A stretch of 64,000 bases of DNA from Clitopilus passeckerianus (lineage: Eukaryota; Basidiomycota; Agaricomycetes; Agaricales; Entolomataceae), in assembly GCA_944990035.1 (NCBI GenBank), contig CALYLX010000066.1, forward strand, positions 1,302,001 through 1,366,000, in the 5' to 3' direction. Shown one piece after another: positions 1 through 64,000 of the stretch. The position numbers and the translations under genes were made by a program. Each line of letters starts with the position of its first letter. Positions within the stretch are counted from its first letter, which is position 1. The notes under the pieces are model-generated. The model had not been told where the DNA came from. It did no database searches and saw nothing but the letters and a program-made list of their open reading frames with translations.

Positions 1-2019
1 AGGTGTGAATAGTTATAAGACACCGATATCAAACTCGACTGGGGCGTGGATTCTCGCAAACGGCCAAAAAATCTGTGCTTTAGGTGCAAAACTGGCCATG
101 AATGCATTATTCTGCGTGATTTTAGGCCAATAGCAGGTCCAATCTTTTCCAAAACGCGCTCCGCGCGTCTAAGTACACTACAAGCACACTATGTGTACAC
201 TTTCACTACTTAAATTTGACGTACAATCGCTCTAGAGCACGTCAAATCTGGCCCAGCCAAATGGGTGCGCCTAGCGTGTCCAAAATAAGTAGGTCGAGTT
301 CCCATATAGAGTAGGTCATTTCAAACTCAGATAGGTCGCTCCACCTCCCCAGACTGCTGCCGCCAGCTGACTGTCGAAGTAATCTACAGTACCGTGTTTG
401 GCTCCGGGCTTGGAATCCAACAAACGCACACAACGCGACCACACCAATCCGCGAAGTGTGGCCAAGACAGCCTTGACGTCGATAACATTGACCTGGACTG
501 ACCAACATGGTGCTGCTCCATCCCGACTTTTGCCTATGAGTATACCGAATTCTAGTATGCTACCTAGGACTGTGAAAGCTTCAAGCCCAAAACTATCACT
601 GTCGTCGAACTTGGTAACTTGCGTCGTGCTTTCGTGTCACGTCTATGTTTTGGGTAAGATTTCGGCCCTCTCTTTGTATGCTCGCAACTTTGCTTCATCT
701 TTTCAAGAAGCTGCAGGCCAATGCATATAGCCTCCGAGTTTCTGCCTATTCGAGTCTATTATTATCAACTGGCCAGCATTCCCAGAGATAGCGATAAGAG
801 AAGACCAGCGTTCGTCAAATTTTGATATCAAGATAGGCTTATCATGCAATACGTCGCAGAGATAAACACCGCCTCAGGGACGGACATGCACTTAGGGACT
901 GCATGTTATTCAATTTCAAAATGTACCTAATTGCTCCGCCATGCGAATTCCAATGTTAGACAATGGGCTTTCCTTGCTCATTGCTGTCGAAAAATATGAA
1001 AGCTATCCCACAACGGGAAGTGGGGGTTATCAAAGTTGGCACCGTCTTCGCCTGTTTTCCGAAACCACGGAGGTCGAAAACGAGGCAAAGCAAGCTCGAA
1101 ATGGAGCTGCCAACTTACTGTGACCTCTCCTAATACGCCTTGGTAGCCTACGTAGTCTTGAGTCCTGTCCCAAGTCATTCATCGGCCCGGTTGACCTATC
1201 AGCCTTCACCTTCCGAATTGAAAAAAATACCTACAACGAGCCCACGCAGCCAGCCAAGACCCCCGAACTGGTAAGTCAGCGGCTTCCGGTGACGTGGACT
1301 AACACCACCATGACTCTCCATCCCGATTTTTACCTATCAGTATGCCTGCTTCTGGCTTGTCAAAGGACCCTTGAATGCTATCGTTAGGGCTAGGTTGTTC
1401 ACGACTGTTCGAATAAATATTGGCTGGCTGCACTGGATGGTGAAGAGTACTGGTGTCCTCGACGTCGTGTCGTGACTCTATGCCCCGCCTGTAATCCGGG
1501 CTCTTTTTATACGGGACTGTGCTATCTCCTCAAGAAACTTCATGCCGATAACCATAACGTCCGGGCTTCTAATCTATTATTGTCAACTGGCAGAGTGCAC
1601 AAAGATAACGATAAGAAAAGACCAGCGTTCGTCAAATTTTGATATCATGATACGCTTCTGGGCTTATCGTCCAATATGTCCTTGAGATAAACAGCGCCGC
1701 AGGGACCCATTTACACGTAACGACCGCATGCTATTCAAAATGCAGCTATCTGTTCATCATGTGAGCTCAAGGTCGGGCGATAGGGCTTTCCTCGCACACC
1801 CAAAAGGCTTAGGGAAGTTTCGGACGAAATCATTCTGGAAGAATTCTGGCCTCCCTTGTCTGCTTAACGGCATAGGATCCTGACGCGGCGTGGGGTATCG
1901 GAATTTTCTCTTGAGAAACGTGCGCCTTCTCTTCACATTTAAGCCCGGAGGTGTTGGAAGATTATCTGTGGCGAACCCCCTCATCATTCGACCGACTCTG
2001 ACGAATCAAGCTGCTCAAT
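1..2019. repeat. gene-poor region with a diverged 0.8 kb direct duplication
   Basis: I see no convincing gene here. Roughly 490-960 recurs as 1290-1770. The best-preserved block is 29 bases, at 802-830 and again at 1619-1647, an offset of 817 bases. It is followed in both copies by a similar GGCTTATC stretch and a GAGATAAAC motif. The short open frames are not shared between the copies, so they are probably fortuitous. Confidence 0.6.
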
Positions 2020-3790
2020 ATGCCTTCTCCCATCCACGAATTCGTCGCTCGTGCTGCAAAGGAGCAGGTATTAACAGCTTCCGTTCCGTATTAAACTCTA
2101 CTTACCTCTATCAGGCTGGAGTCCTTGCAGGCGATAATCCTTCGAGATATAACCCAGACGATCCATACAAACTCTGGGTGATTCAAACGGGTAAGTTCTC
2201 TGCCTCTTTCTTGTAGAATGCAAGCTCATGCAATACGTCAGTTATCATAATCGCCACGTCTCGTCTATGTTATGCCTTATTCTACAGGATGCGACAACCT
2301 CGTGTCGTTGCGGAGATCCTGGGGGGCATTCTCCTAGGGCCAACCGTTATGGGACGCGTGCCAGGATTCAGTCAAGCTATCTTCCCCGTCGAGTCGATCC
2401 CCATCCTTAACGTTTTCGCTACCATCGGTCTTTCCTTCTTCCTCTTCTTCGCCGGTCTGGAGATCGATGTATCCCTCATGTACAAAAACAAACGAGCCGC
2501 CGCAGCCGTATCGTTAGCAGGTCTAGTTTCACCATTCGCGTTTGGCGTTGTACTCGCTGTCGCGGTATACCGAGAATTCATCGACCCCTCTGTGAACTTC
2601 GGTCACTTCGCCCTCTTCGTCTCGGTTGGAGTTGGAATTACTGCTTTCCCTATCCTATGCCGTATGCTCGTCGAACTCAAGTTCTTCGATACCCAGCTGG
2701 GTGTCGTCGTGATCGCTGCTGGGGTTGGAAATGATATCGTTGGGTGGACCTTGCTCGCTCTTGCAGTGACCCTGGTCAACGCGGAGAATGGGATAACAAT
2801 CCTGTATATGGTTCTCGTCTGCGCTGGATACACCGCCTTTTTCATGTACCCTGTGCGGTGGACAATGCGATGGTTTGCCATCAGGTCTGGAAGTCTCGAG
2901 TCTGGAGTTCCAACCATCGGCATGATGACCATTTCCCTGGTATTGGTATTCGGATCGTCGTTCTTTACGGACATTATTGGGCTCCATGCAATCTTCGGTA
3001 TGACCCTTTTTTAACTTATTTCGTTCTGTATCTGATCACATCCATCAGGTGCATTCATGGCTGGATTAGTTGTTCCTCACGAAAATGGCCTCCCAGAGGC
3101 GATCATTCATCAACTTCAAGGTCTAGTGATGAATGTTTTCCTGCCGATCGTGAGCGCGTTCGTCTCCCCGTGGCAACCCGTCTAACGTTGCTGTCCAGTA
3201 TTTCACATTATCCGGACTGAAGACCGACTTGGGGCTTCTCAATACCGGGAAGGCCTGGGGATACACAGTCCTTATCTGTGTGATGTCCTTCTCCGGCAAG
3301 TTCCTCGGCTGCTGTATGGCCGCTAAGACCACCGGATTTAATTGGCGAGAAGCCAGTGCCATCGGTACTCTCATGACTTGTAAAGGGTGCGCTCAACTTT
3401 CAGTCTGTGGTAACAGACGCTCATCAACCCCCTTACAGACTGCTAGAAATCATCGTCGTTAACCTGGGCCTGCAATCTGGTATCCTTACTCCCCTCGTCT
3501 TCGCCATGTTCGTTGTCCATGCCTTCGTCCTCACGTTCGCCATTACACCAATGACGGCCCTTATCATCCCTGTAAAATATCGGCAGAAGATGATCGCGCG
3601 ATTTGCTGCACAAGAGGGCAGGTCATCACCGGGAGCTAGTGAAACCATGGGGGATGAAGTCGTCGAAGAAGCTCCCCAGCATACCGCGGACGATAAAGGC
3701 CCAGAGGATGATGAGGACCGGGAAAAGCAAGACGAGTCTGGTTTCAAGAAGTCCAGAGGAAATGCCCAGGTAGAAATTATGGAAGTTTAG
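2020..3790 (+). CDS. K+/H+ (cation/proton) antiporter, CPA2 family, KHA1-like
   Basis: Membrane protein expected to exchange K+ or Na+ for protons. Six exons keep frame: 2020-2067, 2115-2190, 2242-2997, 3049-3149, 3199-3386, 3439-3790. They give about 506 residues. The N-terminus is followed by a first helix leading into RMRQPRVVAEILGGILLGP, the hallmark opening of the Na_H_Exchanger domain of KHA1/KefB-type proteins. About ten hydrophobic segments follow, including AFMAGLVVPHENGLP, YFTLSGLKTDLG and MTCKGLLEIIVVNLGL. The last 75 residues are charged and acidic. Yeast and most fungal KHA1 proteins run to 800-900 residues with a large cytoplasmic regulatory domain, so this copy is short at the C-terminus. 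The start was chosen because the ATG at 2020 splices in frame into the NPSRYNPDDPYKLWVIQT segment typical of the family. It is transcribed in the same direction as the downstream BCS1-like gene. Confidence 0.88.
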
Positions 3791-4156
3791 ATTTGTACGA
3801 ACCCCCTGTAGAATTGAGAAATCGATGTAAAATAATTAGTTGTAGAATTTACTTGGATTTGCCCATCGGAATTGAGCGTGTGGCAGTGCATTCTTGTCGC
3901 TGTGGTTGACGGCGAGGAGCACGGATTTTGACACACAACCACGCAGACTTGACTCTTTCTTTCGGCGCTTTCAACGTTCGAATTCCATTTTCACCTCTCG
4001 TAGCCAATCAGTAGCAAGACCGCAAATGACTCCGTTTGCACCGCCCATAACAGCCACAAAGCTCATGTGAGCCAAAGCGCTTATAATTAGCCCAAATCGA
4101 GCCAGAATCGGGTCAAGTTACGCTGGGACCACTTGGGGCTCAAGCGCTTATCGACA

Positions 4157-4163
4157 TATAAAG
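4157..4163 (+). promoter_or_regulatory. TATA box of the BCS1-like gene
   Basis: TATAAAG lies 50 bases before the ATG at 4213, a normal spacing for a fungal core promoter. The octamer AGCGCTTA occurs twice just upstream, near 4075 and 4143. Confidence 0.4.
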
Positions 4164-4212
4164 GCGGGAGGTAAGAAGATTCAACAGCTATTTTGCGTTC
4201 CCAGACTCAGCC

Positions 4213-6399
4213 ATGCGCAGGTATCACGCAATGCAGACGATACCTCAAGTTGGAGCCCCTCAACCCAATGGATTTTGGCAGTTCGACCAGCTCTTCAACA
4301 TGTCGTTCTTGGCCAGCTTTTTCTCAAGCCAGTCGCTTTGGAATGGTCTCGCTTTCTTCGTTCTGGGTACGGTGATGGAATCTGGAAGGAGGTTTACCCA
4401 TTGGTTAATGGAGAGATTTAACTTTCGTTCGTAACCTCTTTTATACCTGTCGGACCATTGCTAAAGATAGTCTCCAGAGCTCTCCGTGACCGCCAGGTTC
4501 GACGAAGGAGATCCAGCTTACGAGTGGATTTTGCTTTTCTTGGTACGCGATCGTCGAGTTCTGTCCTATAGACACCATTCTGACTTCGGGATACATAGAC
4601 TGAGCATGAAGTATGGCACCGTACAAGGGAATTCATAGTCACGGCCAAAAATTCGAAGAGAAAGTGGGGTGTCAAACCTGGCCCTGATATCGACGACAAC
4701 GCGGACTACGTGCCCACCTACGAAGCACCCCAGCTCTTCAAATGGAAGGGATATTGGGTAGAGGTTCAACGATCTCGCCCTATCAAGACCTACACCCCAC
4801 CAGGGATGCAACCACCAGGTGCTACCATCTTCATCACGTAGGAAATTTTACCAAATCAATTCTCCATTGCTGACGCATACACACAGAATCTATACGTTGA
4901 ATATGAAGGTCCTGTCAGAATTCATTGCTGAAGCCCGACAAGGCTATAAGGAGACCAGTCGACCCAACGTCACCGTACACATTGGCGATCAGGCTCGTGG
5001 AGTATACTTTGTTGCACCGAATTGGCATGTATTGACTCGTTGTTTCAGCCGTCTTATGGACCAGGCTTCATATGGACGAATGCGAAGCACAAAGCCAGAC
5101 GTCCTCTCAGCTCTATCATCCTTATGGATGGCGTTGTTGAGAACTTGGTCAAAGACGCATCAGAGTTCATTTCGAGCGAGCAGTGGTACACTGATGCAGG
5201 CATTCCTCACCGACGGGGATACCTGCTGCATGGCCCTCCAGGAACCGGAAAGAGTACGTCCTTGCGCATATCTGTAGGTACGTCACTGAAGTACTGATCC
5301 ATGTTTCACAGCATCCACAATCTACGCTCTAGCAGGAGAGCTCGGCTTGGAGATTTACACGCTTTCTCTCTCTTCTGGATTGTATGTATGCGCTACTTTC
5401 ATCAAGTATCATTGCTAACAGCTTTTACAGTGTCGATGATTCATACCTCCAGAAGGCGGCCGCCTCCATCCCCAAGCATTCAATTTTCCTCATTGAAGAC
5501 ATCGACTGTGCCTTCCCAGTACCTCGCGATGCAGACGATGATGACGATGCCGAACAACGTAATGCCATGAATAATGGCATTTATAATGAGATTACTGGAA
5601 TCTCATATCCTGGTTCTGGCAGAAAATCTGCCGTCACCATGTCGGGACTTTTAAATGTCCTTGACGGTGTTGCTAGTGAGGAAGGCAAATTATTCTTCGC
5701 CACGGTATGTCATCCCTCAACTGTCCCATTCCCTGTCTAACCAGCCTTTAGACCAACTACGTCGATCGCTTGGATGCCGCTCTTTGTAGACCTGGAAGAA
5801 TAGACAGGAAGATTCAATACTTCTACGCCAGCCGTGCCCAAGCTTCTGCACTTTTCCTCCGGTTCTTCGACCGGCCTGGAGAAATGCCCACAGACTCGGA
5901 AAACGAGAAGCCCACTACCACCTCTTCGGACATTCCGAGCCTTGCCAAGGAGTTCGCATCCGCCATCCCCGAGCACGAGTTCTCAACAGCCGAGCTGCAA
6001 GGTTTCCTACTTGCCCACAAGCAAGACCCCCAGTCAGCCGTGAATGAAATTGGGCCGTGGGTGGCGATAGAGCTGAAGGAGCGGAAGGACAAGGTTGAGA
6101 AGGAGGCCGAGAAGAAGCGGAAGGCGAAAGAGAAGAGGGAGGAGAGGGAGGCTAGGCAGTTTGAGGGCACCATGTCGAAGTTTGCATCTGGCCTTGCACT
6201 TCACGCGCAAGCACCTCCGGCAAGCCCGCTGCCCAAGATTGATGCTAGGACTGCGTCTGTCACTCCTTCGAGTGCGGCTGGAGGGTCGCCTGTTGTGGTT
6301 ACGCAACCTGCTACACCCTCTGCAAGTTCGGATAAGGAACTGACTCCTGGGGAAGTTGCCGTCTCGGAGAAAGAAGGGCCAGATACACCAGACGTTTAG
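4213..6399 (+). CDS. BCS1-like AAA ATPase (mitochondrial chaperone family)
   Basis: BCS1 family members sit in the inner mitochondrial membrane and move folded Rieske protein; many basidiomycete relatives have unknown clients. Eight exons keep frame: 4213-4426, 4478-4542, 4599-4837, 4887-5001, 5049-5253, 5312-5381, 5431-5704, 5752-6399, for about 609 residues. A single N-terminal hydrophobic helix (residues about 35-55) precedes a BCS1_N-type domain. The AAA core follows: Walker A GPPGTGKT at about 273-280, Walker B IFLIED at about 321-326, and the sensor/arginine-finger stretch TTNYVDRLDAALCRPGRID. After about residue 490 the protein is a Lys/Glu-rich likely coiled coil and then a Ser/Pro/Thr-rich tail, an extension absent from yeast Bcs1. 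Two introns use GTTCGT or GTAGGA donors, the first of which fits the GTNNGT style of this window. The ATPase class is certain; mitochondrial location and client are inferred. Confidence 0.9.
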
Positions 6400-6556
6400 T
6401 CTTCACTCACAGTTGAGGCTTCAAACAAATGAATGGACATTTCATATATCTGCACCAATGGATTACTACTTAAAGTATTTGTACCATATCTACAAAATAT
6501 CTCCTTCGTACCCACAATCACGATAACTTTTCACCCCGAACAACACCGCTACGAAT

Positions 6557-7110
6557 CTACTTAAACGTGCCTGTAACCCGGTTGTTGGAGGCGTGGAAGT
6601 TGCCTGATTTCCTCGGTTCCTTCTTGAACTGCAGACTACCCCACACATTCTTGAGCGGTCCCAGGCCGGGCTGGATCTTAGCACCTGCTTCTTGAAGAAT
6701 GTCGACGTCTTTTTGGGCGTCTTCCTCGCAGTATGCCTAGAAGAAAAGCATATTTAGGCCTAGCGATATCGAATATAGAGTAGAGCTGACGTACAGTGAA
6801 TAGGGAAGGAATACCCTTGGCGGTGGGGATCTTGATCGTTGGGCCCCAGAGGTTGTCTTTTTCTTTGTCTTGTGCCAACCCGGCGTTGAATACAACGGCG
6901 AGATCGGGCGAGCCGAATCGAGGGCCTTCGCTCTTGATTAGGTCGTGGTACGTTCTTCGAAGGCATGTCAACATCTGATCGATCGGTAAACAAGGTGATT
7001 TTAGAGCTCATACTTTCCCCATATGACGTGGGATCATCTTCTTTTGGGCTCTGGTGCAGTTTTCTTTTCCTTTAGCACCACCAAGGGCGATCTCCCCCAT
7101 TTCAGGCCCA
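6557..7110 (-). pseudogene. 5'-truncated MSS51-like (mitochondrial splicing suppressor 51 family) fragment
   Basis: On the minus strand a C-terminal family segment is readable: YFIGPEMGEIALGG, then YHDLIKSEGPRFGSPDLAVVFNAG, then IPSLFT spliced to AYCEEDAQKDVDILQEAG, ending NNRVTGTFK and TAG at 6557-6559. Introns lie at 6737-6794 and at 6975-7013 (39 bases, unusually short). Full MSS51-like proteins carry an N-terminal MYND-type zinc finger and several hundred further residues. No such sequence is found upstream of about 7110, where the frame runs into unrelated sequence. I therefore call a remnant. A gene with an unrecognised upstream exon is possible but less likely. Confidence 0.6.
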
Positions 7111-7662
7111 ATGAAGTATACCTGGTGACGAGATGCGAGTCGTGCTGACTGCGTAAGAAATCGCGATCGCACTGTGTCGGTCTCGATGTAAATCGAGAGG
7201 ATTCCGCTTGACTCGCAGTCGCAAGTCGCGAATTGATGAAATCCGCACCGGCCGCTACCGCTACTCGCAATGCTCGAGTTTAGGGGGGAAAAGGGTATCT
7301 ATCTATCGGAAATACTCTAGGTACATGTTTTATAGTAGATTACCTATCGCTAAGTGAAATCCGACACGTTGTAAGAACGTTTGAGCGTCGGAAACTATCG
7401 GAAAATAATGTAAACTATGAAAAACACGAGATGCGCACATTTACAGTGCGATCTTAATCACGAAGATGAAGGGAAAACTGACCATTTACATGGTCAGAGC
7501 GCAGCGATGCGCGTCACTGGGCGAGATATCAGAGGACGTCAGCGTGCAACGAAAGGAGTCATACCTTTAATCGTTTAACACGAGGGGGTCGGTGGAGAAG
7601 CTCCTCAAAGACTTTAGTATACGCGAATTCGTACTGATATGCTCCGATTACATGTCATGCAG

Positions 7663-8771
7663 TCAGCCGGATGAACCAGTCGTTTGTCTAGATGGCCTTA
7701 CATGGACGACAAATGTCTGTCTGAGGGTCCGAGCAACGCTGCCTTCGTTCAAGTTCTCCAAGGCCCAAAGGATGGTCATTGGCATCGATAGCCCCTGCGT
7801 AAAGCCCCGTTTGAACGTTTCTACCACTAGTTGGTGCTGCTGACTGATGATCTGGTACAATATTTCTGCATCCCAGTTCGTGTCCTTCACGCTCTTCCAT
7901 GCCCGCATCAGACGCGACGAGAACCAAACATAGGCGTACTCATTATGTTTCCTCGCCATAGTCGTAGTCCAGCTGATATACGAGATAATCAGAGAGTTGA
8001 TCGTACATTCTGGGAGATTGTCGTATCCGTCTGGGGCAGGTTGCATAAGGTGCCTGTGCCTGAACATGTCGTAGTGTTCGTTGCAGCAGTAGAAGGCGAA
8101 AGGGAAGGGCAGCCCCGAGGTGGACAGAGGCCGCTTGAGTAGTTGCGATGCAATGTCAGTTTTCAAATATACGAGCCTGGCAACTGCCGTATCAAATTCC
8201 TCATGATCCTCGAAAGGGGCATCCATGAGTTGCAAGACCAGAAGTTGCTTGAGAAGCTTGCCGGTTTCGAATTGGCTCAAGACCTTGCAAATGTCTTTAT
8301 GTCTCGGCCAGTCAGCCTAAAGATACAGAGGTATATTGTTGATGCTTGATTTAGCAAACACGATTACCTTCTAACATTCTGAGGGAAAATGTGATTTCTT
8401 AAGTGGGGTCCGGATACACGTGCAACGACGACCACTCACCAGCATTGCAATATTTGACTGCTTTGTACCGGACACAATTCAACTTTTTCTCTTTGATGAG
8501 GGGGCCTGCCTCCGGTTCAAGGCAGTAGTAGCATGCCATCCGAGCGACAGCGGTCAGCGGACGGATACGTTCAAAGTTGGCGTCGGGTGGATGGAGTCCA
8601 GTAGCTCATCCTTGCCAAGCTTCCGAAGTAACGGAGCAAGGGAAGCCTCTTTTTCTGTAGAAGAGCCATGAGAAAGTAAGTCGAGATTCTTGTACTTGAT
8701 AACAGAGAATTCAGGGAGAACACGAGCCTTTCCAGTTTATATAGCACAGAACCTTGATCAAAACTTGACAT
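7663..8771 (-). pseudogene. MYND-type zinc-finger protein gene, apparently broken
   Basis: From an ATG at 8769-8771 a first exon encodes MSSFDQGSVLYKLERL and splices into ASLAPLLRKLGKDELLDSIHP. The next recognisable part, RIRPLTAVARMACYYC followed by LNCVRYKAVKYC, lies one frame away (shift near 8575) with no intron to explain it. After an intron the MYND motif continues as EC, a TAG stop at 8371-8373 where glutamine is expected, K, a second intron, then ADWPRHKDIC. The remainder (7663-8280) is a clean 205-codon helical segment of unknown function ending in TGA. MYND fingers bind proline-rich partner peptides and Zn2+ through the CxxC...C..C...HxxxC ligands, most of which remain. One frameshift and one nonsense change argue for a recently dead gene, although two sequencing errors cannot be excluded. 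Confidence 0.6.
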
Positions 8772-9491
8772 CCCTTTGCATGGACGTCCTTGAGGCGTTC
8801 TAACATACTAAATGGAGACTGCATCCAAAGTGGCTTAAAGGGGCTACTGAGTTCTACCAAAACAAGGAAAAGTGATCGGCCATCACTTAAGCCACGTGGA
8901 AGCCCCCCCGAAACTAACCTGCACAAATAAATCCACAAGCGCGCGAAGTTGCGCGCCTTCCTTCTGTACCCAACTTCCACCATCATCAGGCGACTGGTAC
9001 GCCAACGATTGGCCATGATTTCTGCTGTGGAATCAGCGATCGAAATAGCTGCTGTTGCATCAGTCTCATGACACTGCCATGTGAAATCAAGCAAGTTACA
9101 ATTGCATACCTCGAGCTGCAGCATTCTGGGAACACTCGAAGCACAGCATGACACCCTTAGTTGATCTGCTGAGCACCAACCGAGAGATTACTCGGCAAAC
9201 CCTGGTCATCTTTGCATCTCCTGAGCTCAATAGCATGTGGATGATCGAGACGAACGGTTCTCGGGGCCCCAGGTGCTCACATGGCTACAGAAATATAAGC
9301 CAGCCGTTGAAAGAGAAGCCGATCTCGTCTCGCCATCGCCTACTCCAGCCAAGGTCCTTGAGCTTCCTGGTACAAGCAGTAAGCTCGCAAGTCTTCAGAG
9401 AGCTGGCATTTTTTGCCGAAAGGTAAGCAATGAACGTTGTACTTGCACTTCAGGTTGTTCATACTCCTCCCTAGTTACTCCCGAATCAGCA

Positions 9492-12400
9492 ATGATCAGA
9501 GGTCTTCTGGTACTCTTGATTTTTGGCAGCATTTCTGCTCGTAAGCACTGCATCCTTGAATCTGAATAAGAAGCCTGTTCTAATGGCTTAGTAGTTGCTG
9601 CAATCAGTCTCTCCGACCTCCAAGTTGAAAACAAAGTTCAACCTCTTGGAATCGACGTCAATCCGAGATTTTCTTGGATTGTTACCTCCTCTCAAACCGG
9701 AGTCGTACAAACTTCCTATCGCATCAGGGTCTCCAAAGTTCAAGCCGGCCAGAGCGAGATATGGGACAGCGGTACTGTTCAGTCGAAACAACCCTATTTG
9801 ATTGAATATGCCGGTTCGAAGCTGCAATCCGATACCCGCTATTACTGGAGTGTAGATGTCGCTTCCAACAGCGGCACCACTTCGTCAAGTTCTCAGTTCA
9901 CTACTGGGTTCCTAGCTCAATCCGACTGGGATCCCAGCGCCTGGATTGGGAAACCTATATCCGGTGCTGGCCTTGATGCTGTCATTGCCAAGTTCCAGTC
10001 TTCATCCTGGATCTGGACGGCGGAATCCAGCCCGCCTAATGCCCCTGCTGGAGACCGAGCATTCCGAAAAACATATACCTCTCCCTCTGGGAGGACAACG
10101 TCCAAGGCTACGGTGTTGATGACCGTCGACGACAGATTTTCGCTCTATGTGAACGGAAATCTCCTGGGATCCTCTCCGAACACCACCGACATTTGGAAGA
10201 ACGGGCAAGTTCTCTCAACCACCCTTACTGGCGCGTCAAATCTTTTTGCCATCCGTGCCACCAATCTCGCAGATGTCAACAATGGCGGGGCCAGTCCAGC
10301 GGGCCTCATAGCCGCCATCCAGATCACGTTCACCGACGGCAGCACGGACATCATCGCTTCTGATACCACCTGGAAAGCTACTTCCGACATTCCATCCAAC
10401 TTCCAATCCCCTTCCCTTTCCGACTCCTCGTGGCCCAATGCTGTCGCCTTTTCTCCATATGGCCAGGGACCATGGGGTTCGTCTGTCACGTTCCCGTCCA
10501 CCCCAACATCTGTTCCGGATCCCACATTCACGAATGCCAATTGGATCTGGTCGTCGGAAACGGCGGCTCCGTCGGCCCCTGCGCAACCTCGTGCGTTCAG
10601 GAAAACATTCGCAGCCCCTTCCGGGAAGACATTTCAGTCTGCGAAGATAGTGTTGACGGTCGATGACACGTTCACGCTGTACGTCAACGGGAATAATGTT
10701 GGGTCGTCACCAGATGAAGTGGACATATGGAAGTCGGGGCAGAAGTTTACGGTCAATTTGAGCGGCAGCTCTGTGCTATTCGCTGTCCAAGGAAATAACC
10801 GTCCTGATGCCACTTCAGGAGGAGACTCCCCTGCGGCCCTTATATCCTCCATCGTCGTTGTGTTCACCGACGGTACCACTTCCACGATTATCTCGGATAC
10901 ATCCTGGAAAGTTTCAAAAACTGTACCAAGCGGTTTCGAATCACCATCTTTCGACGACTCTTCTTGGAGTGCAGCTATATCTCTCGGCAAATACGGTGCC
11001 GATCCTTGGGGCACTCAAGCCTCTATATCGGCTCCTCTTGAGGAGCATCCAGCACCTCTTCTTCGCAAGGAATTCAGCGTTGCCAAAACCATCTCCTTCG
11101 CACGTCTCTACTACAGCGCTGGAGGCTATGCCAGTATCACTATCAACGGCAAACCTGCCTCAGACCACGTCCTCACTCCCGGATTCACGAATTACAACGT
11201 CCAAGTTCAATACGTCGCCTTGGACGTTGCCTCCCTTCTCGCCACTGGACAAAATGCAATTGGTGTAGAGCTAGGCAGGAGCCATTATGGAGTTACGCAG
11301 GGAAATGTGTGGAATTGGAACACGGCGCCGTGGCATGGGGAGCCGGCTTTCAAAGCTGTACTTTCCGTTGGGTACAGTGACGGATCGACTGCGAAGGTGG
11401 TCACTGATAATACGTGGAGCTTCATTGAAGGACCGACCAGGCTTGATGATGTGTTTGGAGGGGAGAACTATGATGGTGGGTTTTTTCTGCGCGAACTGTA
11501 TGGACATCCGTGCTGACGTGGACTACAGCGAGCTATAAGCAGGCAGGCTTTGACAAAGCAGGGTTCAATGAAAATGGCTGGTTATCGGCAACGGTTACGT
11601 CTGGGCCACGAGGCGCACTTGTGAACTCACGCCAGCCACCAACTCGGGTCGTGCAATCTTTAACTCCAGTGTCTATCACGCAACTGGCCAGTGGGGCTTA
11701 CGTTGTCGCGTTTGAACGAGTCGTTGCCGGGTGGGCCAAGATCTCAGTGACTGGGCCCAAGAAGACTCTGATCACCATTCATTATGGAGAGAAGCTCAAT
11801 GTTCATACTGCTCCTTCTTCCGACGTGTAACCCTGTCCTGATGCATATTCTATAGTCAGACGGCACAGTCATCTATCAGGATGCTCAACATTACTACGCA
11901 AATAATTTCCAGGCAGGTATGTCTTTCCATGGTGGTTCAGCTTTGACCATATGCCGACGACTTCGCAGATCGCTTCTGGCTTGCAGGAACCGGCTCCGCC
12001 GAGACCTTTGAGGCTCGCTTCAGCTACAAAGGATATCAGTATCTTCAACTCGAGGGCTGGCCAAGCTCTTCACCACCCAAGACGTCTGATATTGTTGGCC
12101 AAGTGGTACACGACGATCTTGCCCCCCGAGGCGGATTTACCTCCTCTAGCGACTTGCTGAACAAGATGCATACTGCTGCAGTCAGAACCATCCTCAACAA
12201 TGTACACAGCATCCCGGAAGATTGTCCTACGTATGAGAAAAATGGGTGGTCTGGCGATGCCATGTTAGGAACTGTAAGTAGCTTCATCACTTTTGCCATT
12301 GCTGTCCTGACGTTCACGTAGGAGATGTTCCTGTCTAACCTTGCAGCAGACGACCTGCTTGCTAAATATGTTCGAGACCTTGATGAGAGCCGTCCTGGAG

Positions 12401-13716
12401 GTAATGGACCTCCTGGTGTTATTGCACCAGACGATGGCTGGGGTTCCAACAACCAAGCACCGACATGGCAGTTAGTTACTCTCCTCGCTGTCAACTGAGC
12501 ACCAACTAATCGTTGATCGCAGTTCCGCCTTCATCTTCATTCCGTGGTGGCTTTATCAGTACAGAGGCGACAAGCGCGTGCTATCGGACCACTATGCATC
12601 CATGAAGAGCTATGTTGGATTTGAGCTGGGTCGGTCTCCGAACAACATCGCGAATACTGGCTTGGGTGATTGGGTTTCCCCGGAAACCAGTCCCTTAGGA
12701 GGAAATGCCCCAGAGGATACCCGGATTTCTGCTACCGCCTATCTGTAAGTTTCAGTTGCACCATCTACCGTTCTCGATGTTCATCAAGTTCGCTCAGCTA
12801 CAAGATGCTCATTACCATGGGCCAAGTTGCCACCGTTCTCGGTAACGCTGCCGATGCATCTACATTTAACAGTCAAGCTGCAATTGTCAGGACGGCATTC
12901 AACAACGCCTTCTACAAATCCGATTTGAATTACTACGCTGGCACAGGAGATCAGGGTTATCGCCAGACTCACAACCTTCTGGCGTTGGCGTTCGGTCTGG
13001 CGGACAACTCAACATCGCAAACTGTGGCCGATAGCATTGCAAAAGACGTTTCCACTCGCGGAAACCACCTCAATACTGGTGCACTGGGGACAAAGTACAT
13101 TCTCCCTGTTCTCACCGAACATGGTCATGCAGACGCAGCCTTTACTGTTGCTCAACAAACGACATTCCCTAGCTGGGGTTTCTGGATTGTGAATGGTGCC
13201 AATACGATGGTGAGCACTCTCGCATGCCATGGTCCAGGATACAGTTACTGACTCAGTTCTAGTGGGAGCATTGGGCCTTGGAAGCGCGTTCGCGTGACCA
13301 TGTGAGTTGACCTTCTTTTCGTTCTTTCACATCACGAGCTGATGCATGGATAGCTTTTCCTAGGAACTTTTGAAGACTGGCTGTTCAAACACGTCGCTGG
13401 CATTCAGGCCACCACACCCGCATTTGAATCTGTCTCGATCAAGCCGGCTTTGACGCCCTATCTCACCTCAGCCTCCGCTTGGATGCGAACACCCTACGGC
13501 AATTTGACTGTCGCCTGGACAGTCACGAACGGGCAAGTCCAGTTGAACGTTGGCGTACCTGTCAGCGTCAACGCAACGATGTCGGTGCCAACCTCTGGAG
13601 CACAAAAGGAAAGGCGCGAGATCAAGTCCAATTCAGTATTTGAAGCCATTGAGAATGGGTTGGAGACAATAATTAGGCTCGGTTCTGGGCACCATTCCTT
13701 CACGTTCTCGACCTGA
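9492..13716 (+). CDS. secreted alpha-L-rhamnosidase, GH78, with duplicated accessory module
   Basis: Predicted to release terminal alpha-L-rhamnose from pectic polysaccharides or plant glycosides outside the cell. Ten exons keep frame: 9492-9540, 9592-11475, 11529-11800, 11856-11916, 11969-12273, 12322-12470, 12523-12744, 12798-13209, 13263-13301, 13354-13716; about 1,251 residues. A signal peptide (MIRGLLVLLIFGSISA) leads into the N-terminal fibronectin-like domain of GH78 (FSWIVTSSQTGVVQTSYRI). Two tandem copies of a beta-sandwich-like module follow (about residues 175-335 and 350-505), each starting WIW..E and containing VDD.F.LYVNG. Then come the rhamnosidase N domain (FGGENYDASYKQAGF) and the catalytic helical barrel with APDDGWGSNNQAPTWH and NGANTMWEHW; by analogy with studied GH78 enzymes the Glu of WEHW is the likely catalytic base. 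The third intron uses GTTCAT at 11801, chosen because it restores the family motif GEKLNSDGTVIYQ and has a normal length of 55 bases. The next gene, on the opposite strand, is an AA9 enzyme. Confidence 0.9.
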
Positions 13717-13908
13717 CGGACACCATTTCGAGGCTAGTACCTAGTTCGCTACCTGTAACCTTCACGTCGATGATACTCAGCTTAAGCAATGATACATTTT
13801 CATTTGCACATAACCAATCGAATTAAGTGACAAAAGAGAATTTCACGAGACGAGTAGTAAATCTGGGTATTCGCCGATATTAAGTTAAATCACGTAAGGT
13901 GCTCAAAC

Positions 13909-14958
13909 TCAGTTTCCGCCAGTCCAGACAGCAGGTCCTGGGATGGTGTACGCTCCCGTGTTCTGGTAGATGTCGAAAACGACTCCGGGCGTGGTTGGCG
14001 TGTAAGCACCGGGGAAGGAAACAAGTCCGCTGGTTGGGAGCGCAGTGCCGGATCCAGTGACCTGGACCTGGATGCAGCTAGGATAGAATTGTGCACCAGG
14101 ATAGGTGTAGGCGGCGTGCAAAGCCAAGCTAAAGGTCAAGGTTAGAAACGGTGTGGTGAAATTTCGCCAAAAGTTACCAACATTTCATGTCGAATGATAT
14201 ATTGACCAGGCTGGAGCTTGGGCGGGATGGTGAACTTGTAGATGCCGTTGTTGGCGAGGAGGTTGTCAGAAGCAGCCCACTTGCCGTTTGAATCTTTTCC
14301 TGAATGTGCGACCTTGAACCATACGGCACTAGGAATCAAGGTACGTTATTCGACGATTCGGAGGATTCAAGACCAAAATATTACTCACCTAGTACCAGGG
14401 TTCCATTTTGTGATATCGGAGGGAGCCTTAGCCATGTAAGTAATCATTGGACCCTCGTGGCTGGTGGGCCAAGTTGTCCAGTTGAGCGCGACTGTGGAAC
14501 CGGCGGCAACGGTCCCGTAGATCGCTGCAGGAGCAGTGTCGTATTGCGATCCACCCTCCGTCCAGCCATTACATTGGAGACTAGAGGAGAGATATCAGTA
14601 TAAATTGACTTGAGAGGGCCACAGGAACTTGAACGAACTCTTTCAATGTCACATCTTGGACGGGACCTGCATAGGTGTCAACCCTTCGGTATCTCTTTCC
14701 TTCGTATAGACGATTGCTCACCATTTCCGGGAATCTTGCGAACGATACGCGAAGGGGTGGGGGACAGATACCTAAGAACACACATTAGTATCTCCTCAAC
14801 ACCAATACAAAGTAGCAAGCTTACGGGTCAACATAAGGGTTGTAACCAGGATACTTGGTAGAGCCCAGTGTGATTTCCTGAACGTAACCGTGTGCTCTAA
14901 CAGAGCTGGCTACACCTAGAAAAGTAGCGGCGAGTGCGACTGCGTTGCTGAAGAACAT
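13909..14958 (-). CDS. AA9 lytic polysaccharide monooxygenase
   Basis: Copper enzyme expected to cut crystalline cellulose or related glucans oxidatively outside the cell. Six exons on the minus strand keep frame: 14825-14958, 14722-14771, 14639-14666, 14389-14580, 14182-14328, 13909-14128; about 256 residues. A signal peptide ends before HGYVQE, so His becomes residue 1 of the mature protein, as the histidine-brace requires. The second His is in TSHEGPMITYMAK, and the axial Tyr is in AQFYPSCIQV. The pattern GPVQDVTLKDLQCNGW is typical AA9. Two introns need GTTCGT and GTTGGT donors, the only choices that restore VTLKDLQCN and RHEILALHAA. There is no CBM1. Its sequence is distant from the four-gene AA9 array at 19.8-25.8 kb. 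Confidence 0.92.
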
Positions 14959-16315
14959 GGTCGAATAATTTCAAGGCGCGTAACCCGGATTCTCGACATC
15001 TCCAAGGCCCACATTTTATACTCGTCCACAGTGAAAAAGCGCGAGCATAGCACCCGGCCGGGCCGCTTGGTCGTCGTCGAGGCGTCCTCCAGGTAGAATG
15101 GGCAAGGGGCGAGGGGAGGTCATATGGAATGCGTTCGTTCGCATCCATTGGTATTGGCAGGGGACCGCTCAAGGCTGCAACAAGGTCCGGTCCTTGCGTC
15201 ATGACACATGTGTTGCGCAGATATACCGCGTCTCTAGGGCAGAGCTTTCCAGAAACTCCAGAACAAGCCGCGGAAGAACTTCTTGGCAGGCTATTGAAAA
15301 CGCCAAAATGTCTCTTGTGAGAGCGGAACAGGAGATCAAATGTGGGGAAACTTGTTCAACCTCGGATAATATGTGGAAGAAAGAAGGTAGTTTCTCGCCG
15401 ATTGAATTGGGAATGTGACGTCTAGTAGGAGCGCAGTATCTCAGAAGACGACGTTTGCCGGATGAGTGAGAGAATCGATTAGAAGCATCGATCTAGACTG
15501 ATGAGCCTAAATTTTGGGAAGGAAGATGTGGGGCACGTCGCCGACGGAGCACTCAGAGATGCTTGTCGGCGACTTGTGTGGTCGGACAGAATGCAAGAAG
15601 TCAAGGCCCTGTCCCGTCAGTTGCTCACGTGTAATAGCATGTAATGCCAGAGTTCGGGTAACATTTGGATGGGCCACTGAAAGATTCATGCTTGCGTACA
15701 TAGCACTCGGAAAAACTCTGTCAATGCGTCTGGGAGCTGGATGCACCCTGGTTTCTTCTCAACGGGGTAATCCGTTGCGTATCGAAGAATTATTGTATAC
15801 TCCACGACGTCGCCCAGGGTTCATGGGCAGCCGCAGGTACATGCCATGGTGTAAGAGTGCTGATGGTGGACCTGAGCAAAGCCGACAATGTGTTCCACCA
15901 CGAGGACTTCCTATTGAAAACCACCAGCGCACCGGCCATATATCTAAAGTCATTTTTACGTAGAGAAGAATTGTCGCCACTTTACATAGTACCTCTCAAA
16001 ATACTCCAGGGCGTCGCCCAGGATTCATGGACAACCGCGGGTATATGGCATTGAGTAGAAGTGCTGATGGCGGGCCTGAGCAAGGGCTGCAATGTGTTTC
16101 CATCTGAATCATGAGGGTTTAACGCACTGGCCATATAAAGTCATGAATGCACATAGCCCTATGCATTAGCAAATCGTACCTGTACAACGTACAACATGAC
16201 AGCAAGTTCAGAAAACATAATGATATATGTATGCTCGTCCCTAAACCCGCCGCAATATGAAGAAATGCCCATAAAATTACAGCGAACCCCAACCCAAAAG
16301 TCATCATCATCATCG
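14959..16315. repeat. intergenic region with a diverged tandem repeat of about 105 bases
   Basis: No gene is convincing. 15796-15900 recurs at 16000-16103, an offset of about 204 bases. Both copies share ACTCCA..G.CGTCGCCCAGG, TTCATGG, GTGCTGATGG and CCTGAGCAA, and both are followed by a GGCCATATA stretch. Confidence 0.5.
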
Positions 16316-17372
16316 TTACACCTCCGTGCTAGAGCTCCCGCTGGCGCTTGCTCTGTGTCGCGTCTTTGCATCCTTCTCTAACTGAGACATAGGTGCTGCA
16401 TCATCACCATGTCCTTTGACGTCAAGCAGGGCAACACCGAACTCGACGTGGGGTATCTCTGGTTCATCATCCAATGGACATGCTGCACCAGCGGACGTCG
16501 ATGCAGCAGCAGCAGCAGGAGTATTCTCGGTCGGCGGTCGGGGCATCGCAACGATAATCGCAACCTGCAGCTTTTTCGGATTTCCTGTCCAGTCGATAGG
16601 CGAGCTCGCATCCGTATTAGCATCCTCCATCCGTCTCTGGTTCAGCGGGTATGGCGCGGACGATTCGAGGTTGGGTCGAAGGAAACGCATCATCCTGCGA
16701 TAATACGACAGCCTCGGTGGGAACCCGACCACGCCTGCACTTGGCAAAACCAGCGGCAGGGGTTCAGCTGGTGGGACATACGACGCCGAGAACGGTCGTA
16801 GTGTATCCCAATCCCATTCCGTCACGGACCGAAATTGGGGCTGGGGGTGCGTCTGGGGTGACGGGGAGGCGGCACGGAGGGAGTTTTTCTCTGAATCCGC
16901 GACGAAGGTTTCCCACATCTTGGGTTTCTTGCTGAGATCGACTTTGTTGCGTCCGAGGCCGAAGGTGCCTGTTCCGCCGGGTGCAGGGGGTATCCAAGTG
17001 CCATTCCGGATGGCCTCTTCCACCATTATTCGATGTCGCCGCCGGAGGATTAGGGAACGGAGGATAATGGCTCCGCTAACGGATAACAGGAGGACCAGGG
17101 TTGCGAGAAAGGTGTATACTGAAGACATTGTCTGGGTCAATCGCGAGCGTACAACGGAAATTTGTGACAGAGAACTTACAGTACAGGGATGCGGATGAAG
17201 CAATCGATGTAGTAGGTGGGTTGTTCTCCTGAGTGCGAGTAGGCGTCGGCGAGGACCATGTCTGCGAAAACAAAGTCGATACTGCAGTAGATGACAGCGA
17301 CCCGGTCGCGCTGCTGCCGGTAGAAGTTGGCGCCCCCGATCCAGATCCGCTGGCTGAAGTTGCGGACGACAT
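16316..17372 (-). CDS. single-pass membrane protein of unknown function
   Basis: Two exons on the minus strand, 17180-17372 and 16316-17118, join through a strong GTAAGT donor (61-base intron) to give about 331 residues. The first 60 residues are rich in Ser, Thr and Gly (probably O-glycosylated and outside). One hydrophobic helix follows (YTFLATLVLLLSVSGAIILRS), then a basic stop-transfer run LILRRRHR. The roughly 230-residue cytoplasmic part is Pro- and Ser-rich without a recognised domain. This layout resembles fungal wall-sensor or receptor-like proteins. The protein at 47.7-49.9 kb has the same plan, but the two do not look homologous outside the layout. The function is unknown. Confidence 0.75.
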
Positions 17373-17648
17373 GGTGGTAAAGGTAAGGAGGACAACGACA
17401 GCTGCGTTTACTCTGGCTCAATATACGACTTGCAGACGTATGATTGATGGCCAATACTCGTGATAGCGGTGATCGACGTGGGTTACGCTGACAAGAATAG
17501 GGTTAAGCAGTCCGGAGCGTGAGGCAATCGTTACCGAGGCTCAATAAGCCTCGAGCTCGTTGAGAATCAAGAGGAGAAGGCAACAGATAGCCTCCTTGTC
17601 GCCGTCTCCGTAGTAGTTGTAGTTGTCCTTGAGTCAATGGCTGTGTAT

Positions 17649-17762
17649 GTCGCTTGCTCAGCAGCGACAAACGCTTCCCCGCATGGTAAGAGCACGTGAT
17701 CACTGCTGACTCAGCAGTCGTGGTTATTGACCACGACCATCCAGCAGTAATAATTCTGCTGT
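17649..17762. promoter_or_regulatory. cluster of small palindromes with an E-box and a Gcn4/AP-1-type site
   Basis: Within 115 bases, about 280-390 bases upstream of the ATG at 17372 (minus strand), there are several elements. CACGTG (17693-17698) is a bHLH site and TGACTCA (17707-17713) a bZIP site inside the palindrome 17703-17717. An inverted repeat with 8-base arms lies at 17717-17737. Weaker hairpins lie at 17649-17668 and 17743-17762. Confidence 0.35.
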
Positions 17763-18046
17763 GAAAGTCCTTGACACCCAATGCAGAATCCGTAGGCCCT
17801 CTACAGAAATATTATCTTGCAACCTACGGGCCAAAATAAACATGAATTAGAAGCCAATCTTGCTGCAGAAATACTTCTACATCCGGGATTTAGGGGTTTC
17901 CGCGAACGTGAAGGAGCTGTGCAACCTTGTTTTACGTCTGCACCCTTCCTACCAACCCCCGAACACCTGCGCAGCCCGGCAACGCCAGGAAACACTGCTT
18001 GCCTTTTGTATTTCCCGATACTCTGGAAAATGAACAAAGACTTTCT
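17763..18046. other. intergenic, nothing recognised
   Basis: Open frames here are short and carry no family signal. The stretch separates the palindrome cluster from the inverted-repeat element. Confidence 0.4.
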
Positions 18047-18054
18047 TACTACTG

Positions 18055-18968
18055 TATGGTCGCCGACTGGGACAATGGTCTGTTTCCACTGATGGGAAGT
18101 GATGGGATTGATGAGAGCTCACCAACATTGGGTCTCCTGGCACTCCGTGACGAAACCTTTGAATACTTATACGATGTTTATTGAATAAACCTCACCACGG
18201 GTTGATGGGATTGTTGAGGAATGCCTGTTTTTGAAAGGTACTAAGACAAATTGGGTAACATTCATAGTGTGTGAGTGTGTGCCAGTGGCGGTGGGAATGT
18301 CGGTACACTGCATTGCCACTGTCATACTTTGCTTGATCATATGCATACTTTAGGCCTACCGAAGAGCATGAGCACGACCTGAAGCCTTAGTAATACTAGC
18401 ATGATATTCCTTGGCCATATCATATTTCGGCATCGCGTCAGTGGTCTGAGTTACATTTGCTGGGTCTGAATTTTGCTGCTGCCAAAAGTTTCTTTGTGCC
18501 ATTGCATTTGGCCCCGCGTGGATGGAATTAGGACCCTCATATGCCGGGATGAGACTCTAGTAGTTATAACTGTCTCCAGCAATTTCTAGCCTTGCGGAGG
18601 GCGAGAATAGTTTTTCATTGGCTTGGGCTCAGGCAGGGCTGACTGAAGCGGAGTTTCAATGTTGGATCAACCGCGGTTTTGGCTTTATTTCGTCCTCCTC
18701 TAAGAGCACTGGTAATGATCATTCTACTAGAAGGCTTTACGAGAGCTCCTAATAATGTGTGTACGTATGTATGAGCCCATTAAATTGAGCCAAAAGTGTA
18801 GGGAAGTGAGAAATGGCCAAGTAAACAGCTGAGAGGCTGTACGAATAGGTTGCGTACGCGCGGTAACGCATTGGCCGTCACACCATGCACAAGGACCCCA
18901 TCAATTCGGCTAACCTCGGCACATACTGCCGACATCAATTTAGACCATTGTCCCAGTCGGCGACCATA
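18055..18968. mobile_element. 0.9 kb non-autonomous DNA element with 27-base terminal inverted repeats
   Basis: The left end (18055-18081, starting TATGGTCGCCGACTGGGA) is exactly repeated in inverted form at 18942-18968. CTACTG stands directly outside both ends (18049-18054 and 18969-18974), as a target-site duplication would. If the outer TA is counted to the flank on the right side, TACTACTG makes an 8-base duplication, as in hAT elements. No coding frame for a transposase is visible inside, so this is MITE-like. Confidence 0.65.
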
Positions 18969-18974
18969 CTACTG

Positions 18975-19805
18975 TCTACCTGGCTTGTTCCTTCGTGCTT
19001 CGGCGAATCTTCTATGTGTCATCGTTGTCTCTAATGCCTTGTGATCGTACACGGACCCAAACCTTTGGTCACATACTCGAATGAAGCTCTCTGTCTATGT
19101 TTGAGAATGAATTGGCACTCATCTACATATTACATTTTTAGCGTTAAGAGAGAGATCTCAGCGACAAAATACAGCACCCCCCACGTACAAAGATAACCCA
19201 CTCGGCTACACCTCGTCGAAGTTGCTCTAATACAATGACCAAACACCTCATGATCCTCAAGCCGTCCAGGCAAGTTATTTTTATTCCTCAACGGACCGCT
19301 CAGCAATTCACTCCTGATTCACAATCGCCGCCGATGACACTGTTCCATGTCTAAATGACTTCATCCCATCTTCAACTCACAACCAATCAATTCAGCGAAC
19401 CAATCCCACTACAAGCACACACACGCACCATATCACATGGCCACCCTCAATAACTCGGAAAAATGCCTCAAGTATGACTTTTCTACTCCACTTCGATCCG
19501 TCGATTAAGCGACTCTGTGTAATCGTGTGTAATGGGACCGCCGCACCGGTCAGGTACGCTCTCAGTGGCTGATCCTACCGCTCGCCTCCCGCTCGTCATT
19601 GCATGCACTTTATGGGAAACAAGTCTCGCAGGGCGGGAGGTAGCGTGAACGCTACCACTGATCGTGAAGGCTAATTTTGGATCCCAGGCATGCCGTTCGC
19701 TCGCAGTGATTACTATTTGAGCTATGAGGCGTTGAGTATAAAAAGAGGGGTTGGGGAGGAGGGTGAAGGGTAACAGGCTTGAGTGCTTTTGCGTTTTTCT
19801 GCGAT
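18975..19805. other. intergenic, upstream of the AA9 array
   Basis: No gene. It holds the promoter of the first array gene: TATAAAAA at 19737-19744 (69 bases before the ATG) and a 17-base element at 19495-19511 that recurs upstream of the second array gene. Confidence 0.5.
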
Positions 19806-20722
19806 ATGAAGTTCCTCTCTGCTCTCGTTGGTCTCGCTGTTCTCGCGAACGGTGTCTCTGCTCACTGTCAGTTCCACCTCTCTCCTGGGTATGGTAGTTG
19901 ACGCTGACCCCGTGTCCCCTGTTTTCAACAGATATCTGGCACGAGCTCATTGCCGGGTCGACGACCACGTCGGCCGCTGTCCGGCTGCCGCTCACTAACT
20001 CTCCCGTTCAGGATGTTACTTCTGGGGATATCACTTGCAACGTAACCCCTCAGGCTGCGACCCAGACCGTTTCCGTAGCAGCTGGATCTACCGTTGGTTT
20101 CAATCTAGACAACACGCTGTACCATCAAGGTCCTGCTGCTATCTACCTCGGCAAAGTACCCTCAGGCCAGACTGCTGCAAGCTGGAATGGAAGTGGTGCT
20201 AACTGGTTCAAGGTACTGTTACTTTACCACCTGAACGACTGAGAGTATGTAATTAAGAGGAATCTCTGATTCGCTTTAGATCGCGGAATGGGGTGCTACC
20301 TTCGACCCCTTCGGCTTCACAGACTTCAACCTCTCCCAACTAACAACCACCATCCCTTCCGCCACACCCGCCGGGGATTACCTCGTCCGCATCGAACAGA
20401 TTGGGCTGCACGTCGTAGGGGCTCCGCAATGGTACATTTCGTGTGCACAGATCACCGTTACGGGTGGTGGAGGTGGGAATCCATCGAAGGTGTCTATTCC
20501 TGGGTATGTGCAGGCCAATGGTACGTCAGATTTACGACTAGGAATATTTGTTGGGGGATCTCATGCATGCTTGTGATTAGATCCTGGGCTTACTGTGGAT
20601 ATTTACTACCCTACCCCAACGGCGTATACGGTAAGCCTTTTGCCTTGCGATAGGCGTGCTGCTGCTTCAGTTAGATTGACTGCATGCAACAGGTTCCGGG
20701 ACCCACTGTCTGGAGAGGATGA
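19806..20722 (+). CDS. AA9 lytic polysaccharide monooxygenase, array copy A
   Basis: First of four AA9 genes in a head-to-tail array; expected to oxidise cellulose or hemicellulose chains outside the cell. Five exons: 19806-19866, 19932-20212, 20280-20520, 20581-20630, 20693-20722; about 220 residues. The signal peptide MKFLSALVGLAVLANGVSA is followed by HYIWHEL, placing the required His first in the mature protein. The second copper His is in [12 protein letters not shown] and the axial Tyr in QWYISCAQI. The protein ends AYTVPGPTVWRG without a CBM1 or linker, so it is a catalytic domain only. Introns fall after His-(Y), at K|IAEW, at N|D (phase 1) and at T|VPGP. It shares the last two with copies B and C but lacks the extra intron of C and D. 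Confidence 0.93.
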
Positions 20723-21935
20723 GATGTTTTGACTACGAACCCCTTATTATGCCCACTTTAGGCTTTAAAGTTATTGACTTCGCTCATGAATATTATTATC
20801 ACATATCTGATCACTTTGAAAGAGTTCCTTCCTTCGAAACTGAGCGCTAAGCACACGATGGTTTTGAGTATGTATAGTATTGGGTCAACCCCAGCCCAAA
20901 CGTTAATAGAACCGGCTATGAACAGTCCGGCGAGCTGATTATCTAAACCTACAAAGATTAGCCTTATATGGGCGACGGTACACTAGCTCTCCGTCCTGCT
21001 CGGAGTCGCGCCACGCAATGTCGCCTCTACTAATCACGACGCTGTCCCGTCTTTGACGAGCTTCAGCCTGACGTCCCTGCTAGAGGACGGCTCCAGAACC
21101 AATGAATCCAGGAATTACCCAGGATTCTTGGGCCATTGCCTTTGACTTATCCTCGCGAAATACCATGGTTCTGCAAAGTGCAAATTGCACTGATATCGAC
21201 TCAGACTGCGAACATTGAGCAAGCATTGGTCGATTCGGAGAATCCTCTGGTCTGTGAGACCGACATTATCTTCTCATTTCATCTCTTCCCTCGGCACGTC
21301 CCAATGCTCCCGGCTTCATATCTTGGGATGCAACCAAGCTACCACGCCAATGAGACCGAGCCCGAATCAAGCACCTAACGGGCTTTCGGATTCATTTATT
21401 GGAGTATTCAAGTCGTTCAGCTTCGGTCGGCGAAAACATAGGACTTCTCAAGTCGATGCCGAATGAGGCACGGGCTTTCTCGCTCCAGGACATGTACGGC
21501 CAATTGGTTGAAGCTGTCGAATTGATCAGAATTTTGCGTCTTCTTGGATAGAGAATTGTCTCATTCCTACCGGGAAGACCCTTATTTGGCCAAGGAAGAT
21601 CAAGCACGCTTGTGTATCGTCATATGGCAACCAATCCTAAAATTCGGAGAAATTCCTCATACTCGTCCGTCTTGCTCCACCTGGATCCGTCGATTAAGCG
21701 TGCTTTGCAGCGTTGCCGTGCCTCCGTGCTAGGCTCGCCGCCGCTCGCTCCACCCTCGTCGTGCCAACAGGGCGTTGACGCGCTACACGTCCTGATAACC
21801 CTCAACTAAATTTGGACCCTGTGATGCCGCTTTCGCGAACCCTTGCCGTGGAGGATAGCTCCAACTCGCGTTATAAAAGACAGCGAAACGAGAGCAGGAT
21901 GGATGCCAGCACTCCAGAAATCTGCTTTCCTCACA
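20723..21935. other. intergenic between array copies A and B
   Basis: No gene recognised in about 1.2 kb. Near the end are the 17-base element GATCCGTCGATTAAGCG (21684-21700), shared with copy A, and TATAAAA at 21872-21878, 64 bases before the ATG of copy B. Confidence 0.5.
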
Positions 21936-22833
21936 ATGAAGTTCTTGTCTACTCTCGTCGGCCTCGCTGTTTTGGCTAACAGCGCCTCTGCCCACTGTGA
22001 GCCCTCCCTCATCTGTATTGCTGACCTGGTGTTAACATGAAACTCCTTTCAGACATCTGGCACGAACTCATTGCTGGTTCTACGACCTCCTCAGCTGCAG
22101 TCAGGCAGCCAGTCAACAACTCTCCCGTCGAGTCAGTTACGTCTGGTGCCATTACTTGCAACGCAAACCCTGGACAAGCTAGCGAGACCGTATCGGTCGC
22201 TGCAGGTGACACTATTGGTTTCAACCTCGACAACACTCTCTATCACCAAGGACCCGCTGCAATTTACCTCGGCAAGGCCCCTTCTACCGCAGCTGAGTGG
22301 GACGGAAGCGGTGCTAACTGGTTCAAGGTGTGTCTTAATTTGTGCTAAGAATTTCATTCACCACCACTGATTATTCTTCTTCAGATTGCTGAATGGGGTG
22401 CTGAATTTAACCCTTTTGGTTTCACCGACTTCAACAAGGCCTCTCTTTCTACCAAGATCCCCGCAGCAACCCCCGCTGGAGAATACCTTGTTCGCATTGA
22501 GCAAATTGGTCTCCATGTCGCTGGAGCTCCCCAGTGGTACATTTCCTGCGCCCAGATTAGCGTTACCGGCGGAGGTAGCGGAAGCCCATCGAAGGTTTCC
22601 ATTCCCGGCTATGTCCAGTCCAGCGGTAAGCGACCAAGCCTATTTCTCCGTAGATTTCCCCAGTTCTCATGTTTGATTCTTCCTTACAGATCCCGGCCTT
22701 ACTGTCAACATCTACAACCCGGTCCCAACTGCATACACTGTAAGTCTTCTGACACCTGAGCCTCGTGGTCATCGATTCGAATTGACTTTTTCGATCTTGA
22801 TAGGTTCCTGGACCCGCCGTCTGGAGTGGCTGA
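21936..22833 (+). CDS. AA9 lytic polysaccharide monooxygenase, array copy B
   Basis: Five exons with exactly the intron plan of copy A: 21936-21996, 22053-22327, 22385-22625, 22690-22739, 22804-22833; about 218 residues. A signal peptide is followed by [19 protein letters not shown] and QWYISCAQI supply the other active-site residues. Exon 2 carries blocks identical or nearly identical to copy C (the AACGCAAACCCTGGACA region), which points to recent duplication or gene conversion. The protein ends in VPGPAVWSG. Copy B is the closest to A in structure and promoter. Confidence 0.93.
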
Positions 22834-23188
22834 AATGTCTCTTTCTACCTATACCCTCCCATCGCTTTGTAACATGAGCAAAATGAATACGCATCTTTTT
22901 TTCTTGGCTATTGTGCGCGTGATGGCCAAGCTCAGGCCCGGCGAGCAAGAATCCGGCCCAAATGGTTAAGGAGTGTTCCGAGCATAGGCCCTCGCATGCA
23001 ACTGACCGGTCTTGTGCTTTCGTGGCGAGCTTTTCATTCATTGAGAATTATCCGCCACCAAATCTGCAACCGGCTTTGGCACGCCAAAGGGGATCGTTTG
23101 GTAATTTCTAACTGCCCCAGATGCGTATAAAAGGCCTTGAACTTTGAGCTTCAGTCCCAGGAAGCATACAGATCCTCTGAACGCAAAC
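22834..23188. promoter_or_regulatory. spacer and promoter of array copy C
   Basis: A 355-base spacer without a gene. TATAAAA at 23126-23132 lies 63 bases before the ATG, the same spacing as in copies A and B. Confidence 0.45.
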
Positions 23189-24119
23189 ATGAAGCTTTTG
23201 AGTGCCCTTGTCCTCGCTGCCGTTGCCAACTCGGTCTCTGCTCATTGTGAGGACTCTTTCTACTTCTCTTGCATCGTTTTCTGATCTCATAATCTATCCA
23301 TATAGATATCTGGTCGACCCTCATTGCAGGCAGTACCACTTCGTCAGCGGCTGTTCGTCAGCCAGTTAATAACTCCCCTGTCGAGTCCGTTACTTCCGGT
23401 AGCATGACGTGCAACGCAAACCCTGGACAGGCTAGCGAGACCGTTTCAGTCGCTGCTGGTAGCACCATTGGCTTCAAGCTCGACAACACCCTTTACCACC
23501 AAGGTCCTGCTGCCATCTACCTTGGCAAGGCACCTAGCACTGCTGCTTCATGGAACGGTTCCGGTGCCAACTGGTTCAAGGTATACCTCTCATGTGTGCT
23601 AGTAAGATGAGTACGTGTACTTACATGCGCGCGGTTGTAGATTGCTGAATGGGGTGCAACCTTCAACCCCTTCCAATTCACCGACTTTAATGCTAACCAA
23701 CTAACCACCACCATCCCCTCGAACACTCCTGCTGGCGAGGTGAGTGACGAATATAGTTCATGGTCTACAGTTGACCGATGTCGTCTCATAGTACCTTGTT
23801 CGTATTGAACAAATCGGTCTTCACGTTGCCGGAGCCCCCCAATATTATATCTCTTGCGCTCAAATCAAGATCACCGGTGGTGGCTCTGGAAACCCGGCTA
23901 AGGTCTCCATCCCGGGATACGTCTCTGCATCCGGTGAGCGATCTCTTTTAGACTACAGGAAGAAATGTCAAGCTTATTTTCGCCTCACAGACCCTGGTCT
24001 GACGGTCAACATCTATTACCCTATTCCTACTTCTTACAAGGTACGACACTTGAGTCTATTTTGCTCTCCAAACTCTGACTCCGATATAGGTCCCTGGACC
24101 GGCTGTCTGGAGGGGATAA
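23189..24119 (+). CDS. AA9 lytic polysaccharide monooxygenase, array copy C
   Basis: Six exons: 23189-23246, 23306-23580, 23641-23739, 23792-23933, 23991-24040, 24090-24119; about 217 residues. A signal peptide is followed by HYIWSTL; the second His is in [12 protein letters not shown] and the Tyr in QYYISCAQI. Compared with A and B it has one more intron, between E and Y of AGEYLVRIE (phase 0, 23740-23791). It therefore carries every intron position seen in the array. It ends VPGPAVWRG. Parts of exon 2 match copy B and other parts match copy D. Confidence 0.93.
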
Positions 24120-24975
24120 GGAGGATCATGGAATACGACTTCACATTGTGGCAAACTGTCGGTTTATTACGCAATTACTTGTTTTTATTACCTTCAATAT
24201 TATTTCAAGTTTTCTGTGATATCTTCGGAAGCTGTCTGTCATCGTAATCGGCCAATCTAAGGCATGCCCGAATGGATGCAGTCAAAGTTCAAGCAGAGCT
24301 TCTTGGGCCAACATTCACGATACTGGGTCGGCCATGGCGAATAGTGCACAAGTCTCCACTGTCACAAACATTGTCCTTTTGCTCATACTTCTCTAGACCC
24401 CGTTGTGTCCTTAGCTCGCCAAGTACCATCCGTGTTATACGCAGTACTTTTCCGAAATTTCAGTAGATGAGAGCTTCTCTGCCAACATTCAGACCATTCG
24501 GGTCCTCTGGGATTTTCACCAAGTGACCGCTCGATATACCGAGAACTCTGCGGTACTTACAGCCAAGGGACAATCATCGACAATTTTCACTCGCAAGCTC
24601 ACTCCACCACACGGTCCATATCGTGCCATACCAGCTTCTAGCGCAATTGAACAGGTTTTCTGTGCATGACGACGCGCCTGATAACGCGCACCAATAACTC
24701 CGAACGACAAGCCCATGCTCGAACATAAATATCCGAACTTCAACCAATCGCATTTCGCAGGCAAGAAAGAAGCATTTCTTGGCCTCGTGATCCTGATCGC
24801 GCAACGTCTTAATTCTGCCGAAGTATATTCCATGTGAGGACTTGAGGCATTATTCGCCTCGATGCTGGGCAGCGCGTAATGTAAAAATGGCTTGTCGTAT
24901 AAAGGTATAAGAACCCTGCTTGGTGGGAGGGTAATCCTCAGTCAAACAGACACCTATCTCTTCTCTAGTATCATC
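24120..24975. other. intergenic between array copies C and D
   Basis: No gene recognised in about 0.85 kb. The promoter of copy D has TATAAA at 24898-24903, 78 bases before the ATG. Confidence 0.45.
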
Positions 24976-25800
24976 ATGAAGTTCACTGCTCTCATCGGTC
25001 TCGTCGCAGTTGCCCAAACTGCCTCTGCTCACTGTTTGTTCACCCTCTTCGGCATTTGACACAATACTCAACATATCTCTACACAGACATCTGGAACACC
25101 CTCATTGCAGGCAGCACCACCTCTTCCGCCGCCGTCAGGCAGCCAATCAACAACTCTCCCGTCACCTCTGTCACCTCCGGTGATGTTAGATGCAATGTAA
25201 GCCCAGGACAGGCCTCCCAGACCGTTTCGGTCTCTGCTGGTAGCACCATCGGCTTCAAGCTCGACAACACCCTCTACCACCAGGGTCCCGCTGCCATCTA
25301 CCTTGGCAAGGCACCCGGCTCTGTCGCCTCTTGGGACGGCTCCGGCGCCAACTGGTTCAAGATCGCAGAGTGGGGTGCAACCTTCAACCCCTTCCAGTTC
25401 ACCGACTTCAATGCTGCTCAGCTTACCACCACCATCCCTTCCAACACCCCTTCTGGCGAGGTATGTACTTATTCCCGATCGTCAAGAGAATGAGAACTCA
25501 TATAACGGTGTCATCCTTTCTAGTACCTCGTCCGTATTGAACAAGTTGGTCTCCACGTTGCTGGTGCTCCTCAGTGGTACATTTCCTGTGCTCAAATCAG
25601 CATCACCGGCGGTGGATCCGGAAACCCAGCAAAGGTTTCCATTCCAGGCTATGTCTCTGCTTCAGACCCTGGATTGACCGTCAACATCTACAACCCGGTC
25701 CCCACTTCTTACACTGTGAGTATCGTTATCGCCTATCTGGAAAGCACACAGCTCACATGCATCATTTTAGGTTCCCGGCCCCCGCCCCTGGAGAGGATAA
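24976..25800 (+). CDS. AA9 lytic polysaccharide monooxygenase, array copy D
   Basis: Four exons: 24976-25033, 25087-25460, 25524-25715, 25771-25800; about 217 residues. A signal peptide is followed by HYIWNTL; active-site segments [12 protein letters not shown] and QWYISCAQI are intact. It lacks two introns present in all the other copies, K|IAEW and the phase-1 intron before DPGLTV. It shares with copy C the intron at E|YLVRIE. The exact loss of two introns without change of the protein suggests conversion with a processed transcript, although independent losses are possible. Catalytic domain only. Confidence 0.93.
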
Positions 25801-26532
25801 GCGTTCAATTTTCAGCACTCAAAATGTATCTCCCCAATTGTATCGTTTCGAGCCGGAATGTCATTGTATCTGTGAACCATCCTGATCATCAGCTCAGCCC
25901 AATTGCAGTAAGACTACTGTATCTTTATGACAGCCTGAGTCCCGCCAGATTGACCAGGCCAAGCCCTATTAATCATGGGAAAGTTGTCTGGGCTCTGGAT
26001 GGCTGATAGGGGGACAAAGTGTAGCCAAAGTCAACGTTGAGCGTAACCGTTGCAATGCAACAGTCTTTTGAGTCCTTCTGTCCTTGTTAGTTCAAGAGTC
26101 CATAGCGAGGCATAAGTCTGAGTTCAAGCTTCATGAGAACCAGCCTCGTTCTCGCACATTGAGAATGGAGGACAAAGTGAGATGACGCCGACAATACATG
26201 AACTGATTGGCGGCCAGTAGTTTCCGGAATAGGCATTCGGCGGCATTTCGGCGCCCACCCCTCGTGATTGCCGTAGATGTTTTTCCCACACAACAATGGT
26301 GTGTTGCCAAGGTCACGCGCCCATGACATTGCGCGAGATTTGTGCGATGTGCGGATGTGCGAAAAGGGTCCAAGATGATGCCTGCTGGATGCAGAAAAAT
26401 GAGGCCACAACGTTGTCCTCTGCCACATCCAGCCCGAATTACGGCTTCCTCGTGCTCTAAGAGCCACGCCTTACGTTCTTTAAAAGTTACGCATAAGAGC
26501 TCCTGCAGCTCGTTCCATTCGTTACACTCATC
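25801..26532. other. intergenic, nothing recognised
   Basis: Seven hundred bases between the AA9 array and the first four-helix gene. Open frames are short and without family signals. Confidence 0.4.
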
Positions 26533-27278
26533 ATGAACTTCGACTTGCCAGCTGTGAGGATTGGGCTATACGCCACTCTGGTATGGGCCTTCGCTTGACT
26601 TCTAGTTGATTCACCCTGAGTCGGCCCTTAGTGTCTGTTTTCTTTCCTCTTATTCTGCCTCTGCTGCGCTAGGTTGAATTACACGAACCACATCCCCAAG
26701 GGTGACAGCCTGAATGGCGGTCATGACTTCTATGGTGCGTAAGCTACATACTTGAAAACATGCCTACGCCTAAACTCCTCTTGCAGACCCTATCATCGTC
26801 GAACTGTTGATCACCACCCTCATGGCCATGCCTTGGTGTATCTTTATGTGCGTCTCGTCGACCTTTCACACCAGGCTGCTTGGCTGATACCACCCCTCCA
26901 GTATCCTCTGTATCTATAAGCGTATGGAGAACCGCTTTATATCCACGTTCCGAGGTGAACTCATTGGGCTCGGGATTATTTGGCTTTTCTGGATCATCGG
27001 AAGCGCAATTGCCTCTGTATGTCCCTGCCACCTTTACGTCAATCCCAATTTCACTCATCACATCACAGGATAACTGGGGCAACCTTGGTTGGTGCCAGGC
27101 ATACAGCGCTTGCAGACTCCTGTCTGCTCTCGTCGCCTTCTGCTGGCTTGGCTGGATAACCCTCACCCTCATCCTCGGTATCAGCCTTCTTTTCGCCATT
27201 GCAAACAAGGCATTCCTGGAACCTCTCCATGGACGCTGGGACCCAAGGGTCAGCGTCTATGGCAAGAGCAGTGCGTGA
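26533..27278 (+). CDS. four-helix (MARVEL-like) membrane protein, family copy 1
   Basis: First of six related small membrane proteins in this window. Five exons: 26533-26580, 26632-26734, 26787-26835, 26902-27016, 27069-27278; about 174 residues. Helix 1 spans the first splice (RIGLYATLCLFSFLLFCLCCA). Helix 2 follows IIVELL, helix 3 is GLGIIWLFWIIGSAIAS, and helix 4 contains LVAFCWLGWITLTLILG. Intron phases run 0, 1, 2, 0, as in the other copies. The function of these fungal tetraspan proteins is unknown; membrane-organising or eisosome-like roles known for MARVEL proteins are a guess. It is the most diverged copy and stands apart from the rest. Confidence 0.75.
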
Positions 27279-28773
27279 AACCGAACTTCAGGCTTCCCGC
27301 TGTTGACTATATACCCGTGTATACGCACGACGACGCCGTTTCGTGTACTGTATCGATTACTCCCTGCGTGGACTGTCTTGTTAGTAACTTCGCTTTATTA
27401 TTGGACTTAATGGACTCCTTTGGTGCTTAACACGAGTCCCCTATCCACATCTCTGCCAAGCTTAGCTGTCTGCAAGAGCATCATGCTTCCATTATGATTC
27501 AGTGAAACTGTCCAAGGGCAGTATCAGGGCATGAGTCCAGGCAGCCAACTAAAGGTATAGTTGACAGAGATAAGATCTTGAATCCACCACTGGCCGATTG
27601 CCCCCACCACAATGAAATCTTTCGGTTTACCGCCAAAAAAAGTTGATCTCTTGAATTTCAACCAATCACACGACAATTCGATACACAAAGCCGCGGCTTT
27701 GCAGCTTTCTGGTTTGCTTGTCCTTTGGTACGTCGGGTAGATGATGAGTGATAGGCAGGCTTCAGCAAAGCTTTTTGATCTTTTCAATCGTGCATATGAT
27801 CCGCACCATATGCTGCTCCTGCCACCCGTCGGCTTGTGCTTCTACGAACGCAACAATACAGGATGACGGATGTCTGCTATCGCCATACTAACTGCGTAAC
27901 TTTCCATCTGCTGTTCGACGGTCGTGCGACATAGAAGCAAGTTATACGAGACATTCCTAGGATATGCCGGGCCGCCCAGACTACTTGTAAGTAGTCTGGA
28001 ATTATCATTAGCCTTTTATTCCGGTCCTCCGACGGTCGCCAGCGACAGTATAGTCACTCCGAAACGCGTTGCGCTGACTGACCCAGACCAAAATCCGTGG
28101 AGAGGCGAGGTAGATCCTCGACGGCCCTTGAGTGCCCTTTTATTTATGGGTGAGCTTGGCCATAAACCCATCCACGCAGTGATTTGCGAACGTCACTTGA
28201 GCAATTGCTGATTGACGTTATTACCTGGAATAAGTAGCACCTCCAGGCAGTCAAGCACCGTAGTTAACCCTGAAAGCGATGCCAAGGCACAATGTCCAGC
28301 TGACCTCTTATGAGTCCAACTAGGGATACCCAAACTGGACGCATTATGCCCAGTCTCGTAGCTGGAACGTTCTACGGGCGAAGGATATCTGACAGCCTGG
28401 ACCGATTAGGGGAGAAATCATGATGGATTTGTTTGCCTCGTATTCCGCGTCTCCCATCTCCCCATCTATCTACTTAACTCACTTGCATCAAAAGCCTGCC
28501 TGCCAGCGCTAACTCCCGCGATTTCGGCAGATCTGGACGTTACCATACGGCACTATTCTGTCATCAACCGGATATGTCACTGGGGAAGATACAACAGGAA
28601 ATTCCATGCCGAAGGCAGAAGTACTTATTGCTCTGAACTCGGAGTGGATGTGATTCCCCGTCTTTCTTTCCCTCGACTCGCCTCCCCTGGTCCTCGCTTC
28701 AGCGCCGTGAAGGGCATCTCGCCCCTGCCAATCCTGGAACTCGACGCAAAGGGTAGACACCTCTGAAGCAACG
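27279..28773. other. intergenic, with a short perfect palindrome
   Basis: About 1.5 kb without a recognisable gene. 27976-27999 is a perfect inverted repeat with 11-base arms and a 2-base loop (CCAGACTACTT, GT, AAGTAGTCTGG). Confidence 0.4.
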
Positions 28774-30466
28774 ATGTCGGTACCTGCTTCCCCCTTGGCT
28801 CACCCAGTCGTCCCTGGGATCGACGATACATTTGGTAGGGAGTCCGAAACTTTCTCAGATCTAACCTTGAGGCTCAAGGCTCTGAATCCTAGGCGCTTCG
28901 TTCATCGGAGTGATTATCACTGCAATGTGGGTTACTTTGGTCAGACAAGACTCGGAAACGACATGGGAACTAATGCTGGGACTTCACAGGTTGTACGGAA
29001 TCACGAACCTTCAAACCTACTTCTACTATACGAACTATCCTGTGGACCGCATCGGAAACAAGCTCATGGTAGTCCTTCACACCAGCTATGATTACTGCGC
29101 GCTCAATTCAAGAGACCCTAGGTCGCCGGAATATGGGGGCTTGACACACTCCACACTGCCCTGGGTACGTTTATGATCTTTTGATTAACTCCACACTCAG
29201 GCTGATTGAATATTAGTGTCTGTAACGATGTATCATTATGTCATAACGAACTTCTCCAACCCCAAAGCACTCCTGGACGGCCATTGGTCGTTATTCGTAA
29301 GTCCATTTCATCAAATCGGTTGTCGCCCTGCTGAAGGCGCCTTGTAGATTTCCGTTCTGGTAAACTGCATCATCGCGTTTATTGTTCATTGGTGAGCTTC
29401 AGCATGGTAGACGCATCAGTTACCGCGGCTAACCAAATTCTAGTTTCTTCCTCTACCGCATCTTCCAGCGTACGTGACCATCATGTTCCTGGTCAGCTGC
29501 TTCCCAAAACGTATTTCGATTCTCCGTAGTTTGCCCACGAAAGGCGAGGTGGTGGGTGTCTGGGCTCATCGGCCTATTGACTTTAGCACATCTGGCCTTC
29601 GGCATCGGTGAGTTCCAAGAATTTCCTAATCTTTAACCAGTCATACCGAGATATTTATAACTAGAAACGGTGGTTTTTCTCTTCATCAAGAAACAACTCG
29701 CCCGTTTGTCCGAGATCACGGTAAAGCGCACCCACCTCATCCAGTTCTGGATACGTGATCTGATACAACGGCGTCTTTTCTAGCTCTTCGCTGCTACACC
29801 ATTTGCCATCTTTGCCGTTCTTGCCGACATAGCCATCGCTGTTTCCCTTGTTGTCCTATTATCAGGGAGCCGGACCGGATTCAGAAAAACAGAAACCCTT
29901 GTTACAACACTCATTATTTATGCCATCAACAGATGTATCTTAACTTCGTGAGCTTTTCTCTTCGTCGGCCAATATGCACTAGCTCACTCTCATACATTCA
30001 GAGTTGTCGCTGTCGCCGAAGTCATTGCATTTGGAGTCTCCCCTCACAGTCTCTGGTTCCTGGCAATCGACTTTGTCGTCGGAAAATTATATGCAAACAG
30101 TCTCCTCGCAACGCTTAATAGCAGAAACTACCTTCGTGAAAACCAAGACATGAACTCTGTGCATTTGTCAGATATTGGTTTTAGCAGCGCTGGAACTGGA
30201 AGCAGATCGGTACGCCCTCTCCTACCAGTATGTTCCCCCCGACCGATACTGATCATACCTCGTCATGTTCTCTCTTCCTATTCAGCGCGATACCACTGTA
30301 AGTACCGATCGTTGTCGGGCCTCACCGTGACGCACTCACTGATCATCCTTCCATGCAGGCTCCAAAAGGCGTCGTGATAAACTTTGTACGCGAGACAAAA
30401 ACAGACGCGTCGGGGAGTACAGGGGTCTCTAATAGTTTTAAGCGGGATGATGCATTCGCGGTATAA
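28774..30466 (+). CDS. DUF6534 seven-helix membrane protein
   Basis: Member of a large basidiomycete-specific family of seven-helix proteins with GPCR-like topology; ligand and role are unknown. Thirteen exons: 28774-28834, 28893-28926, 28990-29068, 29122-29164, 29217-29296, 29348-29391, 29444-29469, 29530-29607, 29665-29720, 29784-29947, 30002-30209, 30286-30297, 30359-30466; about 330 residues, all joints in frame. Family marks: LYGITNLQTYFYYTNYPVDR, WGLDTLHTAL, VLADIAIAVSL, and near the end GKLYANSLLATLNSRNYLR. The C-terminal tail is polar. Exon 12 is only 12 bases (Arg-Asp-Thr-Thr). Confidence 0.87.
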
Positions 30467-30805
30467 ATATTATCATTTACAATGTGGCCATCGAGTGGCC
30501 CAGGGACTTTTGTACGATAAGGAGGATAGGATTCAATTGTAGACCTTAGCACTTTAACTCAGAGCATCATATCGCCGCCTCTAGGACCTTCAGACTGTCA
30601 ATCGTTGGGCAGGACTTTATATCTTCCCCTCATTGACGCTGGAATTGACGGCATCCACACTTGCCCGGCTGACCGGCCCACATTTCCTGAGATCGTCTGA
30701 CGTCATAGGATGGCCTCTTATTAAGGAATGCGGACTGTTTCTCCGAGATTTCAGAAATTTCCTCGCCTCCTCAGTTCCTGAAAAAAATCTGATACTTCTC
30801 CAATA

Positions 30806-32481
30806 ATGAACTCTAAAAACGTTGAATGGAAAGGCTACGCGTAGGTCAAATTTAATTGCCATTTTTGCGTTGAGGCTTAGGCTTTAAATAGCGTTCACGA
30901 CACGAAACACTGGGATCAATTCAAAGTCATCGACTTCCAACCGAAACAGCCCGAAGAGTATGATATCGACGTGAAGGTTGAATACTGTGGTATCTGTGGT
31001 TCGGATGTCAGTGTTAGCCAGATTGAGCCTCGGCGGCGACTCACCTTTTTCTAGCTCCATACCGTCACTGGAGGATGGGGAACGCCTATGCTCCCAGTCA
31101 TCCCTGGCCACGAAATCGCAGGTCATGTTGTTCGTGTAGGACCAAAGGTTACTTCCGTGAAAGTGGGGGATCGAGTTGGCGTTGGGTAAGCGAGCCTCGT
31201 TATTGACCTTACCGGTGATGATTGACCACTCTCCCCAGCGCCCAGATCGGGTCTTGCTTGAAATGTGACCTTTGCAAGTCTGACAACGAAAATTAGTGCG
31301 TAATAGTTTTGTTCAGCAACGTGAATGGTTCGCTTATAACAAAGATATAGCTGCCCGGAGAAGATTGACACCTATAATTCCAAGTATCCCAACGTTCGTG
31401 ATTCCTCTACGGTATTCCTATTTGCGAGTTCTAACCGTATCACAAACAGGGAGATATGACATATGGAGGATATTCCACTGCGATCCGTGCACACGAGCAA
31501 TATGTATTCCCTATCCCTGAGAAACTTGCCTTAGAACAGGCAGCTCCCATGTTCTGCGCTGGCTTGACCGTCTTCTCACCTCTCGTCAGGAATGGCTGTG
31601 GTCCTGGAAAGAAGGTCGGCGTCGTTGGTATTGGGGGTCTTGGGTGCGTTGTTCATTTCAAACCTCGGGTTCATCATAGCTAAGAATTATTGGGCAGACA
31701 CTACGCCATTCAATTCGCTCGTGCCCTCGGGGCAGACCAAGTTGTTGCGTTCTCACATTCCCCTGGGAAAAAGGACGACGCCAAAGACCTTGGTGCCACC
31801 CATTTCGTCGAGACCGGGTCAGGGAACTTCGCTGACGAATGGAAGCTGAAGCTCGACTTGATCATCGTAAGCCATTTTTGCTCTCCTCGCCAGCTAGGCT
31901 ATGTCTGATACATATATATGTGATCCCGCATTTGCAGTGCACTGTCGACGTCTCGCATGGCATTCCGCTCAACGACCTCATGCAGACATTGAACGTTCAT
32001 GGGCGTTTGATCATGGTTGCCCTGCCAGATGACGAGCTGCCTCCCCTCAACCCAATGGGTGAGCCCCCAGCTTGAGAATGCCGATCTCATATCGCCGAGT
32101 AGGGCTGATTCGCGAATCCTTCACAGCTTTGGCCTCCAACGGAGCTCTTTTTGGAGGTAGCCATGTGTAAGTCAGCTTTGCATTCAAGAAATACAGGTGT
32201 GCTGAAAGTGGGTCCTCATAGCGGAAGCAAGAAGGAGGTTCTCCAGATGCTTGATTTGGCAGTCAAGAAGGGCGTCAAGAGTGTCATCGAGGTCGTCCCC
32301 AGTAAGTCAAGCTCTATCACTCGTCACGGTGCTTTTAATTCAGAGTTCTCCTAGTGAAGCAAGTGAACGATGCCGTGCGGAGGGTGAAGAAGGGCGATGT
32401 GAGATATCGCTTTGTCCTCAAGTATGTTCGCTTCCTTCTGTCTGCATCATTTGCTGATTCCTCGACAGGGCTGATTTGTAG
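30806..32481 (+). CDS. zinc-dependent alcohol dehydrogenase, cinnamyl/ADH6-type
   Basis: Medium-chain dehydrogenase expected to interconvert aldehydes and alcohols with NADP(H) in the cytosol. In wood-decay fungi this group often acts on aromatic aldehydes. Twelve exons: 30806-30840, 30892-31006, 31055-31185, 31239-31295, 31351-31393, 31450-31643, 31698-31866, 31938-32058, 32127-32166, 32222-32301, 32355-32421, 32469-32481; about 354 residues. Catalytic zinc: Cys in CGICGSDLHT, His-Glu in PGHEIAG, and the Cys of MFCAG. Structural zinc: four Cys in [16 protein letters not shown]. The cofactor loop is GIGGLGHYAIQFA. The second intron needs the donor GTCAGT at 31007, which gives the family sequence GSDLHT. 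The last coding exon is 13 bases. Confidence 0.92.
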
Positions 32482-32805
32482 ACTTAGAAGCATGTAGAAT
32501 ATTATGAGAGATAATATAGTTCCACTTTCACCTAGTTTTTCTCGAAACTATCTTGACTGGCAGTGTGGAAAGCTTCGTGATGAAGTTGAGTTGAACTGAA
32601 AGCTTAGGCTGTTTTGGAAGTCTGAGGCGGTCCACTCGGGATGTCCGGAAGTTGCCCTTCGGCAAATACCGCAACGCTTCTTCGATCTCACAGTGTAAGC
32701 GTTTCCAGACCCGTCTAGAATAAGAAGCCCAGCATGAAGGCTGTCATTGACAATGCATTGTTCGGTATGCCGTGGCAGGAATGTACCGAGTCATGGACTT
32801 GGCAT

Positions 32806-32902
32806 GGGCGTTTAGCGCAGTGGTAGCGCGTATGCTTTGCAAGAAGCACTCCGGTGCAACGAATGTGTGTATAAGGTCCAGGGTTCAATCCCCTGAACGT
32901 CC
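32806..32902 (+). tRNA. tRNA-Ala (anticodon TGC) with a 26-base intron
   Basis: The cloverleaf folds by hand. The acceptor GGGCGTT pairs with AACGTCC, the D arm is GCGC-AGTGGTA-GCGC, and the T arm is CAGGG-TTCAATC-CCCTG. The anticodon arm TATGC-TTTGCAA-GTATA forms only when 32843-32868 is removed, a normal tRNA intron position after the base 3' of the anticodon. A run of seven T follows at 32904-32910 as the Pol III terminator. CCA is not encoded, as usual in eukaryotes. Confidence 0.88.
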
Positions 32903-33439
32903 ATTTTTTTCTTCTTCTTTGTTACGAAGACCATTGAACACAGCTGACGTTGCCCCTAGAGATGAAAATTCTCCTTGCTTCTGAGGACCTCATTCACATC
33001 ACCACGACGCTGATCTCGCTACCGATGAGTCCTCTTCAATCACCCATCACGCGACAGGCGCACCCGCAGTAAACTCTGCCTTTCTTCACACCCTTTACTT
33101 CTTAGGGAGCCCTGCCCAGACGCTTGCTCGAACGGAAGCTGTTCAGATGAAAAAAGGGCCCTAAAAGGCTAAAATCACCTGCAAGTGTCCAACGGCAGCA
33201 GGCGGCATGACCTTCTTGAATCAAGGCCCTGTGGATCTCTTACTGATACTGCTGCCAATAACGGAGGTCCCTTGCAGGGACCAAGCCAGCTTACACCACT
33301 CTCATGACGAGAACCCTTCTGAGGCTCCGTATAACGTCATAAAAATCACCCGACCCCGGTTGTTTATATACTTGGCGGACAGGACAGTTTGAGGCGATTG
33401 TTCTGCTCCGCAGTTCTACGAACCTTACGATAACGAGAG

Positions 33440-34093
33440 ATGTTTCCGTTTCAACGTGCCCGGTCTGCTCTATATGTTGTACTTGTGAGTATTTCCCTGC
33501 GTCTTCTTCTCTTCTGAAGCTTATTAGTGTTCACGGGCAGTTAATATTCTCTACAGTCCTACTAGGACTGACGGCTAAACGGGTTTATGACACGAAAACT
33601 TATATGTCTTCCTACGGTACTACATCTCTCGTTGCAAGCATCGCTTATGAAGTTGATCACGGCCATCGTTCAAAGATCCCGTTGTAGCTGAATTGCTGTC
33701 GGCCAGTATCCTCGGGATAGTTTGGTCTATATGTGGAGTCATCTTCACGTCTCGTAACGCCGTGACCCGAGGGACGATCTTCACTGAAGCTGCTTGGCTT
33801 TTCATCCTGTTCATGATGTTTGTCGTCGGGGCATCAGTGGCAGTGGTGCGTTCGGTTCCCTCCATATATCTTTTCCAGCAAGTCCTAACCTTCCCCAACA
33901 GTCATTGGAATGCTTCGAGAGATTTGAGAAATGCGGAATTGTTCAAGCGCTTCAGGGCATTGCCTGGATCTGTTGGGGCTTCACATTTGCCACCTTGGGG
34001 CTCAACGCGGCCCAAATCGTTTGGGAAGAGCGATATCGCTCTGATACCTCGCGCTCACACCAGCAGATGTCGGAGGCTCCTCAGATGACTTGA
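33440..34093 (+). CDS. four-helix (MARVEL-like) membrane protein, family copy 2
   Basis: Four exons: 33440-33484, 33541-33616, 33676-33845, 33902-34093; about 160 residues. Helices: LYVVLLIFSTVLLGLTAKRV, ELLSASILGIVWSICGVIF, WLFILFMMFVVGASVAV and GIAWICWGFTFATLGLNAAQ. The last holds the family signature AWICWG and ends NAAQIVWEERYR. Compared with copies 3-6 the third intron is absent, and exon 3 (170 bases) equals their exons of 61 and 109 bases fused exactly. The intron was therefore lost precisely. The C-terminal tail is short and polar. Confidence 0.8.
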
Positions 34094-34900
34094 AAGCGGG
34101 AGCTTTATGACAGACTTGGTGGTCAAATATAGGGTCAAATTAACGTTTTGTGACGATTGATAAAACTCATTCCTTGGTTATGATAATTTCTGTACTAATT
34201 ATTCTTTTGTTTTACAAGAACAATAACAATGCGGAAGTTCAACTCCGAACATGTGAAAACGCGTCAGACTCCAAACCAGCTTTTCCTCGTCTAAAAATCC
34301 TACGTCAGTGCGTTGATAGCCTTCGGCATTGATCCTATTGCAACATCTCCATCGTTGAACTGCATTCTAGTGGTGATACACTCCGCTCTAACCGCAACGT
34401 GAACTAGAGTGAAATGCCGTGTACCCACGGCAGAACCCCTTGCTTGGGTAAAATAGATCGGCTTGAGACTAGGGATTGATGCGCTCACGTTGGTCGGGGT
34501 TGTGTGGGATGGGGAAACGTCTGACAACATGGATTGGCATTTACAACCGATATTTGAAAGCATGGTATTATAGGACAAACTTCAAGTACATATATCCGAG
34601 TCTCCTCCCAGGGAAGGTCACCTTGACTAATATTGTATACGGTTAGGAAGACGAGGAGGGTTATCGAAGATGAAATGTAGAAGCTGAAATCTGGAAGGAA
34701 ACCTGGCGGGGTTCAAGGGTGTTAGGGGAGTGCTGTGCTTGTATTTAGTTTGGAAGAGGCAAGGTTTAGCTTAAGGCAAGCCTTCTTTAAGAATGGAATC
34801 AATGGTGAGCACCCTTTGGAGACATGGTGTGTTGGAGCGTTGTCAGGAGCAGGGGGGAAGCTTAACGTCATTGTCTCGACATGCTTAGGACTCTCGCGTT
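34094..34900. other. intergenic, nothing recognised
   Basis: AT-rich spacer between copy 2 and the helicase remnant. No supported gene. Confidence 0.35.
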
Positions 34901-34934
34901 CTGTCAAGACAGTTGAAGGCAAACAGGGTAGACT

Positions 34935-35872
34935 TTGAGCATGAAGACTGGGCCAATGCAGCTTTGGTCGTGGCCGAGGCATGTGGTTAGGGAGAAGTGG
35001 AAGAAGGCAGCTGCCCGAACACTCTGTGCAATAACTGGGATGCAACTTTTCATTCGTCAAGTGGAGGACAATAACAAAAGTGAAGCCGCTCACATTGCCT
35101 TAAAACTGTTGTTTAGGGCTCGGCACCCCAACAGAAGCCAGACGGAAATCGATGACAATTCAAGACTCAAGAGGGAGCTGCCTCGAGATGTTGAGATGGT
35201 GATAAGTATAAAGGTGGTGGCGACAAGAAACCTCGAGACAGACCTGGACATCACGAACAGAGCTCGAGACACAATTGTGAACATCATTCTTCATCCCGAG
35301 AGAGACATTGCCCCTGGCGAGAGCGTCATTGGGTTGAACCATCCTCCAATGTATGTTTCTGTCAACTTGGCAAGAACGAGGGCACCTGTGTTGGACAGTT
35401 TGGAGTTGAATGTAATTCCCGTGGGGCCTATCACGATGACATATCAACTTCAGCAGAGACTCAGCAATGGCGAAAAGTGTACACTTACGCTCTATCGTCA
35501 ACAATTTCCGCTGACGCCAGCTTATGCACACACTGACTGGTTTCACAAGGACAAACTATACCTCATGTTGTGACGGATATAGCGATACCACCGATCGGAG
35601 CGCTCTCATTGTTCAATCTGTATATCGCGCTGTCACGAAGCTCTGGACGATATACGATACAATTGTTGAGAGATTTCATGGATACATTGTGTTTGAAGGG
35701 TTGTGAACCAGAGTTGCAGACGGAAGATAATAGGTTAAAAGAAGAGAGCCCAAGGAATAAAGCATGGCCGGACGGGATGGGAACGAGACTGGAGATAGTC
35801 GAGAAGCCAAAAAGAAATTGGTTAAATCAAGAGATAGATATAAAAAGAATAGCATTAAGTACATACAAGTAA
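34935..35872 (+). pseudogene. decayed Helitron/PIF1-type helicase fragment
   Basis: The plus strand reads LPRDVEMVISIKVVATRNLETDLDITNRARDTIVNIIL, then NHPPMYVSVNLARTRAPVLDSLELNVIPVGP, then a degraded version of the AYAFTDYRSQGQT segment. After a frame change (about 35573) it reads IAIPPIGALSLFNLYIALSRSSGR. These are the C-terminal parts of the large PIF1-like helicases spread by Helitrons and related elements in agaricomycetes. The Walker A and B parts are not recognisable, and stops and frame changes interrupt it. It is a dead fragment, and the Helitron ends were not found. Confidence 0.65.
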
Positions 35873-36417
35873 ATTAGAGGAGAGGAATTGAGAATGTACA
35901 GATGAACAACTTAAGAGAAGATAGGAATAATACGAAAGTCGAGAAAAGAGAAGACGGGCGGTGCTAGTAAGACGTCGTAGAAGGGAGATAATGGTGGTCA
36001 AGAATAAGAGGGTGGGAAATAGTTGACTTATTGGTTTGTATGGATCTTGGCCGCTGGTTGCACGGGGTTGTTGCAGGGTGGGGGTAGAAATGCCCTTGTC
36101 AAGCAAGGGGACACCGTCACTTTCAGCGAATTTGCAACGCTTCCGTAGGTCTCAAGTTTTGGTAATATTGGTGCAGTTTAGGTGGCCATGGAAAGGCTTA
36201 CGTATCTAAGCCTCCTCGACAGAAGCTTGGAACTGCATGTCACCTGCTCTTCTTACAGCTTGCTTATCCAGTTCTCGGCGAGGAAGGGGTTACACATGCC
36301 CTGTGGAATCATATATGACCTTTCAGCGTCGTCACTAAGTGCGCGCTCTCCCCCAAAGGGGTCTGCGGTGATCACTATATAAACCAGGACGATCGTCTGC
36401 CTCAGACAATCAACAAG
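35873..36417. promoter_or_regulatory. spacer and promoter of four-helix copy 3
   Basis: No gene. From about 36200 the sequence resembles the region before copy 4 (about 38160 on), including TTTCAGCGTCGTCACTA-like and GGACGAT.GTC blocks. A TATATAAA box lies at about 36376, some 40 bases before the ATG. Confidence 0.45.
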
Positions 36418-37199
36418 ATGCGTGGAAACCAATATTGTCGGTCCATACTGTATGCTCTACTGGTAGGCGACAGGTCTATAAGATTCCTAACATTCAAACT
36501 GATGGAATCCACAACGTCAGTTCGCAACCTCTGCTGTCCTTCTTGGGTTCACCGCCAAACGGGTATCCGATTTTGACAGCGCTGGGTTTCGCTATGGCGA
36601 GTTGTCTTGTTTTTCTTGAGACCTTCGCGCCCTAAAGGCTATGCTGCAGAACCGACGACAGTTGAACTCCTCGTGGTCAGCTGCCTGGCGATAATCTGGT
36701 GCTTGCCCGGGTAAGCTATCGCCAATGAACCTTTCCGTGTGTTGCCTAATCCACGACCAGTATATGCTTTTCGGCTCGATGGCTCAAGACACTGGGTTCC
36801 CTCTTCGGGGAGTTCCTTGTGCTCCTCGTCCTCTACACAATGTTCCTCGTCGGAGCGTCTCGTACAGGTGTAAGTCCCTAACTCTTGTGCGTGCCTCGAA
36901 AGCTGACCAGAAGCCTTGATCGGCGGGAGTAGTTCTTGATCTGCTTCACCGGGGTTGGGGTTGGGTCCGCCTTCAGCTGTCAAGTTCTTCGAGTTATCAG
37001 GGGCTTCGCCTGGATTTGTTGGGGCCTTGCCGTCCTCGCGCTTATTCTAAATGCAGCAGAGGCCGTTTACGATGAAAGATACCGTGATACTCGTCCTGGG
37101 TATGTGTCCGGGAGTAAGGGAGATCGGGTTATCAATGGCGAGCATACCCACGATGGGCGTACTGCTAACCAGCAGCAACAGCCTCAGCCTGTGGTGTAA
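36418..37199 (+). CDS. four-helix (MARVEL-like) membrane protein, family copy 3
   Basis: Five exons: 36418-36462, 36521-36596, 36650-36710, 36761-36869, 36933-37199; about 185 residues. Helices include LYALLFATSAVLLGFTAKRV, VELLVVSCLAIIWCLPG, FLVLLVLYTMFLVGASRTG and GFAWICWGLAVLALILNAAE, followed by AVYDERYR and a hydrophilic tail. Intron 2 (36597-36649) begins with GC, not GT (TATG|GCGAGT). The frame and the homologous introns of the other copies fix this position. It is the close paralog of copy 4, within the duplicated segment. Confidence 0.82.
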
Positions 37200-37780
37200 T
37201 CAGGGGTTCTTTCCATTCCTCTTGGCTTGGTCATTGGTATTTCCCATTCCCGTGTTCCCTAGTCAGATCTTCACCTTCATTACTGAAATATTGAAATTCC
37301 CCTTTGTAATTTGTATTCGCGGTCTGTAACATATGAAACCTCTAGATCCTGTATCCATCTGGCTCTTGTTTGAATGCGTCAAATCACCGACAGTGACATC
37401 AACCTAGCCCATCAACTGGACCCAGAAGCGATTCGCGTCTAGGTCGCCTCTCTTTTCCATCATGCCAGGGTTTTTCGTCACTGTACTCCACACACAGACT
37501 GTGGTCCAGACTTGAATAGTATCAAATCCAAAATAGGCTACGGCTTCTTCAAAAATGCTAGGGGTAGCACACTGCCCTACGATATTGCTCCAATGGCCAG
37601 TGCCAGTGCCTATTCCTACCCTCCTGGATTTCCTGCCTATGGCATCATACGCAGCTGAGGCTTACCTGATGCTTAACGTATTGGCCTCTACGTTACGAAC
37701 GCCCGGTCTTTGGATAGGCTTTGTAACTCTTCAGCAGCAGAATTAGGTTCTCAAGCACTTCACTCAAGCCGTCGAGCAAA

Positions 37781-38035
37781 ATATTCATTAGACTGCCTGC
37801 TTTGACCTTTGCTCTCGTGAGTTTCCTACGATTTTCCTCGATTCTGTGTCGCAGAGACACTGGAGGTCGTACCGTAAACCTTATTCCCCATTGTACTTCT
37901 CGGGCATTGTGGTGCAAGAATCGATGATGGGAAAGGTGGCGGTGAGCGGCTCTGAACACGTAGAGGATAATTCATATTCACGTTAGTCTTTCACAGATAT
38001 CATCGTGTTGTCGTTGATTGTAGCGATGAAGCTTC
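37781..38035 (+). pseudogene. degenerate copy of four-helix family copy 5
   Basis: The sequence parallels the start of copy 5 (39794 on), but the start codon is ATA. Exon-1-like sequence, the GTGAGTTTCCTA donor region, an exon-2-like part (CCATTGTACTTCTCGGGC) and an exon-3-like part (GATATCATCGTGTTG) can be aligned. It fades after about 38035 and lacks exons 4-5. It is the counterpart of copy 5 in the segmental duplication. Confidence 0.7.
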
Positions 38036-38330
38036 GGCCCCTTACAGAATCTAGCAGCGCTCCCCGGCTCACAATCGCTCCTATTCTTGGGGCTACCGTG
38101 CAGTTTGCGTGGCCTTAGGGCTACTGCTCCTCAATAGAGCTTCAGACTGTACGTCATCTGCTCTTCCTTGTTCGTTTTTAGGCGTTCTCGGCGGGGGAAG
38201 GATTATCACGTCCTACAGGGTCATCTATGACTGATTCAGCGTCGTCACTACCGACACGCGTTCTCCCAATGGAGCCTGCGACATTTACTATATATTCTAG
38301 GACGATTGTCCACCTAGCACAATTAAGAAG

Positions 38331-39102
38331 ATGCCTGGATATAAACTTGGTCGGTCTATTTTGTACGGTCTATTGGTCAGCCATAACTCTATGATATTCC
38401 CACAATTGGAACTAATAGAAACCACAACCTCAGTTCGCAACCTCTGCTGTACTTCTTGGGCTCACGGCTAAAAGGGTGTCCGATTTTCGCCGCGCTGGAT
38501 CTGGCTATGGCAGGTTTTCTTGCTGCTCTTGATACCTTCATGCTCTGATGAAGTCTATGCCACGCAGAGTCAACGATAGTTTTACTCCTTGTGGCCAGCG
38601 TCCTGTCGGTTCTCTGGTCCCTGCCCGGGTAAGCTTTCGCTAACAAACCTGTCGTGCTTTTCCTGACCTCTGATTAGTGCAGTCTTTGCGTCTCGATGGA
38701 TGAAGACACTGAGGCATCTCTTCTGGGAGTTCCTTGTCCTCCTCACCCTCTTGACGTTGTTCCTCGTTGGCGCATCTCGTACAAGCGTAAGTCTTTGAGC
38801 CGTGTGCATTCCTTGAACTGACTACGAGCCTTGATCGGCGGGAGCAGTATTTGCTCTGTTCTACCTTCGGATCCTTCCTCAGCTGCGGCCTTCTCCGAGC
38901 TCTCAAGGCCTTTGCCTGGATTTGTTGGGGCCTTACGCTCTTCGCGCTTATTCTAAACGCCGCAGAGGCAGTTTGGGGTGATAGAGGTCATGGCGATGGT
39001 CACGGTCCTGGGTATGGACACGGGACTAAGGGACGACATGTTAACAATGGCGATCATACCAGCAACCTGCGTACTGCTGATCATCAGCCTGGTGTTGTGT
39101 AA
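38331..39102 (+). CDS. four-helix (MARVEL-like) membrane protein, family copy 4
   Basis: Five exons: 38331-38375, 38434-38509, 38568-38628, 38678-38786, 38848-39102; about 181 residues. The first four exons have the same lengths as in copy 3 (45, 76, 61, 109). Helices: LYGLLFATSAVLLGLTAKRV, IVLLLVASVLSVLWSLPG, EFLVLLTLLTLFLVGASRTS and AFAWICWGLTLFALILNAAE, followed by a Gly/His-rich tail (GDRGHGDGHGPGYGHG). Intron 2 (38510-38567) also starts with GC (TATG|GCAGGT). The acceptor of intron 3 is placed at 38677 to keep frame (G-A-V-F-A-S-R-W). Confidence 0.82.
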
Positions 39103-39793
39103 TTGGGGGTTCTTCTCCATTCCTCTTTGTTTTGATCCTCGATCCTGAGTATTTCCCATACCCATGTTCCCGACCTGTTTCATTCTTGTATGAATTTTCT
39201 GCTATAATCTGTATTTACGATGTGTAATATATGAATCGTCTAGATACTGAATTCAGCGGCCAAATCACCAATACTGACATTGGAGCCCATCGAACACAGT
39301 GGATGTCGATCCACGTCCCTTTTTTCTCCTTCAGCTGCCACCAGGCCCCTTCGTCATGGTACTCCACGCACGAGCTGCGGTCCATGACAGGAATGGTATC
39401 CAACTCCAAAATATGTTAGTCTTTTGGAAAATGCTAGGAACAGGTCGGCCCCGCCGCCCTATGATTTGCTCCAACGGCCAGACAAGCCACTCAGGGCGTT
39501 GAAGACTCTCGGATTTCTTCCCTCCCTTCGTAAAAGCTCAAGTAGTTGCGTATCTACTGTAGGCTTTTGCATTGAAGACGACATCTTTGGCATCATGCAT
39601 AGCTGCGGCCTACCTGCTGGATGGGAGGGGATAACGTCCTTGGAGCCCGGACCTTGTACATCTTCGCGGGGTGGATCCCCCTGATGATTAACGTATTTGG
39701 CCTCTACGTCACAGACCTTCAGTCTCTGGATAGGCCTTATAAGCGGTGGCGGCATTAAGCTCTCAGGCACCTTCACTCACGCCGTTCAACAAA
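39103..39793. other. spacer within the segmental duplication
   Basis: No gene. About 39230-39790 aligns loosely with about 37330-37780, downstream of copy 3; shared blocks include GATGATTAACGTATTTGGCCTCTACGT-like and CTTTGGATAGGC-like stretches. Confidence 0.45.
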
Positions 39794-40479
39794 ATGTTCC
39801 TTAGACTTATCCGCTTTGGCCTCTACGCCGCTCTCGTGAGTTTCCTACCTTCGTGCTCGATCATGTGTCTTCGAGATGCTCAACGTCGCGCATGCAGGGC
39901 TTGTTCTCCATTGTACTTCTCGGGCTTTGCGGAGCCAGAATCGACGATGGGCAAGGTGGCGGTGAGCGAAGTCTATTGGCGTCCTGAAGATCTTCATTCA
40001 TAACCATGATATCCCTTCATAGATATTATTGTGCTACTGCTGATCACTTCCATCCTCGCATTCCTTTGGTCGTTCTGGTCGTGAGTACATTCTTGAGACT
40101 CCTGGCTACCCCGATCCTCAATCGTTCTCTTCCAGGGTCTTCGCTCTCTTCCGACAATTTGAAGGGCGTGCTCTTGTGTTCCTCGAGTCGGCCGGCCTCT
40201 TCGTCATTTGGTTACTTTTCTTAATAGGGGCTGCTATCGTCAGCGTGCGTATACGAGACTTATCTGACATCCTATCTATGTACCAACCGTGCCTCACAGA
40301 ACGATACTCGTGGCATCGGCGACTGCGGTACTGACGACTGCAAGGAGCTCAAAGCACTCGTTGCTTTCTCCTGGATCTGCTGGATTGTCTCGATGGCCCT
40401 TCTGGGTGCGAACGTCGCCCAGTTCATTGTTGGCGATCATCGTCGCGAAGGACAGAACATGGTCGAGCACCGTGCATGA
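39794..40479 (+). CDS. four-helix (MARVEL-like) membrane protein, family copy 5
   Basis: Five exons: 39794-39835, 39898-39961, 40023-40080, 40136-40244, 40300-40479; about 150 residues, the smallest copy. Helices: FGLYAALGLFSIVLLGLCGARI, IIVLLLITSILAFLWSFW, GLFVIWLLFLIGAAIVS and LVAFSWICWIVSMALLGANVAQF, with the family SWICW signature. The loop before helix 4 holds two Cys (GDCGTDDCKE). All introns are GT-AG. Confidence 0.8.
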
Positions 40480-41294
40480 ACTTCATGAAATATACGCTAA
40501 TTTACGACTAACATATCACCCGGTTTCTTTCGAAACCAGAATACCCACCTCCTCAGACCTGATGTACTTATAACGACTTGATAACCTTCTTGCCCTTCGA
40601 TTGAATCTTCTTAATGTATTATTAGAAAGTAACAGAAATCCAAACTAATGCTTTGAACCTTCCAGCTTCTATCTTCAACGTTAACTTTTCATTTAGCTCC
40701 CGTCCCACTCGTACGGCTTGGATGTGGACAGCGCTTGATTTAAATGACGCGTGGATGATGCCTTATTTGGCAAGTACCACTCGGAGCCGATGGGTATTCC
40801 GATCCTTCTACCAACTGCCACGACGCGTCCTTTGGAACGGGCGCAGGCTGCAAAGAGGACCCTCAAACTAATGCCCCAGCCGTTGTCGTCCCCAGAGTGC
40901 TCGGCTTTACTCTCCTAAAGAAAGCGAACTTCTCATGGAAACAGGGCCATGAACCACGAGTTTCTGAGTGCATTCTAGTACCAGAGAACCTTCAAAATTC
41001 AAATGTCCAGATTCTTTTGCTTCTGGGGTCATCCTGTTCGCCCTTGACGCGTCTTTTGAGCTTGGAAACGCGTCTCGTTCTCAATTCATGGCCTAGATTT
41101 GTTTTGAGCCCTAGGAGGTTATTCCTGGAACTCTGCCGCGCTATCTTTGACCATTTGTCGCGATCTCAGACATTCATGACATATTATCATTGCATTCATC
41201 CACACTTGAGATATACTACGTCAGCTGATTTGCTAATGCTACTGCCTCCTTATAAGGTGGTCAATGCGAACAGTCTCTCAGACAATTCTCCAAA
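40480..41294. other. intergenic, nothing recognised
   Basis: About 0.8 kb. A short frame near 40800-40870 contains two Cys and vaguely resembles the Cys-bearing loop of copy 5, but too weakly to call. Confidence 0.35.
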
Positions 41295-42466
41295 ATGGCT
41301 TTCCGTGCACTCCGCGCTGCACTCTATTCTGCCCTGGTATGTTTGTCATTCGTATTGAGAGCCTGCCCTGACTGAATTTGGTGCTAGGCAATATTCTCGG
41401 TGATTCTTCTGGGCATGTGCTCGTCCAGAATTCGCGCCACGAGAACTTCACCAGGAGCCAGACATTTCTATGGTTGGTCCCATCTACCATTCGCTGTGAC
41501 AGCGTTCTTATCCATATTTCTAGATTCAATCATCGTCGAACTTCTCGTTACGAGTATTCTAGCCCTTCTGTTTTCGCTGTTCTTGTTAGCACCCCCTCCT
41601 TTTTTCTCGATCGTTGTTCATTGCTCACTCTTCAACTCCAGAATCTTCGGAATCTGTCTTGCTCTCGGCGGGGCACTTTCGTTCCTCACGGAACTCATCG
41701 GCCTTGGCATCCTCTGGATCATGTTCCTCGTTGGTGCTGCTATCGTAACTGTACGTGGCCTCCTTTACGTTCATTTTCTAATATTCACATCATTTTCTAT
41801 CAGGCCAAATATCATAACCTCGGCTACTGTCGTGGCTACAGCCTCCAATGCAGGTTGCTCACTGGTGTCCTCTCCTGGTCCTGGATTTGTTTCGCGATTA
41901 CCACCTTCCTCATCCTTGCTTCTCTGGCCGCCGTCTTCATGGGCAAGCACGGCATACGTTCAGGTGTCGCCGGTAGTAACACCCGTGGTCGTCGCCACCG
42001 CGGTCGCGATGCAGCTGCTGTCGGTGCAGCTGCCGGCACTGGCGCTGCCGTTGGACATCATCATAATGAACACGACCAGCCTGTCACCAATGCTGCCGCT
42101 GCCGACACCACTTCCCCCGGCTATGACCAGTATAATACAACCAATCAACCGACCACCATGAATAATCAGGCTGGCTACAACACTACGCAAAGAGCTGGGG
42201 ACACCGGTGACTATGAGAAGAACCCTCAATACAACGCGGGCACGACGGGCACGAATTACAACACCAGCGGCACTCAAGGATATGGCTCTAATGCCCCCGG
42301 TTATCGGGAAGATAATGCATACGATTCTGGCAGTGGCACGTATGCACCGAGAGACACGCAGATGGGGGGTATCGGCGACCCCGTCTCTACTGGACCTACT
42401 GGTATCACAGGCGGTGGCGGTCAGGGCTCAAGACTTGGTGGGGAATACGCCACCCAGAATGTTTAA
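41295..42466 (+). CDS. four-helix (MARVEL-like) membrane protein with long Gly/Asn/Thr-rich tail, family copy 6
   Basis: Five exons: 41295-41336, 41388-41472, 41524-41584, 41642-41750, 41804-42466; about 319 residues. Exons 3 and 4 (61 and 109 bases) match copies 3 and 4. Helices: LYSALAIFSVILLGMCSSRI, IIVELLVTSILALLFSLF, LIGLGILWIMFLVGAAIVT and LSWSWICFAITTFLILASLAAV. The 160-residue hydrophilic tail is rich in Gly, Asn, Thr, Tyr and Gln, with motifs such as GYNTTQ and GYGSNAPGY. It is absent from the other copies, probably cytoplasmic and disordered. Intron donors include GTTGGT and GTTAGC. Confidence 0.85.
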
Positions 42467-43226
42467 TGTACTTAAGGATCTTTTTCTTTCTTTCATTTTC
42501 TTCGTCGTCTATATGATCAAACGTAATGTTTCAATCTCATTGTTATCAAATCAAGTAACCCACGTAATTATGTTGTGTATATACGATAGAAACTGGGATG
42601 GTGTACTACATTTTAAAGAATCGACATTTGCTTGACGATTTCAATTTGAAATGTTCGGCTGCAACCCGACGGCTCGTAGCGCAATACCCAAGCATCTTCA
42701 TCCATGACACTCGCTATGTCAGCGCGGTACGAGGTATTCTTGTCATGGAGGTCTTCTCTCCACTAATCAAAGCTTTGCAGCAGCAGGACCCTCACGATTC
42801 CTCAAAGCCCTTTCAAAGGTGTTTCCGCCTTACACTGATGCAACCGTCGAAGTTGACACAAAGCTCAGCGGCCCGGTTGGGATCACTGGAGTATAGGGCG
42901 CGGTGCCTGATGCAACTGGAAAGAATGTGAAGGAACGTGCGAAGGTGTGGTATGGTGATCAATATCATACCAAATACGCGACTTTGGCTCCAGATAAGTT
43001 TTAGTTCCCTCTCAGTTTAGATGCTGCTGTTTTTCAAGCCTCGCTCGCGGGGTGTCTCATTTATAATGAAGATCGAATCCAAACTTTTCTGAAGTCATTT
43101 ATAATGAGTTAGATTGTTGCGCTTTGGGCGATAATACGCTATTTAAATACAAGGAACTAGGTTTTGAATCATACCAGAATACAAGGCTGTAAGTAAGATC
43201 AAGGAAGCTCGATAAATACAAGTACA
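42467..43226. other. intergenic with a coding remnant
   Basis: The only coding-like stretch is 42780-43004, described separately. The rest is AT-rich without signal. Confidence 0.35.
42780..43004 (+). pseudogene. C-terminal coding remnant with one in-frame stop
   Basis: A 75-codon frame reads SRFLKALSKVFPPYTDATVEVD, then a TAG at 42894-42896, then GAVPDATGKNVKERAKVWYG and ends with TAG at 43002-43004. The composition is protein-like. I do not recognise the family. Confidence 0.35.
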
Positions 43227-45666
43227 TCAAGCGGCGGCGGCATCAGCCTCCTTCATCTTCACCCATAATCCACCCTGTGCCACGACGGTCAGTATGTTGC
43301 TGAACAAACGACGGCTAAAATGTCACTTACAGCTGCGTACATCGTCAGGTGAATCTTAGGATATACACGCTCGTAGTTTCGGCGGCCAACTTCTCCCTGC
43401 TTCCATTCCGCACGAGGTCGGGATTCGGGGGGGCATGCCTCCTCGTCCAGGGAAATCGAGGAGAAGTTTTGCAGAAGGCGGACGAGCATGAAGGACATCT
43501 CGTTGTACGCGTATTGCTGGCCGAGACAGATACGAGGGCCGGCGTTGAAGGGGAGGAAGATGAAGGAGTTCTTCATGAGGTACTTCTTGAGGCGGTCATC
43601 GAGGAAGCGGTCCGGATCAAACTCCTCGGCTGGAGAATCGTGAGCTAATTGAAGTTGTCAGTTTATGTGGCTGACTTACCATCAGGGCCCCAGAGGTCCT
43701 TGCGCCTGTGCATCAAAAAGACGGAGTAAGGGGTTCTGGAGATAGGTAGTCAGACGTCACATATAAGATTTACTTGACGAGAAACAACGGACTTAGTACC
43801 ACCGGGAACAAAGATGGGCTTTTCTCCAGGGACCGGTGAAGGCCAGATGGTGTCATTGATAGCTTCTCTAGAATTGAAGGGGTCAAGCAGCGGATCTCAA
43901 AATTAGTAACCGCTAGTACCTGGTGTTAAACGGACTGCGGAGCACACATGAGCTAGGTTCTGAGGCTAGATAAGTAGAAGACGTACACAATGGGGAAGAG
44001 ACGAAGGGTTTCATTGATGACAGCGCGAAGGTACTTCATGTCCTTGATATCATCGTAATCAGGTCGGCGGGTGGGACCAACTTTGGCCAAGATCTCCTCG
44101 CGAAGGCGCGACATTACAGCAGGGTACATGGCCAGGAAGTAGATGATGAATGTCAAGGTAGCAGCGGTGGTGTCACGACCAGCAATCATGATGTTAAGGC
44201 TACATAACGGTGAGCGCTTGTGACGGCAGGAACGTTAACTGTACTCACGTCTCGTCACGTAGGAGAACGGGATCTAGTCGAAATGAAATGAATTAGTTGG
44301 GACTAATCGCCAGACAGTCGATGATACTCACCCTCCGTGACATGAACCAAGTGGTCGATGAGTGTCTCTCCCTCTTTGATCTCGCCTTGGGAAGCCTTCT
44401 CGCTCTTCTGGGGCGATGCCCTCTTCTTCTCGATAGCCTCCTGAATGATGGGATCGAGGTAAGCATGAACGACCTTCATATGCTGCTTGGTCTTATCTCC
44501 CCACATCTCCGCTAGAGGCCAGACCCAACCGTATCGTTCACGAGCGGAGATGACTTCTTGAGAGGCGGCGAAGGCATGGGCGAATGCATTCGCTTGCTTG
44601 GCCTGAGCTGACATGGACTCGGGAGGGACGTAGGTGACGTTGTGGGCATATGGGAGACCAGCGGTTAGACTGTGTAGACAGCTGCCAAAGAGGAATTCAG
44701 ATGCTGAATCGAGAGTGAAGCGGGCCATCAGATCCTGAAATCTCGTTAGTTCGGTCGTTAGGGGGGTCAAAGGATGATTTACTGACCTGATAGTCGATGG
44801 AATGACCAGTGCGGAGCCGGTCCTTGATAAGTGAGATAGCGGTGGCTGCATGGCGGTCGAAGAGGTCAAAGTCACTGATACGGTCGCGGGTGAAGACAGG
44901 TCGAGTGATAGACCGGTGGAACCTTTATCGGCTTCGTCAGAAGGGCTTAAGCATCGTCAAAGGAAAGGGCTCTCACTTCCACATATCGCCTAAAAGAACA
45001 GTCAATGACGAGAAACAAAGGAAGAAATGCCTCCAAGACGTACCATCCGAGTTGAACACACCAGAACCAAGAACCGAAAACATTCCTTTCTGGAACCGTT
45101 TGCCTTTGACATCGTCAGAATAATTTGGGCTTCACGCAAGATGGTGCTTCACCTTTGACATAGTTGTTGAAGTCCGTGGCCAAAATCAGTTTGATGTGTT
45201 CAGGGGAAGTTGTGAAAAGGGTGTCTGTCCAGAGCACTCGAGGATTGATTGTAGGGCCGAGCGTTAGATGGTACTGGTGTAGGGCATCCGCTAGATAGGT
45301 ATTTAGCAATCACAAGCATTTGGGTGAGGTGCTGAGGCATGACGTACCAGGATAGCCAGTCTCCCACTTTTCATTCAGACGAGCAAGAATGTCAATATTT
45401 CCAATAGATTTCCCAGGAACAACAGGAGCAAGGCGGGCGCCGTTAGCTGCAGCAAGTCGACGATCACGCATGCCCTTCAAGAAAATGCGAATGGCAGAGA
45501 TGATGGGGAAGGTAAGGACGGATGCTGAGACGAGAGCCCACGTCGGGACGGGGATGTCATATTGCGTACTCAAAGCCCTCACTGCAATACTCAGGATAAC
45601 GGGAGGAATAGCGAGATTAGCAATTTGGACGGCAATGAAGTCGATCCCAGGGGTGATGATAGGCAT
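43227..45666 (-). CDS. cytochrome P450, CYP63-like
   Basis: Membrane-bound monooxygenase. CYP63 enzymes of white-rot fungi hydroxylate alkanes, fatty acids and alkyl-aromatics. Thirteen minus-strand exons: 45348-45666, 45153-45290, 45044-45103, 44977-44989, 44787-44922, 44332-44734, 44249-44273, 43987-44199, 43920-43934, 43793-43867, 43680-43735, 43331-43629, 43227-43274; about 599 residues. Two hydrophobic segments anchor the N-terminus. Oxygen-binding helix AGRDTTAAT, ExxR as ETLR, PDRF, and heme loop [12 protein letters not shown] are all present. Exons of 13, 15 and 25 bases are needed. The intron at 43736-43792 must use GTCCGT, which restores [23 protein letters not shown]450 identity is certain; the CYP63 assignment rests on overall likeness. 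Confidence 0.9.
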
Positions 45667-47676
45667 ATTGAATGCCTTTCAGAAGACTTCAGAATCGTTG
45701 GTGGAAGTTCGAAGCCTACTTTGTGACGATTCTTGTGTGGGGTATATACGGGGTGAAAGCGGCATGTTCACGTAAGAGAGATCTCGTCAACACTACGCGT
45801 CGCCAGCCAACCAGAGTTCAGAGAGAGGTCATATGTCGGAGACAAGGCTGCATCAAGGGGCATCATATCCTTCTAAGGCAACCAGAGGAATGTGATTTCC
45901 GGGATCAGCAAGCCCGAGCCGTTATCACTAGCCAAAGAGAGTCGAACGAGCCAATCGTTGAAGACTTTGGTGCTTGAATGACTGAGCGCAGCCCAGATTC
46001 CGTACAAATCTGTCTCCACATCGAGAACACGAGGTAGTCTAAAACCAAAACTCTGGGGTCTGGGGAAGAACTCTGTCACGGCTGGGCAAACTGGACATCT
46101 TAGGAGCAGTGTTCGTTCTCAAAGGGAACACGTACTTGGCGTCCAGACCGCTTTACTATCGAAGCCAAAGACCAAGCAGTTTTGAGGGCCTCTTGTGGTC
46201 CAAGGCGGTTCCGCACCTGCGATGACCGAGCGCCACGAATAGATTTCTAGAGGAGATACCAGCAAAACTCTTACGAGGACTGACATTTATCACATGCACC
46301 ACCAGTGGCGTATTCATTAGACTCCATTACAGGATAGCTCAGGGAAGCCTGATTGACGAGCCCTTCTTGCCGTTGATAACCTTGAATTATCACCTCACCG
46401 ATGGTTTTTCCCAGTTTTCCCGGTCCAACGCACTCATTCGGCTAGTTGGTTGATCGAGTCAATCCAGAATGGACCACCAGTGAAATGGATCTCACCACCT
46501 TCGAAGGGAGGACCATATATCGAATAGGTACCTTGGGAAGCTCTCGATCCATCTATAGAAATCCATTTGCATGGATCTCAAGTAAGTTATCTGGGGGGTG
46601 CGAAACTGAAACCCGATTTGTCGGTGCGGTTTTGCTCATGTCGCTAGTGGAAGTGCAGCCCAGCCAGGCTTGGCTCTCCGTAGTAGGTGCAAACATGCAG
46701 TCGGAACCTAGAGACCTCGATCCAGGCGACTGTGGGGAGAGGAGTGCCACGGTGGACATAAGAGACAAAGCGGGAGTTGTTTATAAGGTGAATGATGGTA
46801 CAGTCCATCAACCAGCAGTTGAATGAGAAAAGCCTAATGGTTGACCGTAATGTACGAAGCAAAAGAACAACTATCTGCGTCACAAGTTGATAATCTGGCA
46901 TGAAAGCCCGATAAGAATCACGAAGCTGGGAGGTCGTATGTCATGAAAAACTCAGCACAGAAGCATAGCTGAAGTAAATGGCGTCGTAGCGAATACGGAT
47001 GAAGTGATGAATTCCAGTTTATATTGAAAGGGGTGGAAAGGAAAGGGTATACAAAGCATAATGCAATGCAGTAAAATAATTAAGAACGTCCTTGGATGGT
47101 ATCATTAAAGTCGGCGTCCTTTAAGGAAAAGGAAATAAACGAGAGATAAAATAGAGGTAAAAGCTCAGACGCAAGGAGAGAACGAAAGGAAGGGAAAAGT
47201 ACGAACTACTAAACTAACACTAAAGTTGGAACGTGTCGTTTATACATTTCAATATCATTCAGGTCTGAATACATCATAACTCGAGAATAATAAAAAATTC
47301 GTTACAGGAATCAGATCGGGGGTGGTAAAATCGATTCAGTAATAATTGTAGGCGTAGGTAGGTGCAAGGTCTTTCGGAGGGGTTTCGTTTTGGTTTCGTG
47401 CACTGGTAGTGCAATAAGAATTGAAGGCGTCGAGGTGTTTTCATTGGGTCGAGAAGAGATCAGAAGAGGTGGGGGTGTAGTATAATCAAGGAGGGACGTC
47501 CGCGTAGAGGAATCAACGCCGGTGGTAGAGAATAAAACGCGCAACGCCTATCCGTATCCGAATCGTGTATTTGTATTTTCCGTGTCGAGTTCCTTTCTTG
47601 TTCGTGTTCGAGCCGCCCAGCAGCTTTCTTGGTCGCGGTTCCTCCTCCTTTCCCCTTCTCCCCCATCGCATCCCAT
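45667..47676. other. intergenic, nothing recognised
   Basis: About 2 kb between two minus-strand genes. An open frame at 46446-46826 (126 codons, plus) has no recognisable family and is not supported by splice signals. 47000-47600 is AT-rich and probably the 3' untranslated part of the next gene. Confidence 0.35.
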
Positions 47677-49879
47677 CTACCGCCTATCCTGCGGAATACT
47701 ATCATAAGTCGGCGGAATCTCATCCCCAGGCTCACCCACATCATCCTCCCCATCCGTCCTCACCCGTCCCCCATCCCTATGCACAACCGGCCCCTGCCTC
47801 AAATACGCCGCCCTATCCACCCCACTCCCCTGCCCAGTCGCATTCGCATTCCCACCATCCGGATTCGCAACCCCCAGCCCTCCACCAGCTCTATTCCCAA
47901 ACGCCTCCCGCTCCTTCGCGCTGACCGCGCTTTGTCCTTGTGATTGAGATGTGCTTTGAGATTGCGACCCGCCGAACGCGCTTCCAGGTCCAGTCCCCGA
48001 TGAGGAGTTGGTAGGCGAATGTCCTCCTCCAGCAGCAGTCGATACACTCATCCCTCTCCCGAGCATAGCAGCAGGCGGCGTACCGGACCTCATATTCGGG
48101 CCTCCAGGTCCATAATACCCTCCACTGAACCGTCTATCTTGTTGTCCTTCATAAGGATTGGGGAGATGCGACATAGCACCTGCACCTGCAGCCGCGCCGG
48201 CAGGGATGTATTGCGGGTCGTGAGGGTTCATACCCGTATAATACCCCGCAGCGCTGGATCCACTGCCCGTAACAGCAGTCCCAGTCTCCGAGCCGGACCC
48301 GGGTGTAGGCGACGAAGGGGGATGATGCAGGGGTTGGGGGAGTGCGAACCCAGTGGTCGCAGCGGAGGGGTACCCATGCGCATGCTGGCTCATTTCCGGG
48401 CTCCGGCTTCTTAGAGAGCCTCCGTCTTCCCTTTCATGAGGGGGAACATATTGGAATGGAGAGATGACACCTCCGACGCCAGTTCCTAGCCGTCCACCCA
48501 TGCCGTCGTCGAAGTCATTTTCCTCCTGGTCGACGGCGGCGGCGAGGTCTGCGGCTGGGTGGGTATGTGCGCCATGGGCTGCTGGGTCGAAGTTGCCATC
48601 GAAGGCGAGCTTGTCCCTGCGTTTACGGTGCCGGCGGACGAGGAAGGCTGCGAGGAGACCAACTACTACGATGGCAGCTATACCTGTAAGGCAAAAACAA
48701 AATATTACTTGTTGCTCAAAAATAATGAATTCGTAAAAACGAAAGTGAAGAGACGCGTCCAGCAGTGGCAGTGCTAGGTCCGAACAAAACTGTCATCGGT
48801 GACGTAACCCAAAATAGGAGCCGGGCATCCACACTGAGAATAGCTCGGCCCAGGCACGTCGAGATGAGTATCTCCTGGCCGCAGTGGAAGAGAAGTGGAG
48901 AGACAAAGAGACTACAAGAAAGGACGAGCTTACCTCCAACGACGCCTCCGACGATAGCACCAGTATTGCTGGACTTTTTGTTGTGACCTCCAATGAGAGT
49001 CACCGTAGTACCCGGAGCGAGGGTAGTTGTGACAGGAATAATAGTCGTGTAAACTTGTCCATCACTCGAGAACCTAGAGAAGCAAAAATAGAATCAGCAT
49101 CAAGCCCTTCGTCAACTGACCACGAAACGTGTAAAATGTGAACAGAAACTGCTGAACAGAAATGGAGGAGGTAAAACATATAGCAGAAGATTTGAAAGTC
49201 ACTTGGGCTCGGCTTGGTGGGATGACACTTGACATCAAACCTTAGCACCGCACCTCATCCGATGGCGCAAAAACGTGTAGTACCCCGGAGGCGAACAGGC
49301 GGATGAACGCGCACGATAATGCGATAGAGCTGATAAACGCTCGTGCCATCCAACAGACCGCAGTAAGCTCGGTCCGGTGGACGCAGTATAAACTTCCAAA
49401 CACCAGCGACGACAACGGAGAGAACGAAGGGGTGATGCAAGTGTGATGCGGAAAGGAGGAGAGGAACGTGCTACGTACACTGATTGTGACTGGATAACGG
49501 ACTCGGTCGGAGTCGTTAGCACGGATTGCGTGCTTGACGAGCTTGTGGGCAACGATGAGCTCGGTGGGATGGAGCTGCTGTCCGTAGGCTGAGCGCTTGT
49601 TGAGGATGATGAGGATGACGAGGAGCTTGAAGAGCTAGAGGAACTAGACGACGAGGAAGAGGAAGAGGATGTTGTGTCGGGAGGTGGTGTAGTACCTGTA
49701 GGGGAAGAAGAGGAACCGTTAGAATTCGAACTTGACGAGGCTGGAGACGTGGATGAAGATGAAGGAGCAGAAGAGGACGAAGAGGAAGAAGAAGCACCAT
49801 CTGAAGGTGAAGTCGTCGTCGTCGTCGAGGACGGTGGTGGCCTTGTTGTGGTCGGCGGCCTCGAGGTCACATCGGACAT
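47677..49879 (-). CDS. Ser-rich single-pass membrane protein, sensor-like
   Basis: Three exons on the minus strand, 49479-49879, 48934-49073 and 47677-48683; about 515 residues. The first 150 residues are almost all Ser, Thr and Pro, with a run of about two dozen Ser, surely exposed and O-mannosylated. One transmembrane helix (GAIVGGVVGGIAAIVVVGLL) is followed by the basic RRHRKRRDK stop-transfer. The cytoplasmic part of about 310 residues is rich in Gly, Ser, Pro and Gln, ends in EIPPTYDSIPQDRR, and has no enzyme domain. The plan is that of fungal wall-stress sensors and mucin-like proteins. The two introns are 405 and 250 bases, far longer than any others in this window. Confidence 0.8.
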
Positions 49880-51904
49880 GCTGCCAATGTACCTTGGATG
49901 TTACAGGAAAGGTCGAACGGGAGAAAGCGAATAATAAAGATAGTAATTATGGAACGGAAATTGAATTAGAATAGGAGGAAAGTGGAGGTGACCGTCTAAG
50001 AGGCCGGATGATGACAGGAAACGTCGAAGAGAAAGGAGTGACGATTTGATCCAAGCCCGACCGAAAATGAGAAGCCGAGAGTAAAGAACACCGTGCCGTA
50101 GGCCAAAGTCCATATCCAAATAGTGCGTAATAGTAAATGAAAAACGCGACGTAGATAACACTACAAAAACTAATTTCCCCGATCGACCATGCCATGCCGC
50201 TTGCCGTTGACGTGCCACCACACAGTTCTCCTCATTCGGTCCGAACACAAAGGAAATCAAGTCCAAAATAAAACTGCACTCACTACTCATGGCGAAAGTT
50301 TAAGGTCCAGTTGGTTATACAATGAAAAACAGGCCCTCTAGTTGTCTCAACGGAAAAGGAGAGGTAGACGTTCAGTGGAATGATGGAGTCGGGTGTGCTC
50401 GTATGACATAATCGGGACCTTGGCTCGCTTTGGAGATGCCGACACGTGGTTCGCATCTGCCGACTCCTCTTCGGTCTTCTTCCTGCCTTTTTCATCCGCG
50501 GCGTTCTCCCGCTTTTGCTCTTCCTTTTCATCTTCCGCTCGAAACCATGCCGAGCATACCTGGGCTTTTGGACTCAAAACACGTTCCCACAACGCGCCAG
50601 CCATCTCGCCACCCAATAGATTCGTATCATACGCAACGAAAGTGTAATAGCTACGCGATGACCAACATGGAATATCATCACACAACTACGACGTGGATTA
50701 TCTCGGAGTGAAATGATGTCAGGCATGACCTCTATGTTTTTTTTCTTTCATCCGCCAAAACTATTCCACCTGGAGCACACCACTCTTGCTGACATCCCGC
50801 CTGATTTTGCTCGTTCTTCTTGGAGCTCTTTGACGGTCACAGTGACGTTCTGCCGAGGCGGGGGCTTTGTATTCGCTCCAGGATGCGAGGAATCCGGAAG
50901 CCTGAACGGAAGCAAGATAGCCGGTTGACGGTTTACCTCCGCTGCTTCCGTTCGTCTCGAAAGGAAGAAGGACTTTGCCTAAGCGGATACGGGAAAATTT
51001 CGATGGATTACTCACCTGAGTTCGGATTTCGGGACGCTCTGCGAATCAGCTTTGCTGGATCATCAGTACTACTTTGGGGAGAAACTTGAAACTTCTCCTG
51101 GGATTGTCTCCGCAATTCTGACGAAGGTTCAATTCAACCGAATCATGGCGGAATGTGCAAAGGACGATCATGGCCTCTTATGGCCTTGAGAGCTACTCCT
51201 TCGCATTGAATTGACACCAACAGTACCATGACATGATATCAATGTTAGAGTTTCTCTTTTCTCTGGTTACCTCCCCGAGGCGATCATGACGTCTTGTTGG
51301 CCTTGTGGGCGCTGGTTGATACCTCCCTATCCTTATTTTTGATTCCGAACGACGGTTCAGTGACGTCTTTCATCTCTCGGACTTTTGGGCTACTCAATGG
51401 CCTCTCGGTGAAATAGGACGCGATAGAGAGTGTCCTCAGACTTGGCGTCAACCGTATGATGGCGCTATGGAGGGTGAGCGTCATTCGTGAGTTGTCTATT
51501 TGGCTTACTGCAGTGATTTTTCTAGATCACCGACGAGGATTGGAGGCGCTTATCTGTCCGCCTTGACACGACAAGCTGCAACAGTATGATCGGGCCGCGT
51601 CGAGTCTCTCAGCGACTTCGCTGCCCGAGATCTACGAGATTCAAGGCCTGTTCTCCAGTGTACCCTTTCGTTTTGGAAGCTCTATTATTTGACTTGATGG
51701 GCTCTATCAGTCTGGACTCGTTACAGGACCATAAGCCAAGCCAATTCGGGGTACGAATCATCAATTCATTCTGGACCTCTAGAATCAGATTTCTGTCTTG
51801 TGACCTGGATTGGGCGCTTCTTCTCGGTGTGGTCATGAGGTCTATACCTATATCGTAATATATCCCAGAATACCTGGGTTCGTGCCTGCTCTGTTACCAC
51901 CATC
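49880..51904. other. intergenic, nothing recognised
   Basis: About 2 kb. A minus-strand frame at 50347-50685 is Glu/Lys-rich in its middle but has no partner exons I can join. From about 51780 the sequence resembles the promoter of the second zinc-finger gene (CTTGTGACCT and CTTCTCGG blocks). Confidence 0.4.
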
Positions 51905-52383
51905 ATGAACAACACCAACAACTGGACATGCACGGTGTGCCACCAATCGATGTCTGTTGGCAATCGTCTCTCGCATGAAGGCGGGAAAAAACATAGGAAT
52001 AGAGCTGGTCTCCCAGCGAATCAGGCTGTAGGGGCAAATCAAGTCGTACAGGCGACCCAGGCTACACCAGCAAACCAGGCTGGACGGAAGCCCGCTGGCA
52101 AGCACAGACCCGATGAAGCCATGGCCGTTCCTTTGTCCCCGAGAGTAGGGCTAACATGATTCATGCTCTAGTACTCGATTTCTCCCTCGATCGATCGGTA
52201 GAGGAGGTCAGAGAGCAGTTGTATACGTTTCATCGCCCAGGTCAACAGCGATTCTTGCCTCCGTGGCCATACGAGGCATGGCCGTGCGATAAGTCGAAGG
52301 GAAAAGCGAAGCCATCTGTGACAAAGAAGCAAGGAAAGAAACAAGGAAAGAAACAAAGGTCTCGTGCAATTCGGGATACCTAG
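51905..52383 (+). CDS. small U1/matrin-like zinc-finger protein, copy 1 (gene model uncertain)
   Basis: The ATG at 51905 opens a frame of 84 codons with WTCTVCHQSMSVGNRLSH followed by EGGKKH, that is C-x2-C-x11-H-x5-H. This is like U1- or matrin-type fingers that bind RNA or spliceosomal partners. A Gln/Ala/Asn-rich stretch follows. The frame stops at 52157-52159, where the TGA overlaps the ATG (52156) of a second frame. That frame encodes LDFSLDRSVEEVREQLYTFH and a Lys-rich end (KKQGKKQGKKQ), stopping at 52383. In copy 2 a 41-base intron joins the equivalent parts. Here no GT-AG pair keeps the frame, so copy 1 may be a two-part pseudogene, use a non-standard donor, or encode only the finger. 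Confidence 0.55.
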
Positions 52384-52430
52384 TCGAGGAGAATTACTTA
52401 TGTATGGGATGTACGTTCTAATTTTGTATA

Positions 52431-52476
52431 GAAAGCAAAGGGGGTAGATCAACCGCGATCTACCCCCGTTGCTTTC
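52431..52476 (+). other. 3' hairpin after zinc-finger copy 1
   Basis: Arms of 20 bases (52431-52450 and 52457-52476) pair with one mismatch around a 6-base loop AACCGC. It starts 48 bases after the stop at 52383, so it probably lies in the 3' untranslated region. A homologous hairpin follows copy 2. Confidence 0.75.
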
Positions 52477-52784
52477 AGAATTGACAATTTCTCCGCAGCG
52501 AATGGGGCATACGATAAGGACGGGCCAGTTCGTGGGCCAATATGATGTAGGCACTCAATGCTCAGCTTTTTGGTGTCGGAGTTCCTCTGTGTAAACGGTC
52601 GCTCATCCTTTGTTAAATACCCTCGCGTCAACCCGAATCAGGCCTCTATACATTACTGCGTTACCCAGGATCTCTCATATCAGACCTTGTGACCTCTTCG
52701 GAGCGCTACTTCTCGGCTACATCCTATATATAAGCTCAACAAGGTGTAGGTATTGTTTCACACACCCACTCCGCCGTCACTACC

Positions 52785-53317
52785 ATGAACCATCCAAGTG
52801 CCTGGCTGTGTACAGTGTGCACTAAGTCCATGTCCGTAGGTAACCGCGCTTCGCACGAAGCGGGCGCCAAGCATCAGAAGAAGTTGCAAAACGCAACTGC
52901 GTCGACGGCGAACCCAACGGCGAGCCAGACTGCGATTCAAGCAACGACAATTCCAACAGTGACTCAATCAACAGCGATTCCAACAGTAACCCAAACAACG
53001 AGTCAAAGTACCACGCGCAAGGCCAAATGTAAGGGAAGAGGAAAATGTAGTGGTATGTGATGAATTCTGTCATTTGACCACGGCTAATGTCAGGCACACC
53101 TATAGCCTACAGTGATTTCGATTCTATGTCCCCCGCAGAATTCGAAGATTTCATGTACGCAAGTTTAGGGGAAGATCCTGAGGATGGAATGATACGTCGA
53201 GCCAGTAGGGGATATGGATATGCATCATACGAAGGCTCGATGAGGAATGCGGGATTATATGTGATGCAGAAGTATGGGTTCAATGGGTTTGGCGACTGTG
53301 ACGATCGCGATTACTAG
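52785..53317 (+). CDS. small U1/matrin-like zinc-finger protein, copy 2
   Basis: Two exons, 52785-53052 and 53094-53317, joined through GTATGT with a 41-base intron; about 163 residues. The finger WLCTVCTKSMSVGNRASH then EAGAKH is C-x2-C-x11-H-x5-H with the same KSMSVGNR/QSMSVGNR core as copy 1. A Thr/Gln/Ala-rich region with an internal repeat (IPTVTQ twice, in TTIPTVTQ and TAIPTVTQ) and a Lys-rich stretch follow. The second exon is acidic and aromatic (SDFDSMSPAEFEDFMYASLGE), ending GFGDCDDRDY. The cellular role is unknown; nucleic-acid binding is inferred from the finger. Copies 1 and 2 are tandem duplicates including part of the promoter. Confidence 0.7.
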
Positions 53318-53370
53318 TTGAAGAGAGAAATTATTAGGCATGTATGTTTCGAATCCGTTGTTCAAGTTGT

Positions 53371-53419
53371 GGAAACCAACGAGGGTAGTTCAAGTCTTGA
53401 ACTACCCTCGTTGCTTTCC
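53371..53419 (+). other. 3' hairpin after zinc-finger copy 2
   Basis: Arms of 23 bases (53371-53393 and 53397-53419) pair with one mismatch around a 3-base loop GTC. It starts 54 bases after the stop at 53317. The stem shares its base and middle (AAAGCAACG.GGGTAG) with the hairpin after copy 1. Confidence 0.78.
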
Positions 53420-54209
53420 AAACGATCTCCATATCAAGCTGGTACAGTATGATGTTACATACAGACCAGCCGTCGGATCATAATATGGCCTTTTTAGAAA
53501 CCTGTAAAAGTCGACGCATCCCAATGGCAATTGGCAGGCCCTGATTGGGCGGCCCTCATGGTCGGGACTCGGAAGACTCAGCTGATGCTTACACTTGATT
53601 GTTTTGAACGCCTTCGAAAGTATCCGAGCCAACCAAACTCATCGTTTCTTGCTTTAGAGTTTAGGGTCTAGACTCGCCACTCAAGTTTACATTCTCCACA
53701 AGTAGCGACATACACGAGAAACCTACATGTACTAGCCAGCAGGATATCTTTCTATAAAAACTCTGTATTTTTACAGTTGATAGTACGCAAAATCTAAGCC
53801 ACCTCCCGATTACACACATTGATGTGCTGAAACGTAATGCTAATCGGAGGTTTTTCTGCCGATTAGGGCACCCCTGCTTCGTTCACATCTGTCCTTGTAT
53901 TCAGAAACGAACCCTGATGAGTGGAGCCTATTCCTGTGCGCTTCGCTCATTGTGTGATCTTCACCATGCCTCGTGTCTCCACATTCAATTGATTCGGAAG
54001 CCAAGGCACAATTGCGTAACTCGTGGCTTAACAAACGATTAGCGTTCTTTCAATCATTATGGATTCTAAAGATACCGTTCTTGAAGACTTGAACGAGTCG
54101 GGCTTTATCGGGCTATGTCAGAATCCGCCAACGGTCTGGGTAGAAATGAGACGACAATAGACTCCTTTTGTATCTTGTTTCTTGCCTTACCTTTGTCACT
54201 TCCTTCACC
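53420..54209. other. intergenic, upstream of the P450
   Basis: No gene in about 0.8 kb; it should hold the promoter of the P450 at 54210. Confidence 0.4.
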
Positions 54210-56429
54210 ATGACGTCGACCTCCGAGCTTGTACTCTACACTTCCGCCTTCGTGCTGGCAATACACGTCTGGCAGACACTCAAGGCCCGCAGGAACGGGT
54301 GTTTACCTCCTGGACCAAAGGGCTTACCTATCCTAGGGAATATCTTCCAATTGTCGCTGTCGATGTGGACAAAGGCTGAAGAATGGAAACAACAATATGG
54401 TATGCATAATCTCTCTCGTATCGAACATAGACTCATCCTTGTAGGTCCATTGGTGTACATCAACGTGGTGGGCCAGGGGATTCTGTTGCTGAACGACCCA
54501 AAGGTGGCGGCTGACCTGCTCAATCGCCGTGCCTCTATCTACAGCGACCGCCCTCGATGGATAGGTACGCGGCTTGCACGATTCTATTCCCAATATGAAC
54601 CCTTAACTGGTCCTTTCAGTCGCTTCAGAAATTCTCACTGGAGGTCTGATGATCGTCTTCGCGAAGCAAACCCTGATGTTCGTTCATCATGCCATGCTCT
54701 GAGTGAATGCCGCTGACGTTATTCTTAGCTGGAAACGGATGAGAAGAGCAGCTCACGAGGCTTTGAACCGGCCAGCCGCCGCGAGATTCCAACATATTCT
54801 TGATAAGGAGGTGACTCTCCTTGTCGATGGCCTACTCCGGAATCCTGCCGACTGGGATGCCGAAATCAAACGGTGAGCGCTTGAGCATCCGGTCCGACTT
54901 CATCAGCGAATTGGCGACTCTATCTAGCTTCACCGCTTCGAGCGTATTCTCAATCACCTATGATGCGCCTACTCTTCAATCGGCCGACGATTCATCCATC
55001 GCCGAAGTGAACAACTTCATCGACAGGCTCATACACTCTGCATATCCAGGCTCGCATCTCGTGGAGTTCTTTCCTTGGATGATGCATATTCCCGGCAGGT
55101 TCGCGAAGTGGAAGAGGGATGCCGAGGCTGGATTCCAAGGCTTTACGCGAATTTTTGAAGGCTTGTTTAATGACGTTGAGCGTCGAATTGTATGTACACT
55201 TCCGGATTCTAATCATGAATAATTCGCTGACTTTGACCAAGAATGAAGGAGATGATCGACCGAGTTTTTCTGCCTCTCTGGTCAGGGGCAGGGAAAGGCA
55301 TGGTCTAAATGATAGAGAGTCTGCTTGGCTCTGCGCGACGCTCTTGTAAGTTCATTTGCGGTATTCTTGATCAGCAGGCTCAAATACATGTAGCGCCGCC
55401 GGTGCCGAGACGACCTCCTCAGTCTTGTCGTGGTTTCTTCTAGCGATGGTTGTGTATCCTGAGAAGCAGAAACGCTGCCAGGAGGAACTGGATGCCGTAG
55501 TTGGACGATCTCGCCTCCCTGGCATTAAGGATCGCGCAGAGTTGCCGTATATTGAGGCTACGGTTCGAGAGGCCCTTCGATGGAGAGCTGTACTTCCGCT
55601 TGGAATCCACCATTCTACTTCAGAGGTACGCTTTCAACTAATCAAATGGCTTTCCTCGTGCTAAACAGTCGGAAGAACGACTCGTATAATGGTTATTTCA
55701 TTCCTAAAGGTACCATCTGCTTCTCGAACCTTTGGTGAGTTCCTTTACTTCCTCGAGAAAGTGAAGTCAATCCTTCCCAATTTCCTTAGGACGATCAACC
55801 GGGATCGAGATGTTTTCGTGAGTGTACTCGTTGCACATTTGGTTCTCGGTTGACTCTTTTCCCACAGGGTCCCGATGCTGACAATTTCAATCCTGACCGA
55901 TACATCGATAATCCCCATATCTCAAAGGAGAACAAAGATGGTAAGTATAACTATCCAAATTGACAAACTGCTTACTGATTATTTTGCAGAAGGTAACGTT
56001 GAATCGTTGCATATAGCTGATACACGGGCTTAATGTTTCGTATTCAAACAGGACACTGGATGTACGGGTTTGGTCATCGGTTCGTATAATCTATTCAGGC
56101 ACTTCTATGATGCTGATGCTGACTGGTCACCTCCAGAACCTGTGTTGGCCGGCACGTTGCGAACAACTCCCTATTCTTGGCGATCGCAAGATTGCTATGG
56201 GCAGCAAATGTAATGCCATCAAAAGACGATGCAGGCAATGATATGATTCCTGATACTTTTGATACCGTCACTGGCGGCATGGTCCTGTAGGTCCTCCGCC
56301 AGCTTGTGATAGCCCTCATACTCATCCTACCCTTCCCTCAGGCGGCCCAAGCCCTTCTCCTGCGAGATCAAATACAGGTTCCCCGAGGCAGAAGATATCA
56401 TCAACGAAGCAAAGGAGTATACTGTTTGA
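54210..56429 (+). CDS. cytochrome P450, secondary-metabolite type
   Basis: Monooxygenase expected to oxidise the product of the adjacent sesquiterpene synthase. Fourteen exons: 54210-54399, 54445-54564, 54620-54677, 54729-54872, 54928-55189, 55242-55345, 55394-55625, 55676-55734, 55790-55817, 55868-55940, 55990-55992, 56052-56079, 56137-56286, 56342-56429; about 512 residues. An N-terminal helix is followed by PPGPKGLPILGN, I-helix AAGAETTSS, ExxR as EALR, PDRY, and heme loop FGHRTCVGRHVAN. It resembles the O-methylsterigmatocystin oxidoreductase-like P450s of basidiomycetes. Exon 11 would be only 3 bases (AAG). The intron at 55626-55675 must end at GGAAG, not at the earlier CAG, to keep frame. 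The stops of this gene and the synthase converge about 185 bases apart. Confidence 0.87.
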
Positions 56430-56613
56430 CACAGTGCGGCGGGTTCACCAGTTACGAACTATGCATATAATGGTGTAATAGGGGTGTAATGGGCGCTACA
56501 GCCTACAGTAAATTTAATGCTAGTAATAAGGTAGACTAGGTCCAATAAATTATATAATTGAAGTATGATACGAATAGCCTGTTTTTCTCGTCGTCTGCCT
56601 CGGTAGCGCCATC

Positions 56614-57964
56614 TCAAACTATTATCCCAGCTGCGGCAGGAAGGTCCGAGATGTCGACTGCGGCTTGGCTGTCGATGTTTTGACCCTGGAGGGCGATGGA
56701 TGAAGGAAGCAGCCGTATACGGCGTGATTTGAGATAAAGCTTGCCCTTCTTTCCGAAATAGCGTTCGCTCTGTATTAGGGTTAGCTATCGTGTATGTCAC
56801 CAAAGACTCATGTACTGACCTCAAAGCTCCAGCATTCATTGGCCCTCACCCAGTTGCCTAGGCCATCCACATAAATCTTGACTTGTTCGTCAATGAGGTC
56901 AGACCCAAAGGACGGGAGGTTGTGCATCAAGTTAAGGAATTCGTCTGCTAGCCGATCGTGGTAGTCACTGATCCACTGGAGAGCATCGTTTAAATTGCAC
57001 TTCCTTTCATCTTTGACGATGCGGACGAAGTTGTGGGTGTCATCGCCTCGAGCTTGCCTGTTGGACATTATTAGAACTGGGCGTGATGTAGACCTTTGGC
57101 AAGGCAACTCACTCGACGTTGTAGGAGTAAAGGTCGTTTCCGATGAGGATCATATCGACGCATAGCTCGAGGAGTTTGGCAACAATGGGGTGATCCAGGA
57201 CTTCGTCTTCGAGATCCATTTCGAGAGTGAGCAGATCCAGTGATGGGATTGCTCCTATCGTCTGGCGCCTCAAGATAAAGTAGCTCTTGACGTCCCTGAT
57301 ACAGTGAATTTCTCGGTCTTGGGCTTGCTGGACAACAGCGTCGACGTATCGTTGAAAATTTCTCACGAATCGTCGCTGTGAGGAGGGAGTGGCGGTTCTG
57401 ATCGCATTGGCCCAGAACCTGTGGGTGTTGATTAAACTTTTGCGCCGATCATTCATGAAGACGTAAAAACATACTGTCGGGTGACCTCCCCTCCTATCCA
57501 TTCACCAGCGGGACGAGGCTCGAGTGGAGTATGAAGAGCGTCCATGACAATATCGGCTTGCAGGCGGGCTTCACGTCCGCTAGCGACATCTGAATATTCG
57601 TCGATGACGAAGAACATGTTCATCAGATCGCAAGCAATGCGAAGGCCATCTATTCAGATCTCTTAGAGACCCTTTGACATCTTAGCGATGAAATGAACTG
57701 ACCTCGACCGAGATGAGGGTAGGCTAAAGAGCCAAGTAACCCTTTGAAGTGGGTCAGTATAAGGTGAATAGATGGTTAGAGAGTGTAGAACGTACCGAAA
57801 GCACAACGATCGAACGCGTCTTGCGACTTCGGGGTGAAGGCACCACATGATCGCATCCAGTCTGCTGCCTCTTCCTCGCAGACCTTTTGGTGTGGGTTGA
57901 GCACCCTCTTCCAGGGCCAGTTGCGAAGGGTGTTGGGGATGATGAAGTACGGTGTATTGAGCAT
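56614..57964 (-). CDS. sesquiterpene synthase (class I terpene cyclase)
   Basis: Cyclises farnesyl diphosphate to a sesquiterpene in the cytosol. Six minus-strand exons: 57796-57964, 57703-57741, 57475-57649, 57113-57418, 56820-57057, 56614-56769; about 360 residues, the usual size for basidiomycete enzymes. The metal-binding aspartate motif is DEYSD at about residues 86-90 (the DExxD form). The second is the NSE triad NDLYSYNVE at about 222-230. RYFGKK near the C-terminus matches the conserved RY pair of the family. The opening [20 protein letters not shown] is typical of the clade that includes protoilludene synthases, but the product cannot be told from sequence by eye. Confidence 0.93.
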
Positions 57965-59250
57965 TTTTTGGTATGTCGAGAAGTCCGATTTCCTGGGTTT
58001 TTATCTTGTGAAGCTCTTCATGTCCTTTACGCCCCCTCTTTATACCCCTTAGACGGTCTAAAATTCTCGCATAGCATTCCGTCTTGCTATGGCGATTTGC
58101 TTCCGAGCCTGAGTCAGGCTACCAGTCCCATAATCCTGAATCGAAACACTTTTGAAAAATGCAAGAAGGGGTTTACGGTCCTACATACGGCTCACTTGCG
58201 GAACCAGTGCAGATAATTTCTACGACCAAGATCTAAAGGGCACCGACGCCGTGACAGATGTGGAATTGGCGGGGTCTCCGAGCTACTTGATCAACGTAGG
58301 CGGATCAACAACCGGTTTTGAGGCTTCGGGGTGCTGAATATTCGTGTCGTCATCTCACAGCTAAGGAGGGATTGGATTGGCCAACCGCAAGGAAATAGTG
58401 TTACAAGGGCGCCAAACGGCGCAATATTCAGACGTGTGAGATACGCTGAAACAAAGTAGGTGCTCTCTAACCCATACGATTGATCCTACGCATCGCAGGG
58501 TTAGCCGGAGGGCCCACTGAGATAAAATACCGATGAATATATGTTTGGTCGGCCAATGAATGCATCCAGGCTTGGAGAAGTCGGTGGAGGTTCAGGATAG
58601 CCTAGTCAAACAAATTGACCAGGTTCGTGAAGACGGACCTCGGTCCGGCGGATCCGAACGGACTCCCTAGCTCAGCCGAGAATATCGGCATTGAATTCAA
58701 AATCATATAGTTGGGTCTGGACCACGCTCAGGCTTGCTCGACTCCCCTGGAATTGAATAAAAAGCACGAGACAATACCTTCAGAAACATTTTTCACAGAG
58801 ATAGTCAATAAATGCTGTCTGTCATGTCGTAGCATCCATTCAGTTGAAATTATGGCTACACGAGTTAATACGGCAGGAGATATTTTACGAAATACGACAG
58901 CCAAGAAATGTTTCTCTAGACATCGGACATAGCAGTTTTCAGTCCCTGAGGCGTAGTAAGTGAGATCTGAGCGGGGTTCATTGAACAAATGTGCAACATA
59001 CCAAGGGACTCTCAACCGGACTGTTGCATTCCCCATCCCGTTTCAAGTCGGTGGACACATGAATGACCGTCGTTTCAGACTTGTCTGTTTTTGTCATGGC
59101 CGAGCTCGGAGAGTCTGGGACTGTGAAGTCTCTCAAGGGTTGTGCAAAGTCGCTGGTATGAAGAGTTGTCGGTAGATGAGATGCATGCCTGAGGCGACCG
59201 TTCAAAGACGCAACGACCACGATTGAGTATCTGAAATGAAAAGGGAAAGT
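57965..59250. other. intergenic, nothing recognised
   Basis: About 1.3 kb. It contains the promoter of the synthase (reading left). Short frames only. Confidence 0.35.
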
Positions 59251-60556
59251 TTATTGGACATGATCTTCGCAGATCAATGATAAGACGAACAATTTACCGA
59301 GTAATAATGACCTATGAGTCAAAGAGTAAGCTATACAGATGGGGCCCGAATGAGTCACACAGTACGCACGGGCAAAGATGGATATAGTTCTCCTTATTGT
59401 TGATGTACAGGAACAAGTCGGCTCCAGCGGTAATCGCAGTAACAGCCCCAGTTTCCACTGTACTGACTATGAGCCGCCGGAGCAAAGCATTCGTTCGCCT
59501 CGAAACAGATGTTCGGCGCGCCTGATAGAACTGTGCGACGTAATTAGAAACGTAATCGAGCCTGATCGACCCAGTCGACTCACAATGTAGATCATGGTCA
59601 TGGCTATGACTATGTCAACCGCGAAGCTCCCGCCGAGCCAAATCTGCCGTAGTACAGTGAGTCATCGTATAGTAAAGCACAATAAGCAAGTCAATAGCTT
59701 ACATTGACGGTGGTCTCAAGAGTCGCAATGGTGGAGACATCTGAGGCAAGGGCGAGCTGGCCGTTGTAATGATTAGAAAGGTCCGCTGAATGATGACAGC
59801 ACGCCTACCCGAATGCCATTAGCCATGCCACTAGCACACTGAAGTAAGGCAGTCTGGATGGATATATTAGACATGTGGCAGTCGGGTAAACGCGGGAGAC
59901 TTACTGCGACGATACAAGCAGCAATGCATTCGTATACTGGCTTGTTGCGCTTCAGGACGTGGATCCTCCTCCAGTGAGTCACTCAGCAATGGTCAGACAT
60001 CGGAAATAGTGAGTGCCTACCAAGCGAAATAGACTTGAGCTATGGCAGAAACTACATTCACGGTTAGGGCTGTGCAACCCCTGGCCAAGGTACTTGAATG
60101 AAGACGTGTGGGTTTCCCCATCCGCTAACCAGCATATACCAGGCGAAATATGTCGTAGCTGCAGTTTGAGCGAGGTCAAGCAGGTACATGGTATAGACTG
60201 CATTTTCGGTTAAACAGACACAGGGACGAAAGCAGTCAGAAGACACGCACCAAGTGCTTTGACAATCGTCCGTTCCGCTGGAAAATTGATGTGGAATAAA
60301 TCTATGGCCATTGTTCGGTATCATCGCACCATGGAGGTAGGCTTCGGACATACACATTTGCACTGTCAGCACACCGAGTAATGCCCAATTGAATACGGTC
60401 CCCAAGAGCTGCAAGAGGTTCATTCCGATCGCTGCATTTCTGCCACTTGTTCGCAGCTTACCATTGGGCCAGTGCTATCGGACGGGTCGGTAAACCGGTT
60501 ACTCCATAACCTGCACAGGAGACTCACAATAATACGAAATCTTCGGCGTTGGACAT
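59251..60556 (-). pseudogene. DUF6534 seven-helix protein, probably damaged
   Basis: The minus strand gives recognisable DUF6534 pieces: LLGTVFNWALLGVLTVQM, ERTIVKAL spliced to VYTMYLLDLAQTA, then QVYFAWRIHVLKRNKPVY, LALASDVSTIATLETTVN, IWLGGSFAVDIVIAMTMIY and FYQARRTSVSRR. The segment after AWYMLVSGWGNPHVFIQV passes into the next one (CTALTVNVVSAIAQVYFAWR) only by a frame change near 60075. A splice that avoids this would delete the conserved SGWGN part. The C-terminus stops soon after SLLLGKLF (stop at 59251-59253), before the NSLLATLN end of the family. It is probably a recent pseudogene. The intact relative at 28.8-30.5 kb was the guide. Confidence 0.55.
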
Positions 60557-63902
<3,346 letters not shown>

Positions 63903-64000
63903 ATTATATCATCAATGTAGTAGACGAGGAGCATGTAGTGCACATTTTCACTAGGGAATCAAAGGGATTATTCAGAGTAGTGATCATGGGGCCAATTGTA

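What the first reader, a model, noticed from the sequence alone, without database searches (positions are those of the whole stretch)
51905..53419. Two tandem zinc-finger genes, each with a homologous 3' hairpin showing compensatory changes
Long hairpins stand 48 and 54 bases after the two stops (52431-52476 and 53371-53419). Aligning the stems, the segment GGGGGTAGATC/GATCTACCCCC of one corresponds to GAGGGTAGTTC/GAACTACCCTC of the other. Two stem positions changed on both arms (G-C to A-T, A-T to T-A), while the base of the stem AAAGCAAC stays. Paired change suggests that the fold is kept by selection, for example as an RNA element in the 3' untranslated region, or that the palindrome renews itself. 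The small genes encode U1/matrin-like fingers with low-complexity tails, so an autoregulated RNA-binding protein is one testable idea.
Basis: partly seen in the sequence, partly recalled or inferred. Interest (0 to 1): 0.75.

Follow-up and report, generated by a model that had tools for sequence, protein, structure and literature searches.

The report
Inherited hairpins behind twin finger genes
Two neighbouring, anciently duplicated zinc-finger genes of a mushroom-type fungus each carry a closely similar long hairpin just after the stop codon, kept while most of the sequence around it changed, so it probably does a job at the end of their messages; what job is untested.

Summary
H1 (52431-52476) and H2 (53370-53420) are the window's two strongest hairpins, 48 and 53 bases after the stops of a tandem pair of finger genes. 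Of the two paired changes between H1 and H2, one (G-C/A-T) also separates the haplotypes of H1. But 3 of 20 stem pairs are broken in some copy. No further copy was found in the genome, against a scattered mobile palindrome. The stem arms are 85% identical between genes whose finger DNA is 62% identical with scrambled third bases and whose 3' flanks beyond the hairpin do not align. Template-switch repair could keep arms complementary but does not explain why the hairpins stayed alike. A distant paralogue pair (C126) lacks the hairpin; no other species could be reached. Best reading: a vertically inherited stem-loop in the 3' untranslated region acting on message ends, as proposed for inverted repeats and stem-loops in yeast. 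Autoregulation by the encoded U1/JAZ-like finger is possible but untested.

The parts
51797..51827 (+). promoter-side element shared by both genes (CTTGTGACCT...GCGCTTCTTCTCGG), 78-108 bases before the g1 ATG
   Evidence: score 28, 200 shuffles at most 27; exact pattern only at this locus and its haplotype
51905..52097 (+). g1 exon 1 with finger W-x-C-x2-C-x11-H-x5-H; exon end uncertain (52097 if a GC-AG intron, by eye; the frame stays open to 52159)
   Evidence: haplotype dN 0.093, dS 0.202 over 51905-52144, which may include intron
52172..52383 (+). g1 exon 2 with stop codon at 52381-52383
   Evidence: frame read; intron phase inferred by eye
52431..52476 (+). hairpin H1, 48 bases after the g1 stop
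52686..52716 (+). promoter-side element before g2, copy of 51797-51827
52785..53052 (+). g2 exon 1 with finger
53106..53317 (+). g2 exon 2 with stop; intron 53053-53105 (GTATGT...CTATAG), inferred by eye
53370..53420 (+). hairpin H2, 53 bases after the g2 stop

Best explanation
H1 and H2 descend from one hairpin that lay behind the ancestral finger gene before the tandem duplication (inferred from shared sequence, position and orientation). Selection on both sequence and pairing has kept it since (inferred). Lying 48-53 bases after the stop, it is most likely transcribed into the 3' untranslated region and acts as a strong stem-loop next to the message's 3' end, shielding it from 3'-to-5' decay or fixing where cleavage and polyadenylation occur. 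Shown: the hairpins, their likeness, their occurrence in both haplotypes, the paired changes, and no copy found elsewhere in the genome at the sensitivity used. Inferred: transcription, the RNA level, the molecular role.
For: Four hairpins at one place relative to the stop in two genes and two haplotypes. Arms 16/20 and 18/20 identical between H1 and H2, while finger-coding DNA is 45/72 identical and third bases agree in 5 of 16 same-residue codons. The best alignment of the 3' flanks covers just the hairpin (score 41, 200 shuffles at most 27); the sequence after it does not align (P 0.24). 15 of 20 pairs invariant, 2 changed on both sides, 75 of 80 cells paired; 12 of 500 shuffles reach that percentage. 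Paired-change P 0.003-0.008. Between haplotypes 4 changes in 97 bases against 12.8 in local noncoding windows, P 0.041. Alleles group by gene (1-2 differences) not by haplotype (5-6), so no recent copying from one hairpin to the other. A promoter element is also shared, fitting duplication of the whole unit. Precedent: yeast inverted repeats are enriched near poly(A) sites (PMC6420913, abstract and passages) and stem-loops placed near message ends stabilised them (PMC4178928, passages).
Against: No transcript data. 3 of 20 stem pairs are broken in one or two of the four copies, and two other measures are ordinary: 'pairs changed on both sides' is reached by 98 of 500 shuffles and 'further pair types' by 400 of 500. 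The C126 paralogue pair has no hairpin (3' flank z 0.45 and 0.10). Haplotype-level constraint is modest: 31% of local noncoding windows are as conserved as H1 and 6% as H2; in the whole 21 kb aligned block, coding included, 62% and 25% are. At a gene-pair divergence of only 0.3 per site the likeness of the arms would be seen in 10% of cases without constraint; that the divergence is larger rests on 16 codons. H2 is intact on C67, with one added mismatch, although g2 there is frameshifted and carries a stop, so conservation does not strictly follow the gene. Yeast repeats peak about 100-130 bases after stops, farther than here. Four sequences are few.
Confidence: 0.5

Rival explanations
1. A functionless DNA palindrome kept complementary by template switching during replication: a change in one arm is copied to the other, giving paired changes without selection.
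For: The mechanism is described and can yield compensatory changes in one event (PMC8794818, abstract, start of introduction and passages). H2 has only 1 nt between its arms, which suits such copying (inference). C67 g2 is broken yet H2 stays.
Against: It explains pairing but not why the arms of H1 and H2 remain 85% identical while the sequence after them no longer aligns and third bases are scrambled. The A.G mismatch of H1 and C.C mismatch of H2 persist in both haplotypes, so repair is not efficient. Such palindromes are rare in the 184 kb scanned.
Confidence: 0.2
2. The hairpins are younger than the gene duplication: one was copied to the other gene, or a small palindromic element inserted twice.
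For: Hairpins are far more alike than the sequence after them.
Against: No copies found elsewhere in 64.8 Mb (with the sensitivity limits the tool states). Similar position and same orientation after both stops. Alleles group by gene, so any copying predates the haplotype split. A promoter element is shared as well.
Confidence: 0.12
3. A small-RNA (milRNA-like) precursor: a Dicer-like enzyme cuts the stem and the better conserved 3' arm is the product.
For: The 3' arm is the better kept arm between genes (18/20 against 16/20). Genes with two RNase III matches exist in this genome. [quoted passage not shown]
Against: Stems of 20-25 bp with tiny loops are short for Dicer products (general knowledge). 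The 15-nt core with up to 2 mismatches shows no excess in the genome (204+196 matches against 287+289 for the reversed control; only the first places were listed).
Confidence: 0.08
4. A DNA-level element: a palindromic protein-binding site or nucleosome-excluding boundary between closely spaced tandem genes.
For: Sequence and symmetry are both kept; most yeast inverted repeats at gene ends have low nucleosome occupancy (PMC6420913, abstract).
Against: A 40-50 bp palindrome is longer than usual binding sites (general knowledge). H2 lies behind the last gene of the pair, not between the two.
Confidence: 0.1

Closest known systems
Short inverted repeats near poly(A) sites in Saccharomyces cerevisiae (PMC6420913)
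   Same: Inverted repeats after the stop, thought to act at the RNA level
   Different: The yeast ones near poly(A) sites are rich in A/T and occur genome-wide, peaking about 100-130 bases after stops; here G+C-containing, 20-25 bp, one sequence type, at one locus, 48-53 bases after stops
Stabilising stem-loops near the ends of yeast mRNA isoforms (PMC4178928)
   Same: Strong stem-loop expected near the message end, possible effect on decay
   Different: No transcript or decay data here; the G-C-rich stem-loops tested in yeast were introduced, not a conserved sequence
U1C/JAZ-type C2H2 zinc fingers (TUT4 and JAZ, PMC6488673)
   Same: C-x2-C-xn-H-x5-H spacing; JAZ finger 3 contacts double-stranded RNA without sequence specificity
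   Different: Here x11; zf-U1 does not reach its cut-off; no RNA binding tested
Template-switch-maintained hairpins (PMC8794818)
   Same: Paired changes in a near-perfect stem
   Different: Sequence likeness between duplicates is kept as well, and mismatches persist

Membership tests
3'-untranslated-region stem-loop element | inverted repeat shortly after the stop of a coding gene | tested here: met
   48 and 53 bases after the predicted stops
3'-untranslated-region stem-loop element | present in the transcript near the poly(A) site | not testable with these tools
   no transcript data for this genome
3'-untranslated-region stem-loop element | pairing kept through changes | tested here: inconclusive
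   2 of 20 pairs changed on both sides, 3 of 20 broken in some copies
mobile palindrome or MITE | many copies in the genome | tested here: not met
   no copies found beyond this locus and its haplotype
template-switch palindrome | several clustered changes explained by one event | tested here: inconclusive
   the paired changes are isolated single pairs; the paper calls isolated changes uninformative about the mutation process
milRNA precursor | discrete small RNA from one arm | not testable with these tools
   no small-RNA data; RNase III genes present
zf-U1 (PF06220) | score above the curated cut-off | tested here: not met
   11.6 and 12 bits against 22
U1C/JAZ-type finger | C-x2-C-xn-H-x5-H spacing | tested here: met
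   C-x2-C-x11-H-x5-H in g1, g2 and C126 g1
known Rfam RNA family | match at gathering score | tested here: not met
   only one tRNA (32806-32903) in the window

The most novel reading that the evidence does not exclude
An orphan family of small U1/JAZ-like finger proteins binds a dedicated hairpin in the 3' untranslated region of its own messages, and the two duplicates, sharing the hairpin and a promoter element, cross-regulate each other: a self-contained RNA-level feedback loop that duplicates as a unit.
Probability: 0.1. Interest if true: 0.65.

Novelty: new member of a known kind. Interest (0 to 1): 0.4.

Why it matters
If the reading is right, this is a gene-specific RNA element in a fungus, probably an agaric, that has outlasted the silent sites of its own finger exons. 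It offers a clean test case for telling selected pairing from template-switch repair, because two paralogues and two haplotypes give four copies with both paired changes and tolerated mismatches. The encoded finger, of a spacing type that includes double-stranded-RNA binders, makes an autoregulatory loop directly testable.

Tried and rejected
Mobile palindrome: rejected, no further copies found. In one search, 18 rows are 14 distinct places; 3 are this locus (H1, H2, C67 H1; C67 H2 is missed because of its changed base). Beyond the 8-base arms that the pattern demands, the three pair at 11-12 of the next 12 positions, the others at 1-6 of 12 (which checked 13 of the 14; the second C52 place has the same letters as the first). 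A general habit of this genome to put hairpins after genes: not seen in 184 kb; I could not sample more of the genome. A third, older unit upstream of g1: a 17/19 repeat (51572-51590 with 53435-53453) beats its shuffles (P 0.005 and 0.02), but no hairpin remnant of score 12 or more lies there. Exon 2 of g1 and g2 does not align as DNA (P 0.80). More family members: besides the C66/C67 and C126 genes, one search gave two weak hits (C157 E 0.07, C142 E 0.31); neither shows the x11 finger in its locus. Relatives in other species: two protein searches with g2 gave 5 and 33 candidates and no hit (E up to 0.001, up to 10). The database does hold agaric proteins (rhamnosidase control), but small unannotated proteins could be missed. 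Known RNA family at gathering score: none at the locus. Solved structures: one weak hit judged unrelated (E 0.79). AlphaFold of the first 45 residues of g2 without an alignment: pLDDT 56, uninformative, no fold search made. Literature: no paper on such a fungal element surfaced in searches (listings; five papers then opened in part, as cited).

Full report
Setting. The window lies in an unnamed 64.8 Mb, 160-contig genome. A rhamnosidase control protein of the window has its best named relatives in mushrooms such as Sphagnurus, Tricholomella and Mycena (that these are agarics is recalled), so this is probably an agaric. Contig C67 is the second haplotype: the 9.5 kb around the genes align at 90% from end to end; over the window 92% of aligned bases agree outside gaps, with 5335 of 64000 bases unaligned. 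RNase III matches also come in pairs on two contigs.

The genes. g1 (51905-52383) and g2 (52785-53317) are tandem genes that I model with two exons. Exon 1 encodes a finger W-x-C-x2-C-x11-H-x5-H and a low-complexity tail; exon 2 of the two genes does not align as DNA. 51905-52144 of g1 has dN 0.093 and dS 0.202 between haplotypes, consistent with a coding exon. The g1 5' splice site is unsettled (phase suggests a GC-AG intron from 52098; by eye). On C67, g2 carries a 20-base deletion in the finger and a stop in exon 2. A second, distant tandem pair sits on C126; its second gene has a stop in the finger. Two further hits were weak; the tool warns that its counts are lower bounds.

The hairpins. 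H1 and H2, with their C67 alleles, are the strongest palindromes in the 184 kb scanned. Their energies lie 9-11 standard deviations below shuffles. No copies of the hairpin sequence were found elsewhere; the tool scores only its best candidates, so weak copies could be missed.

Paired changes. On the four-copy alignment 15 of 20 pairs never vary, 2 change on both sides (G-C/A-T; A-T/T-A), 3 are broken in one or two copies. 75 of 80 cells pair; 12 of 500 shuffles reach that, and sliding the partners drops it to 32-48%. The number of pairs with double change alone is reached by 98 of 500 shuffles. The G-C/A-T change separates the two haplotypes of H1. If 4 and 2 changes fell at random on the two arms, both 3' changes would be compensated in 0.3-0.8% of cases; two random changes in the H1 stem would match up in 0.9-1.7%. 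These tests are not independent, and the case was picked for being striking.

Constraint. Between genes, the arms are 34/40 identical, the finger DNA 45/72, third bases of same-residue codons 5/16. The best alignment of the 3' flanks covers just the hairpin, and the sequence after it does not align. Without constraint, 6 or fewer differences in 40 would be seen in 10% of cases at 0.3 substitutions per site, 0.2% at 0.5, and in none of 20000 trials at 0.8. Between haplotypes the constraint is weaker: 3 changes in 46 and 1 in 51 against local noncoding means of 6.1 and 6.7, jointly P 0.041; against the whole 21 kb block neither hairpin stands out (62% and 25% of windows as conserved). Alleles group by gene, so the hairpins have not been homogenised recently.

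What it is. Shared position, orientation, sequence and a private promoter element (the C67 g1 copy differs by one base) point to descent from one ancestral gene unit. Self-repair of palindromes by template switching (PMC8794818) can keep arms complementary but would let H1 and H2 drift apart; they did so only slightly. So selection on sequence and pairing is favoured; with the RNA role attached I put it at even odds. In yeast, inverted repeats are enriched near poly(A) sites (PMC6420913) and stem-loops near message ends stabilise them (PMC4178928), which is the mechanism I consider most likely.

Autoregulation. Fingers with C-x2-C-xn-H-x5-H spacing can bind double-stranded RNA, without sequence specificity in JAZ (PMC6488673, passages). 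The window's fingers fit the spacing but not the Pfam zf-U1 cut-off, and the structure prediction was uninformative. Non-specific binding alone would not explain why the hairpin's sequence is kept. The idea stays open.

Limits. One genome, four hairpins, no transcripts. The C126 paralogues show that the family can exist without the hairpin (stops there placed by eye). No other species was reachable: the held relatives do not include this genome's kin, and the protein searches with g2 found nothing.

Noticed in passing
L008 (C67:244500-254000), about C67:248480-248970: The g2 allele on the second haplotype has a 20-base deletion in the finger and an in-frame TAA in exon 2, so g2 may be intact in only one haplotype.
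   Followed up: partly
L009 (C126:72000-81000), about 3772-4281 and 4562-4909: A second tandem pair of the same finger family; its second gene has a TAA inside the finger, and no second-haplotype copy turned up.
   Followed up: partly
51797-51827 and 52686-52716: A 31-base promoter-side element shared by the two genes; its exact pattern occurs in the genome only here and on the other haplotype.
   Followed up: yes
51572-51590 and 53435-53453: A 17/19 direct repeat 1863 bases apart, upstream of g1 and just after H2; possibly the trace of an older duplication.
   Followed up: partly
57109-57501: Part of a terpene synthase gene (Terpene_syn_C_2, E 1.9e-25) on the minus strand, near a probable P450 gene from about 54210 (its PPGPKGLPILGN stretch recalled as P450-like; no Pfam match for the short piece): a possible terpene cluster.
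   Followed up: partly
L024 (C67:290000-299999), 5616-5672: Another hairpin (score 14, 14-base G+C-rich arms, 29-nt loop), outside the collinear blocks shared with the window.
   Followed up: no
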